Source: Lysinibacillus louembei
GTDB lineage: Bacteria > Bacillota > Bacilli > Bacillales_A > Planococcaceae
Direction of reading: 5' to 3'
Length of the DNA stretch: 64,000 bases
Assembly (NCBI RefSeq): GCF_033880585.1
Contig: NZ_CP137624.1
Coordinates: 2,267,501-2,331,500 of the forward strand
The notes under the pieces were generated by a model. That model was given only the letters and a program-made list of their open reading frames with translations. It was not told the DNA's origin and did no database searches. Position numbers and translations under genes: made by a program. Positions 1 through 64,000 of the stretch are shown in pieces (within the stretch, counting starts at the first letter, position 1; the number at the start of each line of letters is the position of its first letter).

Positions 1-916
1 GCTGTTGAATAATGCGGCGTACAAGATTCATCTCTGTACCAATCGCCCATGAGGAGCCGCTTGGCGCATTGCTAATTGTATCAATAATATATTTTGTTGA
101 GCCCGCATCATCAGCCGCAGCTACAACTTCACGACTACATTCAGGATGAACGATAATGCGCATCTCAGGATAAGTTTGGCGAATCATTTCTGTATGTTGG
201 ACTGTAAAGCCTTCATGTACAGAGCAATGACCTTTCCATAAAATTACTTGAATATTTTCAGGCGACTGTTGTGTTTCAAGCTTTTGTGTATGAGGGTTCC
301 ACACTGCCATATTTTCAAGTGGAACACCTAGCTCAAATGCAGTGTTGCGACCTAAATGTTGGTCAGGTAAAAATAAAATACGCTGTTTCTTCGAAAATGC
401 CCATTTTACCATCTCCTTCGCATTGGATGAGGTTACACAAGCCCCACCGTATCTACCAGTAAAGGCTTTAATCGCAGCGGTAGAATTTACATAAGTTAAA
501 GGGATCATTGTATCGCCAAACAGCTGCTGCAAAATTGGCCATGCTTGCTCTGTTTGGTATATGTCTGCCATATCCGCCATCGAGCAGCCTGCACGCATAT
601 CAGGTAAATAAACATGCTGTTCACTTGTTGTCAGCATATCAGCTGTTTCCGCCATAAAGTGTACACCACAAAAGACAATATGCTCTGCTTCTTTATTCGC
701 TGCTGAAATTTGAGCAAGCTGTAAAGAATCACCTGTAGCATCGGCAAATTGAATTACCTCATCTTTTTGATAATGATGTCCAAGAATAAAGAGCTTTTTC
801 CCTAAGTCTTTTTTGAGCTTTGTGATACGTGTTTCCATTTCCTCTTGTGATAATGTTCGGTAATGCTCTGGTAGTAATGATGTTTGTTGTAGTAAGCTAG
901 CGATTGACAAATCCAT
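1..916 (-). CDS. nadA: Quinolinate synthase NadA (3' part beyond the window)
   Basis: Quinolinate synthase uses a 4Fe-4S cluster to condense iminoaspartate (made by NadB) with dihydroxyacetone phosphate, giving quinolinate in the cytosol. About 305 N-terminal codons are visible out of roughly 367 usual for the family; the C-terminus lies left of the window. Recognisable blocks include [40 protein letters not shown] and VHPECS, which carry cluster-binding cysteines. The ATG at 916 follows AAAGGAG and lies inside the last codons of nadC, a 20-bp overlap that suggests translational coupling. It is the third gene of nadB-nadC-nadA, the B. subtilis order. Identification is firm; the start is fairly sure although the ribosome site is close (3 nt). 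Confidence 0.95.
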
Positions 917-1757
917 TTTCTCCTTTCAAATGAACGAGTGCACTAATATCGAAAGCTTTTACTGAATGTGTAAGTGCACCGAGAGAGATCCACTGTACAC
1001 CCGATTGTGCATAAGCTTTCAAATTTTCAAGTGTAATGCCTCCTGATGCTTCCGTCGCAATATGACGAGGAATAGAAGGGAGCCATTGTTGTATTTCAGC
1101 AGGTGTACGGTTATCAAACATAATAATATCTGCCCCAGCAGCAACTGCTTCATCCAGCTGTGTTTTTGTTTCAATTTCTACTTCAATTTTGACAGTGTGT
1201 CCAATTTTTGTGCGAGCACTTTGAACAGCTTTCGTTATACTTCCAGCAAAAGCAATATGATTATCTTTCAGCATAATGGCATCATAAAGCCCATTACGGT
1301 GGTTATAGCCGCCACCAATACGAACGGCGTATTTATCGAGCATGCGTAAACCAGGAATTGTTTTACGTGTGTCAAGTATTTTAGCATCTGTCCCAACGGT
1401 CTCATTGACGGCACGTTGTGTAACTGTCGCAATAGCTGACATTCGTTGAATTAAATTTAAAATGACGCGTTCACCCATTAATAGCTTTTGCAGGGAACCT
1501 TGAATATGCGCGATTAAATCGCCGTTTTTAACAGCTTCTCCATCTCGTTTATGTAAAGTAATGACGATAGAAGCGTCAAGTAAACGAAAGCCCTGCTCAA
1601 TAATCGGTCCACCGCAAAAAATGCCATCTTCTTTTGCATAAAAGGAAAATGCTCCTTGTTGCGTAGGTGAAAAAATAAGTTCGCTTGATAAATCGCCATC
1701 TCCTATATCCTCATTGAAAAATTGCTTCAGCATTTCCTCTAGCTTGATTATGTTCAT
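897..1757 (-). CDS. nadC: Nicotinate-nucleotide pyrophosphorylase NadC
   Basis: This enzyme transfers the phosphoribosyl group of PRPP to quinolinate and releases CO2, giving nicotinate mononucleotide. At 286 residues it has the family length. An N-terminal alpha/beta sandwich (residues about 1-110) precedes a barrel with the expected blocks: [42 protein letters not shown] and a late EASGGI. The start at 1757 follows GAGGAA and its first residues, [19 protein letters not shown], fit the typical family N-terminus. It overlaps the end of nadB by 47 bp and the start of nadA by 20 bp, so the three genes form one tightly coupled operon. Confidence 0.96.
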
Positions 1758-3282
1758 ATAAAGAATTCCTCACTTCCATTTGACCTTGTGAAAAAACAAT
1801 CCAGCGCTTTGTCCATTTTGTATCTGTAAAAGGATAATCGGTGCGAATATGCGCCCCTCGTGTTTCTGTGCGAGTTAGCGCCGCTTTCGCCATTAATATA
1901 GCTACAATATGCATCATAGAAAGCTCGATTTGTTCACATGGTAAGCTGTCACGATTCGCAGAAAGTAGCGTTTGTAAAGACGGCATTTGTTGTAAAAACT
2001 CTTGCAACGAGGAATGGTTTCTCACGATTCCTAGTGCTTTCATCATCTTTTGTTGAAGCTGCTCTTTTGTAAATAAATGCGGCATGACTATATCGCTGTT
2101 GCTTTGTTCAATCATAAAGTTTTGTTGATGTAGGCCTTTTTGGATAATTGTTTGTGCCATACGCTGTCCAAAAGTAATTGCCTCTAATAACGAGTTGCTT
2201 GCAAGTCGATTTGCACCATGAACCCCTGTACAAGCGACTTCTCCTACCGCATATAAAGAAGGGATAGATGTTTGCCCTGAACTATCTGCGACAATGCCAC
2301 CCATTAAAAAATGGCTGCCTGGTGCAACAGGGATTAAGCCATCTTGTAAAGATATCCCATTGTCAGCACATAGCTTTGTAATAGACGGGAACTTTTCCTC
2401 AAATTTCTCAATCATCGAAATATCTAAAAAAGTTTCTTCTCCAGCAAGCCGCTTTACAAATAATGTGTGTGCTGTGATATGGCGAGGTGCCAAATCAAGT
2501 CCTTTCATAGTCGGCTGTCTTGCCGCATCAACAAAAATTGCTCCTGCTCCACGTACAGCCTCGGAAATAAGCCCCTTTGCTTCACCATTGCACCATAATA
2601 AAGTAGGGTGAAATTGCATAAATTCCATATCGCTAATAGCTGCGCCTGCCATATAGGCAAGTGCAATGCCATCACCAGTGTTTGTAGAAAAATTAGAGGT
2701 ACAGTTATAAAGGGCTCCCGCACCACCCGAAGCGATAACGATATGATGAGCAAGGTAGCATTTTGTACCTTGCTTGCCTCGTGTTAATGCACCAATGCAG
2801 TCCCCATTTTTATTGAATAATAGTTCATACACCATTTCATAATCATTGATTGTCACAGTAACCGGCAGTCGTTCTAGTAAATAATGAATAAAATACTTAC
2901 CTGTCTGATCTCCGCCAGCGTGTAAAATACGGTGATGGCTATGTGCACCTTCTAAACCGAGGATAGGCTCACCATTTGCATAGCGGTCAACAGGAAGCCC
3001 TTGCTGTAAAAGTGTGTCAATGAGCTGTGCGCCATCTTTTATTAATGTTTCAACATTCGATGTGTGATGATATTCACCAGCGAGCATTGTGTCGTGAATA
3101 TGATAATTAATATCGTCTATTTGTGTTGTAACAGCCGCAATGCCTCCCTGTGCCCTATAGGAGCTACTTGTTACTACAGAAGACTTTGTGACAAGCTGTA
3201 CATGAAAATGTTGCCCTAATATGCGAGCAGCTTGAAGTGCAGCAATGCCACTGCCGATTATAAGAACATCTGTTTTGCACAT
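1711..3282 (-). CDS. nadB: L-aspartate oxidase NadB
   Basis: NadB is an FAD enzyme that oxidises L-aspartate to iminoaspartate, the first step of de novo NAD synthesis. The 523-residue product starts with the FAD-binding fold (VLIIGSGIAALQAARI). It carries the RAQGGIAA block and, near the middle, the LEGAHSHHRILHAGGDQTG and EFMQFHPT blocks typical of the aspartate oxidase/succinate dehydrogenase flavoprotein family. A longer reading frame opens upstream to 3537 but would run into the divergent nifS region. The ATG at 3282 follows AAGGAAGG by 7 nt and begins exactly at the FAD fold, so it is chosen here. First gene of nadB-nadC-nadA, divergent from the nifS-like gene. Confidence 0.95.
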   Translation of the reverse strand: MCKTDVLIIGSGIAALQAARILGQHFHVQLVTKSSVVTSSSYRAQGGIAAVTTQIDDINYHIHDTMLAGEYHHTSNVETLIKDGAQLIDTLLQQGLPVDRYANGEPILGLEGAHSHHRILHAGGDQTGKYFIHYLLERLPVTVTINDYEMVYELLFNKNGDCIGALTRGKQGTKCYLAHHIVIASGGAGALYNCTSNFSTNTGDGIALAYMAGAAISDMEFMQFHPTLLWCNGEAKGLISEAVRGAGAIFVDAARQPTMKGLDLAPRHITAHTLFVKRLAGEETFLDISMIEKFEEKFPSITKLCADNGISLQDGLIPVAPGSHFLMGGIVADSSGQTSIPSLYAVGEVACTGVHGANRLASNSLLEAITFGQRMAQTIIQKGLHQQNFMIEQSNSDIVMPHLFTKEQLQQKMMKALGIVRNHSSLQEFLQQMPSLQTLLSANRDSLPCEQIELSMMHIVAILMAKAALTRTETRGAHIRTDYPFTDTKWTKRWIVFSQGQMEVRNSLYEHNQARGNAEAIFQ

Positions 3283-3302
3283 AATAATACCTTCCTTACA
3301 GT

Positions 3303-3335
3303 TGTCTTGACACATATCTTTACATAAAATAAAAG
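3303..3335. promoter_or_regulatory. Divergent nadB/nifS control region with TGTC-TT-GACA palindrome
   Basis: The short gap between nadB and nifS holds a possible promoter for nifS (TTGACA at 3307-3312, 17 bp, TAAAAG at 3330-3335). A palindrome, TGTC-TT-GACA (3303-3312), overlaps its -35 box. In Bacillus the divergent nifS/nadBCA promoters are repressed by the niacin-responsive regulator NiaR (NadR/YrxA). The palindrome is a candidate NiaR operator by position only; I cannot confirm the consensus from memory, and no NiaR gene is in the window. Confidence 0.4.
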
Positions 3336-3371
3336 AGAAAACAAGACTGAAAATTAGAAAGGGAGAAAAAG

Positions 3372-4454
3372 ATGATTTATTTAGATTACGCAGCAACAAC
3401 ACCAATGACAGAAAAGGCAATTGCCGCATATTGTGAGGTGGCGAAAAGATATTACGGCAACAGCTCAAGCTTGCATGATGCAGGGGGGCAAGCCCAATAT
3501 TTCGTTGAACAAGCAAGAAATGTGATTGCACAAGCACTTGATAGAAATAAAGATGGGATTATTTTTACCGGCAGCGGAACGGAAGGCAATATATTGGCTA
3601 TTTTGTCATTAGCCCTTGCCTCAAAGAAGGGCAAGCATATTATTTCATCACAAGCCGAGCATACATCTGTTCATGCGGCATTAAATACATTAGAAAAAAT
3701 GGGCTATCAAATTACAAAGCTAGCTTTACAGCAAGATGGTTGTATTGATATCAAACAGTTACGTGCTGCTATTTGTGAGGAAACTGCTGTTATCACAATT
3801 CAGCATGTCAACTCGGAAATAGGTGCGATTCAGCCAATTGAAGAAATCGCACGCATTGCAGAAGAAAATAACGTATTCATCCATGTGGATTGTGTCCAAT
3901 CATTTTGCAAATTGCCGTTACAAGCCCAAGTAGATGCGATTACTGTATCGGCACATAAAATTGGGGGACCTAAAGGCTGTGGAGCTGTTTATATTAACCC
4001 GAAGTTACAAGTACCATCATTAGTGCCAGGTGTTACGCATGAAAAAGGATTGCGTGGAGGCACATTAGATACACCTGCAATTGTGGCTTTTGCTACAGCA
4101 GTAGAGGAATATCATTACAAAAGAAGTCATTATGAAACCTTGCGTCAATACTTAAAAGAGACTTTACCAAAAAGCTGTAAATTAATTGAAACAAAAAATC
4201 AATTGCCCAATATTTGTGGTGTCATAATGGACAAGGTTGAAGGGCAATATGTGTTATTGAAGCTTAATGAAGCGGGGATTGGCATATCCACAGGGAGCGC
4301 CTGCGATATTCATAGTGATTCAGGCACGAAAGCTATTTTATCTATGGGTTACTCGGTGGCAGCTGCGCGTCAATTTTTTAGAATTTCTTTTGGAGAAGAC
4401 ACATCTATTGAAGATTTACAAAAGTTGAGTCAAACGCTTTTGGCAATTGAGTGA
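3372..4454 (+). CDS. nifS: Cysteine desulfurase NifS-like (NadA-linked)
   Basis: A class V PLP-dependent cysteine desulfurase of 360 residues. It opens with the family signature MIYLDYAATT. The PLP lysine is in SAHKIGGPKG (K196), the PLP-contacting histidine is in QAEHTSV, and the active-site cysteine is C311 in TGSACDI. In B. subtilis the gene divergent from nadBCA is nifS, whose sulfur builds the NadA 4Fe-4S cluster, and the same arrangement here supports that role. The start follows AAAGGGAG. Unlike B. subtilis, the next gene is not the niaR/yrxA regulator but a coiled-coil protein. Confidence 0.9.
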   Translation: MIYLDYAATTPMTEKAIAAYCEVAKRYYGNSSSLHDAGGQAQYFVEQARNVIAQALDRNKDGIIFTGSGTEGNILAILSLALASKKGKHIISSQAEHTSVHAALNTLEKMGYQITKLALQQDGCIDIKQLRAAICEETAVITIQHVNSEIGAIQPIEEIARIAEENNVFIHVDCVQSFCKLPLQAQVDAITVSAHKIGGPKGCGAVYINPKLQVPSLVPGVTHEKGLRGGTLDTPAIVAFATAVEEYHYKRSHYETLRQYLKETLPKSCKLIETKNQLPNICGVIMDKVEGQYVLLKLNEAGIGISTGSACDIHSDSGTKAILSMGYSVAAARQFFRISFGEDTSIEDLQKLSQTLLAIE

Positions 4455-4522
4455 ATCTTTAATTTTTGCATTTTGTGCCGAATAATAAAATAGGAGCTTT
4501 CTACAGAAAGGAGGAGAAATCG

Positions 4523-4960
4523 GTGCACATCAAAGGGTCGCAAACTGTAAACTTTGCTATGGATAATGCTGTAATAACAAAAGAAGAGGAGCTGTTAAAG
4601 AAAAAGCAGGAATTGGAGCGCGAATTAAAAAAGCAACAAAAGATGACAGAGCAACTTAAAAGGGAAGCTGAGGCTGCCAAAAAGCGAATGGAAGCAGAGC
4701 AAGAAGCATTAAAAATTCAATTAACTTGCTTAAAGATTGCAGGGCGTATTATGGTTGGAGATAAAGTACCTGGAAAAGACCATCAATATTTGGTGAAGCA
4801 TGACCCGTCGCTTTATGGGAAAGCTTTATTGATGAAAATTACAAAAGAGAATCCCAAGGAACATAAGCAATTATCAGGGGAGGAAGAGAATAATGCGCGG
4901 TCATCTCATCATGCAAGTTCTGAGCTTCAAAATGAAACGGCAGTGGATATTAAAATATAA
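4523..4960 (+). CDS. Coiled-coil hypothetical protein downstream of nifS
   Basis: I do not recognise this 145-residue protein. The likely start is the GTG at 4523, nine bases after a strong AAAGGAGG; a longer frame from 4466 lacks a ribosome site. Residues about 17-65 are a highly charged K/E-rich coiled coil, with heptad-like EEELLKKKQELERELKKQ and further KREAEAAKKRMEAEQEAL. A more mixed segment with ICLKIAG/VGDKVPGKDHQYL-like character follows, then a polar tail. There is no signal peptide or membrane segment. It begins 68 bp after nifS on the same strand, so it may be co-transcribed, but nothing ties it to NAD or sulfur metabolism. Confidence 0.7.
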   Translation: MHIKGSQTVNFAMDNAVITKEEELLKKKQELERELKKQQKMTEQLKREAEAAKKRMEAEQEALKIQLTCLKIAGRIMVGDKVPGKDHQYLVKHDPSLYGKALLMKITKENPKEHKQLSGEEENNARSSHHASSELQNETAVDIKI

Positions 4961-5074
4961 GTGTTAGTAAGATAAAAATAAGCTATTTTCTTTTAGAAAA
5001 GCACTTGCTATAATGAGCAACAGAGCATTGTATTTTAGCAATTTTAAAAAATAATATTTTTTTTTAAAAAAGTA

Positions 5075-5103
5075 TTGCATAATGTGAAATAACGTTATAT
5101 ACT
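5075..5103 (+). promoter_or_regulatory. Promoter of the 5S rRNA-tRNA operon
   Basis: TTGCAT (5075-5080), a 17-bp spacer and TATACT (5098-5103) lie about 45 bp upstream of the 5S gene and behind an A/T-rich tract (5041-5071) that could act as an UP element. This is a good sigma-A promoter and implies the cluster is transcribed without an upstream 16S-23S unit. Confidence 0.7.
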
Positions 5104-5147
5104 AATTCTTGTCTTGAAGAACGGGTAACGTTTTGAGAGAGAAAAGA

Positions 5148-5263
<116 letters not shown>

Positions 5264-5272
5264 TTTACATAC

Positions 5273-5348
5273 GGAGGATTAGCTCAGCTGGGAGAGCACC
5301 TGCCTTACAAGCAGGGGGTCGGCGGTTCGAACCCGTCATCCTCCACCA
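5273..5348 (+). tRNA. tRNA-Val (TAC)
   Basis: Cloverleaf with GGAGGAT acceptor, loop CTTACAA giving anticodon TAC, GGTTCGAA T-loop and encoded CCA. First tRNA of the cluster. Confidence 0.97.
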
Positions 5349-5356
5349 ATCAAAAT

Positions 5357-5432
<76 letters not shown>

Positions 5433-5436
5433 TTTT

Positions 5437-5512
5437 GAGCCATTAGCTCAGTCGGTAGAGCATCTGACTTTTAATCAGAGGGTCGAAGGTTCGAGTCCTT
5501 CATGGCTCACCA
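5437..5512 (+). tRNA. tRNA-Lys (TTT)
   Basis: GAGCCAT acceptor; anticodon loop CTTTTAA gives TTT; CCA encoded. Confidence 0.97.
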
Positions 5513-5530
5513 TTTAAGACCTAAATAAAA

Positions 5531-5615
5531 GCGGGTGTGGCGGAATTGGCAGACGCACTAGACTTAGGATCTAGCGCCGTAAGGCGTGGGGGTTCGACTC
5601 CCTTCACCCGCACCA
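5531..5615 (+). tRNA. tRNA-Leu (TAG)
   Basis: 85-nt class II tRNA with a long variable arm; anticodon loop CTTAGGA gives TAG; GCGGGTG acceptor; CCA encoded. Confidence 0.97.
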
Positions 5616-5657
5616 AATAATTTCATAAACTGTCAGAATAAAAATTCTTTAGCACAT

Positions 5658-5732
5658 GCGGAAGTAGTTCAGTGGTAGAACACCACCTTGCCAAGGTGGG
5701 GGTCGCGAGTTCGAACCTCGTCTTCCGCTCCA
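5658..5732 (+). tRNA. tRNA-Gly (GCC)
   Basis: GCGGAAG acceptor; stem CCACC/GGTGG with loop TTGCCAA gives anticodon GCC; CCA encoded. Confidence 0.97.
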
Positions 5733-5738
5733 ACATGT

Positions 5739-5827
5739 GCCGGGGTGGCGGAACTGGCAGACGCACAGGACTTAAAATCCTGCGGTAGGTGACTACCGTG
5801 CCGGTTCGATTCCGGCCCTCGGCACCA
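5739..5827 (+). tRNA. tRNA-Leu (TAA)
   Basis: 89-nt class II tRNA with long variable arm; anticodon loop CTTAAAA gives TAA; GCCGGGG acceptor; CCA encoded. Confidence 0.97.
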
Positions 5828-5836
5828 TTTTAAAAA

Positions 5837-5913
<77 letters not shown>

Positions 5914-5922
5914 TTAGTTATA

Positions 5923-5999
5923 CGGGAAGTAGCTCAGCTTGGTAGAGCACTTGGTTTGGGACCAAGGGGTCGCAGGTTCGAATCCTGTCTTCCCGACCA
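5923..5999 (+). tRNA. tRNA-Pro (TGG)
   Basis: CGGGAAG acceptor; anticodon loop TTTGGGA gives TGG; CCA encoded. Confidence 0.97.
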
Positions 6000-6025
6000 T
6001 GTAACACCAACTGAAAGAAACTTAT

Positions 6026-6101
6026 GGGGCCTTAGCTCAGCTGGGAGAGCGCCTGCCTTGCACGCAGGAGGTCAGCGGTTCGATCCCGCTAGGCTCCACC
6101 A
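6026..6101 (+). tRNA. tRNA-Ala (TGC)
   Basis: GGGGCCT pairs with AGGCTCC, giving the G3-U70 wobble that identifies tRNA-Ala; anticodon loop CTTGCAC gives TGC; CCA encoded. Confidence 0.97.
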
Positions 6102-6119
6102 ACCATAAGTAAAGATCCT

Positions 6120-6193
6120 GGCGGCGTAGCTCAGCTGGCTAGAGCGTACGGTTCATACCCGTAAGGTCGGGGGTTCGATCCCCTCCGCCGCCA
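6120..6193 (+). tRNA. tRNA-Met elongator (CAT), CCA not encoded
   Basis: GGCGGCG/CGCCGCC acceptor; anticodon loop TTCATAC gives CAT. Position and sequence match the elongator tRNA-Met of the B. subtilis trnB cluster. After the discriminator A the genome reads TCTT, so CCA must be added after transcription. Confidence 0.93.
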
Positions 6194-6200
6194 TCTTAAA

Positions 6201-6277
6201 GGACCTTTAGCTCAGTTGGTTAGAGCAGACGGCTCATAACCGTCCGGTCACAGGTTCGAGTCCTGTAAGGTCCACCA
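6201..6277 (+). tRNA. tRNA-Ile2 (CAT, lysidine type)
   Basis: GGACCTT acceptor with loop CTCATAA gives CAT. The body matches the B. subtilis minor isoleucine tRNA whose C34 is changed to lysidine by TilS, not the methionine tRNA. It directly follows elongator tRNA-Met as in trnB. CCA encoded. Confidence 0.88.
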
Positions 6278-6294
6278 TTTTTCACTTTTATAAC

Positions 6295-6387
6295 GGAGGA
6301 ATACCCAAGTCCGGCTGAAGGGATCGGTCTTGAAAACCGACAGGCGGGTTACACCGCGCGGGGGTTCGAATCCCTCTTCCTCCGCCA
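6295..6387 (+). tRNA. tRNA-Ser (TGA)
   Basis: 93-nt class II tRNA; stem TCGGT/ACCGA with loop CTTGAAA gives TGA; CCA encoded. Confidence 0.97.
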
Positions 6388-6426
6388 TCTTTTCCAAGAA
6401 AAAATGGTGAACAACATAATAATTAT

Positions 6427-6503
<77 letters not shown>

Positions 6504-6506
6504 AAA

Positions 6507-6582
6507 GGTCCCGTGGTGTAGCGGTTAACATGCCTGCCTGTCACGCAGGAGATCGCCGGTTCGATCCCGGTCGGGACCGCCA
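6507..6582 (+). tRNA. tRNA-Asp (GTC)
   Basis: GGTCCCG acceptor; anticodon loop CTGTCAC gives GTC; CCA encoded. Confidence 0.97.
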
Positions 6583-6596
6583 TTTTAAAAAAACAT

Positions 6597-6672
6597 GGGT
6601 CAGTAGCTCAGTTGGTAGAGCATTAGATTGAAGCTCTAAGTGTCGGCGGTTCGATTCCGTCCTGACCCACCA
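6597..6672 (+). tRNA. tRNA-Phe (GAA)
   Basis: GGGTCAG acceptor; stem TTAGA/TCTAA with loop TTGAAGC gives GAA; CCA encoded. In B. subtilis trnB a tRNA-His follows, but here the next gene is tRNA-Gly. Confidence 0.96.
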
Positions 6673-6679
6673 TGTATGT

Positions 6680-6753
6680 GCGGGTGTAGTTTAATGGTAA
6701 AACCTCAGCCTTCCAAGCTGATGTCGTCGGTTCGATTCCGATCACCCGCTCCA
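6680..6753 (+). tRNA. tRNA-Gly (TCC)
   Basis: GCGGGTG/CACCCGC acceptor; anticodon loop CTTCCAA gives TCC; CCA encoded. Confidence 0.96.
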
Positions 6754-6757
6754 ATAA

Positions 6758-6834
<77 letters not shown>

Positions 6835-6843
6835 AAAGATTAT

Positions 6844-6918
6844 TCCGAAGTAGCTCAGTGGTAGAGCAACCGGCTGTTAACCGGTTGGTCGCAGGTTCGA
6901 GCCCTGCCTTCGGAGCCA
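6844..6918 (+). tRNA. tRNA-Asn (GTT)
   Basis: TCCGAAG/CTTCGGA acceptor with discriminator G; anticodon loop CTGTTAA gives GTT; CCA encoded. Confidence 0.97.
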
Positions 6919-6921
6919 TAT

Positions 6922-7012
6922 GGGGAAGTACTCAAGAGGCCGAAGAGGCGCCCCTGCTAAGGGCGTAGGTCGGGTGACCGGCGCGAGGGTTCAAATCCCT
7001 CCTTCTCCGCCA
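6922..7012 (+). tRNA. tRNA-Ser (GCT)
   Basis: 91-nt class II tRNA; stem CGCCC/GGGCG with loop CTGCTAA gives GCT; CCA encoded. Confidence 0.96.
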
Positions 7013-7020
7013 GCAAAGCT

Positions 7021-7092
7021 GGCCCGTTGGTCAAGTGGTTAAGACACCGCCCTTTCACGGCGGTAACACGGGTTCGAATCCCGTACGGGTCA
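7021..7092 (+). tRNA. tRNA-Glu (TTC), CCA not encoded
   Basis: GGCCCGT pairs with ACGGGTC; loop CTTTCAC gives TTC. The sequence continues TTCA after the discriminator A, so CCA is not encoded. Last gene of the cluster. Confidence 0.94.
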
Positions 7093-7099
7093 TTCAAAA

Positions 7100-7136
7100 A
7101 GCAGTGCATGTCTTCGAGACGTGTACTGCTTTTTTA
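7100..7136 (+). terminator. Terminator of the tRNA operon
   Basis: A 14-bp uninterrupted stem (AGCAGTGCATGTCT with AGACGTGTACTGCT, two G-U pairs), loop TCG, then TTTTT. It starts 7 bp after tRNA-Glu. Confidence 0.93.
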
Positions 7137-7172
7137 TTGTGTAGAAAGAAGAGAAATGACCAAAACAAAAAT

Positions 7173-7254
7173 GGGCGAATGTAGACTGTTTGCGGGCGAA
7201 TTGACTGTGGAATCGGGCGAATTTTCTAGCTAATTGGGCGAATGAGGGGCGATT
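7173..7254. repeat. Phased repeat: GGGCGAAT every 21 bp
   Basis: GGGCGAAT begins at 7173, 7194, 7215 and 7236, exactly 21 bp apart, with unrelated 13-bp spacers; a degenerate GGGCGATT follows at 7247. It lies between the tRNA terminator and the NERD gene and overlaps the last codons of that gene. Two further loci in this window show the same 21-bp phasing with other cores. Function unknown. Confidence 0.85.
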
Positions 7255-8147
7255 GTAACAATTTGCTCAGGAATCTCGTAATAAGTAGTTCTGCCTTGCT
7301 TGATTATAGGTAAATATTTTAACAAACGCTTTGCTGCATATCTCGAGGAAATCTCACAAAGTGTACGAAACTTCTGATTTGTAATTTTCGAATCTACTAA
7401 TAAGCGAAAATCAGCTAATGCTTGAAAATGAGCAAATTTATCTTGATGGTGACAGTTTGAGCAAATGAATCGATCTTGCACAAAATGCATTTTAGAACTA
7501 CATTTTTCACAAAATACACCTTTTTTTAAATCTGCTAATGTGAACGAAAATGATTTTATTACAGGGGCTTGCCTTGCTAGAAGTTGTTCATAAAAAGTGT
7601 TGATTTGGAGGACGGGCTTAGTATATTGCTTTAGGCTACTCTCAATAAAGCTATGAAGGTAATCTGCATGAAAGATGGGGATATGTGTATTTCGTCGGCT
7701 ACCGATAATTGCGCGGCGGTTTGCAATGACTACTGCACCAACAATAGGAATATGGGGAAAAAGAGAAGACAGAAAACGGATATGACGTGTTAGTTGGGCA
7801 ACAGGGTTTGGAAAGCGTTCGATAACGCCATCAGCACGAGTTCGTAGCAATTGTGATGCCTCAACATCAAAATTTAATTGCCCTGCTATGTTTTTCACCT
7901 CCAAACAAAGAATGAAAGATGAAAAAATAATGAGAAAATCCATTTCATGTTTATGTGCTGCAAAATCAATTAAACAAAAATTACGCAAAATCTGATGAGG
8001 CATAGCCAGCTCTTGCAAAAAATAAAAAACCTCATTCTCACCTGCAATACCAGCAGCAGCTAAGGCATGCTGTTCTATAAAATAATGATAGTCAGGACAT
8101 TGACTAGCAACCCTCCTCATAATAGCTTCAAGTTGCTTGTACTTCAA
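7230..8147 (-). CDS. NERD-domain protein with C-terminal zinc ribbon
   Basis: The 305-residue product has a nuclease-related NERD domain at about residues 32-150. Conserved spots are GENEVFYFLQEL, a central HEMDFLI (acidic D of the fold), CLEVKNIAGQLNF (E-x-K motif) and NPVAQLTRHI. A zinc ribbon follows at about residues 213-235 (CEKC and CSNC pairs), then a helical segment. NERD proteins are predicted nucleases of unclear role. The TTG start at 8147 is set by a strong AAAGGAGG 8-9 nt upstream. The last residues (PHSPN) are encoded by a copy of the GGGCGAAT repeat, so the natural end of the gene may have been altered by that repeat. Confidence 0.85.
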   Translation of the reverse strand: MKYKQLEAIMRRVASQCPDYHYFIEQHALAAAGIAGENEVFYFLQELAMPHQILRNFCLIDFAAHKHEMDFLIIFSSFILCLEVKNIAGQLNFDVEASQLLRTRADGVIERFPNPVAQLTRHIRFLSSLFPHIPIVGAVVIANRRAIIGSRRNTHIPIFHADYLHSFIESSLKQYTKPVLQINTFYEQLLARQAPVIKSFSFTLADLKKGVFCEKCSSKMHFVQDRFICSNCHHQDKFAHFQALADFRLLVDSKITNQKFRTLCEISSRYAAKRLLKYLPIIKQGRTTYYEIPEQIVTIAPHSPN

Positions 8148-8229
8148 ACTATTTTCACCTCCTTTATTTTATAATAATAGGAAAGTCTGTAAATCGGAAT
8201 ATTTTTATAGAGAAAGGTTAAAAGTACTA

Positions 8230-8709
8230 TTACCATGTTTCATCTAATTTCTCTGCATAAAATTGAATAGCTCTTTTGTATTTTTGAATGTTAATATCCA
8301 TAGAGCTGTTAGCAATACAGTTTAACAATAGCTCCATTGCGTTTGAATGCTCATTCAAGTTGTATAATGTCATCGCATAAAACACTTGAAGTGCTTGATT
8401 TTCTGGGAATAATGCAATTGCTTTACTTAGCGTTTCTTGTGATTGTTGATATTTGCCAAGCGTTCTAAATGTGCTGCCAAGTCCTAAATAGGCATTTGCC
8501 ATGTCTTCGGCATTTAATTCGCCTTGAATAGCCTTTTCATAGTATGGAACAGCCTGTGTCTCCTCACCAAGAACGTCAAAGCTCCAAGCGCATTGATATT
8601 GTAAATAAGCATCATCAGGGTGCTGTGCCGCTAGCTGCACGAACAATTTATTTGATTCGGTAAGCTTGTTGTCTTTGCGAAGTTGTAGAGCGATTTGTAG
8701 TTGATTCAT
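8230..8709 (-). CDS. Tetratricopeptide-repeat protein
   Basis: A 159-residue soluble protein made of about four TPR-like helix pairs. Clear units are AYLQYQCAWSFDVLGEETQAVPYYEKAI, ANAYLGLGSTFRTLGKYQQSQETLSKAI and NQALQVFYAMTLYNLNEHSNAMELLL. TPRs normally mediate protein contacts; no catalytic domain is present. The ATG at 8709 follows GGAGGAG. It is divergent from the MerR gene, with about 90 bp between, so it may respond to the same regulatory region. The exact partner and process are unknown. Confidence 0.85.
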   Translation of the reverse strand: MNQLQIALQLRKDNKLTESNKLFVQLAAQHPDDAYLQYQCAWSFDVLGEETQAVPYYEKAIQGELNAEDMANAYLGLGSTFRTLGKYQQSQETLSKAIALFPENQALQVFYAMTLYNLNEHSNAMELLLNCIANSSMDINIQKYKRAIQFYAEKLDETW

Positions 8710-8747
8710 TATTTTCTCCTCCTGTTAAAAATAATTATACAAAACTG

Positions 8748-8778
8748 TTGACCTTGACGCTACGTCAACATTTATAGT
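8748..8778 (+). promoter_or_regulatory. MerR-type promoter and operator of the mta-like gene
   Basis: TTGACC (8748-8753) and TATAGT (8773-8778) are 19 bp apart, the stretched spacing that MerR-family activators correct. The spacer contains the perfect palindrome TTGACG-CTA-CGTCAA (8754-8768). This suggests the downstream regulator binds and controls its own promoter. Confidence 0.75.
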
Positions 8779-8799
8779 AAGCATAGAGGTGATGAACAG

Positions 8800-9555
8800 A
8801 TGAAAATTAATGAACTGGCAAAGCTATCGGGTGTAAGCACACGTACGTTGCGCTATTACGATGAAATTGGGCTGCTGTCTCCTGCGATGAAAAATGATGC
8901 CGGCTATCGAATTTATTCGCAGAAGGAGATTGACTTATTGCAGCAAATTTTGTTTTATCGGGCACTAGATATGAAGTTGGAGCAAATTAAAGACATCATT
9001 CATGCACCGAATTTTAATGTGATGGATGCATTAGAATGTCATCGTCAGCAATTGCTAGAGAAAAACGCAATGATTCAGCAATTGCTACAAACGGTGGATC
9101 AAACAATTGAAGCATTACAGGAGGGAAAAAATATGTCAAACGAAGAAAAATTCAAAGGCTTTAAAGAAAAAATGCTACAGCAAAATGAAGAGAAATTTGG
9201 CGAGGAAATTCGTCAACGCTACGGCAACGAAACGGTTGAGGCTTCCAATAAGAAGTGGTTGAATATGACGGAGCAGCAATTTGAAGAAATGGGGCAGCTA
9301 GAGCAAAGCCTATTTGAGCGCTTACGTGAGGCAATGGCAGATGGAAACCCAGCATCTGAATTAGGTCAGGAGGTTGCTGAATTGCACAAGCGTTGGTTAA
9401 TGTTTTCTTGGAAGGATTACTCGAAGGAAGCACACGCAGGGTTAGCAGCAATGTATGTGGCAGATGAGCGTTTTACGGCATACTATGATGAGCGCGTGAC
9501 AGCTGGCGCTTCACAGTATTTACATGATTGTATCGTAGCCTATGCGACGAAATAA
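8800..9555 (+). CDS. mta: MerR-family regulator with TipAS domain (Mta-like)
   Basis: 251 residues. An N-terminal MerR winged helix (residues about 1-70, MKINELAKLSGVSTRTLRYYDEIGLL) and a dimerisation helix (about 75-110) precede a C-terminal TipAS-type ligand pocket (about 120-250). Residues such as KKWLNMTEQQFEEM and the late YLHDCIVAYA are typical of TipAL/Mta, which bind hydrophobic drugs and activate transporter genes. B. subtilis Mta (about 257 residues) is the nearest model I know. The ATG follows AGAGGTGA. The gene is preceded by a 19-bp-spaced MerR promoter. No efflux gene is adjacent, so the targets lie elsewhere. Confidence 0.85.
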   Translation: MKINELAKLSGVSTRTLRYYDEIGLLSPAMKNDAGYRIYSQKEIDLLQQILFYRALDMKLEQIKDIIHAPNFNVMDALECHRQQLLEKNAMIQQLLQTVDQTIEALQEGKNMSNEEKFKGFKEKMLQQNEEKFGEEIRQRYGNETVEASNKKWLNMTEQQFEEMGQLEQSLFERLREAMADGNPASELGQEVAELHKRWLMFSWKDYSKEAHAGLAAMYVADERFTAYYDERVTAGASQYLHDCIVAYATK

Positions 9556-9562
9556 TGCTGTT

Positions 9563-9596
9563 GAATTGTGTGGAAATTGTGTGTGTGCCTGGCACC
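9563..9596 (+). repeat. REP-like dispersed repeat, copy 1
   Basis: GAATTGTGTGG-AAATTGTGTG followed by TGTGCC-T-GGCAC: two AATTGTGTG units and a palindromic core. Downstream of the mta-like gene. Matching copies occur at 25268, 34240, 48858 (reverse), 54370 and 55219. Confidence 0.9.
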
Positions 9597-9603
9597 TAAA
9601 ATG

Positions 9604-9639
9604 TTTTAACTTGCCTTTTTTAAAAAGGCAAGTTAAAAT
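9604..9639 (+). promoter_or_regulatory. Possible glpD promoter inside an inverted repeat
   Basis: TTGCCT (9611-9616), 17 bp and TAAAAT (9634-9639) form a plausible promoter. They lie within a long inverted repeat (TTTTAACTTGCC ... GGCAAGTTAAAA, 9604-9638), which could be an operator or a hairpin ending the mta-like transcript; it has no trailing T-run on either strand. Confidence 0.4.
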
Positions 9640-9672
9640 AATGATAAGTTAATAATTGGTATGAGCGATTGA

Positions 9673-9729
9673 GAGACCGTTAAGAACATATATGCATTAA
9701 GTATATATGCTTTTAATAGTCTCTTTTTT
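9673..9729 (+). terminator. Leader terminator of glpD (probable GlpP target)
   Basis: A long hairpin whose arms run from GAGACCGTTAAG to CTTTTAATAGTCTC is followed by TTTTTT, only 24 bp before the glpD start. In B. subtilis the glpD leader carries such a terminator, and GlpP with glycerol-3-phosphate lets polymerase read through. glpP itself is the next gene here, which supports the same control. Confidence 0.8.
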
Positions 9730-9752
9730 CGTATATGAAGGAGGAAAACGCA

Positions 9753-11396
9753 ATGAGTTCAGCTTCAGCATTACAACGTCAACAAATTATTGAAGAATTG
9801 CAAGGTCAGGAATATGATGTATTAGTTATTGGTGGTGGGATTACAGGCTGTGGTGTTGCTTTAGATGCAAGTGCACGTGGCTTGTCTGTTGCTTTAGTAG
9901 AAATGCAGGATTTTGCGGCAGGGACTTCAAGTCGTTCAACAAAATTGGTGCATGGAGGGTTGCGTTATTTAAAGCAGTTTGAAGTGAAAGAGGTTGCCGA
10001 ATTAGGGAAGGAGCGCGCAATTGTTTATGAAAATGGCCCACATGTAACAACGCCTGTTTGGATGCTATTGCCGTTTCATAAAGGCGGGACATTTGGTAAA
10101 TTTTCAACGAATGTTGGCTTACGCGTCTATGATTTTTTAGCTGGTGTGAAGCGTTCTGAACGCCGTTCTATGTTAAATGCGATTCAAACTAGAAGCAAGG
10201 AACCATTAGTAAAAACGCAAGGGCTGCTTGGTGGCGGCGTTTATGTAGAATATCGGACAGATGATGCTCGCCTAACGATTGAAGTTGCAAAAGCAGCAAT
10301 TGCTAAAGGCGCAACTTTATTAAATTATACAAAGGCACAGCAATTTATTTATGATGACAATCAAAAAATAAATGGCATTGTTGCACAGGATGTAATTGGT
10401 GATGAAAGCTTTACGATCCGTGCTAAAACGGTTATTAATGCAGCAGGCCCTTGGGTTGATGAAGTGCGAAAAATAGAGGGGGCACAGCAAGGCAAGCATT
10501 TAATTTTGTCTAAAGGTGTGCATATTGTTTTTGACGAATCAAAATTCCCGCTGCGTCAGGCGGTGTATTTTGACACGCCAGATGGTCGTATGGTATTTGC
10601 AATTCCACGAGATGGCAAAACATATGTAGGTACGACGGACACATTTTATAAAGGTGATCCACGTAGCATGGATATTGAGCAAAGTGACCGCGATTATTTA
10701 ATGGAGGCTATTCATTATATGTTTCCGAAAGTGCAAGTGACAGATGCTGATATTGAATCAAGCTGGGCTGGTGTGCGTCCACTAATTCACGAGGATGGTA
10801 AAAACCCATCGGAAATTTCGCGCAAAGATGAAGTGTGGACATCGGCATCAGGGCTTGTAACAATAGCTGGGGGGAAGTTAACAGGCTATCGCAAAATGGC
10901 AGAAACGGTGCTTGATATGGTTGTCAAAGAGCTAGCGCCAAAATTAAATAAATCAATAGCACCATGCAGCACAAAAAACATTGCCATTTCAGGTGGAGAA
11001 ATTGGTGGCTCGCGCAATTTGAAGGCATTTTTATATAAGCAAACAAAAAAAGGTATTGAGCTTGGTTTAACAGAGCAGCAATCTGCATATATGGCACAGC
11101 ACTATGGCAGCAATGTAGATACAGTATTTGCTTATATGCAAGACAATGATACGGCATTACCAGCTTGGCTGTATGCACAGCTTCGCTATAGTATCGAGCA
11201 TGAGCTAGTGACACACCCAAATGACTTTATGATTCGCCGTACAGGCTATATGTTCTTTAATATTGCGCTTGTACAACAATATAAAACAGAAATTTTAAAC
11301 GAAATGGCAAAAATGCTTAGCTGGACAGCAGAACAGCGTCAACAGTATGAAGAACAGCTAGAGCAAGAAATAACAAGAGCAACAACAGCTAAGTAA
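9753..11396 (+). CDS. glpD: Aerobic glycerol-3-phosphate dehydrogenase GlpD
   Basis: GlpD is a membrane-associated FAD enzyme that oxidises glycerol-3-phosphate to dihydroxyacetone phosphate and passes electrons to menaquinone. The 547-residue product has the FAD fold [17 protein letters not shown] near residue 25, the block [17 protein letters not shown], and later WAGVRPL and [15 protein letters not shown], all GlpD signatures. The start at 9753 is chosen because AAGGAGG lies 8 nt upstream; an in-frame ATG at 9735 would place the ribosome site inside the gene. It precedes glpP, glpF and glpK, while B. subtilis has glpD last. Confidence 0.96.
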
Positions 11397-11404
11397 TGTA
11401 GCGT

Positions 11405-11437
11405 AGGTTGCCTGAATCGTTCAGGCAACCTATTTTA
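11405..11437 (+). terminator. Hairpin between glpD and glpP
   Basis: A 12-bp perfect stem (AGGTTGCCTGAA with TTCAGGCAACCT), loop TCG, then ATTTTAT. The T-run is weak, so some read-through into glpP is likely. Confidence 0.7.
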
Positions 11438-11451
11438 TAAGGGGGAATGGC

Positions 11452-12015
11452 ATGTATTTTAATGGACAAAAAATTATTCCTGCAGCGCGCACTGTCAAGC
11501 AATTTGATGAAATAATGAATAGCTCCTTTGAGTATGTCGTATTGCTAGAGGTACATATAAGCTTGTTATTATCTTTGAAACGCGAGGCAGAGCGCTTTGG
11601 GAAGAAGTTAATTATTCATGCAGATTTAATTCATGGCTTGAAAACGGACAATTTTGCTGCAGATTTTCTATGTAATGATATTCGGCCAGCAGGCATTATT
11701 TCAACGCGCTCCAATGTGTTGATTAAGGCAAAATCGCGAGGCATTATTGCTATTCAACGAGTCTTTTTAATTGATACGATTGCGTTAGAGAAAAGCTATA
11801 CGATGATTGAGACAGCGAAGCCTGATTATATTGAGCTATTACCAGGCATTATTCCATCCATGATTGCGGAAATTTATGAGCGCACGCAAACACCTGTCAT
11901 TACTGGTGGTTTAATACGCTCTACAGAGCATATTGAGCAAGCAATTTCAGCAGGGGCAATTGCCATTACAACGTCTGATAAAAAATTATGGGAAAATTTC
12001 AAAAAAATGAGTTGA
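11452..12015 (+). CDS. glpP: Glycerol uptake operon antiterminator GlpP
   Basis: GlpP binds glycerol-3-phosphate and glp leader mRNA, preventing termination before glpD and glpFK. The 187-residue product has the family's barrel-like blocks: ARTVKQFDEI, VVLLEVHISLL, KKLIIHADLIHGLKTDNFAADFL, GIISTRSNVLIKAKSRG, QRVFLIDTIA, PDYIELLPGI and PVITGGLI. Its place between glpD and glpF, each with a leader terminator, is strong context. The ATG follows GGGGG by a few bases. A sigma-A promoter for glpFK overlaps the glpP stop codon. Confidence 0.95.
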   Translation: MYFNGQKIIPAARTVKQFDEIMNSSFEYVVLLEVHISLLLSLKREAERFGKKLIIHADLIHGLKTDNFAADFLCNDIRPAGIISTRSNVLIKAKSRGIIAIQRVFLIDTIALEKSYTMIETAKPDYIELLPGIIPSMIAEIYERTQTPVITGGLIRSTEHIEQAISAGAIAITTSDKKLWENFKKMS

Positions 12016-12040
12016 CTATCATTTATTTATCTATTAGAAT
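12012..12040 (+). promoter_or_regulatory. Promoter of glpFK
   Basis: TTGACT (12012-12017), 17 bp and TAGAAT (12035-12040). The -35 box overlaps the TGA stop of glpP (12013-12015), so glpFK has its own transcript upstream of the leader terminator. Confidence 0.75.
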
Positions 12041-12075
12041 GAATACAAGTTCATAAAAGCGTGGTTAGGAAAAGG

Positions 12076-12133
12076 GACCCACATTTATTCATCTGCAAAA
12101 TTTTTGCAGGCTGTTTAAATGTGGGTCTTTTTT
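12076..12133 (+). terminator. Leader terminator of glpFK (probable GlpP target)
   Basis: Outer arms GACCCACATTTA and TAAATGTGGGTC enclose an inner CTGCAAAA/TTTTTGCAG hairpin and are followed by TTTTTT. It lies between the promoter at 12012-12040 and glpF, the arrangement expected for GlpP antitermination. Confidence 0.82.
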
Positions 12134-12174
12134 GCGTCCTCGCTTAATACACATTTACTAAAGGGGGATAAAAA

Positions 12175-12972
12175 ATGTCTACATTTACGGCAGAGCTGAT
12201 TGGCACGATGATTCTTATTTTGTTTGGTGGAGGCGTTGTGGCAGGGGCATTATTGTACAAATCGAAAGGAAATGGCGGCGGCTGGGTTGTTATCACATTT
12301 GCATGGGGCTTAGCGGTTGCAATGGCTGCTTATGCAGTAGGAGGAATTAGCGGAGCGCACTTAAATCCAGCATTAACGATTGCATTAGCAACAATTGGAG
12401 ATTTCCCATGGGCAGATGTGCCTCTTTACATCGTGGCACAAATGCTAGGCGCTATGTTAGGGGCAACATTAGTGTACTTCATGTATTTACCGCATTGGAA
12501 AGGTACAGAGGATGCGGATGCTAAACTGGCTGTATTCTCGACAATGCCAGCAATTAAACATCCGTTATCAAATTTGATTTCAGAAATCATCGGTACATTT
12601 ATTCTTGTTTTAGGTATTTTAGCATTAGGTACAAATACGATTACAGATGGTTTAAATCCATTTTTAGTCGGTATGTTAATCGTTGTTATTGGTATGGCAC
12701 TTGGTGGTCCAACTGGATATGCAATTAATCCAGCACGTGATTTAGGCCCGCGTATTGCACACTTTTTCTTACCAATTCCAGGTAAGCGTGATTCAGGTTG
12801 GTCATATGCATGGGTTCCAGTAGTTGGTCCAATTATTGGAGGCGCTTTCGGTGCATTATTTTTCCAGCAACTATTCGAAGGTAAAAACAGCGTAGCATTT
12901 TGGGTTTTAGCGGTTGTCATTGTGGCAATTTTCGCAGGTGCACAAGCGACAGTAAAAAATGTACGTGATTAA
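12175..12972 (+). CDS. glpF: Glycerol uptake facilitator GlpF (aquaglyceroporin)
   Basis: A six-helix MIP-family channel of 265 residues that lets glycerol diffuse across the membrane before GlpK traps it. Both pore motifs are present: HLNPALT near residue 62 and INPARD near residue 185, the latter with the Asp typical of glycerol facilitators. The start follows AAGGGGG. It is the first gene after the GlpP-controlled leader, with glpK 33 bp downstream. Length and hydrophobicity are normal. Confidence 0.96.
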   Translation: MSTFTAELIGTMILILFGGGVVAGALLYKSKGNGGGWVVITFAWGLAVAMAAYAVGGISGAHLNPALTIALATIGDFPWADVPLYIVAQMLGAMLGATLVYFMYLPHWKGTEDADAKLAVFSTMPAIKHPLSNLISEIIGTFILVLGILALGTNTITDGLNPFLVGMLIVVIGMALGGPTGYAINPARDLGPRIAHFFLPIPGKRDSGWSYAWVPVVGPIIGGAFGALFFQQLFEGKNSVAFWVLAVVIVAIFAGAQATVKNVRD

Positions 12973-14502
<1,530 letters not shown>

Positions 14503-14509
14503 TAATGAG

Positions 14510-14544
14510 AGTGCTAGGAACATCGCCGTTCCTAGCACTTTTTT
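14510..14544 (+). terminator. Terminator of glpFK
   Basis: An 11-bp stem (AGTGCTAGGAA with TTCCTAGCACT), an 8-nt loop and TTTTTT, starting 8 bp after the glpK stop. Confidence 0.93.
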
Positions 14545-14551
14545 GAGGCTT

Positions 14552-14644
14552 CGCAGATATGTTGGATGAAAACGCAGATATGTTGTGGAATTTCGCAGAT
14601 ATATCATGAAAAATCGCAGATATATGCCTAATATTCGCAGATAA
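14552..14644. repeat. Phased repeat: CGCAGATA every 21 bp, five copies
   Basis: CGCAGATA or CGCAGATAT begins at 14552, 14573, 14594, 14615 and 14636 (the last reads CGCAGATAA), exactly 21 bp apart with differing 12-13 bp spacers. The array sits between the convergent glpK and menA terminators. It keeps an open minus-strand frame whose peptide repeats ISA every seven residues, but it has no credible start or ribosome site. Confidence 0.88.
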
Positions 14645-14677
14645 ACTAAAGTGCAAATGTCTTGAACGGAAGTCATC

Positions 14678-14715
14678 AAAAAAGACGTTATGACATGCAA
14701 TCAAGCCATAACGTC
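14678..14715 (-). terminator. Terminator of menA
   Basis: On the minus strand, GACGTTATG and CATAACGTC arms with a 14-nt loop are followed by TTTTTTG, just after the menA stop. Confidence 0.85.
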
Positions 14716-14721
14716 CTTACA

Positions 14722-15639
14722 CTATAAAAAATAACCTACGAGCAATCCAACACCTAGTAAAAAGACAAAAAACGTGTTCGTTTGTGCTGTGAATTTCATT
14801 GCAGGCATAACATCTTTCGGTGCTTTGTGCGCTCTAAATACAGCAATTGCTTTTAATGGCATCGGTAGGCTTAATACAACAAGCAGCGACCATGCCGAAA
14901 TATCATCAATAACAACAAGTCCGATTATCCATAAATAAGAAACGATGAAAAATAGCGATAAAATCGTTACAGCATGGTCACGCCCAACTAAAATGGCCAT
15001 TGTTTTGCGTCCGCCCTCTGTATCGCCAACGATGTCACGAATATTGTTGGATAGCATAATGCCACCAACTAAAATCATGCTTGGCACAGATAGCAGTACC
15101 GCCTCTAATGTCACAGTGCCTGTTTGAATGAAGAAAGCAATCAGGACAATGCCCATGCCCATCACTGCGCCTGATACAAGCTCTCCAAAAGGTGTATAGG
15201 CAATTGGAATTGGACCACCTGTGTACAAATAGCCAATCAGCATGCAAGCAAGCCCTACAATAGCAAGCCACCAAGAGGAGACAGCGCAAATATAAATACC
15301 GAGTAATAGCGCAATGCCGTAAAAGCTAAGAGCAATCATCATAATCGTTTTTGGTGCGACACCGTGCCGCACAATTGTGCCGCCTATGCCGACAGAATTT
15401 TCGTTGTCTAGCCCAAGTTTATAATCATAATATTCATTAAACATATTTGTTGCCGCTTGAATTAACATGCTGGCAATTAGCATGGCGAAAAATAACAAAA
15501 AGTTAATGTCATGCTGTGAAATAGTGGCAGCAATCGCCGTTCCTAAAAATACTGGAGCGAATGAAGCTGTTAATGTATGTGGACGCGTTAAATGCCACCA
15601 TACTTGAAAGCCCCGATCTGCCTCAATTACCTTCGTCAA
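14722..15639 (-). CDS. menA: 1,4-dihydroxy-2-naphthoate prenyltransferase MenA
   Basis: MenA attaches the polyprenyl chain to 1,4-dihydroxy-2-naphthoate at the membrane, making demethylmenaquinone. The UbiA-family product has about eight membrane helices. It begins with GFQVWWHLTRPHTLTASFAPVFLG, carries the first Mg-diphosphate motif in NMFNEYYDYKLGLD, and a second acidic region in NNIRDIVGDTEGGRKT. The TTG at 15639, preceded by GAGAAGG, fits the family N-terminus; an upstream in-frame TTG at 15657 has no ribosome site but remains possible. It is divergent from menFDHB with about 165 bp between. Confidence 0.93.
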   Translation of the reverse strand: MTKVIEADRGFQVWWHLTRPHTLTASFAPVFLGTAIAATISQHDINFLLFFAMLIASMLIQAATNMFNEYYDYKLGLDNENSVGIGGTIVRHGVAPKTIMMIALSFYGIALLLGIYICAVSSWWLAIVGLACMLIGYLYTGGPIPIAYTPFGELVSGAVMGMGIVLIAFFIQTGTVTLEAVLLSVPSMILVGGIMLSNNIRDIVGDTEGGRKTMAILVGRDHAVTILSLFFIVSYLWIIGLVVIDDISAWSLLVVLSLPMPLKAIAVFRAHKAPKDVMPAMKFTAQTNTFFVFLLGVGLLVGYFL

Positions 15640-15719
15640 TTTCCTTCTCTCCCTCAAATAGTATCGAATCTATTTTAAACGAATATGAGGAAAATGGATA
15701 GTGTATATGCTTAACCATA

Positions 15720-15746
15720 TTGCAATAGGCAAAAAAGTGATATGAT
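15720..15746 (+). promoter_or_regulatory. Promoter of menFDHB
   Basis: A TG-N-TATGAT extended -10 (15738-15746) has TTGCAA at 15720-15725 (spacing 15), about 60 bp upstream of menF. Confidence 0.5.
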
Positions 15747-15806
15747 AGTATAGATGTACGACGAGGTAATCGAGTAATTTCGATTGCAACAACGGAGGGA
15801 ATTTTC

Positions 15807-17177
15807 ATGCAACAAAAGTGGTACAATGCCACTGAGGTGGAAGCGAGCTCTTTAATCTTCTATATGGAAACAATTGAGGTAAGCCGTCTGTCGGCACTTG
15901 CCTTTTTTGCGGCTGGGGAAGAGTCTTACAAAGGGCAGCGTTATTTTTGGCAAAATCGAGAGAAAACATTAACATTAGTCGGCTTAGGGCATGCGTATAA
16001 AATTGAAAACCAGTTAGCCAATACGCGCTTTGATGAAGTCGAGAAACAATGGAAGCAATTAACGAAAAATATTGTGACGGAAGAGGAATTGCAGCCGATT
16101 TTATTCGGTGGCTTTACATTTGACCCAGAAAATACAACCGTGGGTGAATGGGACGACTTTCCAGAAAGTTATTTTACCGTTGCAACATATCAGCTCATGA
16201 TTCGCAATGATAAAGCGTATGTCAGCATTCATTTAATAACGGATGGCGAAAATGCAGCACCGCAGTTTGAGGAGTTACGTAAAGAACGCGACCATTTAAT
16301 TCATGCGGCACAGGTGAAGGAAGTAAAAACATATGTGAAGCCACAAATTACTTCATATAGCGAGCCGCATAAAGAAGCTTATTTGCAGTCGATAGATGCT
16401 GTGACAGCGAAAATTAAAGCACAAGAGGCAGATAAAGTCGTGATTGCACGCTCACTCGCATTGCAATTCGAAGAGGCTGTATCATCACCGCAAATTTTGT
16501 CTCATGTTGTCAACGAGCAACCAGAAAGCTATTTATTTGGTATAGAACGCAATGATATGCTATTTTTCGGTGCCTCACCAGAGCGTTTAGTAAAGGTGGA
16601 AAATGGGCGTGCCTATTCATCCTGTATAGCAGGCTCCATTAAACGTGGCGCAACATCAGAGGAAGACCAGGCACTAGGTACAAGTCTTTTACAGGATAAT
16701 AAAAACCGTGGTGAGCATCATTATGTTGTGGAAATGATTACAGAAACCTTTGAAAAGAATTGTACAACTGTCAAAGTACCACAGCAGCCAAAGCTGTTAA
16801 AAATTCGCGATATTCAGCATTTATATACACCAGTTGAAGGACAATTGGCTGAAGGTGCAACGATTTTACAATTAGTGAAAGACTTACATCCAACGCCAGC
16901 GCTTGGTGGTGTACCACGACAAAATTCGATGAGTATTATTCGTGAATCAGAGCCAATGAATCGCGGATTATATGCCGCACCAATTGGCTGGTTAGATGCG
17001 GATGGCAACGGGGAATTTGCCGTAGCGATTCGCTCTGCTGCATTAGTAGGGAATCAAGCCTATTTATATGCAGGGGGTGGCATTGTGGCAGATTCTGAGG
17101 CGCAGTCTGAGTATGAGGAAACATTGGTGAAATTCAGACCGATGCTGCGCGCATTAGGAGGGGCAGTTCATGAATGA
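15807..17177 (+). CDS. menF: Isochorismate synthase MenF
   Basis: MenF converts chorismate to isochorismate, the entry step to menaquinone. The 456-residue product has the chorismate-binding fold in its C-terminal two thirds. Signatures are FGASPERLVKVENG, SSCIAGSIKRG, EHHYVVEMI, the LYTPVEGQL region, HPTPALGGVPR, RGLYAAPIGWLDADGNGEFAVAIRSA and the final YAGGGIVADSEAQSEYEET. The ATG follows GGAGGGA. It overlaps menD by 8 bp and heads menF-D-H-B. MenF relatives are also used for siderophores, but the operon settles the role. Confidence 0.96.
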   Translation: MQQKWYNATEVEASSLIFYMETIEVSRLSALAFFAAGEESYKGQRYFWQNREKTLTLVGLGHAYKIENQLANTRFDEVEKQWKQLTKNIVTEEELQPILFGGFTFDPENTTVGEWDDFPESYFTVATYQLMIRNDKAYVSIHLITDGENAAPQFEELRKERDHLIHAAQVKEVKTYVKPQITSYSEPHKEAYLQSIDAVTAKIKAQEADKVVIARSLALQFEEAVSSPQILSHVVNEQPESYLFGIERNDMLFFGASPERLVKVENGRAYSSCIAGSIKRGATSEEDQALGTSLLQDNKNRGEHHYVVEMITETFEKNCTTVKVPQQPKLLKIRDIQHLYTPVEGQLAEGATILQLVKDLHPTPALGGVPRQNSMSIIRESEPMNRGLYAAPIGWLDADGNGEFAVAIRSAALVGNQAYLYAGGGIVADSEAQSEYEETLVKFRPMLRALGGAVHE

Positions 17178-18888
17178 ACGTGAAATATTAACGAATTACG
17201 TGTATCGCATCGTCGCCTCTTTATTGCAGCAAGGTGTGGAGGAGGTTGTCATTAGCCCAGGCTCACGCTCAACACCTCTTGCTTATGCATTTGCATCGAC
17301 AGAGAAATTTAAGATGCATCGTCAAATCGATGAGCGAGCAGCAGCCTTTTATGCGTTAGGTATCGCAAAGGCAAAAGGACAACCAGTTGTTTTATTATGT
17401 ACTTCAGGTACTGCCGCAGCTAATTATTTCCCTGCCATCATTGAGGCGAAATATGCACGTGTACCATTGATTGTATTAACGGCTGATCGCCCACATGAAT
17501 TGCGTGAAGTAGGAGCACCACAAACAATCGACCAAATTCGTTTATATGGGGAGCATGTGAAATATTCGATGGAGTTTCCGATTCCAGATGATGCCTCACA
17601 AACATTGTCGTTTATTGAGCATCATATCGCACGGGCAACAGCAATTGCTACGGCTGCACCTTTTGGACCTGTGCATATTAATATTCCGTTCCGAGAGCCT
17701 TTATTAATTGATTTTAGCGACTTGCCTGAATTAACATTCCAGGCGAGCTTTATGCATGAAAATGTGCCTTCAGCAGAAGCACGTAATTTCTTAACGCAAG
17801 CAATCCATGCAACAGAAAAAGGTTTAATTGTGCTTGGTGAGATGCCTTTAGGAACAGATGTGTCACCGCTTTGGTCGTTTATCCGCAACTGTCAGCTTCC
17901 TGTTTTAATCGAAAGCTTAGCAAATATGCGTAGTAATGTGCCTGAAGACTGTTTGCCATATGTCATATCCACATACGATGCGCTATTGAAAAATGAGCAT
18001 TTTAAAGAAATAGCTGCACCACGTATGGTTATCCGCTTTGGTGCACAGCCTGTGTCGAAGTTTTTAATGCAGTTTTTAACGGCATCTAAGCCAACACATT
18101 ATATCGTAATAGATGAAGATGCATTGTTCCGCGATTCTACGAATAGCTCAACGCATTTTATTCAAGGAAAGCCTGGCGAGTGGCTGGCACAGCTCCCAGT
18201 GCAAGCGAAGGCGGAAGACTATGTAGCTTTATGGCAGCAGGCGGAGGAAATTGCGAAAAAGCATGTTTTCCAATATTCGGCACATGCACAGGATGAAGGG
18301 GCATTCGTACAAAAAATGCTAGAAATCATCCCGAATGGTAGCGATATTTTCGTTAGCAGTAGTATGCCAATCCGTGATATCGATACGTTTTTCCTAGCAA
18401 CACAAAAGGATATCCGCATTTTCGCAAATCGTGGGACGAACGGTATTGATGGCGTGACTTCTACAGCACTTGGCTTCAGTACGGTTCATAAGCGTCCAAC
18501 CTATTTACTTATTGGGGATTTAGCCTTTTTACATGATGCGAATGCGTTTGTTGCTTCACGTTATCAAGTAAGTGATTTAACAGTTGTCGTTATGAATAAT
18601 GATGGCGGCGGCATTTTCTCTTATTTACCACAAGCGAGTGTAGAGGCGCATTATGAAAATTTATTTGGTACGCCAACAGCTTTAACGTTTAGGGAGCTAG
18701 CAGCAATGTATGATGTACAATATGAACGTTTAGAAAAGTTGTCAGCGTTTGAAGCAGCGTTACAAGCAAATAAACACAAGCCACTGCGTTTGTTAGAGGT
18801 AATGACAGATCGCACTGTTAATGTCGCATCACATCGTGCGTTATGGCAGCGTATTGGTGAGGAGCTAAGCGCATGGTTACAGAAATAA
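17170..18888 (+). CDS. menD: SEPHCHC synthase MenD
   Basis: MenD is a thiamine-diphosphate enzyme that joins 2-oxoglutarate-derived succinic semialdehyde to isochorismate, giving 2-succinyl-5-enolpyruvyl-6-hydroxy-3-cyclohexene-1-carboxylate. Its 572 residues are the usual length. N-terminal VVISPGSRSTPLAYAF and DERAAAFYALGIAKA (catalytic Glu) and LCTSGTAAANYFPAI are clear. The C-terminal TPP/Mg motif is GDLAFLHDANAF...NNDGGGIFSYLPQA. The start overlaps menF, after TAGGAGGG. The end overlaps menH by 16 bp, indicating coupled translation. Confidence 0.97.
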   Translation: MNEREILTNYVYRIVASLLQQGVEEVVISPGSRSTPLAYAFASTEKFKMHRQIDERAAAFYALGIAKAKGQPVVLLCTSGTAAANYFPAIIEAKYARVPLIVLTADRPHELREVGAPQTIDQIRLYGEHVKYSMEFPIPDDASQTLSFIEHHIARATAIATAAPFGPVHINIPFREPLLIDFSDLPELTFQASFMHENVPSAEARNFLTQAIHATEKGLIVLGEMPLGTDVSPLWSFIRNCQLPVLIESLANMRSNVPEDCLPYVISTYDALLKNEHFKEIAAPRMVIRFGAQPVSKFLMQFLTASKPTHYIVIDEDALFRDSTNSSTHFIQGKPGEWLAQLPVQAKAEDYVALWQQAEEIAKKHVFQYSAHAQDEGAFVQKMLEIIPNGSDIFVSSSMPIRDIDTFFLATQKDIRIFANRGTNGIDGVTSTALGFSTVHKRPTYLLIGDLAFLHDANAFVASRYQVSDLTVVVMNNDGGGIFSYLPQASVEAHYENLFGTPTALTFRELAAMYDVQYERLEKLSAFEAALQANKHKPLRLLEVMTDRTVNVASHRALWQRIGEELSAWLQK

Positions 18889-19682
18889 ATGGTGTAAAGG
18901 TGTATGTGCGTAGTTGGAATGACCATCTATCGCCAACTCTCGTTTGTTTACATGGCTTTACTGGTAGTGCGAGTACTTGGCAGCAGCTGGCAGCTGAAGT
19001 ACAGGCCCGTGTAGTAGCGGTTGATTTAATAGGACATGGCTTAACAGATGCCCCAGATGATGTAGTACATTATACGATGGATGCACAGGTAGAGCTGTTA
19101 GAAAAGCTATTTGACCAGTTAAATTTGCATTCGATTGTTTTGCTTGGTTATTCGCTTGGTGGTCGTGTAGCGCTTTCTTATGCTGTGCGATATCCAACTC
19201 GAATTCAACAATTAATTTTAGAGAGTGCGTCGCCAGGGTTAGTACAAGAAAGTGAGCGAAATGCTCGTCAAGAAGCAGATAATCAGCTAGCACAAGGCAT
19301 TGAGCAAAATGGGCTAATAACCTTTGTGAATCACTGGGAGAACATTCCGCTATTTGCCTCGCAAAAGCAATTACCTAAAGCGGTGCAGCAGGCTGTACGT
19401 GAGGAACGCTTGCAGCAGCGTGAAAAGGGCTTAGCCAATAGCTTGCGTGGCATGGGCACAGGAGCTATGCCACAGCTATGGGATAAGTTAAATGAGCTAA
19501 AGATGCCTGTTACACTTATAACTGGACAGCTCGATACAAAGTTTGTTGCAATTGCGGAGCGGATGCAGGAGCGTATCCCACAAGCAAAGCATCGAACAAT
19601 TGCAGATGCTGGACATGCAATACATGTGGAAAATCTCGCAGAGTTTGCTACAATAGTAAAGGAAGCATTCCAAGAAATTTAG
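18873..19682 (+). CDS. menH: SHCHC synthase MenH (alpha/beta hydrolase)
   Basis: MenH removes pyruvate from SEPHCHC to give 2-succinyl-6-hydroxy-2,4-cyclohexadiene-1-carboxylate. The 269-residue alpha/beta hydrolase has HGFTGSASTW near the oxyanion region, VDLIGHG, the nucleophile elbow GYSLGG (Ser near residue 95), the acid in GQLDTKF and the histidine in AGHAIHVENL. The start overlaps the menD end and follows GTGAGGAG. It lies between menD and menB as in B. subtilis. Confidence 0.93.
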   Translation: MVTEINGVKVYVRSWNDHLSPTLVCLHGFTGSASTWQQLAAEVQARVVAVDLIGHGLTDAPDDVVHYTMDAQVELLEKLFDQLNLHSIVLLGYSLGGRVALSYAVRYPTRIQQLILESASPGLVQESERNARQEADNQLAQGIEQNGLITFVNHWENIPLFASQKQLPKAVQQAVREERLQQREKGLANSLRGMGTGAMPQLWDKLNELKMPVTLITGQLDTKFVAIAERMQERIPQAKHRTIADAGHAIHVENLAEFATIVKEAFQEI

Positions 19683-19694
19683 GAGGTAACTTTT

Positions 19695-20513
19695 ATGACA
19701 CGTGAGTGGACTTCATTACATACGTATGAAGATATTAAGTATGAATTTTATAACGGGATTGCAAAAATTACAATCAACCGTCCAGAAGTGCGCAATGCAT
19801 TCCGACCAAAAACGGTAGTGGAATTAATTGATGCATTTACACGTGCGCGCGATGATAAAAATATCGGCGTTATTATTTTAACAGGTGAAGGTGAGCATGC
19901 ATTCTGCTCAGGCGGAGACCAAAAAGTACGTGGACATGGTGGCTACGTAGGCGACGATGAAATTCCACGCTTAAATGTACTTGATTTACAACGTTTAATT
20001 CGCGTTATTCCAAAGCCAGTTGTAGCGATGGTAGCAGGCTATGCAATCGGTGGTGGTCACGTATTACATGTCGTTTGTGACTTAACAATTGCAGCTGATA
20101 ATGCACGCTTCGGTCAAACAGGACCAAAAGTAGGCTCATTTGATGCAGGCTACGGTTCAGGCTATTTAGCTCGAATCATCGGTCATAAAAAAGCGCGTGA
20201 AATTTGGTATTTATGCCGTCAATATGATGCGCAGCAAGCATTAGATATGGGCTTAGTCAATACGGTTGTCCCATATGCAGAGCTTGAAGATGAAACGGTA
20301 AAATGGTGTGAGGAAATGCTGGAAATGTCACCGACAGCTCTGCGCTTCTTAAAAGCAGCAATGAACGCTGATACAGATGGCTTAGCAGGTCTTCAACAAA
20401 TGGCAGGCGACGCGACATTGCTTTATTACACAACGGACGAGGCGAAAGAAGGGCGCGATGCATTTAAAGAGAAGCGTAAGCCTGATTTCGGTCAATTCCC
20501 AAGATTCCCTTGA
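19695..20513 (+). CDS. menB: 1,4-dihydroxy-2-naphthoyl-CoA synthase MenB
   Basis: MenB closes the naphthoquinone ring of O-succinylbenzoyl-CoA. The 272-residue crotonase-fold protein has the MenB-specific blocks [21 protein letters not shown], the oxyanion-hole residues around [36 protein letters not shown], and the C-terminal [10 protein letters not shown] and FPRFP. The ATG follows GGAGG. It starts 12 bp after menH and is followed by a terminator, so the men transcript stops here; menE lies 4.8 kb further on, beyond four unrelated genes. Confidence 0.97.
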
Positions 20514-20532
20514 TTTTTAAATGAATAATTGA

Positions 20533-20596
20533 AAATCCGAACTATTCACGAGGTGCTTTAAAATGAGCCTTTCGTAGAAGAGTTCGGATTTTTTTA
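20533..20596 (+). terminator. Terminator of menFDHB
   Basis: Arms AAATCCGAACT and AGTTCGGATTT, enclosing a long partly paired loop, are followed by TTTTTT. Confidence 0.75.
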
Positions 20597-20974
20597 ACTA
20601 AAATACAATATTTTTATGCTTTAAGACCTAATAAATTTTCAAATTTCTACTTTTTATTATAAAAAATACGAAAAAGCTCCTTTGAATTATTATATTATTG
20701 ATAATATAATGAAACTACTAAATTTAGTAAATAAAATTTATAATTAGTTAAAATTACTTACTATACCTATATATATTATAAATTCCATTTTGTTAAGAAA
20801 TTGTTTATTTGTAAATAATAAAATATAGTATATGACTAAAAATAGGAGTATGTAGGGTTATTAATAAGAGGGATTTTATAAAAAAATGATAGAAGATGGA
20901 TAATATAGAGCAAGCTTAATAACTGTGTGACTAATAATACATAAAAATAGTTTTGATATGAGGGAGGGCATATT
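20597..20974. other. A/T-rich gap upstream of the chemoreceptor
   Basis: About 380 bp with no credible gene. It is very A/T-rich and contains a near-perfect palindrome, ATTATATTAT-TG-ATAATATAAT (20689-20710). I see no convincing sigma-D motility promoter. The chemoreceptor ribosome site (GAGGGAGGG) is at its right end. Confidence 0.6.
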
Positions 20975-22657
20975 ATGAAATTTAAAACATTGCGTGCAAA
21001 AATTTTATTTGGTTTTAGCATCGTTTTATTAATTGTGGCAATCCAAAGCATATATGTCGTATATGAAGGGATTAAAATGAACGATGAAATTGGTGAGATG
21101 ATACAAACAGAGCTAGAGCTATCAATTTATGATCAACATTTAGCAAATTCTGTATCTGCACGTATTGCGGCGGCTAGAGGCTATGTGTTGTCTGGTGATC
21201 AAACATTTAAAGATCGTTTTCATGAGTATACAGAGCTATCATTAGCAAATGAGCAAGCTGCTCATCAAATTATGGCTTCTGAAAAATTAGAAGAATTTTC
21301 AGCAAGAGCGAAGGCGTGGCGTGAGCATGTGGAGAAAAATGTGTTTGCCATTTACGATAGCGGTGATAAGGAAAGGGCTATTGCCAATTTAATGAGCTCT
21401 GCTACAGAGGCACGAGAAATTCAATTAGGCTTTGAGGAATTGGCAGCTGGACGTGAAGAAACTGTACGCCAAACAGGAGCAGGACTTGAACAAGATAATG
21501 CTAGAATTAATACAATAACTACTATCGCAGCAATCGTTGTCATTGCTTTAGCTTTAGTCATTGCATTTTATACAGCAACGGTTATTTCTTCACCAGTAAA
21601 GCGCGTTTCGGAGCGTGTACAGCGCATTGCAGATGGCGATTTAACAGACAATGCTTTAAAGGTGTTATCACAGGATGAAGTTGGGCAGTTAACCGTAGCG
21701 ACAAATGCCTTGAGTGAAAAATTACATAGTATGCTGCGTCAAATTCAAAGCGTTTCGAATGAAGTTGCTTCACATAGTGAGGAATTGCTACAATCGGCTG
21801 TGGAAGTGAAAGAGGGAACAACACAAGTTGCTCTGACAATGAATGAAATTGCAGAGGGTACAGAGGCACAGGCGAGCAATGCGAGCGATTTAGCAAGCCA
21901 TATGGACGATTTTGTAGCGAGTGCGCGTGCAGCTGATAACAATGGTGATGATGCCAAGGGACATTCAGATAGTGTGCTAGCATTAGCTACGACAGGCCGT
22001 ACATTAATGGAAGCTTCCACACAGCAAATGTCAAAAATTGATCATATTGTCCATGATGCAGTTGTAAAAGTGGAAGGGTTAAATAATAAAACACAGGCGA
22101 TTTCACAGCTTGTACTAGTGATTAACGATATTGCTAATCAAACAAATCTATTAGCATTGAATGCGGCAATTGAAGCGGCACGTGCTGGTGAATTAGGAAA
22201 AGGTTTTGCGGTCGTGGCAGATGAAGTGCGCAAATTAGCTGAGCAAGTTTCTGTTTCAGTTGTTGATATTTCGCAAATTGTGGAAGAAATCGTAGAAGAA
22301 ACAGGCGATGTAACAGATTCATTGAAATCTAGCTATGGTGAGGTACAAAGTGGTACAACAAAAATTGCAGAAACAAACGAAACGTTCAATCATATTGAAC
22401 AAGCGATTTTTGCGATGTCTGCTAATATAGCAACAGTTTCACAAAATCTAGAGCAAATCGTTGAAAACTCAACAAGTATTAATAAAGCCGTTGATGAAAT
22501 CGCAGCGGTAGCAGAGCAATCGGCCGCAGGGGTGGAGCAAACATCTGCAACGATGCAGCAAACGACTTCAACAATGGAAGAAGTAGCAAACAGTTCTAAC
22601 GAATTAGCAAAAATGGCTGAGGAGCTCAATAAACACATTCAACAATTTAAGCTTTAA
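20975..22657 (+). CDS. Methyl-accepting chemotaxis protein
   Basis: A transmembrane chemoreceptor of 560 residues. TM1 spans about residues 10-30. An extracellular helical sensor follows (about 32-180), in which [15 protein letters not shown] resembles CHASE3-type four-helix sensors. TM2 spans about 183-205, then a HAMP linker ([14 protein letters not shown]), and the cytoplasmic coiled coil has the signalling tip [38 protein letters not shown]. It would bind CheW/CheA. The ligand is not predictable. It stands alone between two terminators, inside the region separating menB from menE. Confidence 0.95.
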
Positions 22658-22675
22658 AACTAAATTACAGCTCTG

Positions 22676-22731
22676 AAAAGTCAGGCTATTAAGGAACACA
22701 TCATGTGGTTTCTTAAATAGTTTGGCTTTTC
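22676..22731 (+). terminator. Terminator of the chemoreceptor gene
   Basis: A long imperfect hairpin (AAAAGTCAGGCTATT... with ...AAATAGTTTGGCTTTT) around loop ATCAT, 18 bp after the stop. Confidence 0.75.
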
Positions 22732-22776
22732 ATTTTACATGGCACATGGCATAATGCAGAAAAGGGTGATAAGTAA

Positions 22777-23442
22777 ATGAGAAAAATTTTAGTTGTGGAT
22801 GATGATCCAAATATTTTACAGCTAGTGAAGCTACATTTACAGTCTTGGCATTATGATATCATTTGTGCTTTAAATGGAATTGAAGCATTACAGCAAATGA
22901 CAGAGGCTGTTGATTTAGCAGTTGTTGATGTAATGATGCCGCAGATGGATGGCTTACAATTAACGAAAAAGTTAAAGGAAGAATGGGAAATTCCAATTTT
23001 GCTGTTGACGGCTAAAGGGCAAATAGAGGATAAAAGAGAAGGTTTTAGTGTTGGGGCAGATGATTATGTCGTCAAGCCTTTTGAGCCAGATGAATTGTTA
23101 TTCCGCATTCAAGCGATTTTACGGCGCTACGATAAGCCAACAGAAACAGCCATTGAAATAGGAGATTTACTCATTGACAGGCGCACATTACAAGTAATCA
23201 AAGGGCAAATGAAACTTGTTTTACCCCTTAAAGAGTTTGAGCTACTTGCTATTCTTGCAAGCAGGGCACAAATTTTTCAAAGAGATTATTTAATGGAGCA
23301 AATATGGGGATTAGATTATGAGAGTGATGATACGTTAAATACACATATTAAACGCCTAAGAGAAAAGCTTGTACGGCTTGAAAGCACTGTACAAATTACG
23401 ACGATACGCGGCGTAGGCTACAAGCTTGAGGTTATGCAATGA
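22777..23442 (+). CDS. OmpR/PhoB-family response regulator
   Basis: 221 residues: receiver domain (1-115) with acidic pocket D8-D9-D10, phospho-acceptor D51 in VVDVMMPQMDG and K100 in VVKPF; then a winged-helix DNA-binding domain (about 125-221) with the typical DTLNTHIKRLREKL and TTIRGVGYKLE. It shares a 4-bp ATGA overlap with the kinase downstream, so the pair is translationally coupled. The kinase has an extracytoplasmic sensor, so the signal is external. Targets are unknown; the downstream membrane gene or menE are candidates by position only. Confidence 0.94.
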   Translation: MRKILVVDDDPNILQLVKLHLQSWHYDIICALNGIEALQQMTEAVDLAVVDVMMPQMDGLQLTKKLKEEWEIPILLLTAKGQIEDKREGFSVGADDYVVKPFEPDELLFRIQAILRRYDKPTETAIEIGDLLIDRRTLQVIKGQMKLVLPLKEFELLAILASRAQIFQRDYLMEQIWGLDYESDDTLNTHIKRLREKLVRLESTVQITTIRGVGYKLEVMQ

Positions 23443-24818
23443 AAATTTACTCTACTTTATATTTCAAATATATTGTCGTGACATTGGCTATTATGTTTTT
23501 TAGTGGTGTACTCGCATTGCTTGCAACAAATGCCTATTATCATCGTGTTATTAAAGAGCAAAACGATGCGAAAAATGTGGCGATTGTGCAAAAGATGACA
23601 CAATATATTATGGAAAATGAGCAGCTAAATTTAGATGCCTATTTGCAAACATTGGCAAATGTTGGTTATCAGTTATATGTAGTTGATGGACAAGGACAGG
23701 ATACCTTTTATGGTAGTGCTTTTCGCTTAACAGAGCTTGATGATAGCGTGAAGCATGCTGTTTTGGAGGGGCAGATTTATCATGGAATGCGCGATTATCC
23801 ACGCCAGCTGTTTATTACAGGTTTTTTTGCCAATGATTTAACAAATTCTGTAGGTGTACCTTTTCATTATAATGGAGAAAAATATGCATTGTTTGTTCGT
23901 CCAGATATTCGTATGCTGTTCAGTGAAATGCATGTTGTACTTGGGAATATGATGCTGATTTCTTTAGTCGCAACGTTAATGGCTATTTTGCTTGCTGCTT
24001 GGTATTTAGTAAAGCCAATACGTGCTTTAACAAAAGCAACAAAGCAAATAGCGAAGGAAGATTATGATGTGACAATTGAGATTGCACGTACAGATGAGCT
24101 TGGGCTATTGGCGAAAAGCTTTAATAAAATGGCGCAGGATTTAAAGCAGCAGGATGAGACGCGCAAAAGCTTTATTCGCAATATTTCTCATGATTTGCAA
24201 ACACCGTTACAAAATATAAATGGCTATGCGAACTTATTAAAAAGTAAAGAGCTAACAGACGAAAATCGCTTGCATTATGCGGACATTATCGAAGCAGAAA
24301 CAGGTCGTCTCTCAAGCTTAACAACGCAGCTCTTACTGCTGAATTCACTAGACGAGCTTGCCTATAAAAGGCAACAAACAGCTATTAATATATCTGAGCA
24401 AATTGAACGAATTGTCATGAAAAATCAATGGCTAATTGAGCAAAAAGAGCTTGCCATATGGCTGCAATTGGACGAGGCGATATTTGATGGTGATGAAACA
24501 TTGCTTGAAAACCTTTGGGAAAATCTTATTGCCAATGCGATTAAATATAATCGTCAAGGTGGCGAAATTAATATTACAGTACAAAGCGATTCGGCTGTAA
24601 TTACGATCAAGATTGCCGATACAGGTATCGGCATTGAACAGGAGCATCTCCCGCATATTTTCAAGCGCTTTTATCGCGTGGATGAAGCGAGACAAACGAA
24701 GGGAACAGGCTTAGGACTGGCGATTGTTCAAGAGATTGTTCATTTTTACAATGGCCAAATTACGATGAATAGCAAAGAAAATGCAGGAACAACAATAATC
24801 ATTAAATTGCCTAAGTAG
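23439..24818 (+). CDS. Two-component sensor histidine kinase
   Basis: 459 residues: TM1 about 10-31, an extracytoplasmic domain about 32-165, TM2 about 170-190, HAMP (VKPIRALTKATKQIAKEDYD) and a HisKA dimerisation helix with H251 in RNISHDLQTPL. The ATPase domain follows, with ENLWENLIANAIKYN (N box), IADTGIGI (G1) and GTGLGLAIV (G2). The H-box SHDLQTPLQNINGYANLL recalls kinases such as HssS of heme-responsive systems, but no heme-efflux genes are nearby, so this is only a resemblance. Coupled to the response regulator by an ATGA overlap. Confidence 0.94.
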   Translation: MKIYSTLYFKYIVVTLAIMFFSGVLALLATNAYYHRVIKEQNDAKNVAIVQKMTQYIMENEQLNLDAYLQTLANVGYQLYVVDGQGQDTFYGSAFRLTELDDSVKHAVLEGQIYHGMRDYPRQLFITGFFANDLTNSVGVPFHYNGEKYALFVRPDIRMLFSEMHVVLGNMMLISLVATLMAILLAAWYLVKPIRALTKATKQIAKEDYDVTIEIARTDELGLLAKSFNKMAQDLKQQDETRKSFIRNISHDLQTPLQNINGYANLLKSKELTDENRLHYADIIEAETGRLSSLTTQLLLLNSLDELAYKRQQTAINISEQIERIVMKNQWLIEQKELAIWLQLDEAIFDGDETLLENLWENLIANAIKYNRQGGEINITVQSDSAVITIKIADTGIGIEQEHLPHIFKRFYRVDEARQTKGTGLGLAIVQEIVHFYNGQITMNSKENAGTTIIIKLPK

Positions 24819-24851
24819 TTCAGCTTGAGTTCAGATAGCGATATTACAATA

Positions 24852-24882
24852 CTTCCATACACAATAGTATGGAGGTTTTTTT
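24852..24882 (+). terminator. Hairpin with T-run that contains the next gene's ribosome site
   Basis: CTTCCATAC and GTATGGAGG pair (one G-T wobble) around ACAATA and are followed by seven T residues, then at once the ATG of the next gene (24883). The 3' arm supplies that gene's GGAGG. It can therefore end the kinase transcript and also hide the ribosome site. Confidence 0.6.
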
Positions 24883-25269
24883 ATGGAAAAAGTATGGAGT
24901 ATACGTTTAATTCGTTTAGCAGCAATTTTTGGTTTAATAGGAGCAGTATTAGGCTCTGATATGGCAGGTTCGGGCAACTACCAATTTAGAGCAATTCATG
25001 CACATATGCTTGTTGTAGGCTGGCTATCCGTTTTTGCATGGGGATTATTTTATAAGATTTATCGTGTTCGTGTGAAAAAGTTGGTATCTTTACATGGTTG
25101 GATGACCGTGATAGGTTCAGTCGGTTTAACAATCGGCATGCTATTTTACAATGTCAATCCACTGCACATGAATGAAGTGTTCACATTAATTACGTTTATT
25201 GCAGGAGGCACTGCCCTATTAGTAAGCTTTTCGTTGTTTATTGCAATTACATTTTTGCTGGAGGAGTGA
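24883..25269 (+). CDS. Small four-helix membrane protein with HAH motif
   Basis: 128 residues, four predicted membrane helices (about 9-27, 38-60, 70-90, 98-125) and short loops. The N-terminal half holds QFRAIHAHMLVVGW (H39, H41), with another histidine in LHGWM (H71), all near membrane faces and suitable for heme or metal. The RAIHAHxxxxGW pattern recalls short relatives of heme-copper oxidase subunit I and NnrS-type proteins, but I cannot assign it. Its ribosome site is inside a terminator-like hairpin, and its stop codon abuts a REP-like repeat. Function unknown; a respiratory or heme-sensing role is a guess. Confidence 0.75.
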   Translation: MEKVWSIRLIRLAAIFGLIGAVLGSDMAGSGNYQFRAIHAHMLVVGWLSVFAWGLFYKIYRVRVKKLVSLHGWMTVIGSVGLTIGMLFYNVNPLHMNEVFTLITFIAGGTALLVSFSLFIAITFLLEE

Positions 25270-25309
25270 ATTGTGTGAGAATTGTGTGTGTGCCTGGCAC
25301 ACACACAAT
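25268..25309 (+). repeat. REP-like dispersed repeat, copy 2
   Basis: GAATTGTGTGAG then AATTGTGTGTGTGCC-T-GGCACACACACAATA, the most symmetrical copy: the palindrome reaches about 14 bp per arm. It begins at the stop codon of the small membrane protein and ends 35 bp before menE. Confidence 0.92.
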
Positions 25310-25344
25310 ATGCTACAATAATTCAATGAAGGAGGCGTTTAAAA

Positions 25345-26775
25345 TTGCAGCCAAATTGGATTAAACAGCGTGCCTATTTAACACCAAATCGCATTGGACT
25401 CCGCTTTGGAGGAGAGAGCTGGACTTTTCAGCAATTGCATGAGGAAGCATTATATAAAGCAAGACAATTAGCCAAATTTGTTGGGCGAGGTGAGCGAGTA
25501 GCGATTTTTGCACCTTCTACCCCAGAGCTGATTAAAGTGATTTATGGGTGTATGCACCTACAGCTAGAAATGGTGCTTTTAAATGGGCGCTTGTCTACGG
25601 AGGAGCTTGCCTATCAAATTGAGGATGCACAGGTAGCGATGGTATTAGCTGCAGCTAGTGACGTACATAAGTTACCACAAAATATCGAAGTTATGACATT
25701 TGAGCAGCTAATAGAGACGGAAGCAATTGAAATCAATATTGCGACAGAGTGGCAGGACAATCAAACGATTTCTATTATGTATACTTCTGGTACAACAGGA
25801 TTTCCGAAAGGTGTACGCCAAACTGTGCAAAATCATAGTATGAGCGCGATTAGCTCTGCATTGAATTTAGGCATTACAGAGCAGGATGTATGGCTTTGTA
25901 CTGTACCAATTTTCCATATTAGTGGATTTTCCATTTTAATGCGGTCATTGTTGTACGGAGCAACAGTTTGCTTATATGAGAAGTTCGATGAGCAGGCTTG
26001 TGTGCAGGAAATTGTAGCAGGACGTGTAACAACTATATCGCTTGTATCAGTTATGCTCGAGCGTGTTTTAAGTGAAATGGAGCGCTTACAGGTGCAGGCG
26101 CATCCTAATTTTAAAACAGTGCTTGCGGGCGGTGGCTCGATTCCAGTTGACTATTTACAGCGTGCAGCGAAAGTACAGCTACCTGTTGTGCAAACATATG
26201 GAATGACAGAAACGTCGTCGCAAACAGCAACGCTTGCTAGCATTGATGCATTGCGTAAAATTGGCTCAGCTGGAAAGCCGCTATTTTTTAATGAGGTACG
26301 CATTCAAGGTACTGATGAGCCATTTGTTGAAGGAGAAATTTGCATTCGTGGCCCGCATGTCACACCAGGCTATATTGGTCGCTTTGCTGAGCGTGCAAGC
26401 ACAGAAAATGGCTGGCTACTAACAGGGGATATTGGCTATTTAGATGATGAGGGCTATTTGTATGTCGTGGATCGTCGTGCAGATTTAATTATTTCTGGTG
26501 GTGAAAACGTTTATCCAGCAGAAATTGAAAATGCCTTACTTGCACATCCAAGCGTATTAGAAGCCGGTGTCTGTGGTTTAATGGATGACAAATGGGGACA
26601 AGTACCGATTGCCTTTGTCGTTTTAAAGCAAGCGGTCACAGAGGCTGAGCTACAGGCATTTTGTCATCAAAGGCTTGCGCGCTACAAGCTACCGAAGCAA
26701 TTTTATTTCGTTGATAGCCTGCCACGCAATGGGGCAAATAAGCTGTTAAGAAGAAAATTAATCGAATTATTATAA
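25345..26775 (+). CDS. menE: O-succinylbenzoate-CoA ligase MenE
   Basis: MenE activates 2-succinylbenzoate with ATP and CoA for MenB. The 476-residue ANL-family ligase has the P-loop-like TISIMYTSGTTGFPKG, the middle VQTYGMTETSSQ, the hinge TGDIGYLDDEGYLYVVDRRADLIISGGENVYPAEIE and the late catalytic lysine in PRNGANKLLRR. TTG at 25345 is the start, 8 nt after AAGGAGG. It is separated from menB by a chemoreceptor, a two-component pair and a small membrane protein, and no menC follows. Identification rests on N-terminal and motif similarity plus nearby men genes. Confidence 0.9.
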   Translation: MQPNWIKQRAYLTPNRIGLRFGGESWTFQQLHEEALYKARQLAKFVGRGERVAIFAPSTPELIKVIYGCMHLQLEMVLLNGRLSTEELAYQIEDAQVAMVLAAASDVHKLPQNIEVMTFEQLIETEAIEINIATEWQDNQTISIMYTSGTTGFPKGVRQTVQNHSMSAISSALNLGITEQDVWLCTVPIFHISGFSILMRSLLYGATVCLYEKFDEQACVQEIVAGRVTTISLVSVMLERVLSEMERLQVQAHPNFKTVLAGGGSIPVDYLQRAAKVQLPVVQTYGMTETSSQTATLASIDALRKIGSAGKPLFFNEVRIQGTDEPFVEGEICIRGPHVTPGYIGRFAERASTENGWLLTGDIGYLDDEGYLYVVDRRADLIISGGENVYPAEIENALLAHPSVLEAGVCGLMDDKWGQVPIAFVVLKQAVTEAELQAFCHQRLARYKLPKQFYFVDSLPRNGANKLLRRKLIELL

Positions 26776-26778
26776 GAT

Positions 26779-26811
26779 AAAGCGCATGAAACCATAGATT
26801 TCATGCGCTTT
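26779..26811. terminator. Hairpin after menE
   Basis: A 13-bp perfect stem (AAAGCGCATGAAA with TTTCATGCGCTTT) and a 7-nt loop between convergent menE and the zinc lipoprotein gene. The T-tract is only the end of the stem, so strength is uncertain. Confidence 0.65.
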
Positions 26812-26813
26812 AC

Positions 26814-26861
26814 GTGTGAATATAAGCTGTTGTGTGCGAAATTCGCTTGCTTACGTGCGAA
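26814..26861. repeat. Short phased repeat GTGCGAA, three copies
   Basis: GTGTGAA at 26814, GTGCGAA at 26834 and GTGCGAA at 26855 (steps of 20 and 21 bp), between the menE hairpin and the end of the zinc lipoprotein gene. It appears to be a smaller relative of the 21-bp phased arrays at 7173 and 14552. Confidence 0.55.
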
Positions 26862-26882
26862 TCATGCCATTCTACCTGTGAT

Positions 26883-27851
26883 TTATTGCAAAGCCTTTGC
26901 CAATTGCTCAATATTATGCTGCATTAATGTGAAATACGTTTCATTATTTTTAATATCATCCTTCGTTAATACGCTTAAATTATGCAATGTTAATGCTTCT
27001 GCTCCAACTTCCTTTTGAATGACAGATGTTAAATTAGAAGAAACATTTTGTTCAAAGAAAATATATTGAATGTTTTCTGCCTTTGCTAAATCCACAATTT
27101 TAGCTAGCTGTTTTTGTGACGGCTCGCTTTGTGAGTTTAAGCCTGCAACAGGTACTTGGTTAAAGCCGTAATGTCCTGCAATATAGCCGAATGCTGCGTG
27201 CGATACGAAAAATGTTTTCTTTGCTGTGCTGGCAGCCATTTCTTCAAAATCAGCGTTCAATTGATCAAGCTCTTTTGTTAAAGCCTCATAATTTTTTGTG
27301 AAGAAAGCCTCTTGTTCAGGCAATGTAGCGACTAACTCATCTTTAATGGCGAGCGCAAGCTCCTTTGAAAGAACAGGAGATAACCAAACATGTGTGTCAT
27401 GCTCATGATGACCGTGTTCCTCATGCTCACCTTCATGGTCGTGATCATGCTCTTCCTCATCCTCTGCATGCACGTGCCCTGTAGAAATATGGAATTGAGC
27501 CTCTGAAATATTGTTTGCAGTTGCAACTAATTTGACATGCTCATTTGCCAATGTTTTTTTAGCATTTTCTACAAAGCCCTCTAACCCTTGCCCAATATAA
27601 AAGAACATGTCAGCATCTGCTAGTGCCATCATATCCTTTTGTGTTGGCTCGAATGAGTGCTCATTTGCGCCAGCAGGGTAAATCGACTGAACATTCACGA
27701 ATTCACCGCCAATACGCTCTGTAAAATATTGCAGTGGATAAACAGTTGTATAAACAGAAATTGTATCCTCAGATGAATTTTGCTCCTCACTACCACATGC
27801 TGCTAGCAATGCGACGATAGCGAATAAAAAGAAATAAAAAGTTTTTTTCAT
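26883..27851 (-). CDS. znuA: Zinc ABC transporter substrate-binding lipoprotein (ZnuA/AdcA-like)
   Basis: A 322-residue cluster-9 solute-binding protein anchored outside the membrane. The signal peptide ends in lipobox LLAAC (Cys19). Metal ligands are expected at the histidine in GANEHSFEPT, at DTHVWLSP after the histidine/acid-rich loop (HVHAEDEEEHDHDHEGEHEEHGHH), at VSHAAFGYIAGHYG and at the late FFEQNV. The His-rich loop and two Zur boxes upstream point to zinc rather than manganese. The gene stands alone; permease and ATPase partners must lie elsewhere. The ATG follows AGGAGAG. Confidence 0.92.
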   Translation of the reverse strand: MKKTFYFFLFAIVALLAACGSEEQNSSEDTISVYTTVYPLQYFTERIGGEFVNVQSIYPAGANEHSFEPTQKDMMALADADMFFYIGQGLEGFVENAKKTLANEHVKLVATANNISEAQFHISTGHVHAEDEEEHDHDHEGEHEEHGHHEHDTHVWLSPVLSKELALAIKDELVATLPEQEAFFTKNYEALTKELDQLNADFEEMAASTAKKTFFVSHAAFGYIAGHYGFNQVPVAGLNSQSEPSQKQLAKIVDLAKAENIQYIFFEQNVSSNLTSVIQKEVGAEALTLHNLSVLTKDDIKNNETYFTLMQHNIEQLAKALQ

Positions 27852-27868
27852 TGTTCAACTCTCCTAAA

Positions 27869-27926
27869 TAGTAATTATTACGATTTGAATAAATCAACAA
27901 TTTTTATCATATCGTAATCATTACGA
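27869..27926 (-). promoter_or_regulatory. Two Zur boxes upstream of the zinc lipoprotein
   Basis: TCGTAATCATTACGA (27912-27926) is a perfect match to the B. subtilis Zur consensus TCGTAATNATTACGA. TAGTAATTATTACGA (27869-27883) is a near match. They are 43 bp apart, about four helical turns, just upstream of the gene, so zinc repression by Zur is well supported. Confidence 0.9.
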
Positions 27927-27941
27927 AAAAACAACAAAAAA

Positions 27942-27973
27942 AGCCTTCGAAAATTTATTTTTTTTTCGAAGGC
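27942..27973 (-). terminator. Terminator of yidD
   Basis: On the minus strand GCCTTCGAAAA pairs with TTTTCGAAGGC and is followed by TTTTTTTG. The stem starts inside the last codons of yidD. Confidence 0.8.
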
Positions 27974-28188
27974 CATTTTTCTGGCACTGGATCAAAGCCA
28001 CCTGGATGCAGTGGATGGCATTTTAGTATGCGCGTTGTTGTTAAAATGAATCCTTTTATTGCCCCATGCTTTTGAAAGGCTTCCAATCCATAGCTTGAGC
28101 AAGTAGGGTGGAAGCGGCAGGTTGGCGGTGTCATAGGTGAAATATATTTGCGGTAAAATTGGATGATCCAAATAAAGGGATATTTCAT
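27955..28188 (-). CDS. yidD: Membrane protein insertion efficiency factor YidD
   Basis: A 77-residue member of the YidD family, small amphipathic proteins that aid YidC-dependent membrane insertion. The signature is complete: [34 protein letters not shown] and [14 protein letters not shown] with the conserved cysteines. In many genomes yidD is near rnpA-yidC; in Bacilli it can stand alone (ytjA). Its ATG overlaps by 4 bp the stop of a 50-residue membrane protein gene, so it is probably made by coupled translation. The ribosome site lies inside that upstream gene. Confidence 0.95.
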
Positions 28189-28337
28189 TTTCTATGGTGC
28201 TCGTCCTGTGATTTTGTAGGCATTGGATCAATCGTTTGTTTCGTTGAAAAATTATTTTGACGTGCAATCAATATAATAGCGATAGCGAATGTTGCCATTA
28301 TAGCAATCACGATAATAAAAACTAATGGAAGACTCAT
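28185..28337 (-). CDS. Small 50-residue membrane protein coupled to yidD
   Basis: Encodes [20 protein letters not shown] followed by [20 protein letters not shown] and a short polar tail [10 protein letters not shown]. Residues about 4-25 form one membrane helix. The start is well set: GAGGAGGTGAATTAG precedes the ATG at 28337. The TGA stop overlaps the yidD ATG (ATGA). I do not recognise a family. Its strong ribosome site and coupling suggest it is real and that it sets yidD translation. Confidence 0.75.
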
Positions 28338-28435
28338 CTAATTCACCTCCTCATCATTATAGCAAATTCCATATATTTCGCTATATAATCGTTTGACAAA
28401 ATGGGTATCATAAGAAAAATGAAAGGAGCATGGAA

Positions 28436-28750
28436 ATGAAAAAATGTCCGATGTATGTTTCGATAACGGATTTGACATGTAGCCATATCCCAAATTTATC
28501 GTCAAATGAATTTAAAGTAGAGCTAGAGCCTGCAATCGCCCGTATTTTTACAAAGCTATTTCATCAAATCAATGGTCTTGAAGGGCATAATTTATGGCGT
28601 GCCCATTTGCCTTATATACCGTACCATTATGATGCCTTAAATCATGATATTGATCGACGTCTACAAAAAATTTATGTCCTGCTGCATGAATTTGGTGATG
28701 AGCGTACGAAAAAGTTTGTTGAGCAATTGCCTTATTTTAAAGCTATATAA
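28436..28750 (+). CDS. Hypothetical protein of 104 residues
   Basis: I do not recognise this family. The start at 28436 follows AAAGGAG by 7 nt; an ATG six bases earlier is too close to it. The product is soluble, opens MKKCPMYVSITDLTCSHIPN with two cysteines, then an amphipathic helix around VELEPAIARIFTKLFHQ, an aromatic HLPYIPYHYDAL segment, and a helical C-terminus around LQKIYVLLHEFGDERTKKFVEQL. A TTGACA at 28393 could belong to its promoter, but no good -10 lies at the right distance. It lies divergent from the yidD pair and upstream of ytkD. Confidence 0.7.
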   Translation: MKKCPMYVSITDLTCSHIPNLSSNEFKVELEPAIARIFTKLFHQINGLEGHNLWRAHLPYIPYHYDALNHDIDRRLQKIYVLLHEFGDERTKKFVEQLPYFKAI

Positions 28751-28803
28751 TTGAACGCTGCCAGCTCCTTCGGTACACTAATAGCAAGAAGGAGTTGGCT
28801 ACT

Positions 28804-29277
28804 ATGTTTACGTTTATAGATGAAAATGGCTATAAAGTTGTTTTGCGTTTTGATCAAGGCCCTTTTGAAATTGAGCCTCGCCACGTTTTAGCACTTGTTC
28901 AACATCAAGGGAAATGGCTGTGTGCAGTACATAGAGTGCGTGGAGTAGAATTTCCAGGGGGCAAGCAGGAAGAAGGCGAAACGCTGTTACAGGCAGCAGC
29001 ACGTGAAGTTTATGAGGAAACGCAGGTACATATAAAAGATGTGGAATGGTTTGCTTATTATGTAGTACATACAGAAACGCCGTTTTGCAAGGCAGTATTT
29101 ACAGCAAAAGTGGAGGATATTGAAGCATTTGTAGGTGAATATGAAACGGCAGGGCGGCTATGGCTAACAACAGATGAGCTATTGCATCATCCGAATTTAA
29201 GCTTTTATATGCGCGATGCAGGCATGAAAAAGATGTTACAGGAAGTGAACCGTGATGAAGAAAGATGGAATGATTGA
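28804..29277 (+). CDS. ytkD: Nudix hydrolase YtkD-like
   Basis: A 157-residue Nudix pyrophosphohydrolase. The Nudix box is intact: GGKQEEGETLLQAAAREVYEETQ, matching G-x5-E-x7-REVxEE. The flanking EFPGGK and N-terminal PRHVLAL resemble B. subtilis YtkD (MutTA), which removes oxidised nucleoside triphosphates and helps in spore resistance. The ATG at 28804 follows AAGGAG; an in-frame TTG at 28795 is less likely. It overlaps the start of the ytmA-like gene. Substrate is inferred only from family resemblance. Confidence 0.85.
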   Translation: MFTFIDENGYKVVLRFDQGPFEIEPRHVLALVQHQGKWLCAVHRVRGVEFPGGKQEEGETLLQAAAREVYEETQVHIKDVEWFAYYVVHTETPFCKAVFTAKVEDIEAFVGEYETAGRLWLTTDELLHHPNLSFYMRDAGMKKMLQEVNRDEERWND

Positions 29278-30040
29278 GGAAATTAGGCGTTATCCATCAC
29301 CAAACGAGCAGGTGCGCATAGATGAAATTATTTATTGGTCCAATGGTTTGCGCATCAAAGGCTTATTGGCAAGACCGAAGAAGCAAGGGCAGTATGAGGC
29401 ACTGCTCTATTTACGAGGCGGCTTGCAATTTATCGGCATGGTGCGTCCTGCACGAATAGCACAATTTGCTGCACAGGGATTTGTCGTATTTGCCCCTTAT
29501 TATCGTGGGAACAGAGGGGGAGAAGGAAAGGATGAATTTGCAGGTGATGATCGCTATGATGCTGTTTATGCTGTAGATGTGCTTAAGCAATTTGCCGAAG
29601 TCAATCGAGTGCATCTATTTGGCTTTTCACGAGGTGGTATAATGGCACTTTGGACAGCGATTTTACGAGATGATATTAGCTCAATTGTGACATGGGCAGG
29701 TGCAGCAGATGTAACAGCGACTTATTGGGAGCGCATCGATATGCGTCGAGGGTTAAAGCGCATTATCGGTGGGACACCAAATAAAGTGCCAGAGCGCTAT
29801 AAGGAACGTACGCCACTGCATCAAATAGCGAGCATTCAAGCACCTGTATTAATTATTCATGGTACAGAGGATGCGCATGTGCGTATCGAGCATGCCTATA
29901 AGCTACAGCATGCTTTGCAGAAGGCAAATAAAGCAGTGGAAACATGGTATGCACACGGCATGCAGCACCATTATCCACCACAGCTAAATCGTCAAACTGT
30001 TCATCAGCTTTGCATGTGGATGCTAAAGCAATCACTTTAA
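29255..30040 (+). CDS. ytmA: YtmA-like alpha/beta hydrolase (S9 peptidase-type)
   Basis: About 260 residues of alpha/beta hydrolase related to B. subtilis YtmA. Blocks are LRIKGLLARPKKQGQYEALLYLRGG, APYYRGNRGGEG, the nucleophile elbow GFSRGG, the acid in HGTEDAHV and the histidine in GMQHHYPP, so the triad is complete. Candidates for the start are GTG 29252, ATG 29255 (AGGAAG 9 nt upstream) and ATG 29270, the last matching the YtmA N-terminus best. It overlaps the end of ytkD. Its 3' end converges with the germination operon and overlaps it by 9 bp, with no terminator between. Confidence 0.87.
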   Translation: MKKDGMIEEIRRYPSPNEQVRIDEIIYWSNGLRIKGLLARPKKQGQYEALLYLRGGLQFIGMVRPARIAQFAAQGFVVFAPYYRGNRGGEGKDEFAGDDRYDAVYAVDVLKQFAEVNRVHLFGFSRGGIMALWTAILRDDISSIVTWAGAADVTATYWERIDMRRGLKRIIGGTPNKVPERYKERTPLHQIASIQAPVLIIHGTEDAHVRIEHAYKLQHALQKANKAVETWYAHGMQHHYPPQLNRQTVHQLCMWMLKQSL

Positions 30041-31123
30041 GCGTCTTATTTTAGCAATAAGTAGTAGCAAAAGAGGCAAAACAATCGCAAATGTTGCAGA
30101 ATAAGGTAGCCAAACGCCTTGATTGTAAACATTGGCATAAGTAATATTCGGATGAATGATTTGAGAAAGCCCGATAAGTAACAACATTAATGGGAAAAGA
30201 AGTGGCTTTGCATCTCGAATATGAAAAATTTGCTTTAGCCCAATAAAAGCTGCATAAAAATACATAAAAGTACGAATATAAATCGTGATAATCCACATAA
30301 AGGTCATAATGACTTCAATTCTTTGAAAAAATTTGCCGAGAGAAATGCGCTGTGCAAGAATATAGCTCGGATAATTTTGAGAAGCGCTATTTACTACACC
30401 AAGCACCACTATACATAAAGTAATGAGTAAAATTAACACGACTCCACTTAGCAATGTGCCGATATAAAAGCCTTTGTTTGCGGAGTTGTTTTTATTAACA
30501 GTGTAAGGAAAAATCATTAATAATATAATTGCTGGAAAAGAGAAAATGCTCATAAAATAAAGTATGCTTGCCACCATTGATCTCGGTGCAGTGTCCAATA
30601 CAGGCTGTAAATTTTCAAATTGAATATTTGGTGTAATAAAAATCACTAAACATATAAATAAAAAAATAAATACTGGGAAAAAAATTTCAGCTGAGCGCGC
30701 AAAGGTTTCTAAACCTAAATAGCTCGCCATCATCACAATTACTATAAATAATAGGACAAAGGCAAGATTTGGAGTTTCGGGCATAATTTCGATTTGCATA
30801 AAGCTACCGATAAAATAAAGCAATTCGGCTGCATTCATAAATGCAAAAAGTACAAATAAAAGAGCAATACCTCTTCCAAGCCATTTACCAAATACTTTTT
30901 CAATAATTTCTACAAAAGAATGCTGTGGCGCAATACGAGATACTTTAATAAATAGCATCACTAGTAAAAGGCTAAAAACGACGCCAATAATAGCAGCAAT
31001 CCATGCATCCTGCTTAGACATTTCTGCTAAATAGGATGGGATAATTAAAATGGATGTGCCGATAAAAAATAGAAATGTAACAATCGTAAATTGCCGTGTA
31101 CTAATCATTTGCTTATCGTTCAT
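30032..31123 (-). CDS. Spore germination protein, GerB-type subunit
   Basis: The B subunit of a germinant receptor, an amino-acid-permease-like protein with ten predicted membrane helices in 363 residues, placed in the spore inner membrane where it binds the germinant. ISTRQFTIVTFLFFIGTSILIIPS near the N-terminus, the central charged loops and the IPFYTVNK-type segment FPYTVNKNN fit GerAB/GerKB. The start is uncertain: ATG 31132 is only 2 nt and ATG 31123 is 11 nt from AAGGAG; I use 31123. It is the last gene of an A-C-(small)-B operon resembling gerK with an added small gene. Confidence 0.92.
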   Translation of the reverse strand: MNDKQMISTRQFTIVTFLFFIGTSILIIPSYLAEMSKQDAWIAAIIGVVFSLLLVMLFIKVSRIAPQHSFVEIIEKVFGKWLGRGIALLFVLFAFMNAAELLYFIGSFMQIEIMPETPNLAFVLLFIVIVMMASYLGLETFARSAEIFFPVFIFLFICLVIFITPNIQFENLQPVLDTAPRSMVASILYFMSIFSFPAIILLMIFPYTVNKNNSANKGFYIGTLLSGVVLILLITLCIVVLGVVNSASQNYPSYILAQRISLGKFFQRIEVIMTFMWIITIYIRTFMYFYAAFIGLKQIFHIRDAKPLLFPLMLLLIGLSQIIHPNITYANVYNQGVWLPYSATFAIVLPLLLLLIAKIRRLK

Positions 31124-31138
31124 AATATGCATCGCTCC

Positions 31139-31375
31139 TTAAATGTGAAGGAATGCTTCAATAACATTGCTTAAAGGTTGATAAATAAATGTCACTAATT
31201 GTACAGGACTAGGTATGCGAAGGTGGAAGCTTAATGCAATTGCTACTGCTGTTCCTAATAGCAATATGATAAAAAATAACCATGTCGTTGCAGGCTCTTG
31301 ATTGTTACGCAACGCAGTCCAATGTAAACAAATTATAATGACTACAATAATGATAATTACGATAGAAAATATCAT
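31139..31375 (-). CDS. Small two-helix protein of the germination operon (D-subunit-like)
   Basis: A 78-residue membrane protein with two hydrophobic helices (about 2-19 and 30-50) and a short C-terminal tail. Its ATG begins directly after the TAA of the GerC gene. Small two-helix proteins within germinant-receptor operons are described as D subunits, which adjust receptor function in B. subtilis and B. megaterium. Size, topology and location fit that group. Assignment is by context, not by a recognised sequence signature. Confidence 0.75.
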   Translation of the reverse strand: MIFSIVIIIIVVIIICLHWTALRNNQEPATTWLFFIILLLGTAVAIALSFHLRIPSPVQLVTFIYQPLSNVIEAFLHI

Positions 31376-32578
31376 TTACTTTGACTCCTTTATTGGATAG
31401 AACGTGGAGTTTTGTATAGTGCCTGGTGTAATTGTATCTACCTTTACATTGACAGTTACTTTGGCATTTTGAAAAAGCATTGGCCATTGCTCTTTTATCT
31501 TGCGCCATTTTTTAGGCTCTTGCCGATGGAGCACTTGACCGAAATGTACTACATCAGCATCATAGGTTTGCTGTAATGTGTGTAGTGTGTCTTCAATTTT
31601 TTTCGCAAGAGTAACAGATGTCTCATGATTAATATAATCCATCGTCTGCTTGGCTTGTAAATCAATCCTACATTTTACCTCACCTACATTTTGCTCCACA
31701 TTGACTTTTATATCGAATGAAGGTACGTCATTCTCAAAGGTTCCTTTAATAGTTGTCTTAGAAGCGGTAATTTCAGTTGCTAAATTACCCTCCTCTGGAC
31801 AAGCAACGATTTCAACAGTGCTTTTAATATTATTCATTAAAAAATTATAGCTTTTGCTTTGTTCTTCTGTCAGTATGCCAATCATTTTTCCGTTTTTAAT
31901 AACAGCTAACCCACTATATTGTAAAATGGCGGATATTGTAATCTGATCAACATTTGCTTGCGTCTTACCAATTTGCTTATTACCAAGCAATGTAATAGTA
32001 GATAACACAAGATTGTTATTGCCATCATGTAAAAAAGTGATTAAATCATTCATTGTCATTGTGACAGTTGAGCCCCATGCCTTTTCAGAAGTTTTCAAAG
32101 AGCTTGTTATTTTATTTGCCGGTATTTTTTCAATAGGTGTTAAGACACTGACAATATCTTTAGCAGTATCCTCATGTGCCACAATAATATTAAAATCATT
32201 GCGAAATTCATGATCACGTGATAAAAAATCTAAAACTGGACGAATATCCTTTGTGACAAGCTCCTTTCCTAATATAACCATTTGTAAATGTGCAAAATAC
32301 GATTTACGTGGTGATTCCAATGTTACTTTTCGAATAGCTTCATATAATGTTGAGCCTGTTGCCGAATAGGACGTTACGGGAGAGCGTCCACTCGTTGGCT
32401 GTTTAGAGGAAATTTCACCAGGATTAACAACTTGGACGGTTATTTCATATTCATCATCCACCTGATCAATACCTAATGCGACAACGATGGCAATCTCGTT
32501 TAGTTCTTTTTTGCTCCAGCAAGCACTGAGCAGAAGGCAGAGTATAGTGCATAGCAAAAGAGCCGCTATTTTCTTCAT
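31376..32578 (-). CDS. Spore germination lipoprotein, GerC-type subunit
   Basis: The C subunit of a germinant receptor: 400 residues, a signal peptide ending in lipobox LLLSAC (Cys20) and then the WSKKELNEIAIVVALGIDQ block that opens Ger(x)C proteins. Later landmarks are TGSTLYEAIRKVTLESPRKSYFAHLQMVILGKEL and the C-terminal domain ending around VHFGQVLHRQEPKKWRKIKEQWPMLF. It is lipidated and sits on the outer face of the spore inner membrane. Second gene of the operon, 20 bp after the GerA gene and directly joined to the small D-like gene. Confidence 0.94.
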   Translation of the reverse strand: MKKIAALLLCTILCLLLSACWSKKELNEIAIVVALGIDQVDDEYEITVQVVNPGEISSKQPTSGRSPVTSYSATGSTLYEAIRKVTLESPRKSYFAHLQMVILGKELVTKDIRPVLDFLSRDHEFRNDFNIIVAHEDTAKDIVSVLTPIEKIPANKITSSLKTSEKAWGSTVTMTMNDLITFLHDGNNNLVLSTITLLGNKQIGKTQANVDQITISAILQYSGLAVIKNGKMIGILTEEQSKSYNFLMNNIKSTVEIVACPEEGNLATEITASKTTIKGTFENDVPSFDIKVNVEQNVGEVKCRIDLQAKQTMDYINHETSVTLAKKIEDTLHTLQQTYDADVVHFGQVLHRQEPKKWRKIKEQWPMLFQNAKVTVNVKVDTITPGTIQNSTFYPIKESK

Positions 32579-32598
32579 ATCACTACTGCCTCCTTAAT

Positions 32599-34152
32599 TT
32601 ATCGTTTAAATGTTCTTTCGTACTTTGTTGCTCTTGTTGGATTGCTTTGGCTAACTAAACGTGGACGCTTAGTTAAAAATTTGCGTGGAAATAGTAAAAC
32701 AGCGTCTTTTTGATCTTCAAGAATCAGCGGTGCAAATGGACTTAAATAAGGAACGCCAAATGAACGTAAGCTACATAAATGTAAAACGAGTGCCAATGTA
32801 GCAATCATAACGCCAAATAAACCGAAGCCACCTGCGAGTAAAATAAATGGGAATCGTAAAATCCGAATAGAATTAGATAATCCGTATGATGGAAATAAAA
32901 AACTACAGATGGCAGTTAAAGCAACAATAATAACTGTTACTGCAGATACAACTCCTGCTTCAACAGCTGCTTGCCCAATAACCAATGTACCAACAATGGA
33001 CACAGCTGGTCCGATTGTGCGGGGCATACGTAGCCCAGCTTCTCGCAAAATTTCAAAGGCAATTTCCATGATTAACGCTTCAATAACAGCAGGGAAGGGC
33101 ACACCTTCACGCTGAGAAGCAATACTAATGAGCATAGGTGTTGGCAACATTTCATGATGAAATGTTGTAATAGCAACATAAAAGGACGGCGCAATTAATG
33201 AAATTCCGATAGCTGCAATCCTTAATATGCGTATAAACGAACTAACAAACACATTGGAATAATAATCTTCAGATGATTGTAGGAAGGAGGTAATTAAAGC
33301 AGGTACAATAAGAACAAAAGGTGTACCATCAACTAAAATTGCTACTTTTCCTTCAAGCAGCTCGGCAGCAATAACATCTGGCCGTTCGGTATTATACATT
33401 GTTGGAAACAACGTAAATTGAGCATCTTGAATTAATGATTCAATATAGCCACCTTCTAAAATACCATCAATTTCAATTTTATCTAGGCGTGCTAGCACCT
33501 CTTTCACTACTTTGTCATTGACAATGCCATTAATATATACGATGGCTACATCTGTTTGAGTGACAGAGCCAATCACTTTCGTTTGAATCCAGAGGTTAGG
33601 GTTTTTAATCTTTCGACGAATTAATGCTGTATTTGTACGCAATGTTTCCGTAAATGCCTCGCGTGGCCCACGTATGACAGACTCAGCGGCAGGCTCCATG
33701 ACGGGTCGATCTTTTGCATCCTTCATACTTGCGGCAAGTGCAACTGCTACTCCATCTAGTAAAATAATCGTACTGCCATTGAAAAGAGAGCGATAAAGTG
33801 CAGCGAAATCTTTAATTTCCTGTATGTCACCAATTGTTAAACAATACTGTTTCAAATAGTCAGTCGTATTCTCCATATTGAGCTCAATTTCATCGGTAAA
33901 TTGCCCTGTAAGGCGCTCTAGCAACGTATTCGTCAGCTCTTCTTTATTTACTAAACCATCAATATAAATAAGGGCGATGGACTGTTTGGCAGATTTGCCA
34001 ACCAATAATTGCCGTACCATCACATCATTGCTATGACCAGTAGCTTGTTTAAGCGCATCAATCGTTTTGGATAATGAAGTGAATAGCGGCTGTGGCTGTG
34101 CATTTGGTGATAATTCAGAATCAGCACGGTGTGGTGTATTCGAACCCTTCAT
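32599..34152 (-). CDS. Spore germination protein, GerA-type subunit
   Basis: The A subunit of a germinant receptor, 517 residues. An N-terminal hydrophilic domain (about 1-280) contains the paired IALIYIDGLVNKE and VAIVYINGIVNDK repeats and ESVIRGPREAFTETLRTNTALIRRKI, a strong GerA signature. The C-terminal part has about five membrane helices and a late PFAPL region. Start 34152 follows GGAGGAG; a longer frame to 34200 lacks a site. Gene order A-C-small-B resembles gerK rather than gerA. The receptor class cannot tell which germinant is sensed. Confidence 0.95.
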   Translation of the reverse strand: MKGSNTPHRADSELSPNAQPQPLFTSLSKTIDALKQATGHSNDVMVRQLLVGKSAKQSIALIYIDGLVNKEELTNTLLERLTGQFTDEIELNMENTTDYLKQYCLTIGDIQEIKDFAALYRSLFNGSTIILLDGVAVALAASMKDAKDRPVMEPAAESVIRGPREAFTETLRTNTALIRRKIKNPNLWIQTKVIGSVTQTDVAIVYINGIVNDKVVKEVLARLDKIEIDGILEGGYIESLIQDAQFTLFPTMYNTERPDVIAAELLEGKVAILVDGTPFVLIVPALITSFLQSSEDYYSNVFVSSFIRILRIAAIGISLIAPSFYVAITTFHHEMLPTPMLISIASQREGVPFPAVIEALIMEIAFEILREAGLRMPRTIGPAVSIVGTLVIGQAAVEAGVVSAVTVIIVALTAICSFLFPSYGLSNSIRILRFPFILLAGGFGLFGVMIATLALVLHLCSLRSFGVPYLSPFAPLILEDQKDAVLLFPRKFLTKRPRLVSQSNPTRATKYERTFKR

Positions 34153-34239
34153 TTTTATCTCCTCCAAACGACTTTCGTTGAATAAATTGAGGATGGGCAA
34201 AAAAAGGTGAATTTAAACAGCGAATGTGGAATTAATATT

Positions 34240-34273
34240 GAATTGTGTGCAAATTGTGTGTGTGCCTGGCACC
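34240..34273 (+). repeat. REP-like dispersed repeat, copy 3
   Basis: GAATTGTGTGC then AAATTGTGTGTG then TGCC-T-GGCACC. It lies between the start of the germination operon and the pckA terminator, so it is upstream of gerA on the minus strand. Confidence 0.9.
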
Positions 34274-34287
34274 GAAACAAAAACAAG

Positions 34288-34337
34288 AATAAGCTGTCAG
34301 GAAAGTAGTTTGCTACTTTCCTGACAGCTTATTTTTT
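34288..34337. terminator. Terminator of pckA
   Basis: A 21-bp perfect stem (AATAAGCTGTCAGGAAAGTAG and its complement) with loop TTTG, just after the pckA stop. T-rich tracts lie on both sides, so it can act in both directions. Confidence 0.9.
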
Positions 34338-34344
34338 AAAATTA

Positions 34345-35931
34345 TTAAGCTAATGGGCCACCTTTTTTCGAAATTTCTTCCGAAACGTTAGCGAATTTTT
34401 TAAAGTTATCATTGAAAAGGCTTGCTAAATGTTTCGCCTTTTCATTATATGCATCCTTATCAGCCCAAGCATCACGAGGGTTTAATACTTCGGATGGCAC
34501 ACCTTCGATTGCTGTTGGGATGTGTAGGCCGAATACATCGTCTTGCGTTGTTTCAACATCGTTTAGCTTGCCGTCAATTGCAGCGCGAACCATTGCACGT
34601 GTGTAAGAAAGCTTCATACGGCTACCTACACCATATTCGCCACCAGTCCAGCCTGTGTTAACTAAAAATACTTGAGAGCCATGCTCATCAATTTTCTTGC
34701 CTAGCATTTCTGCATAAACTGTTGCAGGAAGCGGTAAGAATGGAGAACCGAAGCATGTTGAGAATACTGGTTCTGGCTCTGTTACACCACGCTCTGTACC
34801 TGCTAGCTTTGATGTGAAACCGCTTAAAAAATGATACATCGCTTGCTCTTTTGTTAATTTAGAGATTGGAGGCAATACCCCAAATGCATCTGCAGTTAAG
34901 AACACAATTGTTTGTGGGTGTCCTGCTACAGAAGGTTTTGCAATGTTTTCGATATAATCAATCGGGTAAGCAACACGTGTATTTTCTGTTAATGAACCAT
35001 CATCATAGTTGCAAATACGTGTGTTTTCATCAACTACAACGTTTTCTAAAACAGCGCCAAAGCGGATTGCGTTATAAATTTCAGGTTCTTTTTCTGCTGA
35101 AAGGTTAATTGTTTTTGCGTAGCAGCCACCTTCAATATTAAATACGCCGTTGTCTGACCAGCCATGCTCATCATCACCGATTAACTTGCGATCGCTATCT
35201 GCTGATAAAGTTGTTTTACCTGTGCCAGATAGACCGAAGAATAGTGCAACATCGCCTGCCTCACCAACATTTGCTGAACAGTGCATTGATAAAATACCTT
35301 GCTCAGGTAATAAGTAGTTCATAATACCGAAAATAGATTTTTTCATTTCACCAGCGTATTCTGTACCACCGATTAAAATAACTTTCTTTTCTAATGACAC
35401 GATAATGAAAGTTTCAGAGTCTGTGCCATCCACAGCTGGATCTGCTTTGAAATTAGGAGCAGAAACAATTGTGAAGTCTGTTGTATGTGCAGTTAGCTCT
35501 TCAGCAGTTGGACGGATAAATAATTGGTGGCAGAATAAATTGTGCCATGCATATTCATTAATTACTTTAATGCCGATTTGCGAATCTTTATCTGCTCCAG
35601 CAAAGCCATTAAAGACAAAAAGCTCATCGCGCTCTTTTAAATAATTAACTACTTTTACATATAGTTTTTCAAACACTTCAGAAGAAATTGGACGGTTCAC
35701 TTTGCCCCAATCAATTTTATCTTTTGTGCTTTCTTCCTCAACCGTATATTTATCTTTAGGAGAACGACCAGTATATTTGCCTGTCTCAGCACGCAATGCA
35801 CCATCAACAGTTAAAATTGCTTCTCCACGAGATGTTGCTTTTTCTACTAACTGTGGAACAGAAAGTTGAACATGAACATTTGTACCATTTAATAAATCTT
35901 TCAGTTCGTTCGCAATTTCTACTGAATTCAT
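34345..35931 (-). CDS. pckA: Phosphoenolpyruvate carboxykinase (ATP)
   Basis: PckA makes phosphoenolpyruvate from oxaloacetate and ATP during gluconeogenesis. The 528-residue product has [11 protein letters not shown], the metal/substrate region around [12 protein letters not shown], the kinase P-loop GLSGTGKTT (about 233-241) and [24 protein letters not shown], all standard for the ATP-dependent class. The gene is divergent from metK, as in B. subtilis. A promoter with TATACT at 36007-36002 precedes it. Family repression by CcpN is known, but I did not find its site. Confidence 0.97.
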
Positions 35932-36001
35932 CGTTTAAAACCATCCTTTTGTTTATAATATTCCCATTAATAAAGGGTATTTCTTTCTTTCGAATACAAA
36001 A

Positions 36002-36029
36002 AGTATAACACATTAAACGAAATAGTCTA
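36002..36029 (-). promoter_or_regulatory. Probable pckA promoter
   Basis: On the minus strand TAGACT (36029-36024), a 16-bp spacer and TATACT (36007-36002), about 70 bp upstream of the pckA start. Confidence 0.5.
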
Positions 36030-36133
36030 TACTAATTCGTTATAAATTTATGAAATTTTATGGCGAATTCGTGTAACTGTATAAAACGGATGTCATAGGA
36101 TGTAGTCCAACGAAAAATAAACGTATATAGCAT

Positions 36134-36162
36134 TTGACAGTAGAAAAAGAATTATGTATTAT
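36134..36162 (+). promoter_or_regulatory. Promoter of the S-box metK transcript
   Basis: TTGACA (36134-36139), 17 bp and TATTAT (36157-36162). Transcription would begin just before the riboswitch. Confidence 0.85.
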
Positions 36163-36179
36163 ATGAAATTGAACGGATA

Positions 36180-36356
36180 CTCTTATCCCGAGCTGGTGGA
36201 GGGTCAGGCCCTATGAAGCCCGGCAACCTGCATGACTTTTCACATCATGCGTTGGTGCCAACCTGATGCAAGGAGATTTCTCCTTGAACGATAAGAGTGA
36301 AAGGGAACGAACATACAATCCTTTCTCTCATACTAAATGAGTGGAAGGTTTTTTTA
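36180..36356 (+). ncRNA. SAM-I (S-box) riboswitch with terminator
   Basis: P1 arms CTCTTATC (36180) and GATAAGAG (to 36297) close an aptamer with the hallmark GAGCTGGTGGAGGG, GGCCCTATGAAGCCCGGCAACC and the ATGCAAGGAG-type P4 region. Downstream, a hairpin (AATCCTTTC.. with ..GGAAGGTT) ends in TTTTTTT at 36350-36356. High SAM should stabilise the aptamer and stop transcription before metK, the normal control of this gene in Bacilli. Confidence 0.95.
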
Positions 36357-36424
36357 TTGCAAATTTGAACCATTACACCTTTCAAAATCCTCGTGTTAAG
36401 AAGCGATAGCGGCTTGAAATAAGC

Positions 36425-36452
36425 TTGACATGGGTAACGAGTACCGTATCAT
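36425..36452 (+). promoter_or_regulatory. Possible second metK promoter downstream of the riboswitch
   Basis: TTGACA (36425-36430), 16 bp and TATCAT (36447-36452), between the riboswitch terminator and the metK ribosome site. If used, it would give SAM-independent expression. Confidence 0.4.
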
Positions 36453-36480
36453 ATTCGCAGGAATTATAGGAGGAAATAAC

Positions 36481-37686
36481 ATGACAAACCGTAGATTATT
36501 TACATCAGAAAGTGTAACAGAAGGGCATCCAGATAAAATTTGTGACCAAATTTCAGATGCAATTTTAGATGCAATTTTAGCAGCAGATCCAAATGCGCGT
36601 GTAGCATGTGAAACAACTGTAACGACAGGTTTAGTATTAGTTGCAGGAGAGATTTCAACTTCAACTTATGTAGATATTAAAGGCATTGTACGTGATACTG
36701 TTGCAGAAATTGGCTATACACGTGGTAAATATGGCTTTGATGCAGAAAACTTAGCTGTGCTTGTAGCGATTGGCGAGCAATCGCCTGACATCGCACAAGG
36801 TGTAGACCAAGCGCTTGAAGCGCGTGAAGGCTCAATGACTGATGAAGCAATCGAGGCGATTGGCGCAGGTGACCAAGGTTTAATGTTTGGTTATGCATGT
36901 AACGAAACACCTGAGCTTATGCCGTTACCAATTAGCCTTGCACATAAGCTAGCACGTCGTTTAACTGAGGTTCGTAAATCGGGTGAATTACAGTATTTAC
37001 GTCCAGATGGTAAAACACAAGTAACGGTAGAATACGATGAAAATAATGTACCAGTGCGTGTGGATACAATCGTTATTTCGACACAGCATGATGAGGAAGT
37101 AACATTAGAACAAATTCAAGCAGACTTGAAGCGTGTTGTCATTGCACCAGTAGTGCCAGCAGAATTATTAGATGATGCAACAAAATACTTCATTAACCCA
37201 ACAGGTCGCTTCGTTATCGGTGGACCAAAAGGGGATGCTGGCTTAACGGGTCGTAAAATTATCGTAGACACATATGGCGGCTATGCACGTCATGGTGGTG
37301 GTGCATTCTCAGGGAAGGATGCAACGAAGGTTGACCGTTCAGCAGCTTATGCAGCGCGTTATGTAGCGAAAAATATTGTTGCAGCAGGCTTAGCAGAGCG
37401 TGCGGAAGTGCAGCTTGCTTATGCAATTGGTGTAGCACAGCCTGTATCGATTGCTGTTGATACGTTCGGCACAGGAACAGTGTCATCATCACAAATTGTA
37501 GAATGGGTACGTGAGCTATTTGATTTACGTCCAGCAGGCATTATTAAAATGTTAGATTTACGCCGTCCAATTTACAAACAAACGGCAGCTTACGGACATT
37601 TTGGCCGCACGGACTTAAATGTTCCTTGGGAGCAAACAGATAAAGCGGAAGTATTAAAAGAAAAAGCAGCATTATTAGTGAAATAA
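36481..37686 (+). CDS. metK: S-adenosylmethionine synthetase MetK
   Basis: MetK makes S-adenosylmethionine from methionine and ATP. The 401-residue product has the family blocks [33 protein letters not shown], a P-loop-like [21 protein letters not shown] and [19 protein letters not shown]. The ATG at 36481 follows AGGAGG; a longer frame reaches back to 36430 but has no site. It is the only gene of an S-box transcript and ends at a terminator from 37698. Divergent from pckA. Confidence 0.98.
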
Positions 37687-37697
37687 TAAAATGATAA

Positions 37698-37750
37698 AAG
37701 GCTGTCATGAAATGTAGGTCAATACCTTACTTTCTTGACAGCTATTTATT
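37698..37750 (+). terminator. Terminator of metK
   Basis: AGGCTGTCATGAAATGTAGGT pairs imperfectly with ACCTTACTTTCTTGACAGCT around a short loop, 12 bp after the stop, followed by ATTTATTATTTA. Confidence 0.75.
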
Positions 37751-37800
37751 ATTTATCTAGTGTAAGACTCCCACTTCAAAATAGTTAAGTGGGGTGTGGT

Positions 37801-38319
37801 TCACACATCTTCTTTTAATGATTTATAATATTGGCCTTTTTCTACATATTCACGGATGATGCGATCCATATCTTTGCGGTCCTCTGCGTTTATTTCGCGC
37901 ACTACCTTTGCAGGACGTCCCATTGCGAGCATATTGGCAGGAATTTTTTTGCCTGGAGGAACGAGGCTTCCCGCACCGATAAAGGCACCTTCCCCAATTT
38001 CAGCACCATCAAGAATGATAGAGCCCATCCCAACTAATGCACGTTTGCGAATTGTACAGCCATGCAATGTTACTTGATGACCGATTGTTACTTCATCTTC
38101 AATCACCACGGGATTGTTTGGGCTTTGATGGATACAGCTTAAATCTTGTATGCTGACACGTTTACCGATAATAGTTGGTGCTACATCGCCGCGAATAACT
38201 GTATTAAACCATATTGTAGATTCCTCTCCAATTGTGACATCCCCTGTTATTGTAGCGAAATCTGCGATAAATGCAGTCGAATCAATTTTTGGCATTATCC
38301 CTTTATATGGGTAAATCAT
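37801..38319 (-). CDS. ytoA: Gamma-carbonic-anhydrase-family hexapeptide protein YtoA
   Basis: A 172-residue left-handed beta-helix protein. Hexapeptide repeats run through most of it (ATITGDVTIGEESTIWFNTVIRGDV, VSIQDLSCIHQSP, VTIGHQVTLHGCTI, GAFIGAGSLVPPG). The three zinc histidines expected for gamma carbonic anhydrases are available in CIHQS, IGHQV and LHGCT. B. subtilis YtoA is the close model and lies near metK there too. Activity is uncertain, because many members lack a shown carbonic anhydrase role. The ATG at 38319 follows AAAGGAAG. Confidence 0.9.
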   Translation of the reverse strand: MIYPYKGIMPKIDSTAFIADFATITGDVTIGEESTIWFNTVIRGDVAPTIIGKRVSIQDLSCIHQSPNNPVVIEDEVTIGHQVTLHGCTIRKRALVGMGSIILDGAEIGEGAFIGAGSLVPPGKKIPANMLAMGRPAKVVREINAEDRKDMDRIIREYVEKGQYYKSLKEDV

Positions 38320-38478
38320 GTTAAAAACGCTTCCTTTCTTTATGCAAACTATGCAACCATCGTATCAAAAGTAGGGAAAAATAGAAAATAAAATTTAAAC
38401 AATCGTATAAATACCGATTATAATAAAGGCATCTATTTCATGATAAAAAGAACAGGTTAAAATATAGGAGGGATTGCA

Positions 38479-39279
38479 ATGTGGAAATGGGAGGCTGAAG
38501 GACAGCCAAAAGCAGTTGTTGCAATTGTCCATGGAGCATATGAGCATCATCGTTGGTATGCTTGGCTAATTGAAAAGCTGCGAAGCGCAGGATTTCACGT
38601 TGTAATGGGGGATTTACCAGGACACGGAGCACAGGCAAAAAATATCAATTATCACGATGAAGATTTTTTTAAATATGAGGACTATGTAAAGCAATTAATA
38701 GAAATAGGCTTATCGGAAAATTTGCCTGTATTTGTTATAGGTAATGGTTTAGGTGCAACAGTATTAATGAATGTTTTACAAAAAAAGCAGCTGGAATGTG
38801 CAGGTGTAATCTTTATTTCACCATGGATGCACTTAAAGCTACTGCCTGGGAAAATGTCCAATGCCTTAACAAGTATTAGTGCATTAACATCTAGTGTAAG
38901 GCTCAATCATGAAATTACGATGCAGCTGATGTCTCGAAATGCAGAGGTATATGAAGAGTTAAGAGATGACATACCGCATAATACAACTGTTACAGTGAAA
39001 TGGTATAAAGATTTGCAACAGCTTTTAAAGCGCTTGAAAAATCCAGAAGTAAAATTTCACAATATGCCTGTCTTGATGATGACGGGTGAAAGAGACCAAA
39101 TTACGGATATACAGGCATCAAAAAGCTGGTTAATGCAGCAGCCATTATCGCATTTTCAATATAAAGAATGGGCTGATTGTCGCCATAGTTTATATTTTGA
39201 AATGGAAAGAGAAGAAGTATATTTATACACAAAAGATTTTATGAATAATGTGTTACGCTCATTAGGCTATATTATTTAA
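38479..39279 (+). CDS. ytpA: YtpA-like alpha/beta hydrolase lacking the nucleophile serine
   Basis: A 266-residue monoacylglycerol-lipase/lysophospholipase-type alpha/beta hydrolase in the place where B. subtilis has ytpA, next to ytoA. The fold is clear (AIVHGAYEHHRWYAWL, GDLPGHG, VLMMTGERDQITD, DCRHSLYF). D206 and H236 fit the catalytic acid and base. The nucleophile elbow, however, reads G88-N-G-L-G92 instead of GxSxG: residue 90 is glycine (codon GGT at 38746). The enzyme is therefore probably inactive as a serine hydrolase, or has another role. The start follows AGGAGG. Confidence 0.85.
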   Translation: MWKWEAEGQPKAVVAIVHGAYEHHRWYAWLIEKLRSAGFHVVMGDLPGHGAQAKNINYHDEDFFKYEDYVKQLIEIGLSENLPVFVIGNGLGATVLMNVLQKKQLECAGVIFISPWMHLKLLPGKMSNALTSISALTSSVRLNHEITMQLMSRNAEVYEELRDDIPHNTTVTVKWYKDLQQLLKRLKNPEVKFHNMPVLMMTGERDQITDIQASKSWLMQQPLSHFQYKEWADCRHSLYFEMEREEVYLYTKDFMNNVLRSLGYII

Positions 39280-39534
39280 ACATATATACATTATGTTTGT
39301 TTAATAATAAATTTTAAAGTTTTGTCATAGTAAACCACTTTACACAAATTGGCTTTTTTTGTTTGACAAATAAACAGTATAAGTCATGAGAATGCTTTAA
39401 CCAATTAGTGAAGTAATAACAAGCGAGGTATGTTAGAAATATTTCTAACATACCTTTCTTAGTTTGAAAGCTGAAAAAATCTATCTTTTTTAAAATTTCA
39501 CAATACGAAATATTTAGAATTTTTTAAAAATGTA
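39280..39534. other. Gap after ytpA with a 15-bp palindrome
   Basis: No gene is visible here. AGGTATGTTAGAAAT and ATTTCTAACATACCT (39426-39455) form a perfect 30-bp palindrome followed by TTCTT; it may end the ytpA transcript or be an operator. The rest is A/T-rich. Confidence 0.6.
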
Positions 39535-39563
39535 TTGCATAAAAAATGCATATGTAATATAGT
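39535..39563 (+). promoter_or_regulatory. Promoter of the AlsT/AgcS gene
   Basis: TTGCAT (39535-39540), 17 bp and TATAGT (39558-39563), about 40 bp upstream of the start. Confidence 0.7.
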
Positions 39564-39603
39564 AAACTTCAAAATAATACATTATTTTCAAAGGGGGATT
39601 TTA

Positions 39604-41058
39604 ATGGATTCGGTAGTAAGTTTTTTAAATGGTATTTTATGGGGACCATTTATGATTTACGGTATTTTAATTGTAGGTTTATTTTTCTCGATTTTAACGA
39701 AGTTTGCACAAGTACGATTAATTAAAGACATGTTTAAGCTAATGTTTACAGGGGAGAAATCAGAGGCTGGGGTATCCTCTTTCCAAGCGATGTCGATTGC
39801 TTTATCTGGTCGTGTTGGAACAGGTAATATTGTAGGGACAGCATCGGCAATTGCATTTGGAGGCCCTGGAGCTGTGTTCTGGATGTGGATTACAGCATTT
39901 ATTGGTGCATCAACAGCTTATGTAGAGTCTACGTTGGCTCAAATTTATAAAGAGAAGAAAAATGGCGTATATCGAGGAGGTCCCGCCTTCTATATTGAAA
40001 AGGCGACAGGTATGCGTTGGTTTGGTATGTTATTTGCAGTTTCGGCTATTTTAGCGGTTGCATTTTTAATGCCAGGTGTACAATCTAATGCGATTTCTGG
40101 TGCTGTAAATAATGCTTTTGGCATTTCACCATGGGTTACAGGTATTATTATTGTTGGATTATTAGGCTTTATCATTATTGGTGGTGTAAAACGTATTGCA
40201 AATGCCGCACAAATTTTAGTACCATTTATGGCAATTGTATACTTATTAATGGCAGCAATTATTATTATTATGAATATTGGCGCAGTACCAGGTGTTTTAA
40301 AATTAATTTTTGAAAGTGCCTTTACGCTTGATGCAACATTTGGTGGGATGATTGGTTCAGCAATTGCTTGGGGGGTTAAACGTGCCATTTACTCAAATGA
40401 GGCTGGTCAAGGTACGGGTGCACACCCAGCGGCAGCAGCGGAAGTATCGCATCCTACAAAGCAAGGTTTAGTACAAGCTGCATCGATTTATATTGATACA
40501 TTGCTTGTATGCTCAGCAACAGCATTAATGATTTTATTTATGGGGACGTACAATGTAAATGAAGGCAGCTCCGAAGGGGAGTTAATCGTTGAGCATGCGC
40601 CAGGTATCACATATTCAGAATTTACACAAGCAGCGGTAAACAGCGCATTCCCATCGTTAAATAACTTTGGTGCTGGGTTTGTTGCAATAGCATTATTCTT
40701 CTTCGCCTTTACAACATTAATGGCTTACTATTATATTGCAGAAACCAATGTCTCCTATATGTTCTCAGGCAAAGCTGAGCAAATAGGTATTTGGATAGCG
40801 AAATTTGTATTATTAGGCTCTTCATTATATGGTGCAGTGAGAACATCTGACTTAGCATGGGCATTTGGTGATTTAGGCTTAGGCTTGATGGTATGGATTA
40901 ATGTCATAGCGATATTAATTATTATGAAGCCTGCAATGCTCGCATTAAAAGATTACGAGCAGCAGAAAAAAGAAGGAAAAGACCCGCAATTTGACCCGAT
41001 TAAACTTGGCATTAAAAATGCTGATTTCTGGGTTGAGCGTAATAAAGAAAAAAAATAA
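39604..41058 (+). CDS. Alanine/glycine (or glutamine):cation symporter, AgcS/AlsT family
   Basis: A 484-residue sodium-coupled amino-acid symporter with about ten membrane helices. Family signatures are FQAMSIALSGRVGTGNIVGTASAIAFGGPGAVFWMWITA, GGPAFYIE and GVKRAIYSNEAGQGTGAHPAAAAEVSHPTKQGL. Members include AlsT/GlnT of B. subtilis and AgcS; the substrate (alanine, glycine or glutamine) cannot be told from sequence alone. Start 39604 follows AAAGGGGG; a longer frame from 39535 begins in the promoter and is rejected. It is a single gene, converging with the XRE-cupin regulator. Confidence 0.93.
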   Translation: MDSVVSFLNGILWGPFMIYGILIVGLFFSILTKFAQVRLIKDMFKLMFTGEKSEAGVSSFQAMSIALSGRVGTGNIVGTASAIAFGGPGAVFWMWITAFIGASTAYVESTLAQIYKEKKNGVYRGGPAFYIEKATGMRWFGMLFAVSAILAVAFLMPGVQSNAISGAVNNAFGISPWVTGIIIVGLLGFIIIGGVKRIANAAQILVPFMAIVYLLMAAIIIIMNIGAVPGVLKLIFESAFTLDATFGGMIGSAIAWGVKRAIYSNEAGQGTGAHPAAAAEVSHPTKQGLVQAASIYIDTLLVCSATALMILFMGTYNVNEGSSEGELIVEHAPGITYSEFTQAAVNSAFPSLNNFGAGFVAIALFFFAFTTLMAYYYIAETNVSYMFSGKAEQIGIWIAKFVLLGSSLYGAVRTSDLAWAFGDLGLGLMVWINVIAILIIMKPAMLALKDYEQQKKEGKDPQFDPIKLGIKNADFWVERNKEKK

Positions 41059-41068
41059 TATGAAGCTG

Positions 41069-41118
41069 CAACAGGTGTTTGGAAAGTAGGCGAATGCGTG
41101 CTTTTTGGACACCTGTTT
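41069..41118 (+). terminator. Hairpin after the AgcS/AlsT gene
   Basis: ACAGGTGT and ACACCTGT arms flanking TTGGAAAG...CTTTTTGG pairing, then a T-rich CCATTTTAT. It lies between the convergent symporter and regulator genes. Confidence 0.55.
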
Positions 41119-41124
41119 GCCATT

Positions 41125-41622
41125 TTATAGAGACGAGATAAGCAGAAATTTTGTTGGTATTTCCCCCTCGTTCCACCAAATATGACTTTCCGTAGAGGAG
41201 AACATGACGTGCTGTCCAACTTGTAAAACTCTTTTTTGCTCTTGGTAGGAAAAGGCTAGCTCACCTTCTAATACATAAATAAACTCATACCCTAAATGTG
41301 TAAGCTCTTGTGAGCCATTTTCATTAGGTAACAGTGTTACAAGCATCGGCTGAAATGGTGCCGCTACTATAGTAGGCGCTAGGTTTTCATAGTGAAAAGG
41401 CAATGTCGTCTTTATATCTTGTGGTGCTTGTTCAAAAAAAATTGTTGGTGAAACTTGTAATGCATCGCAAATTTTACGTAATGATTGCAGTGTTGCACTG
41501 CATTTTCCAAGCTCTAGCTGTGATAAAAAGCTAATGGAGACACCTGTTTCTTGTGCTAATTGTTTTAATGTAATTTTTTTCTCCTTACGTATTTTCCGAA
41601 TCTCCTCACCGATAAATTGCAT
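41125..41622 (-). CDS. XRE-family regulator with C-terminal cupin domain
   Basis: 165 residues: an N-terminal HTH-3 domain (about 1-60; IGEEIRKIRKEKKITLKQLAQETGVSISFLSQLELGKC), a linker, and a small cupin (about 95-163; HLGYEFIYVLEGELAFSYQ, VLQVGQHVMFSS). This architecture, as in PuuR-like regulators, usually senses a small metabolite in the cupin. It is divergent from a transporter and an ornithine-cyclodeaminase-family gene, which are its likely targets. A perfect 17-bp palindrome lies by their promoter. The ATG follows GAGGGG. Confidence 0.9.
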   Translation of the reverse strand: MQFIGEEIRKIRKEKKITLKQLAQETGVSISFLSQLELGKCSATLQSLRKICDALQVSPTIFFEQAPQDIKTTLPFHYENLAPTIVAAPFQPMLVTLLPNENGSQELTHLGYEFIYVLEGELAFSYQEQKRVLQVGQHVMFSSTESHIWWNEGEIPTKFLLISSL

Positions 41623-41741
41623 TCGAATCCCCTCAATTCAAATATCTTTTTCTTTCTATAGTAGTGTTCTAATTTAGAAAAGTAAAACTATCAACACAAA
41701 ATATTTATTTTACTGAATATTTTGTTTATTCAAAAAGATGA

Positions 41742-41799
41742 TTGACAATGAATCTCAATAGTGAAATAATAGGTTCATAAAATTGAAGTATTACTTCAA
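41742..41799 (+). promoter_or_regulatory. Promoter and palindromic operator of the MHS/OCD operon
   Basis: TTGACA (41742-41747), 17 bp and AATAAT (41765-41770) are followed by the perfect palindrome TTGAAGTA-T-TACTTCAA (41783-41799), near the predicted transcription start. By position it is the likely binding site of the divergent XRE-cupin protein, acting as a repressor. Confidence 0.65.
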
Positions 41800-41890
41800 C
41801 TTTAAAGTAACAACATTTAGAAAGCGATTTCAAATGATGGAGTATAAGGTTGAGAGAGTATCTTCGATTCAAGAAAAAGGGGGATTTTGA

Positions 41891-43204
41891 ATGACAGAAC
41901 CACAGTTAAGTAAAGCACAGCAAAGGAGAGTTTGGATTGCGAGCTTAGTTGGTAGCTCGATTGAGTGGTTTGACTACTTCCTATATGGAACAGTAGCGGC
42001 ACTTGTTTTTAACCAAGTATTTTTCGTGGCAGAAGATCCAACAGTTGGCTTAATGCTAGCATATGCATCACTAGCATTAGCGTTCTTTATTCGTCCATTT
42101 GGTGGTATTATTTTTAGTCATATCGGGGATAGAGTTGGACGTAAAAAAACGTTAGTAATGACATTGTCATTAATGGGGGTTGCAACATTTTTAATGGGGG
42201 TACTTCCTACATATCAAGCAATTGGCGTTGCAGCACCAATTTTATTAATTGTACTACGTTTAGTACAAGGACTAGGTATTGGTGGAGAATGGGGCGGTGC
42301 ATTGCTATTATCCGTTGAATATGCACCGAAAGATAAGCGTGGATTATTTGGTGCAATCCCACAAATGGGTGTAACAATTGGTATGTTTTTAGGTACTGGT
42401 GCATTAACATTTATCACTTCTACTGTTTCACAGGAAGCATTCGTTTCTTGGGGCTGGCGTGTTCCGTTCTTATTAAGTGCATTATTAGTTGTATTTGGCT
42501 TATGGATTCGTAAAGGAATTGATGAAACGCCATCATTTAAGAAGGTTCAAGAGTCTGGCGAAATTCCAAAGCTTCCAATTATCAATACATTAAAGTATCA
42601 CTGGAAAGAAGTGTTGATTGCCATTGGTGGTAAAGTTGTTGAAACAGCACCATTCTATATTTTCGGTACATTTATCGTTTCATATGGTACAAATCAGCTT
42701 GGCTTTACAAGCACGCAAGTTTTAGTATCTGTTATGATTGCGACAATTGTTACAACGATTTTAATTCCAATTATGGGGAATTTATCAGACCGCATTGGTC
42801 GTAAGAAAATGTATATATTCGGAACGCTCGGCATTATTATTTATGCATTCCCATACTTCTGGTTATTACATCAAAAAACATTTATTACATTAGTGATTGC
42901 AACCGTGATTGGTCTAGGGGTAATTTGGGCACCAATTACAGCAGTTTTAGGAACAATGTTCTCTGAAATCTTTGATGCAAAAGTGCGTTATACAGGTGTA
43001 TCGTTAGGCTACCAAATCGGTGCCGCAGTAGCTGGTGGTACAGCGCCACTAGTAGCAACAGCATTATTAGCGAACTTTGATAATTCATTTGTACCTGTAG
43101 CTATTTATATGATTTTCACTGCGGTTATTTCATTGCTAGCAGTTTGGGCAGTACGTGAGCGTAGCAACGAAGATTTAGATGCTGTGTCAATGGATAAAAA
43201 ATAA
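41891..43204 (+). CDS. MFS transporter of the metabolite:H+ symporter (MHS) family
   Basis: A 437-residue major-facilitator protein with twelve membrane helices. The MHS-type opening (SSIEWFDYFLYGTVAALVFN) and FFIRPFGGIIFSHIGDRVGRKKTLVMTL, LRLVQGLGIGGEWGGALLL and DRIGRKKMYI are typical of ProP/ShiA/KgtP relatives, which import organic acids, betaines or amino acids with protons. It starts after AAAAAGGGGG. The gene 18 bp downstream encodes an ornithine-cyclodeaminase-family enzyme, so the transporter probably brings in that enzyme's substrate. Divergent from the XRE-cupin regulator. Confidence 0.9.
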   Translation: MTEPQLSKAQQRRVWIASLVGSSIEWFDYFLYGTVAALVFNQVFFVAEDPTVGLMLAYASLALAFFIRPFGGIIFSHIGDRVGRKKTLVMTLSLMGVATFLMGVLPTYQAIGVAAPILLIVLRLVQGLGIGGEWGGALLLSVEYAPKDKRGLFGAIPQMGVTIGMFLGTGALTFITSTVSQEAFVSWGWRVPFLLSALLVVFGLWIRKGIDETPSFKKVQESGEIPKLPIINTLKYHWKEVLIAIGGKVVETAPFYIFGTFIVSYGTNQLGFTSTQVLVSVMIATIVTTILIPIMGNLSDRIGRKKMYIFGTLGIIIYAFPYFWLLHQKTFITLVIATVIGLGVIWAPITAVLGTMFSEIFDAKVRYTGVSLGYQIGAAVAGGTAPLVATALLANFDNSFVPVAIYMIFTAVISLLAVWAVRERSNEDLDAVSMDKK

Positions 43205-43222
43205 TTAGTTGGAGTGAGTAGT

Positions 43223-44203
43223 TTGATTATTTTAAATGAGCAAGAGATTACATCATTCTATCATATGGAAGATGCCATACGAGATGTAAAAGCGATACTA
43301 CAAGCGAAGGCGCAAGGGCATATTTTAGCGCCACATCGTACAGTGTTGGACTTCCCGGAACAGACAGCATCAGCCCTTTATATGCCTAGCGCGGATTTAG
43401 TAAATCAAATGGCAGCTGTAAAGGTTGTGACGATTTTTCCGAACAACCCAGCTGCTGGGAAGAAAACGACACAAGGTATTATTGTCTTAACGAGCACAGA
43501 GGATGGTAGCCATTTAGCAAGCATTAATGCTTCTTACTTAACGCGTCTGCGCACGGGAGCGATGTCAGGCATCGCAACAGATTATTTAGCGCAACAAAAT
43601 GCAACAGTACTAGCTGTTATTGGTACAGGAGCGATGGCATTTGAGCAATGCTTAGGTGTGTTAGCAGTTCGCGCGATTGAAACGATTGTTTTATACAATC
43701 GAACAGCTGCAAAGGCACAAGAGTTTGCGGAAAAGCTACAAGAGGCGGGCTATCAAGGTGAATTTCTTTTCGAGCAAGATGCCAATACAGCAGTAGCACA
43801 GGCAGATATCATTTGCTGTGCAACGAAGACGACAACGCCATTATTCAATGGTGAGTCGTTAAAAAAAGGCGCACATATTAACGGGGTTGGCTCTTATCTT
43901 CCGCATATGCATGAACTGGATCATTATACGATTACAAATAGTAAAGTAGTTGTAGATGATTTACCTGGTGTGAAAGATGAGGCAGGCGAGCTAATTGATG
44001 CAGCTGACAAAGGTGTTTGGAGCTTCGACGATATTTATGCGGAGCTAGAACAGCTTGTTGCAGGTGAAAAAGTAGGACGTCAGCAACAAGAGGAAATCAC
44101 ATTCTTTAAATCGGTTGGAGCCTCTTATTATGATTTAGCTGTAGCACAAGGTGTTTATAAAAAAGCGTTAACACTGCAAATTGGGAAAACAGTAGAGCTT
44201 TAA
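43223..44203 (+). CDS. Ornithine cyclodeaminase/mu-crystallin family protein
   Basis: About 326 residues of NAD(P)-binding imine-reductase-like enzyme. It shows MEDAIRDVKAIL near the N-terminus, TVLDFPEQTASALYMPS, the KVVTIFPNNP loop, SYLTRLRTGAMSGIATDYLA and the Rossmann motif VIGTGAMAFEQCLGVLAVR. Family members act as ornithine cyclodeaminase, alanine dehydrogenase or ketimine/pyrroline-2-carboxylate reductase; sequence alone does not decide. TTG at 43223 is preferred because GGAGTG is 7 nt upstream; a GTG at 43214 sits inside that site. Second gene of the MHS operon, followed by a terminator. Confidence 0.88.
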   Translation: MIILNEQEITSFYHMEDAIRDVKAILQAKAQGHILAPHRTVLDFPEQTASALYMPSADLVNQMAAVKVVTIFPNNPAAGKKTTQGIIVLTSTEDGSHLASINASYLTRLRTGAMSGIATDYLAQQNATVLAVIGTGAMAFEQCLGVLAVRAIETIVLYNRTAAKAQEFAEKLQEAGYQGEFLFEQDANTAVAQADIICCATKTTTPLFNGESLKKGAHINGVGSYLPHMHELDHYTITNSKVVVDDLPGVKDEAGELIDAADKGVWSFDDIYAELEQLVAGEKVGRQQQEEITFFKSVGASYYDLAVAQGVYKKALTLQIGKTVEL

Positions 44204-44246
44204 AGGGGTGTTCCGAAGCGACTTAAGCTTCGGAAGCACCCCTTTT
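44202..44246. terminator. Bidirectional terminator between the OCD gene and pbuE
   Basis: AAAGGGGTG-TTCCGAAGC pairs with GCTTCGGAA-GCACCCCTTTT around a short loop. T-rich on the plus strand, it also lies right after the convergent pbuE. Confidence 0.85.
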
Positions 44247-44252
44247 GCTCTG

Positions 44253-45425
44253 CTAATTACTATGTTGCTCTGCTACTTGTGCAGAAGAAGAGCCTTTTAA
44301 TGAAATGGCCGCACAGCCTAATGCTGCTAGCGCAAAAATAGCGCCAAAGATGGATAAATAAATAGCCGATGATGTAAAGGCGAATACAACACCACCAACT
44401 GCCGAGCCAATGGAAATACCGATTTGTAGTGCAGCTGTATTTAAGCTTTGCTGAACGTCGGATGTTTTTGGGGCAATTTGAATTAAATATGCCTGTAATG
44501 GTGGTGTTAAAGCCCAGCTTAGTGCACCCCAAAATACAGTGATAATTAAAAATAACGGCAATGATACGATTGTAAATGGAATTAACAATAATACAATTGC
44601 AAATGCTGACACAACAAATAAAATGGTTTTTTTCGTGCCAAGTTTCCCATTTAACCAGCTACCAAGCGCATTCCCGCTTACAGAGGAGACACCGAACAAT
44701 AAATAACAGGCGCTAATCCATGATGCGCTCATATCAAAGGCTTCAACTAAAAACGCTGTTAAATACGCATATAGCATATAGTGTCCTGCTAGCATAAATA
44801 ATGTCGTAAATTGTGCGCTTAAAATTTTTACATCTGCTAATGATTTAATCTGTGCTTTTAATGGAATGATTTCAGCAACAGGCATTCTTTCTAGGAAAAT
44901 AATATTTAAAATAATCGATAAAGCCGATAGTACTGCAATGCCTAAAAAGACGGAGCGCCAGCCGAATGATTCTGTAATAAAAATGCCAAGTGGCACACCG
45001 ATAACAAGGGCCGAGCTTACACCGATAAAGACATAGCTCAATGCTTTTGCTCGGTAGCGTGGCTCAACGATTTTCGCCGCAATTGTTAACGATAAAACAA
45101 TAACAAGCGCTGTACTCATTGCAGAAACAATACGGGCAATCATGACGATTGTAAATGTCGGGCTGACATACATCATTAAATTACTTAAAGCAAAAATAAC
45201 TAATGCAATAATAAATAGCTGCTTTCGTTCAATTTTGGCTGTTAATGATAAAAGTATTGGCGCAGATAGGGCATAAATAAAGGCGAAAACAGTAATCAAC
45301 TGTCCTGCTGTCGCAATGGATACGTTTAAATCCTCTGCAATGCTAGGCAAAATCCCTCCAACGATTAATTCAACTAAACCAACTGCAAATGCAGTGATGG
45401 ACAGAATATATACTCTCCAATTCAT
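44253..45425 (-). CDS. pbuE: Purine efflux pump PbuE (MFS)
   Basis: A 390-residue MFS transporter (twelve helices) of the DHA/AraJ type: LVGGILPSIAEDLNVSIATAGQLITVFAFIYALSAP, MIARIVSAMSTALVIVLSL, RAKALSYVFIGVSSALVIGVPLG. The assignment to PbuE (YdhL), which exports purine bases, comes mainly from the adenine-type purine riboswitch in its leader, the same pairing as in B. subtilis. The ATG at 45425 follows GGAAGG; a TTG nine bases earlier is less likely. Single gene. Confidence 0.87.
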   Translation of the reverse strand: MNWRVYILSITAFAVGLVELIVGGILPSIAEDLNVSIATAGQLITVFAFIYALSAPILLSLTAKIERKQLFIIALVIFALSNLMMYVSPTFTIVMIARIVSAMSTALVIVLSLTIAAKIVEPRYRAKALSYVFIGVSSALVIGVPLGIFITESFGWRSVFLGIAVLSALSIILNIIFLERMPVAEIIPLKAQIKSLADVKILSAQFTTLFMLAGHYMLYAYLTAFLVEAFDMSASWISACYLLFGVSSVSGNALGSWLNGKLGTKKTILFVVSAFAIVLLLIPFTIVSLPLFLIITVFWGALSWALTPPLQAYLIQIAPKTSDVQQSLNTAALQIGISIGSAVGGVVFAFTSSAIYLSIFGAIFALAALGCAAISLKGSSSAQVAEQHSN

Positions 45426-45450
45426 TTTTATCAATCCTTCCTTTCAAAAT

Positions 45451-45550
45451 AAAAAAAACTTCTGATTACAAAAATAAAAATTTTTGTAATCAGAAGTTTA
45501 CGGTTTCTGGTAGAGACCCTCAATCCATATTATTGAGGTTATACATTTGT
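45451..45550 (-). ncRNA. Adenine riboswitch (purine type) with terminator
   Basis: Minus-strand order: TATAACCTCAATAATATGG, ATTGAGGGTCTCTACCAGAAACCG, TAAACTTCTGATTACA, matching the purine aptamer (P2, P3, conserved TCTACC and CCGTAAA). The specificity base lies in TGATTA, a U where guanine riboswitches have C (TGACTA), so adenine is predicted. A 19-bp terminator stem (AACTTCTGATTACAAAAA and complement) with TTTTTTTT overlaps P3 and P1, so ligand binding should turn expression on. Confidence 0.92.
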
Positions 45551-45551
45551 T

Positions 45552-45580
45552 ATCCTAGCATAAAGTGAGTCGTCTGACAA
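45552..45580 (-). promoter_or_regulatory. Promoter of the pbuE riboswitch transcript
   Basis: On the minus strand TTGTCA (45580-45575), 17 bp and TAGGAT (45557-45552), directly upstream of the aptamer and just after the cydC stop. Confidence 0.75.
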
Positions 45581-45586
45581 CCCATT

Positions 45587-47218
45587 TTATTTTAGCTGCT
45601 GCATATGATAAAAAATGCCCTGTTTTTTAATCAACTCATCGTAATGGTCTGCTTCTACAAGCTGATGCTCGTAGATGACAAAAATGCGGTCAAAGAGGGC
45701 GAGGGCATCAAGCTTATGTGTAATACAAATAACCGTTTGTGGCAATGTGAGTAACAACTCAGTACAGTGTGTTGTTAATGAGCTGTCTAAATGTGCGAAT
45801 GGTTCATCCAATAAATAAATGGGTGCATCGCGCAGTAAGACGCGGGCAAGTGCTAGACGCTGCTGCTCCCCACCTGATAAATTGCGCGCATTTTCCAATA
45901 CCTCTTGCTCAAGTGAAAAGGGGAGCTGCAATTGCTCTAACAGTTGCTCCATTTGTCCGGCCTCTTTCTCACTTAATAAATTTTCCTTAATTGTGCCGCT
46001 AAAGAAATGATTATGCTGTAGCATAATGCCCATTTGACCCCATAGCTGTTCATGCTGAATTTGTGCAGTATTGTCCCCATTCCATAAAATTTCTCCATTG
46101 CTTGGCTGCAAATTTTGAATTAACAGTTGGAATAAGGTCGATTTTCCAGCACCGCTTGGCCCAACAATGGCAATTTTTTCACCAGCATTAATCGTAAATG
46201 AAATATCCTGCAATGCTTGAAAATCACTATTTGGGTAGCGATAGCTGACATTATTAGCTTGCACTGTTTGCAATTGTCCTTGCGGCAAAGCTTGTGTTGA
46301 TATTGCCGCAGCATCGAATGCTGTTAAACGAACAAAGGCATCCTTTGCTTTTGCTTTATGCAAAGGGACTGTGCCAAGCGGGATTGCTACCTCAAAAACA
46401 GTTAATGCAATTAATAGTAGCATCGCTAAATAAAGCCCGTCTAAAGCCCCAGTTGTTACAAAATAAGCACCGAGAATGACGACCGCAAAGGCGGTTGATA
46501 AGGCGGTTGCTTGATTGACGAGCTGTGCCTTTAACGCCTGTTTTTCTTCGTTTTGTATATTTTGCTCAAAATCAAGGCTGAGCTGCTGTAGTGCTTGCTC
46601 TGCAGCAGGGCGTTTCCCTGCAACTGTTAAATCGGTTAAGCCGTAAAAATATTCCGTCAAGCTTTCTGTGTAGTGCTGCTGGCTTGTTATTTCTTTTGGC
46701 TTTTGCCAAAGCAACGGCAAAATTATGCTGCAGAGAATAACGCTAACAAGCAACAGCAATGTAATCCAAATTGAAAACCAAATAGTAAATAGCATTGTGC
46801 CGAAAAAAACGAGCAATGCAACGAGCGGTGGATAGGCAACGCGTAAAAAATATTGCTGTAATGTATCAACATCCTTCGTCATACGCGTTAATAAATCGCC
46901 CCCTCGGTAGCTCGAAAGTAAAGAGTGTGCATATGGCTGCAAGCTTTGGAAAAAGCGGAGGCGAATTTTTTCTAGCAACGAAAAGGTGACACGATGTGAA
47001 ATATAGCGCTCCGCATATTTGCTTGCTGATTTCGCCACACCAAATAATTTTAAAAAGGCAGTTAAAATTAAAATGATATAAAACGGTGGCAATAATGCTG
47101 CCTTGGAAATTAAAAAGCCGCTTTGTGCAAAGAGTGCTACCGCGGTTAAGCCACTGATTGTTCCAGCTAAAAGAGCTAGTAAAAAATCTTTTTTTTCACT
47201 TAAAATCATTTGCCACAC
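45587..47218 (-). CDS. cydC: Thiol reductant ABC exporter subunit CydC
   Basis: One half of the CydDC transporter, which exports thiols (cysteine/glutathione class) and is needed to assemble cytochrome bd. 543 residues: six-helix transmembrane domain (about 1-300; SGFLISKAALLPPFYIILILTAFLKLFGVAKSASKYAERY is typical CydC) and an ATPase domain with Walker A GPSGAGKST, signature LSGGEQQRLALAR and Walker B IYLLDEP. GTG at 47218 follows GAGGTG by 7-8 nt; ATG 47209 overlapping the cydD stop is the alternative. Overlaps cydD by 13 bp. Confidence 0.9.
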   Translation of the reverse strand: MWQMILSEKKDFLLALLAGTISGLTAVALFAQSGFLISKAALLPPFYIILILTAFLKLFGVAKSASKYAERYISHRVTFSLLEKIRLRFFQSLQPYAHSLLSSYRGGDLLTRMTKDVDTLQQYFLRVAYPPLVALLVFFGTMLFTIWFSIWITLLLLVSVILCSIILPLLWQKPKEITSQQHYTESLTEYFYGLTDLTVAGKRPAAEQALQQLSLDFEQNIQNEEKQALKAQLVNQATALSTAFAVVILGAYFVTTGALDGLYLAMLLLIALTVFEVAIPLGTVPLHKAKAKDAFVRLTAFDAAAISTQALPQGQLQTVQANNVSYRYPNSDFQALQDISFTINAGEKIAIVGPSGAGKSTLFQLLIQNLQPSNGEILWNGDNTAQIQHEQLWGQMGIMLQHNHFFSGTIKENLLSEKEAGQMEQLLEQLQLPFSLEQEVLENARNLSGGEQQRLALARVLLRDAPIYLLDEPFAHLDSSLTTHCTELLLTLPQTVICITHKLDALALFDRIFVIYEHQLVEADHYDELIKKQGIFYHMQQLK

Positions 47219-48843
47219 GGTGTTTCACCTCTTTTCAGTTGACCGTTCTGCACTTCATAGATTGCATCTGCATGTGCAATGCTTTCATGGCGATGTGCAA
47301 CAATAATGACAGTGCTACGATGATGGAACTGCTTAATAAGCTGATGAACGGCTTCGGCTGTTTGCACATCAAGTGCAGCAGTTGGTTCATCTAGCAATAA
47401 AATAGATGGCTGCTTTAACCATGCTCTTGCTAAAGCGATCCGCTGTTGCTCCCCACCTGATAAGCCAAGCCCACCTTCGCCAATTTTTGTGTCAAAGCCA
47501 TTGGCAAGCTGCTTAAACCATGTCATTAACTGCACTTGTTGCAATGCTTCAAGCAACTGCTTCTCTGAATAATTGCCACCCATTTGTAAATTTTCTCGCA
47601 ATGTCGTCGCAAATAAATACGGTTTTTGCGAAACGAGCATCATTTCTTGCCGCCATTGTTGCTCATCAGCTGTTGATTGGGGCTTGCCGTTGATAAGTAG
47701 CTGTCCAGTATCAGGCTTCATTAATGCTGCGAGCATATGCAAAATCGTCGTTTTGCCGTGTCCAGATGGTCCAACAATGGCGATTGTTTGTTTCGCTGGA
47801 ATCATCAAAGTGATGGGACCAATTGCTTGCTGCTCGTATTGAATCAAAGCATCCTTTAATGCGAGGGAAGGTGCTTCAGAAAAAGCTTCTGTTCCCCATG
47901 TAGGTGCACGCTTCGGCTCATGAAGTGTCTCTTGTAAAATTTCTGCCGCTGCTAGGCTACCACGTCCTGTGTGAAAGGCTGCGCCAAGCTCCTTCAATGC
48001 TTGGTAATATTCAGGTGCTAATGTTAAAACGAAAAAGGCAGGCGCAAAGGCAAGCGTTTGGAAGACAATCATGCGAAAGCCGATTTCCAGTGCAACAAGA
48101 CCGATACCAAGCGTTGTAATCAGCTCAATAAACAATGTAGAGGCAAAGGCAATTTTTAAAACGGTCAGCGTTGCGGCTGAAAATTGCTTGTTATGCTCAT
48201 TCAGCTTGAGCTCCTGCTCGCGCGCTTTGCCAAATAATTTTAATGTTTGTAAACCATAAAGCATTTCTAAAAATGTGCTGGAAAAGCGATTCATTTTCGT
48301 TAGCTGTTGTTCCGCTTTTGCCTTTGTTTGAATGCCAACTAAAATATACGTTAAAGGAATAAACGGTGCTGTAATTAACATAATAACAGCACTTGTTGGA
48401 TGCACGAAAAACAATGTGATAACAATGATTGCAGGTAGCATCAACGTTTTAATAAATTGTGGGATATATTGCGCATAATAAGCATGCAGCTCCTGTACCG
48501 TATGCTGTAAAATAGCAATTTTTTCGCCAGCAGGCTTGGCAGATGGCGTAGACCAATGTGCCAATAATTGTTGACGCACCTTCGTTTTGACGCTTCCTGC
48601 ATAGCGATTCGCAGCAAGCTGCATGAAAGCCTGTGTTGCAAGCCTCACGCAAATTGCGACAGCTAAAAGTGCCGCATAAGGCCATATCACTTCAAAGGAT
48701 GCTTTGTTGATAAAGACGCTATCCACAATTTTGACGATACTATACGCTTGCCCAATAATCGCACTAGCGAGCAGCAAGCTAAACAACATAAAAAGTGTAA
48801 TATATTTTTTTTCTGAAAATGCGAGCTGCCTGAGCCAAGCCAT
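47206..48843 (-). CDS. cydD: Thiol reductant ABC exporter subunit CydD
   Basis: The partner half-transporter of CydC. 545 residues: transmembrane domain (about 1-310) with ATQAFMQLAANRYAGSVKTKVRQQLLAHW, PLTYILVGIQTKAKAEQQLTKMNRFSSTFLEMLYGLQTLKLFG, then an ATPase domain with Walker A GPSGHGKTT, signature LGLSGGEQQRIALARAW, Walker B ILLLDEP and the H-loop VAHR. The ATG follows AAGGAGG. It is the first gene of cydDC, divergent from cydABS about 250 bp away; a REP-like repeat lies right upstream. B. subtilis has cydABCD in one direction instead. Confidence 0.92.
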   Translation of the reverse strand: MAWLRQLAFSEKKYITLFMLFSLLLASAIIGQAYSIVKIVDSVFINKASFEVIWPYAALLAVAICVRLATQAFMQLAANRYAGSVKTKVRQQLLAHWSTPSAKPAGEKIAILQHTVQELHAYYAQYIPQFIKTLMLPAIIVITLFFVHPTSAVIMLITAPFIPLTYILVGIQTKAKAEQQLTKMNRFSSTFLEMLYGLQTLKLFGKAREQELKLNEHNKQFSAATLTVLKIAFASTLFIELITTLGIGLVALEIGFRMIVFQTLAFAPAFFVLTLAPEYYQALKELGAAFHTGRGSLAAAEILQETLHEPKRAPTWGTEAFSEAPSLALKDALIQYEQQAIGPITLMIPAKQTIAIVGPSGHGKTTILHMLAALMKPDTGQLLINGKPQSTADEQQWRQEMMLVSQKPYLFATTLRENLQMGGNYSEKQLLEALQQVQLMTWFKQLANGFDTKIGEGGLGLSGGEQQRIALARAWLKQPSILLLDEPTAALDVQTAEAVHQLIKQFHHRSTVIIVAHRHESIAHADAIYEVQNGQLKRGETPCGK

Positions 48844-48857
48844 GTTGTATCCTCCTT

Positions 48858-48888
48858 AATTGTGTGGGTGCCAGGCACACACACAATT
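48858..48888 (-). repeat. REP-like dispersed repeat, copy 4 (reverse)
   Basis: Reads AATTGTGTGTG-TGCC-T-GGCACC-CACACAATT on the minus strand, the only reverse-oriented copy here. It lies 15 bp upstream of the cydD start, within the divergent cyd control region. Confidence 0.88.
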
Positions 48889-49093
48889 CTGACAATTAAC
48901 TACTATTAAGGTATACTAAGTTTGTGCTTTTTGAAAAGGAATACACTTGCAAGAATCAGCGTTTTTTGCGCTTTGTGACAAATTTCTGTATGTCGAATAT
49001 GTGAATATGTATGGAAGCAAAGTAACGACAATAGATTACGCTTATATTTAATGCTACGATGAAGGAAAAATAGGCAATAAAGGAGTGAGGGAA

Positions 49094-50428
49094 GTGGATT
49101 CTGTTTTTTGGAGTAGGGCTTTAACGGAGCTGACGCTATCGTTCCATATTATTTTTGCAACAATTGGTGTCGGTGTGCCGTTAATGATTTTAATTGCACA
49201 ATATGTAGGCTATAAGAAAAATGATATGCATTATACGATGATGGCGAGACGTTGGGCACGTGGCTTTACAATTACCGTAGCGGTTGGGGTTGTAACAGGT
49301 ACGATTATTGGCTTGCAGCTATCGTTATTATGGCCACAGTTTATGGAAATGGCAGGGCAAGTGATTGCATTACCATTATTCATGGAAACATTTGCGTTCT
49401 TCTTTGAGGCGATTTTCCTTGGCATTTATTTATATACGTGGGACCGCTTTAAAAATCCGAAATATCATATGTTGCTGCTAATTCCAGTAAGTATTGGCGC
49501 TTCGATGTCCGCTCTTTTTATTACGATTGTTAACGCTTTTATGAATGCACCGCAAGGCTTTACGGTAAAGGGTGATGCATTAATCGATATTCAGCCGTTT
49601 ATGGCGATGTTTACACCTGCGATGCCCACAAAGGTTGGGCATGTTTTAACGACAGGCTATATGACGGTTGCCTTTATTCTTGCCGCGATTGCTGCCTATA
49701 AATTATTGCGCGGTGAAAACCACGTCTATCATAAAAAAGCACTTGTTTTAACGATGAAGCTAGGCTTAATTTTTGCACTCGCTTCAGCAGTTGTTGGCGA
49801 TTTTTCTGCAAAGTATTTAGCGGAGTACCAGCCTGAAAAATTAGCTGCGGCAGAATGGCATTTTGAAACAGAAGAGGGTGCCGACTTAATTTTATTCGGT
49901 GTGCTAGATGACGGTGAAGTGAAATATGAAATTCGCTTACCGAAGCTGCTTAGCTTCTTATCGCATACCGATTTTAACGCAGAGGTAATTGGGCTCGACC
50001 AATATCCAAAGGATGAGCATCCACCCCTTATTATCCATTACTTCTTTGATACGATGGTAGGGATAGGTGTCTTTATGATTTTACTGTCTGCTGCCTTTGT
50101 GCTTGGCAAATGGAGAAGCTGGTCATGGGTTGAAGCAAGGTGGTTTAGATGGCTTATCGTGTTAGGGGGACCGCTATCCGTTATCGCCATTGAAGCGGGC
50201 TGGTGGCTTGCTGAAATGGGGCGTCAGCCATGGATTTTATACGGCATTATGCGCACATCAGAAGGGGCAACAACCGCCACAGGTGTTGAATATTTATTTA
50301 TCGCCTTTGCCGTTGTCTACTTTATTTTAGGTGTCGGCAGTATCGTTATTTTACAGCGCATGTTCAAAAATAATCCGATTGAGAAGGAATTAAATTCAAG
50401 ACAGGACGGTGAAGGCTCATGGCATTAG
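49094..50428 (+). CDS. cydA: Cytochrome bd-type menaquinol oxidase subunit I (CydA, YthA-like)
   Basis: The heme-bearing subunit of cytochrome bd oxidase, 444 residues with nine membrane helices. N-terminal ALTELTLSFHIIFATIGVGVPL includes a heme-ligand histidine. GLQLSLLWPQFMEMAG, LPLFMETFAFFFEAIFLGIYLY and the late AIEAGWWLAEMGRQPWILYG are family landmarks. The Q-loop is short, as in B. subtilis YthA rather than E. coli CydA. GTG at 49094 is chosen because GGAG is 8 nt upstream; GTG 49085 sits in that site. Operon cydA-cydB-cydS. Confidence 0.94.
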   Translation: MDSVFWSRALTELTLSFHIIFATIGVGVPLMILIAQYVGYKKNDMHYTMMARRWARGFTITVAVGVVTGTIIGLQLSLLWPQFMEMAGQVIALPLFMETFAFFFEAIFLGIYLYTWDRFKNPKYHMLLLIPVSIGASMSALFITIVNAFMNAPQGFTVKGDALIDIQPFMAMFTPAMPTKVGHVLTTGYMTVAFILAAIAAYKLLRGENHVYHKKALVLTMKLGLIFALASAVVGDFSAKYLAEYQPEKLAAAEWHFETEEGADLILFGVLDDGEVKYEIRLPKLLSFLSHTDFNAEVIGLDQYPKDEHPPLIIHYFFDTMVGIGVFMILLSAAFVLGKWRSWSWVEARWFRWLIVLGGPLSVIAIEAGWWLAEMGRQPWILYGIMRTSEGATTATGVEYLFIAFAVVYFILGVGSIVILQRMFKNNPIEKELNSRQDGEGSWH

Positions 50429-51447
50429 AAATATTAGGTATATCTGTGTTGTGGCTGTTCTTGTTCGGCTATGTGATTGTAGCGTCCATTGATTTTGGCG
50501 CAGGCTTCTTCAATGCGTATAGTTTAATTAGAGGAAATCACCAAACATTAACGAAAATTATTAAACGCTATTTATCACCAGTTTGGGAAATTACCAACGT
50601 CTTTTTAGTATTTTTCTTTGTTGGAGTTGTCGGTTTTTTCCCGCAAACTGCTTACTATTATGGAAACGTCTTAATTGTACCTGCCTCAATCGCTTTAATT
50701 TTATTGGCAATTCGAGGAAGCTATTACGCATTTGAAGCGTATAGCGGTGTTAGTGGGCATAAAGGCTACGCGCTTGCTTACGGTATTGCTGGGCTATTTA
50801 TTCCCGCAGCTTTTTCGGTCGTTTTAACCATTTCAGAAGGTGGCTTTGTTAGTATGGACAGCGGGCATCCGAAGCTAGATTATGGTGCCTTATTCGCCAG
50901 CCCTTTATCTTGGTCGATTGTGGTGCTGTCAGTTGTTGCGGTGCTGTATATCTCCGCAGTCTTTTTAACATGGTATGCGCACAAGGCTGGAGAGCGTGAG
51001 GCAACCGAAGTAATGCGAAAATATGCCTTAATTTGGGCGGGACCATTAATTGTCAGCGCATTCGGTATTATTATCGAAATGCGTCAATTAAACAATTGGC
51101 ATTATGAAAATATGTTCGATGTGTGGTGGCTCTTTGCACTATCTGGCTTATTATTTGCGGGTACAGTTTATTTCATTTATAAGCGCATTCGCTATAATTG
51201 GGCGCTCGTTTTACTTATCGTCCAATTTGCGCTTGCCTTTTTCGCATATGGCGTTTCGCATTATCCATATTTGCTCTATCCGTATTTAACGATTCACGAT
51301 AGCTTTACGAGTGAGGCAATGGCGATTGCCTTAGTCGTTGTGTTTATTGCAGGGCTTGCATTACTATTGCCTTCGCTTTACTTAGTGTTCCGCTTATTCG
51401 TATTTAATAAAGAGTATGTATCAGGCAAATCTGATCACCATGTATAG
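50419..51447 (+). CDS. cydB: Cytochrome bd-type oxidase subunit II (CydB, YthB-like)
   Basis: The heme-free partner of CydA, 342 residues, about eight membrane helices. The start block GYVIVASIDFGAGFFNAY, the later NVFLVFFFVGVVGFFPQTAYYYG and the C-terminal LTIHDSFTSEAMAIALVVVFIAGLALLLPSLYLVFRLFVF are typical of CydB. Its ATG overlaps the cydA end by 10 bp after GACGGTGAAGG. Length matches B. subtilis YthB. Confidence 0.94.
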   Translation: MALEILGISVLWLFLFGYVIVASIDFGAGFFNAYSLIRGNHQTLTKIIKRYLSPVWEITNVFLVFFFVGVVGFFPQTAYYYGNVLIVPASIALILLAIRGSYYAFEAYSGVSGHKGYALAYGIAGLFIPAAFSVVLTISEGGFVSMDSGHPKLDYGALFASPLSWSIVVLSVVAVLYISAVFLTWYAHKAGEREATEVMRKYALIWAGPLIVSAFGIIIEMRQLNNWHYENMFDVWWLFALSGLLFAGTVYFIYKRIRYNWALVLLIVQFALAFFAYGVSHYPYLLYPYLTIHDSFTSEAMAIALVVVFIAGLALLLPSLYLVFRLFVFNKEYVSGKSDHHV

Positions 51448-51458
51448 GAGGGCAAAAC

Positions 51459-51563
51459 ATGAGTAATTTTTTAATATTTGTCGCACCATTTCTCGTTGTG
51501 ATTGCATCGATTGTAGCTGCTTTTTTCGTAGCGACACGTATGAGCTGGGTGGATGAGGAATAA
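51459..51563 (+). CDS. cydS: Cytochrome bd small subunit CydS
   Basis: A 34-residue single-helix protein, MSNFLIFVAPFLVVIASIVA then AFFVATRMSWVDEE, 11 bp after cydB with a clear GGAGG 9 nt before the ATG. It closely resembles the 33-residue CydS subunit found in the Geobacillus cytochrome bd structure (FLI..AP..VV..S.VAAF.V pattern), which packs against CydA and stabilises the heme region. B. subtilis YthC occupies the same place. This tiny gene is easily missed. Confidence 0.88.
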   Translation: MSNFLIFVAPFLVVIASIVAAFFVATRMSWVDEE

Positions 51564-51597
51564 AAATAGGGGTGTTGGCTAGCCAACACCCCTATTT
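51564..51597. terminator. Bidirectional terminator between cydS and mnmM
   Basis: A perfect 17-bp-arm palindrome, AAATAGGGGTGTTGGCT and its complement, starting directly after the cydS stop and overlapping the mnmM stop. Its ends supply A/T tracts in both directions. Confidence 0.88.
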
Positions 51598-52170
51598 GTT
51601 GCCCATTTCCTTGACCTTTTCAAGCGCCACCACAAACGGTGGGCTGTTTTGCTGATTTAAAAATTCATAGCGCAAAACATGCACATGCTTTTGTGGAAGG
51701 CTGCTAACAAAGCGTAGCACCTCATCGCGTTCCTCAGCGCCACCATCATGCCCATGATAAATGACTAAGACGATAATGCCACCAACTTTTAATAATTGCA
51801 GCAAGGTTTCTAGTGCGGTAATCGTTGTGTTTGGCTTTGTAATAATGGAATGGTCACTGCCTGGTAAATAGCCGAGATTAAAAATTGCTCCTGCTACAGG
51901 CTTTGTCACATATTTGGCGATGTTTTCATGCCCATCCTTTAAAACGAGAGCTCGGTGTTCAAGGGCATTGTCCAACAGACGATGCAAAGTTGCGTCAACC
52001 GCCTCTTTTTGCACATCGAAGGCATATACATAGCCATCGTCACCAACTAAATTGGCTAAAAATAATGTGTCATGTCCGTTACCAGCTGTTGCATCAACGG
52101 CGATATCGCCTTCTTGAATCGCGTCTGTTAAAAGGCTTTGAGCATATTGTAAAACGCGTTGTAATTTCAT
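51592..52170 (-). CDS. mnmM: tRNA-modifying methyltransferase MnmM (YtqB)
   Basis: A 192-residue class I SAM methyltransferase: AVDATAGNGHDTLFLA is the SAM motif, VYAFDVQKEAVD motif II, and GAIFNLGYLPGSDHSIITKP the catalytic region typical of YtqB. In B. subtilis YtqB is reported as MnmM, which methylates nm5(s2)U at the wobble base of some tRNAs. It overlaps ytqA by 4 bp (ATGA) and follows it on the minus strand, the B. subtilis arrangement. Confidence 0.9.
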   Translation of the reverse strand: MKLQRVLQYAQSLLTDAIQEGDIAVDATAGNGHDTLFLANLVGDDGYVYAFDVQKEAVDATLHRLLDNALEHRALVLKDGHENIAKYVTKPVAGAIFNLGYLPGSDHSIITKPNTTITALETLLQLLKVGGIIVLVIYHGHDGGAEERDEVLRFVSSLPQKHVHVLRYEFLNQQNSPPFVVALEKVKEMGNK

Positions 52171-53111
52171 CTTTTCACCTCATAAAGTCTACTTTGCCAT
52201 GTGTTGCGGCGTTCTAGCTCTGCATCAATACCGTTTAACACGCTCCATTTATTGACACTCCACATCGGCCCGACCATTAAATCAATGGGTCCATCACCTG
52301 TAATACGCTGCACGACCATGTGCGGTGGTAACACTTCAAGCTGGTCAACAACGAGCTGAATATAATCTTCCTGTGTCATAAATTGCAGCAAGCCTTTTTC
52401 GTATTGCTTGACTAAAGGTGTACCTTTTAATAAATGCAGCAAATGAATTTTAATGCCTTGTACATCGAGCTTTGCTACTTCACGTGCTGTTTCGAGCATC
52501 ATATCGTATGTTTCTAAGGGCAAACCATTAATAATATGTGTGACGATGCGAATATTGTGACGACGCAGTTTTTCTACACCTTCTACATATGTTGCGTAGT
52601 CATGTGCACGATTAATTAAATTTGCCGTTTTTTCATGCACCGTCTGTAAGCCAAGCTCCACCCATAAATAGGTACGCTCATTTAATTCAGCTAAATATTC
52701 CACGACATCGTCAGGCAGACAGTCAGGGCGCGTTGCAATACTAATTCCCATGACACCTTCACAGGCGAGTGCTGCTTCAAATTTTTCCTTTAATATGGCG
52801 AGGGGCGCGTGTGTATTTGTATAGGCTTGGAAATAAGCCATCGTTAAGCCATCTTTCCATTTATGCTGCATTTTTGCTTTGATTTTTTCGAATTGAACAG
52901 GAATCGGATCCACTTTGTTACCAGCAAAATCACCGCTACCAGCAGCCGAGCAAAATGTGCAGCCTCCAAAAGCGACCGTGCCATCGCGATTTGGGCAATC
53001 AAAGCCCGCATCTAAAGCTACTTTATAAACCTTTTGTCCAAATTCATTGCGTAAATAGCGATTCCATGTATAGTAACGCTTTTCGTCAGAAGGAAAAGGG
53101 AAATTTGTCAT
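52167..53111 (-). CDS. ytqA: Radical SAM protein YtqA (TIGR01212 family)
   Basis: A 314-residue radical-SAM enzyme. The cluster motif is in ALDAGFDCPNRDGTVAFGGCTFCSAAGSGDF, an unusual C-x9-C-x2-C spacing typical of this family. FQAYTNTHAPLAILKEKFEAAL, GISIATRPDCLPDDVVEYL, WVELGLQTVHEKTANLINRAHDY and HIINGLPLET follow. YtqA is linked with tRNA wobble-uridine processing together with MnmM in B. subtilis (proposed name MnmL). ATG 53111 follows AGAGGAG; the frame extends further but has no better site. Pairs with mnmM by ATGA overlap. Confidence 0.9.
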   Translation of the reverse strand: MTNFPFPSDEKRYYTWNRYLRNEFGQKVYKVALDAGFDCPNRDGTVAFGGCTFCSAAGSGDFAGNKVDPIPVQFEKIKAKMQHKWKDGLTMAYFQAYTNTHAPLAILKEKFEAALACEGVMGISIATRPDCLPDDVVEYLAELNERTYLWVELGLQTVHEKTANLINRAHDYATYVEGVEKLRRHNIRIVTHIINGLPLETYDMMLETAREVAKLDVQGIKIHLLHLLKGTPLVKQYEKGLLQFMTQEDYIQLVVDQLEVLPPHMVVQRITGDGPIDLMVGPMWSVNKWSVLNGIDAELERRNTWQSRLYEVKR

Positions 53112-53239
53112 CGTTGTCACTCCTCTAAAAAATGATTGTAACACGCATTGACGTAGTGAAAAACTTTTTCTTGTATATTTTGCAAAAGAGGCATAGACTG
53201 ATATTTTGAATATCGAAGGAATTTGGAAGGAGAGAGGAT

Positions 53240-54412
53240 ATGCCAAGACAGGTATGGTATTTAGTCATCGGGATGTTTTTAAACACAGTAGGTAGCTCCT
53301 TTTTATGGCCTTTAAATGCTATATACATACACCATCATCTAGGAAAAACGTTAACGATTGCGGGTTTTGTGTTAATGCTCAATTCATTAGCGGCGGTCGT
53401 TGGTAATTTATTAGGTGGCTATTTGTTTGATAAAATTGGTGGCTTTAAAACAATTGTGATTGGTGTCACATTAAATATAGGCGCATTAAGCTTATTGATG
53501 TTTTGGCATGATTGGTGGCCTTACGTTATTTTGTTAACGGTTATCGGCTTTAGTGGAGGGGTAGTTTTTCCTGCAATGTATGCGTTGATAGGCGCTGCGT
53601 GGCCAGAAGGTGGGCGTAAAGCGTTCAATACGTTATTTTTATCGAATAATGTTGGGGTAGCGATTGGTCCTGCACTAGCAGGCTTTATCGCAGATATGAA
53701 TTTTGAATATGTTTTTAAAGCGAATTTCTTTACTTATTTAATTTTCTTCCTGCTCGTTGTCACAACATATAAACGCTTTGATACGAAAAGTATGGCACCG
53801 AAAAATGTTCTTACAGAAAGAGGGGGCAAGGAATCTAAGGCAGGACTTTATGCGTTATTTACTTTGTGTCTCGCTTTAGTATTATGCTGGATGTCGTATT
53901 CACAATGGAGTGCGACGATTTCTTCTTACACACAAGGCTTAGGTATGTCGCTCTCACAATATAGTGTGATTTGGACGATTAACGGCTTGCTCGTTGTCGG
54001 TTTCCAGCCAGTCATTCGTCCGCTCGTTCGACGTTGGGAGAAGAAGCTCAAGCATCAGCTCGCATTGGGACTTGTCTTAATGTCATTCTCCTTCTGTATC
54101 GTGGCGGTTGCAGAGGAATTCACAATGTTCGCGGTAGCGATGGTCATTTTAACATTAGGGGAAGTATTTTTCACACCTATTATTCCGACAATTGCTAATC
54201 AACTCGCCCCGAAAGGTCGACAAGGCTTTTACCAAGGCATTGTCAATAGTGCCACGACAATTGGACGAATGATTGGTCCACTATTTGGCGGGATGATGGT
54301 CGATATATTTGATATGCAGACATTGATGTGGAGTGTCGTTGTGCTGCTGCTCGTAGCAATTATCCCTGCATGTGCCTGGCACACAAACAATAAAGAAAAT
54401 TCAGAAAACTAA
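53240..54412 (+). CDS. yttB: MFS transporter YttB-like
   Basis: A 390-residue drug/proton-type MFS exporter with twelve helices: VGNLLGGYLFDKIGGFKTIVIG (loop 2-3 motif), FSGGVVFPAMYALIGAAWPEGGRKAFNTLFLSNNVGVAIGPALAGFIAD (motif C region). It matches the place of B. subtilis yttB near leuS, hence the tentative name. Its last residues (ACAWHTNNKENSEN) are encoded by a REP-like repeat core at 54370-54391, so the native C-terminus may have been replaced. The ATG follows GGAGAGAGG. Confidence 0.82.
   Translation: MPRQVWYLVIGMFLNTVGSSFLWPLNAIYIHHHLGKTLTIAGFVLMLNSLAAVVGNLLGGYLFDKIGGFKTIVIGVTLNIGALSLLMFWHDWWPYVILLTVIGFSGGVVFPAMYALIGAAWPEGGRKAFNTLFLSNNVGVAIGPALAGFIADMNFEYVFKANFFTYLIFFLLVVTTYKRFDTKSMAPKNVLTERGGKESKAGLYALFTLCLALVLCWMSYSQWSATISSYTQGLGMSLSQYSVIWTINGLLVVGFQPVIRPLVRRWEKKLKHQLALGLVLMSFSFCIVAVAEEFTMFAVAMVILTLGEVFFTPIIPTIANQLAPKGRQGFYQGIVNSATTIGRMIGPLFGGMMVDIFDMQTLMWSVVVLLLVAIIPACAWHTNNKENSEN
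54370..54391 (+). repeat. REP-like dispersed repeat, copy 5 (core, inside yttB)
   Basis: ATGTGCC-T-GGCACACAAACAA: the palindromic core and right flank without the upstream AATTGTGTG units. It lies in the final codons of yttB, 82 bp from the 3' end of the RAYT gene. Confidence 0.82.
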
Positions 54413-54426
54413 ATACAATTCAATCG

Positions 54427-54467
54427 AAAAGCTAGTGTCACAACGAGTGAGGACACTAGCTTTTGTT
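54427..54467 (+). terminator. Terminator of yttB
   Basis: AAAAGCTAGTGTC and GACACTAGCTTTT form a 13-bp stem with a 12-nt loop, followed by GTTAT; also suited to the convergent RAYT gene. Confidence 0.82.
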
Positions 54468-54472
54468 ATAGC

Positions 54473-55045
54473 TCAAGTCAATTGCAAATCATAATCATCC
54501 TCACAATGCATTAAATAGAGCTCTAGGGTAGCGTATCTGGAATGAGGTAAATAGGAGAGAAGTGAGTTTTTATGCAAAAAATTAAATGATACTGGAATGT
54601 TATGGTAGTAATAATAGAAAGAGCTATAAGGGTAAAGAGCTAGGGCTTCTACCAAGGGGGTAGTGGTATTGATTGGATTACGGTGAATATAGCGACTAAC
54701 AGCGATAATATCGAGGGCTGAAGGAACAATATCTGAAAAAAACCTTTTTTCATAGAGGTGACCAGTGTAGTCATATTTCTTCTTGAAATAATCACTATAA
54801 CGACGATTAATCATCGCCATGATTTTGCTGTGGGAAGCATGAGAAGAGCGCAGTAATAAATGATAATGATTTGGCATAATGCAAAAAGCAATAATGGAAA
54901 ATTGATATTTTTGATACGTGTACTCTAAAATTCGCAAGAAAGCTTGATAGTCAGCATGATGTAAAAAGATTGTTTGTCGATTATTTCCACGCATAACGAT
55001 ATGAAAATAGTGATGCGGTGACCAAAGACGATGTTTTCTAGGCAT
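54473..55045 (-). CDS. REP-associated tyrosine transposase (RAYT, IS200-like Y1 family)
   Basis: A 190-residue single-strand DNA transposase of the Y1/HUH superfamily. It starts MPRKHRLWSPHHYFHIVMRGNNRQTIF (typical RGN.R block). The metal-binding HUH motif is H60-Y-H62 in IMPNHYHLLLR, followed by GHLYEKRFFS. The catalytic tyrosine is Y119 in VSRYIHRNPI. RAYTs mobilise or maintain REP sequences rather than a full IS. ATG 55045 follows AAAAGGAGGG. REP-like cores lie on both sides (54370 and 55219), and there are no terminal inverted repeats of a normal IS. All key residues look intact. Confidence 0.92.
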   Translation of the reverse strand: MPRKHRLWSPHHYFHIVMRGNNRQTIFLHHADYQAFLRILEYTYQKYQFSIIAFCIMPNHYHLLLRSSHASHSKIMAMINRRYSDYFKKKYDYTGHLYEKRFFSDIVPSALDIIAVSRYIHRNPINTTTPLVEALALYPYSSFYYYYHNIPVSFNFLHKNSLLSYLPHSRYATLELYLMHCEDDYDLQLT

Positions 55046-55218
55046 AGCAGCCCTCCTTTTAGTATGAATTGAATATAGTGTAAAAACAATGATAAATCTT
55101 GTCAAATGGCTCAAGAAAGCACTTATTGTGCAAAGTGTTTGAAATTAGAAATTTGACTGTGAAAAACGAATGAAATTTGTCATTTGAATAGTAAAGTGCA
55201 TAAAAAATTTTTTTTCGT

Positions 55219-55253
55219 GAATTGTGTGGAAATTGTGTGTGTGCCTGGCACGC
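55219..55253 (+). repeat. REP-like dispersed repeat, copy 6
   Basis: GAATTGTGTGG-AAATTGTGTG then TGTGCC-T-GGCACGC, nearly the same as copy 1. It lies 174 bp upstream of the RAYT start and just before the leuS promoter. Confidence 0.92.
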
Positions 55254-55262
55254 AAAAAAAAC

Positions 55263-55291
55263 TTGTACTTTCAAGCTAATTCCTTTAGAAT
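55263..55291 (+). promoter_or_regulatory. Promoter of the leuS T-box transcript
   Basis: TTGTAC (55263-55268), 17 bp and TAGAAT (55286-55291), only 10 bp after REP copy 6. Confidence 0.78.
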
Positions 55292-55297
55292 GAAGGC

Positions 55298-55538
55298 ATT
55301 ATATACAACGACTATGACAAGGAGTAGTAAATTTCGACACTTTTTAGAGAGTTAGCGGTTGGTGTAAGCTAACAGGTGAACAAATTGAACTCGCCTTTGA
55401 GTTTGCTTTTAGATACTAAAAGCCGTGTTTTCGCGTTAAGAAGCTGGAGCTGAGTGCAGTGTCACTAATTTGGGTGGTACCGCGGGAGTCAAATATACTC
55501 TCGTCCCTTTCTACGGAAGGGGGCGAGTTTTTTATTTT
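55298..55538 (+). ncRNA. T-box leader for leucyl-tRNA synthetase
   Basis: Stem I with AGAGAGTTAGCGGTTGGTG-type region, a specifier region GAA-CTC-GCC whose CTC (55390-55392) is a leucine codon, and the T-box GGGTGGTACCGCG (55472-55484). A terminator stem (ACTC..TCCCTTTC / GAAGGGGGCGAGT) with TTTTTT ends at about 55536. Uncharged tRNA-Leu(GAG) should bind and permit leuS transcription. Confidence 0.95.
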
Positions 55539-55609
55539 TCTAAAAATTCAGTCACTTCGGTTTGGGCGATAGAAAACAAGTCGATACTATGATTTTGAGG
55601 AGGAGTAAT

Positions 55610-58024
55610 ATGAGTTTCAATCATCAAGAAATTGATAAGAAATGGCAGAAGTATTGGGCAGATAATAAAACATTTAAAACGGTGAATGACAACAGCAAGC
55701 CAAAATTTTTCGCGCTAGATATGTTTCCATATCCATCAGGTGCAGGCTTACACGTAGGGCACCCACTAGGCTATATTGCGACAGATATTTTAAGCTCATT
55801 TAAACGTATGCAAGGTTATAATGTCCTACATCCAATGGGCTGGGATGCGTTCGGCTTACCAGCGGAGCAATATGCGTTAGATACAGGCAATGACCCAGCG
55901 GAATTTACAGCGAAAAATATCGCAACATTTAAGCGTCAAATGAACGATTTAGGCTTTTCGTATGATTGGGATCGTGAAATTAATACGACAGACCCGAAAT
56001 ATTATAAATGGACGCAATGGATTTTCATCCAATTATTCAATCGTGGCTTAGCATATGTTGATGAAGTGCCTGTCAACTGGTGTCCCGCATTAGGTACAGT
56101 GCTTGCTAACGAGGAAGTAATCGATGGCTTATCAGAGCGTGGCGGACATCCTGTAGAGCGTCGCCCAATGCGTCAATGGATTTTACGCATTACGGAATAC
56201 GCGGATCGTCTATTAGAAGATTTAGATGAGCTTGATTGGCCAGAAAGCTTAAAAGAAATGCAGCGCAATTGGATTGGGCGCTCTGAAGGTGCAGAAGTAA
56301 CATTTAAAATCGATGGTACAGAGCATACATTTGATGTCTTCACAACGCGTCCAGATACGCTATTTGGTGCAACGTATGCAGTATTAGCACCAGAGCATAA
56401 GCTAGTTGCTGAAATTACAACAGCAGAGCATCGTGCACAAGTAGATGCATATCTTGATAAAGTAAAAACAAAATCAGACCTTGAGCGTACAGATTTAGCG
56501 AAGGAAAAAACGGGTGTCTTCACAGGCGCATATGCAGTGAATCCAATTAACGGTGCCAAAATCCCTGTATGGATTGCGGACTATGTGTTAGCAACTTACG
56601 GTACAGGCGCGATTATGGCGGTTCCTGCTCACGATGAGCGCGACTACGAATTTGCTAAGCAATTTGGCTTAGAAATTAAAGCGGTGCTTGCTGGTGGTGA
56701 TATTGAAAATGAAGCATTCACTGGTGATGGCGAGCATATTAATTCTGATTTCTTAAACGGTTTAAATAAAGAGGATGGCATTGCTAAGGCGATTGCATGG
56801 CTAGAGGAAAACGGTGTCGGTGAGAAGAAAATTTCATACCGTCTACGTGATTGGCTATTCTCACGTCAACGATATTGGGGTGAGCCAATTCCTGTTATTC
56901 ATTGGGAAGATGGCACAATGACGACTGTTCCAGAGGAAGAGCTACCATTAATGCTGCCAAAAACAAACGATATTCGCCCAAGCGGTACAGGTGAATCACC
57001 ACTTGCTAATATTGAAGAGTGGGTAAATGTAGTAGACCCTGTGACAGGGAAAAAAGGTCGCCGTGAAACAAATACGATGCCGCAATGGGCTGGTAGCTGC
57101 TGGTACTACCTACGCTATATCGACCCGAATAATGATGAAATGATTATCGATCCAGAGCTAGCAAAACGCTGGTTGCCTGTTGATATTTATGTTGGTGGCG
57201 CAGAGCATGCGGTGCTGCATTTACTATACGCTCGCTTCTGGCACAAAGTGCTATATGATATCGGTGTTGTGCATTCAAAAGAGCCATTCCAAAAGCTATT
57301 TAACCAAGGAATGATTTTAGGTGAAAACAACGAAAAAATGTCAAAATCAAAAGGCAATGTGATCAATCCAGATGATATCGTTGCATCACACGGTGCAGAC
57401 ACGCTACGCCTTTATGAAATGTTTATGGGACCGCTTGAAGCCTCAAAAGCATGGTCAACAAATGGCTTAGATGGCTCACGTCGCTTCCTAGAGCGCATTT
57501 GGCGTCTATTTATTGATGATAATGGCACAGTAAGCAGCAAAATCGTTGACACAAATGACGGCAAGCTAGAGCTTGTTTATCATCAAACAGTGAAAAAGGT
57601 AACAGAAGACTTTGAAGCAATGCGCTACAATACAGCCATTTCACAAATGATGGTATTCATTAATGAATGCTATAAGGTTGATGCTGTACCAAGAGAGTAT
57701 GCAGAAGGCTTTGTCCAAATGATTTCACCAATCGCTCGTCATATTGCAGAGGAGCTTTGGCAAAAGCTTGGTCATGCTGAAACAATTACGTATTCTACAT
57801 GGCCAACATTCGACCCATCGAAGCTTGTAGAAGATGAAGTGGAAGTTGTTGTACAAGTACTAGGCAAAGTGCGTGCAAAAGTAAAAGTTGCAAAAGATAT
57901 TTCGAAGGAAGGCCTAGAAGCTGCTGCATTAGCAGATGACAAAGTACAAGAATTTATCGCAGGTAAAGACGTTGTCAAAGTGATTGTTATTCCAGGTAAA
58001 TTAGTTAATATCGTAGTGAAGTAA
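55610..58024 (+). CDS. leuS: Leucyl-tRNA synthetase LeuS
   Basis: Class I aminoacyl-tRNA synthetase of 804 residues, the same length as in B. subtilis. The HIGH-equivalent is in [21 protein letters not shown] (about 40-55). The editing CP1 domain has [12 protein letters not shown] and [12 protein letters not shown]. The Zn-region and WSYYLRY-type [12 protein letters not shown] follow, and KMSKSKGN is at about residue 575. The ATG at 55610 follows GAGGAGGAG; a longer frame to 55562 is not needed. Control is by the T-box leader. Followed by a terminator. Confidence 0.98.
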
Positions 58025-58026
58025 TG

Positions 58027-58068
58027 AAAAATCAGCCACCTCTCCATTGTCGAGGTTGGCTGATTTTT
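58027..58068 (+). terminator. Terminator of leuS
   Basis: AAAAATCAGCCACCTC pairs with GAGGTTGGCTGATTTTT around a 9-nt loop. A closely related hairpin recurs at 58491-58529, beyond the lipoprotein gene. Confidence 0.9.
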
Positions 58069-58080
58069 AATATGGCGAAA

Positions 58081-58428
58081 TTAAGGTTCATTTAACCTTC
58101 GGGCAACTTTGAATTTTTCATCGATTTTAACCACCATCATTCCACCAAAGCTATGTGTAATTTCGATATCTTTTATTTTGTATAACTCAGTTCCAATAGG
58201 GAGTGCAAACCCTTCTCCATGATTAGAGGGCAATTCTGTCACTTTAGTAGTAGTTTCACCTACTTTTTCCTCCACGTCAAATTCAGGTAAAGGCTCATTT
58301 GTCACAACGTAATTGGCTCCCTCCCAATTAAATACAGGATTAGATAGTCTTGCTTTTTTATTACAGCCAGCTAGCAAGGTAAGAATAAAGAGTAATGATA
58401 TTACTAAAAATATCATTTTGTTCCTCAT
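58081..58428 (-). CDS. Small lipoprotein of unknown function
   Basis: A 115-residue secreted lipoprotein: a signal peptide with lipobox LLAGC (cysteine near residue 22) and a mature domain of about 90 residues with several beta-strand-like stretches (FNWEGANYVV, GFALPIGTELYKIKDIE, MMVVKIDEKFKVARRL). I do not recognise the family. The ATG at 58428 follows AAAAGGGG; a GTG at 58437 overlaps that site. The gene is flanked by two similar terminator hairpins (58027 and 58491), which suggests insertion next to leuS. Confidence 0.8.
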   Translation of the reverse strand: MRNKMIFLVISLLFILTLLAGCNKKARLSNPVFNWEGANYVVTNEPLPEFDVEEKVGETTTKVTELPSNHGEGFALPIGTELYKIKDIEITHSFGGMMVVKIDEKFKVARRLNEP

Positions 58429-58490
58429 AAATTTCACCCCTTTTCAAAATTAAATCTATATTTTGGTTATAGTGTAACATATATCTATTT

Positions 58491-58529
58491 AAAAAATTAG
58501 CCACCTCCTTGGAGGTAGGCTGGTTTTTT
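58491..58529 (+). terminator. Second leuS-like terminator, upstream of the lipoprotein
   Basis: AAAAAATTAGCCACCTCC pairs with GGAGGTAGGCTGGTTTTTT. It resembles the leuS terminator but lies between the divergent lipoprotein and methyltransferase genes, where no plus-strand gene precedes it. Confidence 0.75.
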
Positions 58530-58615
58530 GTAGAAAAGCGCCAATAAGACGGTGAGAAGCTCTATTTAAAAAATAAGTGTATAATAAAGAAATACCAAAG
58601 ACAAAGGATGACGAT

Positions 58616-59800
58616 ATGACAACATTATTGATAAAAGACAACTACGTAAAAGAATTAAAAAATGGCTATCCGTTAATTTTAAAAGATGCGGCAGAAAATG
58701 AGGACGCTGCAATTGAAGAGGGGACGCTTATCCAGCTAGTGGACGGGCAAGGGCAATACATTGCGACAGGCTATTATGGCATGCAAAATAAAGGCATCGG
58801 CTGGGTACTAACACGCAAAGAAAATGAACAGATTGACGCGGCATTTTTTGCGAAGAAAATTCGTGAGGCTGTCACGCGCCGAGAAAGCTTTTTTGATGCG
58901 GAGGATACGACGGCTTTCCGCGTTTTTAATGGCGAAGGCGATGGCATCGGTGGCTTAACGATTGACTTCTTCAATGGCTTTTATATGGTGAGCTGGTATA
59001 GTGAAGGCATTTATGCGTTGCGTGAAGCAATCTATGCGGCACTTGCGGAAGTGGTCAATGCACGTGGTGTTTATGAGAAGAAGCGTTTTCATACGAATGG
59101 TCAGTATGTAGAGCAGGATGACTATGTGTCAGGCGAAAAGGGCGAGTTTCCAATTATTGTGCAAGAAAATGGCATGAATTATGCGGTTGACTTGAATGAT
59201 GGGGCGATGACGGGGATTTTCCTTGACCAACGCAATGTGCGTAAAGCATTGCGTGACTCTTATTCGGTAGGGAAAACGGTGCTCAATACTTTTTCTTATA
59301 CAGGGGCATTTTCGGTTGCCGCAGTACTTGGAGGCGCAGTGAAAACGACGAGCGTCGATTTAGCAAAGCGTAGTCTAGCAAAAACGATTGAGCAATTTAG
59401 CGTCAACGCTATTGATTATGAAGCACAGGATATCAAGGTGATGAATGTTTTCGATTACTTTAGCTATGCGGCACGCCATCAATTAACGTTTGATGTTGTT
59501 GTACTTGACCCACCAAGCTTTGCGCGCACGAAAAAAATGACATTTAGCACAGCAAAGGATTACCCAAAACTACTAAAAGATGCATTGGCAATTACCGCGG
59601 AAAACGGCGTTATCATTGCCTCAACAAATAATGCGAGCTTCAATATGAAAAAATTTAAAACCTTCATTGATAAGGCATTTAAAGATGCGAAAAAGCGCTA
59701 TAAAATTTTGGAGCAGCACCAACTGCCAGAAGATTTTCAAGTGCCACACAATTACCCAGAATTCAATTATTTAAAAGTCGTCTTTATTCAAGTACTATAA
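58616..59800 (+). CDS. Class I SAM-dependent rRNA methyltransferase, RlmI/YwbD-like
   Basis: About 394 residues: an N-terminal PUA-like domain (about 1-80), a small middle domain, and a C-terminal Rossmann methyltransferase (about 185-390). The latter shows GIFLDQRNVRKAL, NTFSYTGAFSVAA, TTSVDLAKRSL, VVLDPPSFARTKK and a late IASTNNASF. This architecture matches RlmI of E. coli (23S m5C1962) and B. subtilis YwbD. ATG 58616 is used, after AAAGGATG; the GTG 58577 frame extension is unsupported. It precedes a 62-residue protein by 13 bp. Confidence 0.9.
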   Translation: MTTLLIKDNYVKELKNGYPLILKDAAENEDAAIEEGTLIQLVDGQGQYIATGYYGMQNKGIGWVLTRKENEQIDAAFFAKKIREAVTRRESFFDAEDTTAFRVFNGEGDGIGGLTIDFFNGFYMVSWYSEGIYALREAIYAALAEVVNARGVYEKKRFHTNGQYVEQDDYVSGEKGEFPIIVQENGMNYAVDLNDGAMTGIFLDQRNVRKALRDSYSVGKTVLNTFSYTGAFSVAAVLGGAVKTTSVDLAKRSLAKTIEQFSVNAIDYEAQDIKVMNVFDYFSYAARHQLTFDVVVLDPPSFARTKKMTFSTAKDYPKLLKDALAITAENGVIIASTNNASFNMKKFKTFIDKAFKDAKKRYKILEQHQLPEDFQVPHNYPEFNYLKVVFIQVL

Positions 59801-59813
59801 GGAGGGAAAAGCC

Positions 59814-60002
59814 ATGAAATACAATAAAAATACGATGCTAAAATTAATTAATGAGCATCGTGAATTGCATGATGAATTAAAGAACATTAAAAAGGATATG
59901 GGGCTTGATAAATCAGCCGCTGTTAAAGCGCTTTACCATTCTGCTGTGGCAGATGGGGGACGCTTTATGCAGGATTATCAGGATTTAGAAAGAATAAGAT
60001 AA
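59814..60002 (+). CDS. Small hypothetical protein of 62 residues
   Basis: A short, charged, helical protein (MKYNKNTMLKLINEHRELHDELKNIKK...) ending in FMQDYQDLERIR. It has no membrane segment or known motif. A strong AAGGAGGG lies 7 nt before the ATG and it starts 13 bp after the methyltransferase stop, so the two are likely co-transcribed. A terminator follows at 60011. Function unknown. Confidence 0.75.
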   Translation: MKYNKNTMLKLINEHRELHDELKNIKKDMGLDKSAAVKALYHSAVADGGRFMQDYQDLERIR

Positions 60003-60010
60003 ATGAGCAA

Positions 60011-60039
60011 GCTGGCTGTTGAAGCCAGCTATTTTTTGT
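60011..60039 (+). terminator. Terminator after the 62-residue protein gene
   Basis: AGCTGGCT and AGCCAGCT arms with a 5-nt loop, followed by ATTTTTTG. Confidence 0.88.
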
Positions 60040-60333
60040 AGAGAGGGGATAACGGTGTATCCAATAAAAATCGAAGAAATACCGTATGAAATTTCCAAGA
60101 TAAGGTCATGTTTCTAATGTAGCTATTCTTCAAATTAGCCAAGGGCTCTTATCGAATTTTTGCAAGGAGAAACGATTAGAAGAGCTTTAGCTAACGAGCG
60201 AAGCCAAGAAAACGACAACAAATAATCTTTAATTTTGGGCAAATATTACAGCGCATTCATTCAACATCTTGCCCTATTGAATTGAAACGATGTTATCGGG
60301 TAATTCAAAGGTTTCTCCGATGACAGCTATACA
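60040..60333. pseudogene. Gene-poor stretch with a possible decayed coding sequence
   Basis: No intact gene. A GTG at about 60055 after AGAGGGGATAAC opens a 20-codon frame (MYPIKIEEIPYEISKIRSCF) ended by TAA. Beyond it another frame reads VAILQISQGLLSNFCKEKRL before a TAG. This looks like a small gene broken by frameshift or stop mutations, but I cannot name the parent. Confidence 0.35.
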
Positions 60334-60384
60334 AAATACGAGTGCAATCGTTGCCTAGTTGAGACAATCGTTGCACTCGTATTT
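60334..60384 (+). terminator. Long hairpin in the gene-poor stretch
   Basis: AAATACGAGTGCAATCGTTG pairs with CAATCGTTGCACTCGTATTT except for a central mismatch, loop CCTAGTTGAGA. It has a weak T tail, lies just beyond the stop of the convergent oxidoreductase gene, and may end its transcript. Confidence 0.6.
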
Positions 60385-60425
60385 GTGTTTATTGTGAAAA
60401 GCAGCTAGCTCGGAGGACTAGTAGC

Positions 60426-60962
60426 TTAGGAAGCGGCAGGAAATGCTGAGCTTATATAGTTGATGTATTCTTTAGTGTTTTGCTCCAATTGCGTGTCAGA
60501 GATATTGCTAATATCATTAAGTACAAAAGGTGGCAAGTAGGCAGCGCTAATGTAATGTGTTAAAGCTTCAACAGGTCTTAGCAGCTCGTGAATCGTAAAA
60601 CGGTTAAATCCATCAGGCTGATAGGAGCTTGCTGCACCGTAAGTGGAAATAGCAATGCCGATTTCTTTTCCGTTCATTTTATCTCCGTCTGGTCCGTAAG
60701 CCCAGCCGGGTTGGAGAACGGAATCAAACCATTTTTTCAACAATGGCGGCGAACTGTACCAATAGAGCGGATATTGAAAAATAATGCGCTCATGGGCTTC
60801 AAGCAATGTCTGCTCATATTGAATATCAATATTTTCGTCCGCATAAAAATCGTACAGTTGATGGACTGTAATATTCGGTTGATGTTGCAAGGCATTGACC
60901 CATGCTGCATTAATTCTCGATGATAATAGGTCGGGGTGAGCCACAATAACTAACGTTTTCAT
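60426..60962 (-). CDS. NAD(P)H oxidoreductase, flavodoxin-like (KefF/MdaB type)
   Basis: A 178-residue flavodoxin-fold FMN reductase. It shows KTLVIVAHPDLLSSRINAAW at the N-terminus, ERIIFQYPLYWYSSPPLLKKWFDSVLQPGWAYG in the flavin and substrate region, and GKEIGIAISTYGA. Members reduce quinones and protect from electrophile stress. ATG 60962 follows GAGGAG; GTG 60971 lies in the site. A 16-bp palindrome (AGATAAGC-GCTTATCT) lies 59 bp upstream, and an HxlR regulator gene lies further upstream on the same strand, so redox control is likely. Confidence 0.88.
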   Translation of the reverse strand: MKTLVIVAHPDLLSSRINAAWVNALQHQPNITVHQLYDFYADENIDIQYEQTLLEAHERIIFQYPLYWYSSPPLLKKWFDSVLQPGWAYGPDGDKMNGKEIGIAISTYGAASSYQPDGFNRFTIHELLRPVEALTHYISAAYLPPFVLNDISNISDTQLEQNTKEYINYISSAFPAAS

Positions 60963-61020
60963 TCTATACACTCCTCATTTCTCATCCAGCTTCAAACTAG
61001 AAGCCAGTCAGTTATTAACT

Positions 61021-61036
61021 AGATAAGCGCTTATCT
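61021..61036 (-). promoter_or_regulatory. Palindrome upstream of the oxidoreductase gene
   Basis: AGATAAGC-GCTTATCT is perfectly symmetrical. Nearby, AAGTAAGTACGCACTTATT (61068-61086) is a second imperfect palindrome resembling the AGTAAGTA motif by the hxlR promoter. Both are candidate operators. Confidence 0.5.
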
Positions 61037-61142
61037 ATTTCGGATTATACATAAGCAACTAACGAAAAGTAAGTACGCACTTATTCGTTCGATTCTTACC
61101 GAATGGGAAGTGTGAGCATGCTTAATTGCGATAGTTATTGTG

Positions 61143-61194
61143 AAAAATCGGCAGTTCAAGATACGAGAATCATGTCTTGAACTGCCGATTTTTT
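61143..61194. terminator. Bidirectional terminator after the HxlR gene
   Basis: AAAAATCGGCAGTTCAAGA pairs with TCTTGAACTGCCGATTTTTT around a short loop. It separates hxlR from the oxidoreductase transcript. Confidence 0.88.
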
Positions 61195-61214
61195 ATGTGC
61201 TTCCGTATTGTTAA

Positions 61215-61604
61215 TTATGGGCTTTTTGCCTGAATAAGATGTGAATCGGCAGCCTGATGATCGTCTGTCACTTTAAATTGAGCTCCCCAAGTTTGCAAAT
61301 ACTGAATTGCTGGTTTTAATGTTTCACCGAATGGTGTCAATTCATATTCAACCTTTGGGGGTACTTCCGGATAGACCGTTCTCTTTATAATGCCTACTTC
61401 TTCAAGCTCTCTTAGTTGTTCAGCGAGCATTTTATGATTAACACCAGAAATTAGTTTTTTAAGTTCTCCATATCTTTTTGTGCCATCCATCAGTTTGCAG
61501 ATGATTGTTGTTTTCCATTTACCAGCTAGCAGAGCTATTGACAGCTCAATTGGACATTGATAACGTTTGCCGTTAAATTCGTAAATTCCTGTTGCTTCTT
61601 TCAT
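61215..61604 (-). CDS. HxlR-family transcriptional regulator
   Basis: A 129-residue winged-helix HxlR/YodB-type regulator: CPIELSIALLAGKWKTTIICKLMDGTKRYGELKKLISGVNHKMLAEQLRELEEVGIIKRTVYPEVPPKVEYELTPFG is the complete domain. The N-terminal cysteine in RYQCPIE fits the redox-sensing cysteine of YodB, HypR and related electrophile sensors. It is divergent from an MFS exporter and upstream of a flavodoxin-type oxidoreductase, a common detoxification layout. The start follows AAGGGGG. The intergenic region carries AGTAAGTA/TACTTACG inverted motifs. Confidence 0.92.
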   Translation of the reverse strand: MKEATGIYEFNGKRYQCPIELSIALLAGKWKTTIICKLMDGTKRYGELKKLISGVNHKMLAEQLRELEEVGIIKRTVYPEVPPKVEYELTPFGETLKPAIQYLQTWGAQFKVTDDHQAADSHLIQAKSP

Positions 61605-61620
61605 CTCTATACTTCCCCCT

Positions 61621-61670
61621 TAGTAAGTATTGAACGAAAAAGTGCCTACTTACGTTTGGTTAGTATACTA
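61621..61670. promoter_or_regulatory. Inverted motifs between hxlR and the MFS gene
   Basis: AGTAAGTA (61622-61629) and TACTTACG (61647-61654) form an inverted repeat with a 17-bp gap. A second palindrome, TAGTA-TACTA, is at 61661-61670. Such TACT/AGTA symmetry is typical of HxlR/YodB sites, so this is the likely shared operator. Confidence 0.6.
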
Positions 61671-61718
61671 TGTACAATTTTCTGTGTAAACAAATTGATT
61701 CAGTTGAAGGAGTATGTC

Positions 61719-62876
61719 ATGTATAAGAAAATATTAGTCTATTTAGTTTCTATTGCCGCTTTTTTTGGTCCATTTACGCAAACGATCTATGCCCCAATGC
61801 TGCCAAGCATTGCTGAACATTTTCAAGCTTCATTAGATGCTGTCAATTTAACTGTATCGATCTATCCGATTTTCTTTGCATTTATGCAGTTAATTTATGG
61901 GCCACTCATTGATAAATACGGACGGCGTCCAATTCTCTTGCTTGGATTTATGGTGTATTTGTTGGCAACGTTAGGAGCGGCGCTTTCTTACACGATAGCA
62001 TCCTTAATTATTTTTCGCGCACTGCAAGCGATTGGAGTTGCTGTAGGCTCAGTTGCAGCAATCACGATAATTGGTGATCTGTATGAAGGCACTATGCGAG
62101 GTCGTTCGATGGGAACCTATCAAATGCTGGTAGCGCTCGGCCCTGGTCTAGGCCCTATCTTTGGTGGATTTATTGGACAGCACTACAATATTAATGGGCT
62201 GTTCTGGATTTTGCTCGGCATTAGCCTCGTTTTTTGGCTTATTTTATGGCTAAGCTTGCCAGAAACCCGAACACCAGAGGCTGTAAACGAACGTTTTCAG
62301 TTGAAGCAGCTGACAATCGTATTAACTCATCGCGTAGGCTTGGCTATCATTGTATTAGGGTCTGTACAATATGCTATTTTTTACATGCTGCTTGTATTGC
62401 TGCCTAATATTGTCGATGACGTTTATCGTCTGAATTCAAGTGAAACCGGCTTGATCTTCCTGCCTATATCGATATTTATCATTATTGGCAGCATTATTGG
62501 TGGGCGGATACAAGAGCGATTTGAAGTAAAATCTTTGTTAATGATTGTTGCAAGCCTGCATATGATAGCTGTCTTTCTGTTTGCCTTGCTCGCTTCAGTG
62601 TCTCTAACCATGTTAATAACGCTGCTTTCTTTATTTGGATTATTTCTGGGAATTTCGCTACCTTTGCAAACGACACTGCTAGCCAATGAATTGCCTCGCA
62701 ACCGAGCTACTTCAACAGGCGTGTACAACTTTTTTCGTTATGTGTGGATGACAATTGGGCCGGTGATAGGTACGTATTTGTTCTGGATCGGGTATCGCCT
62801 CGAATTTTTGGCTTGTGGCGTAATTTTTGCTGGTTTGCTGCTATTTGTTGCTCGTAATTTTTTCATTAATAAATAA
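61719..62876 (+). CDS. MFS multidrug exporter, Bcr/CflA type
   Basis: A 385-residue MFS transporter with twelve helices. FFGPFTQTIYAPMLPSIAEHFQASLDAVNLTVSIYPIFFAFMQLIYGPLIDKYGRRPILLLGF includes motif A, and GRSMGTYQMLVALGPGLGPIFGGFIG is motif C of drug exporters of the Bcr/CflA subfamily. ATG 61719 follows AAGGAG; the frame opens far upstream through the control region and should not be used. It is divergent from hxlR, which probably controls it. The substrate is not known. Confidence 0.9.
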   Translation: MYKKILVYLVSIAAFFGPFTQTIYAPMLPSIAEHFQASLDAVNLTVSIYPIFFAFMQLIYGPLIDKYGRRPILLLGFMVYLLATLGAALSYTIASLIIFRALQAIGVAVGSVAAITIIGDLYEGTMRGRSMGTYQMLVALGPGLGPIFGGFIGQHYNINGLFWILLGISLVFWLILWLSLPETRTPEAVNERFQLKQLTIVLTHRVGLAIIVLGSVQYAIFYMLLVLLPNIVDDVYRLNSSETGLIFLPISIFIIIGSIIGGRIQERFEVKSLLMIVASLHMIAVFLFALLASVSLTMLITLLSLFGLFLGISLPLQTTLLANELPRNRATSTGVYNFFRYVWMTIGPVIGTYLFWIGYRLEFLACGVIFAGLLLFVARNFFINK

Positions 62877-62928
62877 AACAGTAGTTATATTAATTACTAA
62901 TTACCGAATTTTCGTTGCAAGTAGGCAT

Positions 62929-62965
62929 TTTTTGACAGGCGAACTGGCGGTGTGCCTGTCAAAAA
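62929..62965. other. Inverted repeat after the MFS gene
   Basis: TTTTTGACAGGC and GCCTGTCAAAAA with a 13-nt loop. It has the right size for a hairpin but the T-run is on the 5' side of each strand, so terminator activity is uncertain. Confidence 0.5.
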
Positions 62966-63095
62966 GCGATGAAAGAACCCTCTGAATGCAGTACGAGGCC
63001 TTTGGCACTGACCTAAAAAAATGAGACAAATAAAAACACCTTTCGTTGAAAAACGGGTATTGTACCTTATCAAATCAATGTGGAGGTGTTTTTCT

Positions 63096-63416
63096 ATGGG
63101 GACAAGAGTGAGTTACCCAGTAGAAGTGAAAATGAAAGCAATTGAAATGAGATTAGCAGGCATTCCTGTAAAACAAGTACTAGAGGAGCTAAATATTCGT
63201 AACCATTCTCAGTTAAAAACATGGATGAAATGGTACAAGAACGGCGAATTACATCGTCTTGAACAGCCAGTAGGAAAACAATATACATTTGGCAAAGGGC
63301 CTGAATATGAAAGTGAAACCGCTAAGTTACAAGCAGAGAATCGTTATTTAAAGCAACAAATTGAAGTGTTAAAAAAGTACGCAGAGTTGGAGAGGAAGTG
63401 GTCCCAAAAGTTGTAG
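63096..63416 (+). CDS. IS3-family transposase OrfA
   Basis: 106 residues: a helix-turn-helix domain (about 1-65; MGTRVSYPVEVKMKAIEMRLAGIPVKQVLEELNIRNHSQLKTWMKWYKNG) and a C-terminal leucine-rich coiled coil (AKLQAENRYLKQQIEVLKKYAELE) used for oligomerisation. ATG 63096 follows GGAGGTG. The last codons contain the slippery A-AAA-AAG, allowing a -1 shift into orfB to make the OrfAB transposase. Confidence 0.92.
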   Translation: MGTRVSYPVEVKMKAIEMRLAGIPVKQVLEELNIRNHSQLKTWMKWYKNGELHRLEQPVGKQYTFGKGPEYESETAKLQAENRYLKQQIEVLKKYAELERKWSQKL

Positions 63417-64000
63417 TAGAGCTAGTAGAGGAGTTAAAAGAAAGGATGCCGATTGGTGAAATCTGCCGTCATTTAGGTGTAGCTCGTTCGTCGTATTATC
63501 GCTGGAAGGTCAATGGAAATAAATTCACTCAAAAGGATCTTCGAGACCAACAAATTGGCGACTTGTGCAAGTTACACAAATTCAGATACGGCTATCGAAA
63601 AATCACAGAATTACTTACTGACATTAGTGAGAAAACGGTGCAACGTGTGATGCAAAAATACGGTTGGCAATGTCGTGTAAAGGTAAAGAAACGTAAACGT
63701 ACGGGACAACCAGCTCACATTGTTCCTAACTTATTAGCACGTGATTTTACGGCATTAAAACCGCTAGAAAGGCTCGTAACAGATATTACTTACTTGCCTT
63801 TTGGACAATCTATGATGTACCTTTCAAGTATCTTAGACCTATTTAATGGCGAGGTTATTGCGTTTACAATTGGTTTTACACAAGATACCGACTTTGTCTT
63901 AGATACGCTAAATCAATTACCCGATCTACCAGAAGGCTGTATCCTGCATAGCGATCAGGGTTCTGTTTACACATCTTATGCATATCAGAAGGCAGTCAAA
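63398..64000 (+). CDS. IS3-family transposase OrfB (3' end beyond window)
   Basis: At least 201 codons in the -1 frame relative to orfA, open to the window edge. An HTH_21 region (KFRYGYRKITELL) precedes the integrase core: first Asp in ERLVTDITYLPFG, second in CILHSDQGSVYTS; the catalytic Glu is beyond the edge. GTG 63398 is a formal start; in the fused product the frame begins at the slippery site near 63374. No stops are seen, so the transposase may be active. Confidence 0.88.
   Translation, partial: MVPKVVVELVEELKERMPIGEICRHLGVARSSYYRWKVNGNKFTQKDLRDQQIGDLCKLHKFRYGYRKITELLTDISEKTVQRVMQKYGWQCRVKVKKRKRTGQPAHIVPNLLARDFTALKPLERLVTDITYLPFGQSMMYLSSILDLFNGEVIAFTIGFTQDTDFVLDTLNQLPDLPEGCILHSDQGSVYTSYAYQKAVK

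Follow-up and report, generated by a model that had tools for sequence, protein, structure and literature searches.

A probable REP/RAYT system of variant type beside leuS in Lysinibacillus louembei and its relatives

Background

Does the single Y1 transposase gene that stands next to leuS in Lysinibacillus louembei, between two copies of a short dispersed palindrome, form a REP/RAYT system with the repeats of its genome? RAYTs are a rare instance of domesticated bacterial transposases with partner repeats that still spread, and the available descriptions of them come mainly from Proteobacteria, with REPs tied to a GTAG-like tag. In the available sections of Nunvar et al. (PMC2817692), qualifying homologues are reported in Gammaproteobacteria only, all with GT(A/G)G heads, while the accessible part of Di Nocera et al. 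(PMC3733652) lists GTAG repeats in Proteobacteria, Cyanobacteria, Chloroflexi and the PVC group. The open literature searched yielded no account of a REP/RAYT pair from Firmicutes. In two Geobacillus genome papers, RayT-annotated genes appear only as counts in a table, and a literature search by sequence returned only unrelated primers among the matches listed.

The question goes back to an earlier note on a stretch of 64,000 nucleotides of this genome, here called the window, in which a candidate REP/RAYT system was proposed from the letters alone. The gene and its repeats were followed through the 3.96-Mb genome and through a comparison set of 261 genomes of the family, in which a genome was counted as a carrier if it had a homologue of the transposase at E 1e-5. 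A search extended to the order yielded no genomes other than these 261, so nothing can be said beyond the family.

Results

The transposase gene lies at 54473..55045 on the minus strand and encodes 190 amino acids with the motifs NHYH, Y119-IHRNP and YPYSS. Its description as a Y1/HUH transposase with intact H60, H62 and Y119 was confirmed, and these residues, together with N123 and P124, do not vary among 37 aligned homologues. The protein has the HUH motif and the single catalytic tyrosine that are required of a RAYT (TnpA-REP), and Y119, N123 and P124 meet the class 2 signature Y---NP given in the available text of PMC6006769. A Pfam scan matched Y1_Tnp with 64.3 bits (cut-off 23) and returned no other family at E 0.1, so a C-terminal HTH was not found by this search. 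The NCBIfam RAYT model NF047646 was the best match of the protein, but the 65.6 bits obtained remain below the curated cut-off of 80, which is exceeded in 15 of the 261 family genomes. The gammaproteobacterial RAYT motif NP(L/V)(R/K)xG, as stated in the accessible part of PMC2817692, is absent from the protein, which has NPINT instead.

The AlphaFold2 model of the transposase (mean pLDDT 90.6) had its best solved match in 4er8, the E. coli TnpA-REP with its REP hairpin (Z 17.3 over 150 residues), followed by IS608, whose best chain reached Z 10.3 over 100 residues. On this model, the predicted fold is of the TnpA-REP type rather than that of an IS200 TnpA. The single protein found nothing among the PDB sequences at E 0.1; a profile searched against them at E 0.01 gave 4er8 as its sole match (E 0.0038).

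There is one copy of the gene in the genome, the only other match having an E-value of 0.03 and two stops, and the combination of one gene with 54 cognate repeats satisfies the expectation of low gene copy number and many repeats for a RAYT. The gene evolves slowly and is under purifying selection: dN/dS was 0.04-0.18 in the five of six species pairs for which it could be computed, with dS saturated in some of them. A plasmid search with the transposase returned 11 records, all below 60% identity and each with less than 80% of the query covered; thus, no plasmid carrier of the gene was found in that collection.

On the upstream side of the gene, the REP copy at 55219..55251 (plus strand) reads GAATTGTGTG-GA-AATTGTGTG-T-GTGCCTGGCAC. 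The downstream copy at 54372..54403 overlaps the 3' end of an MFS transporter gene (53240..54412, plus strand). It had been taken for a bare core, which proved wrong, as reading it on the minus strand reveals an intact palindrome with a decayed head, inverted relative to the upstream copy. The divergent neighbour of the transposase gene is leuS (55562..58024, plus strand), whose T-box leader (55305..55511, plus strand; RF00230, 125.5 bits, gathering score 93) lies directly downstream of the upstream REP.

One palindrome copy is present on each side of the gene in all four carriers of the genus, which is assigned here to Metasolibacillus, as expected of a RAYT with two inverted REP flanks. A divergent leuS was found in these four genomes, in all eight carriers of genus g8 and in G234, and the same MFS gene lies behind the transposase gene in the Metasolibacillus carriers and G234; in the remaining 17 of 30 loci, no leuS was found within 1,500 bp of the homologue. 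The gene is therefore stationary, and its position beside leuS has been kept across three genera. In G004, the sole member of Metasolibacillus without the gene, the interval from the MFS gene to leuS lacks the segment comprising both REPs and the gene, and a degenerate palindrome trace is located at the MFS end (contig C3 near 59650, L157).

All six palindromes reported for the window were recovered as exact sites of the 11-mer GTGCCTGGCAC. When one mismatch was allowed, 13 strand-matches were obtained in the window against a mean of 0.74, and none of 100 shuffles reached as many. Genome-wide, there are 57 exact sites of GTGCCTGGCAC, compared to 0 for a reversed control pattern; head-based orientation placed 40 of these sites on the plus and 17 on the minus strand. 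Three sites (2492124, 2673518 and 2972574) were treated as chance occurrences because they lie inside ORFs and have no head, leaving 54 copies with element context. Compared with mechanically called ORFs of at least 100 aa, 34 copies lie outside, 17 overlap one no further than 45 nt from its end and 3 are located deeper inside. These numbers correct the earlier description of the copies as all lying at gene ends or starts. Being short, high-copy, extragenic and capable of forming a hairpin, the palindrome meets the general description of a REP.

The consensus of 36 aligned and oriented copies is (T)(A/G)AATTGTGTG-n-R-AATTGTGTG-t-GTGCCTGGCAC, with conservation starting at -22/-23 and stopping at the palindrome, whose centre is T in 35 of the 36. 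In the window, the tandem AATTGTGTG head noted earlier is present upstream of the transposase gene and in the plus-strand copies at 9563..9595, 25268..25300 and 34240..34272. The remaining window copy (48868..48899, minus strand) had been listed with a degenerate flank; the copy is real, while its flank turned out to be a second head type, AATTGTCAGAATTGTGTG. Among the 54 genomic copies, 31 have the double head, 11 the second head (AATTGTCAGAATTGTTTG-like) and 5 REPIN-like arms, and 7 are of other types or decayed. Only 2 of the 54 have a GT[AG]G at most 2 nt away from the palindrome, and the canonical REP rule, as given in the available text of PMC6006769, is not met.

Inverted pairs, or REPINs, had been suggested as a point to check. 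They do exist but form a minority: only two pairs of copies are less than 400 bp apart, both are inverted with the structure GTGCCAGGCACAGAAACAATTC-W-GAATTGTTTCTGTGCCTGGCAC and with cores 34 bp apart, and they account for 4 of the 54 copies, so the repeats do not fulfil the REPIN criterion of occurring mostly as inverted pairs. Pairs with the same spacing, judged from positions only, also occur in G001, G002, G039, G043, G045 and G059. The palindrome can form a hairpin with a 4-bp stem and a 3-nt loop, and in some copies the flanks extend the stem. As a single strand, the window copy folds only weakly (-3.5 kcal/mol, z -2.1, with 11 of 200 shuffles as good), while much better folds (z -7 to -11) were obtained for the inverted pair and for the more symmetrical elements next to the gene in relatives.

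Homologues were found in 132 of the 261 family genomes. Of the 51 genomes in which any of the palindromes tested reaches 10 copies or more, 47 are carriers, and none of 20000 within-genus permutations reached this number; as the genomes are related, however, the permutation overstates their independence. For GTGCCTGGCAC alone, 35 of the 37 genomes with at least 10 copies are carriers. Within genera, copy number tracks the gene, in support of the proposed REP/RAYT system. Four Metasolibacillus carriers have 57, 58, 44 and 50 copies, compared to 2 in G004, and in g8, eight carriers have 18-148 copies, whereas the 24 non-carriers have 0-7 (23 of them 0-1). The highest of these non-carrier counts, 7, belongs to G035, a genome that is 86% complete. 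Across the 261 genomes, the repeats are thus abundant almost only where a homologue occurs.

Equal repeat numbers without the gene, which would have refuted the proposal, were not seen, though four of the 261 genomes (G174, G235, G255 and G256) have no homologue at E 1e-5 and keep 14-23 repeats each. NF047646 has no match in three of them and one at 3.7e-4 in G174. Gene loss possibly explains these cases. It must be considered that the copy-number thresholds of 7, 9 and 10 were chosen after the counts were known, and that the copy numbers in this tally were entered by hand, with only the higher counts entered for the palindrome classes B and C described below.

Two genomes with many copies show further features. 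In G057 (148 copies; L215-L244), a second repeat, AAAATCCAC...GTGGATTTTT, is found next to many of the REPs, frequently in same-orientation pairs 100-205 bp apart, including a run at C1:1715606-1716648 spaced by about 204 bp. G020 has 128 GTGCCTGGCAC copies and a homologue on a long branch, with two copies on either side that lack AATTGT heads.

The palindromes beside the homologues were compared at 89 loci, comprising the 30 best-scoring and 59 of 60 picked by hand among the matches listed, as L139 is a duplicate of L077 and was dropped. Three stems were found: A (GTGCC/GGCAC), B (GTACC/GGTAC) and C (GTGAC/GTCAC). All three retain base pairing although both sides have changed, and of the 63 palindromes counted, 61 have the loop CAG/CTG and 2 have CCG/CGG. 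The same class flanks the gene on both sides at 24 of the 89 loci and on at least one side at 41; at the other 48, none of the three classes was found within 400 bp of the homologue. A tandem head at 10-12 bp, made of two AATTGT-like units with at most one mismatch each, precedes 21 of 48 A, 3 of 14 B and 6 of 11 C flanking palindromes, and the spacing is 11 bp in 28 of these 30; this tally had no shuffled control. One homologue, L073 (G164), stands beside a different palindrome, GTGCACCGGGTGCAC.

Classes B and C were read from the gene flanks before their copies in the genomes were counted, and the matching was assessed over the 82 genomes whose homologue loci had been examined. Of 29 genomes with an A flank, 28 have at least 9 A copies, compared to 8 of 53 without; richness in B was found in 6 of 6 B-flank genomes and 1 of 76 others, and at least 7 C copies in 5 of 6 C-flank genomes and 5 of 76 others. 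The prediction from the flank was thus correct in all six genomes for B (GTACCNGGTAC) and in five of six for C (GTGACTGTCAC). The predicted B genomes have 79 (G233), 36 (G237), 31 (G236), 25 (G246), 22 (G249) and 9 (G239) copies, while the other 255 genomes have at most 7, apart from G016 with 12. The flanks in G239 have a C centre, and this form, GTACCCGGTAC, has 27 copies there, 23 in G256, which has no homologue, and at most 4 elsewhere. The predicted C genomes have 64 (G200), 59 (G186), 44 (G190), 21 (G099) and 7 (G087) copies, and G139, with 3, is the failure.

The correspondence has exceptions. C counts of 59 (G185), 34 (G216), 15 (G174) and 12 (G191) were not predicted from the examined flanks, and G216 has A flanks, yet carries 34 C copies. 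G051, G060, G067, G100, G182, G187, G190 and G191 are rich in A without an exact A flank, although G051 and G060 have one with a single mismatch, and G146 has an A flank but only 3 copies. As far as can be judged from these sequences, the letters of the repeats usually match those beside the gene.

One homologue, L064, switched its palindrome class together with its genome. It has A flanks but is placed inside the B clade of the 89-homologue tree (SH-aLRT 99, 84 and 90; a quick tree without bootstrap), and its genome, G245, contains 55 A copies and 1 B copy.

Gain and loss of copies were examined by comparing individual sites with those of relatives. All 17 testable sites are shared with G002, a member of the same species, one with a core mismatch, and none of these 17 gave evidence of recent movement within the species. 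In G001, 6 of 13 testable sites are shared, in G003 3 of 5, and in G004, which lacks the gene, none of 4. Among the sites not shared, one in G003 and one in G004 are altered palindromes. Among the window copies, that at 9563 is absent in G001 and G004, that at 34240 is present in G002 and absent in G001, G003 and G004, and that at 48868 is present in G002 and G003 and absent in G001 and G004. The copy at 25268 is intact in G001 and G002 and has one core mismatch in G003. At this site, G004 has GTACCGGGTAC (C3:28257), a palindrome in which the two arms have changed together; G004 was considered as a carrier of a GTACCSGGTAC family, which was rejected, as it has only 2 copies.

Two empty sites are clean, both of 46 bp: window position 9585, absent in G004, and genome position 3302462, absent in G001. 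At the other absences, the flanks are rearranged. The two inserts begin at -31 and -35 from the palindrome, so a common insertion register was rejected and the true ends of the unit are not fixed. A target-site duplication was likewise rejected, because left and right flanks were no more alike than shuffled pairs. For 32 copies of this genome, 36, 34 and 38 of 200 shuffled pairs scored as high without gaps and 78, 30 and 64 of 300 with gaps, and for 29 copies in G057, 162 of 300 did. Only site 3302462 shows a weak, suggestive duplication.

Discussion

The locus and its repeats very probably represent a REP/RAYT system with a domesticated Y1 HUH transposase, in which binding, cleavage, a single-stranded DNA intermediate and the replication of units are inferred. 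It is a system of a variant type, without the GT[AG]G tag, with a tandem AATTGTnTG head at 11-bp spacing and with mostly single units. There is a high likelihood that the protein works like a RAYT, although no biochemistry is available. That it acts on these repeats was an inference in the earlier note and remains one, now backed by the matching of cognate palindromes.

Under this interpretation, the transposase would recognise GTGC-CWG-GCAC as a single-stranded hairpin, together with two AATTGTnTG units spaced 11 bp, and would cut via Y119. The hairpin may be handled as by the E. coli TnpA-REP, for which the accessible part of PMC8266576 describes cleavage near the REP. Units of about 46 bp would be copied into intergenic sites over evolutionary time, with rare events adding single units between genes, while the gene itself would remain as a single copy beside leuS. 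The stem letters would then be the variable, partner-specific part of the element and the head and CNG loop the more constant part, with the AATTGTnTG head occupying the place of GTAG in known REPs.

Other explanations for the repeats and the gene have to be considered. The repeats could be fixed regulatory sites, that is, double-stranded protein-binding sites made up of a palindrome and two AATTGTGTG boxes at a distance of one helical turn, with the transposase gene as a bystander. The 11-bp box spacing, the intergenic or gene-edge location of most copies and the upstream copy just before the leuS T-box would be compatible with this. However, it is very unlikely given that repeat presence tracks the gene within genera, that the palindrome abundant in a genome usually equals that of the gene flanks, including one switch in the homologue tree, and that clean 46-bp empty sites exist; a shared regulon is not excluded, as the neighbouring genes were not classified. 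Alternatively, another enzyme, such as that of a DDE element with a MITE, may spread the repeats, and the RAYT may only bind them or coevolve with them. Four repeat-rich genomes without a detectable RAYT, the weak duplication at site 3302462 and the two clean inserts, which exceed the conserved 33-bp element by about 13 bp and could hide a target duplication, leave some room for such a mover. It is nevertheless highly improbable, since flank likeness did not exceed that of shuffled pairs in either genome and the co-occurrence is specific to the RAYT gene family, although other transposase families were not compared.

That the gene belongs to an ordinary IS200/IS605 insertion sequence whose ends were left as solo remnants is scarcely tenable. 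The Y1_Tnp match and the HUH motif with its tyrosine are common to IS200, but one gene copy faces 54 repeats, and the near-identical transposase copies expected of an insertion sequence are lacking. The model is nearer to TnpA-REP than to IS608, and YIHRNP differs from the Y[IV]ENQ that the available text of PMC6006769 lists for IS200. Moreover, the place beside leuS is kept in three genera and the gene is under purifying selection. Copy number, signature, fold and conserved position were the grounds on which an ordinary IS200 identity was rejected.

Interpreted as a REP/RAYT system, the locus resembles those of Gammaproteobacteria (E. coli, Pseudomonas, Stenotrophomonas) in several respects. 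According to the available sections of PMC2817692, these also combine a single-copy Y1 HUH protein of the same fold with flanking inverted palindromes, many cognate extragenic repeats and coevolution of gene and repeat. They differ in that the repeats described here have a tandem AATTGTnTG head, rarely a GT[AG]G near the hairpin (2 of 54), a stem of 4 bp around a 3-nt loop that flanks lengthen in some copies, and occur mostly as single units, and in the protein motif, which is NP(L/V)(R/K)xG there and NPINT here. Compared to REPINs (Bertels and Rainey 2011, PMC3116915), inverted pairs exist here as well; however, singlets are regarded as defunct remnants in the accessible part of that work, whereas conserved single units are the majority here, and the two empty sites show that single units are gained or lost. 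TIRYT elements (Di Nocera et al. 2013, PMC3733652) likewise have Y1 genes flanked by non-GTAG repeats but, as far as the available text describes them, long terminal inverted repeats, several with GGGGWSAS, instead of short palindromes with a tandem head.

The transposase is closest to TnpA-Y1 subclass 2.1 (RAYT group 1; Quentin et al. 2018, PMC6006769), although this rests on motif resemblance only and membership has not been settled by a reference tree. The motifs NH[YF]H, Y[IV]HLNP and SS given for this subclass correspond to NHYH, YIHRNP and YPYSS. In the sections available, the subclass is reported to have a C-terminal HTH, which Pfam did not detect here, and to be without REP-like sequences near the gene, which are present here. 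A further-reaching interpretation, for which the arguments are evenly balanced at present, is that the system forms a distinct Bacillales branch of REP/RAYT systems, derived from a transposase type thought to be REP-less. In such a branch, the tandem head would replace the GTAG guide, a single unit of about 46 bp would take the role of the REPIN, and the stem would act as a switching lock-and-key with the protein.

Conclusions

The three interchangeable stems on a common head, together with a natural stem switch, provide ready pairs for mapping the residues that read the hairpin, and this Gram-positive set is suited to asking whether a lone REP can move. If the protein is of the REP-less type, the statement that this type lacks REPs would need to be revised.
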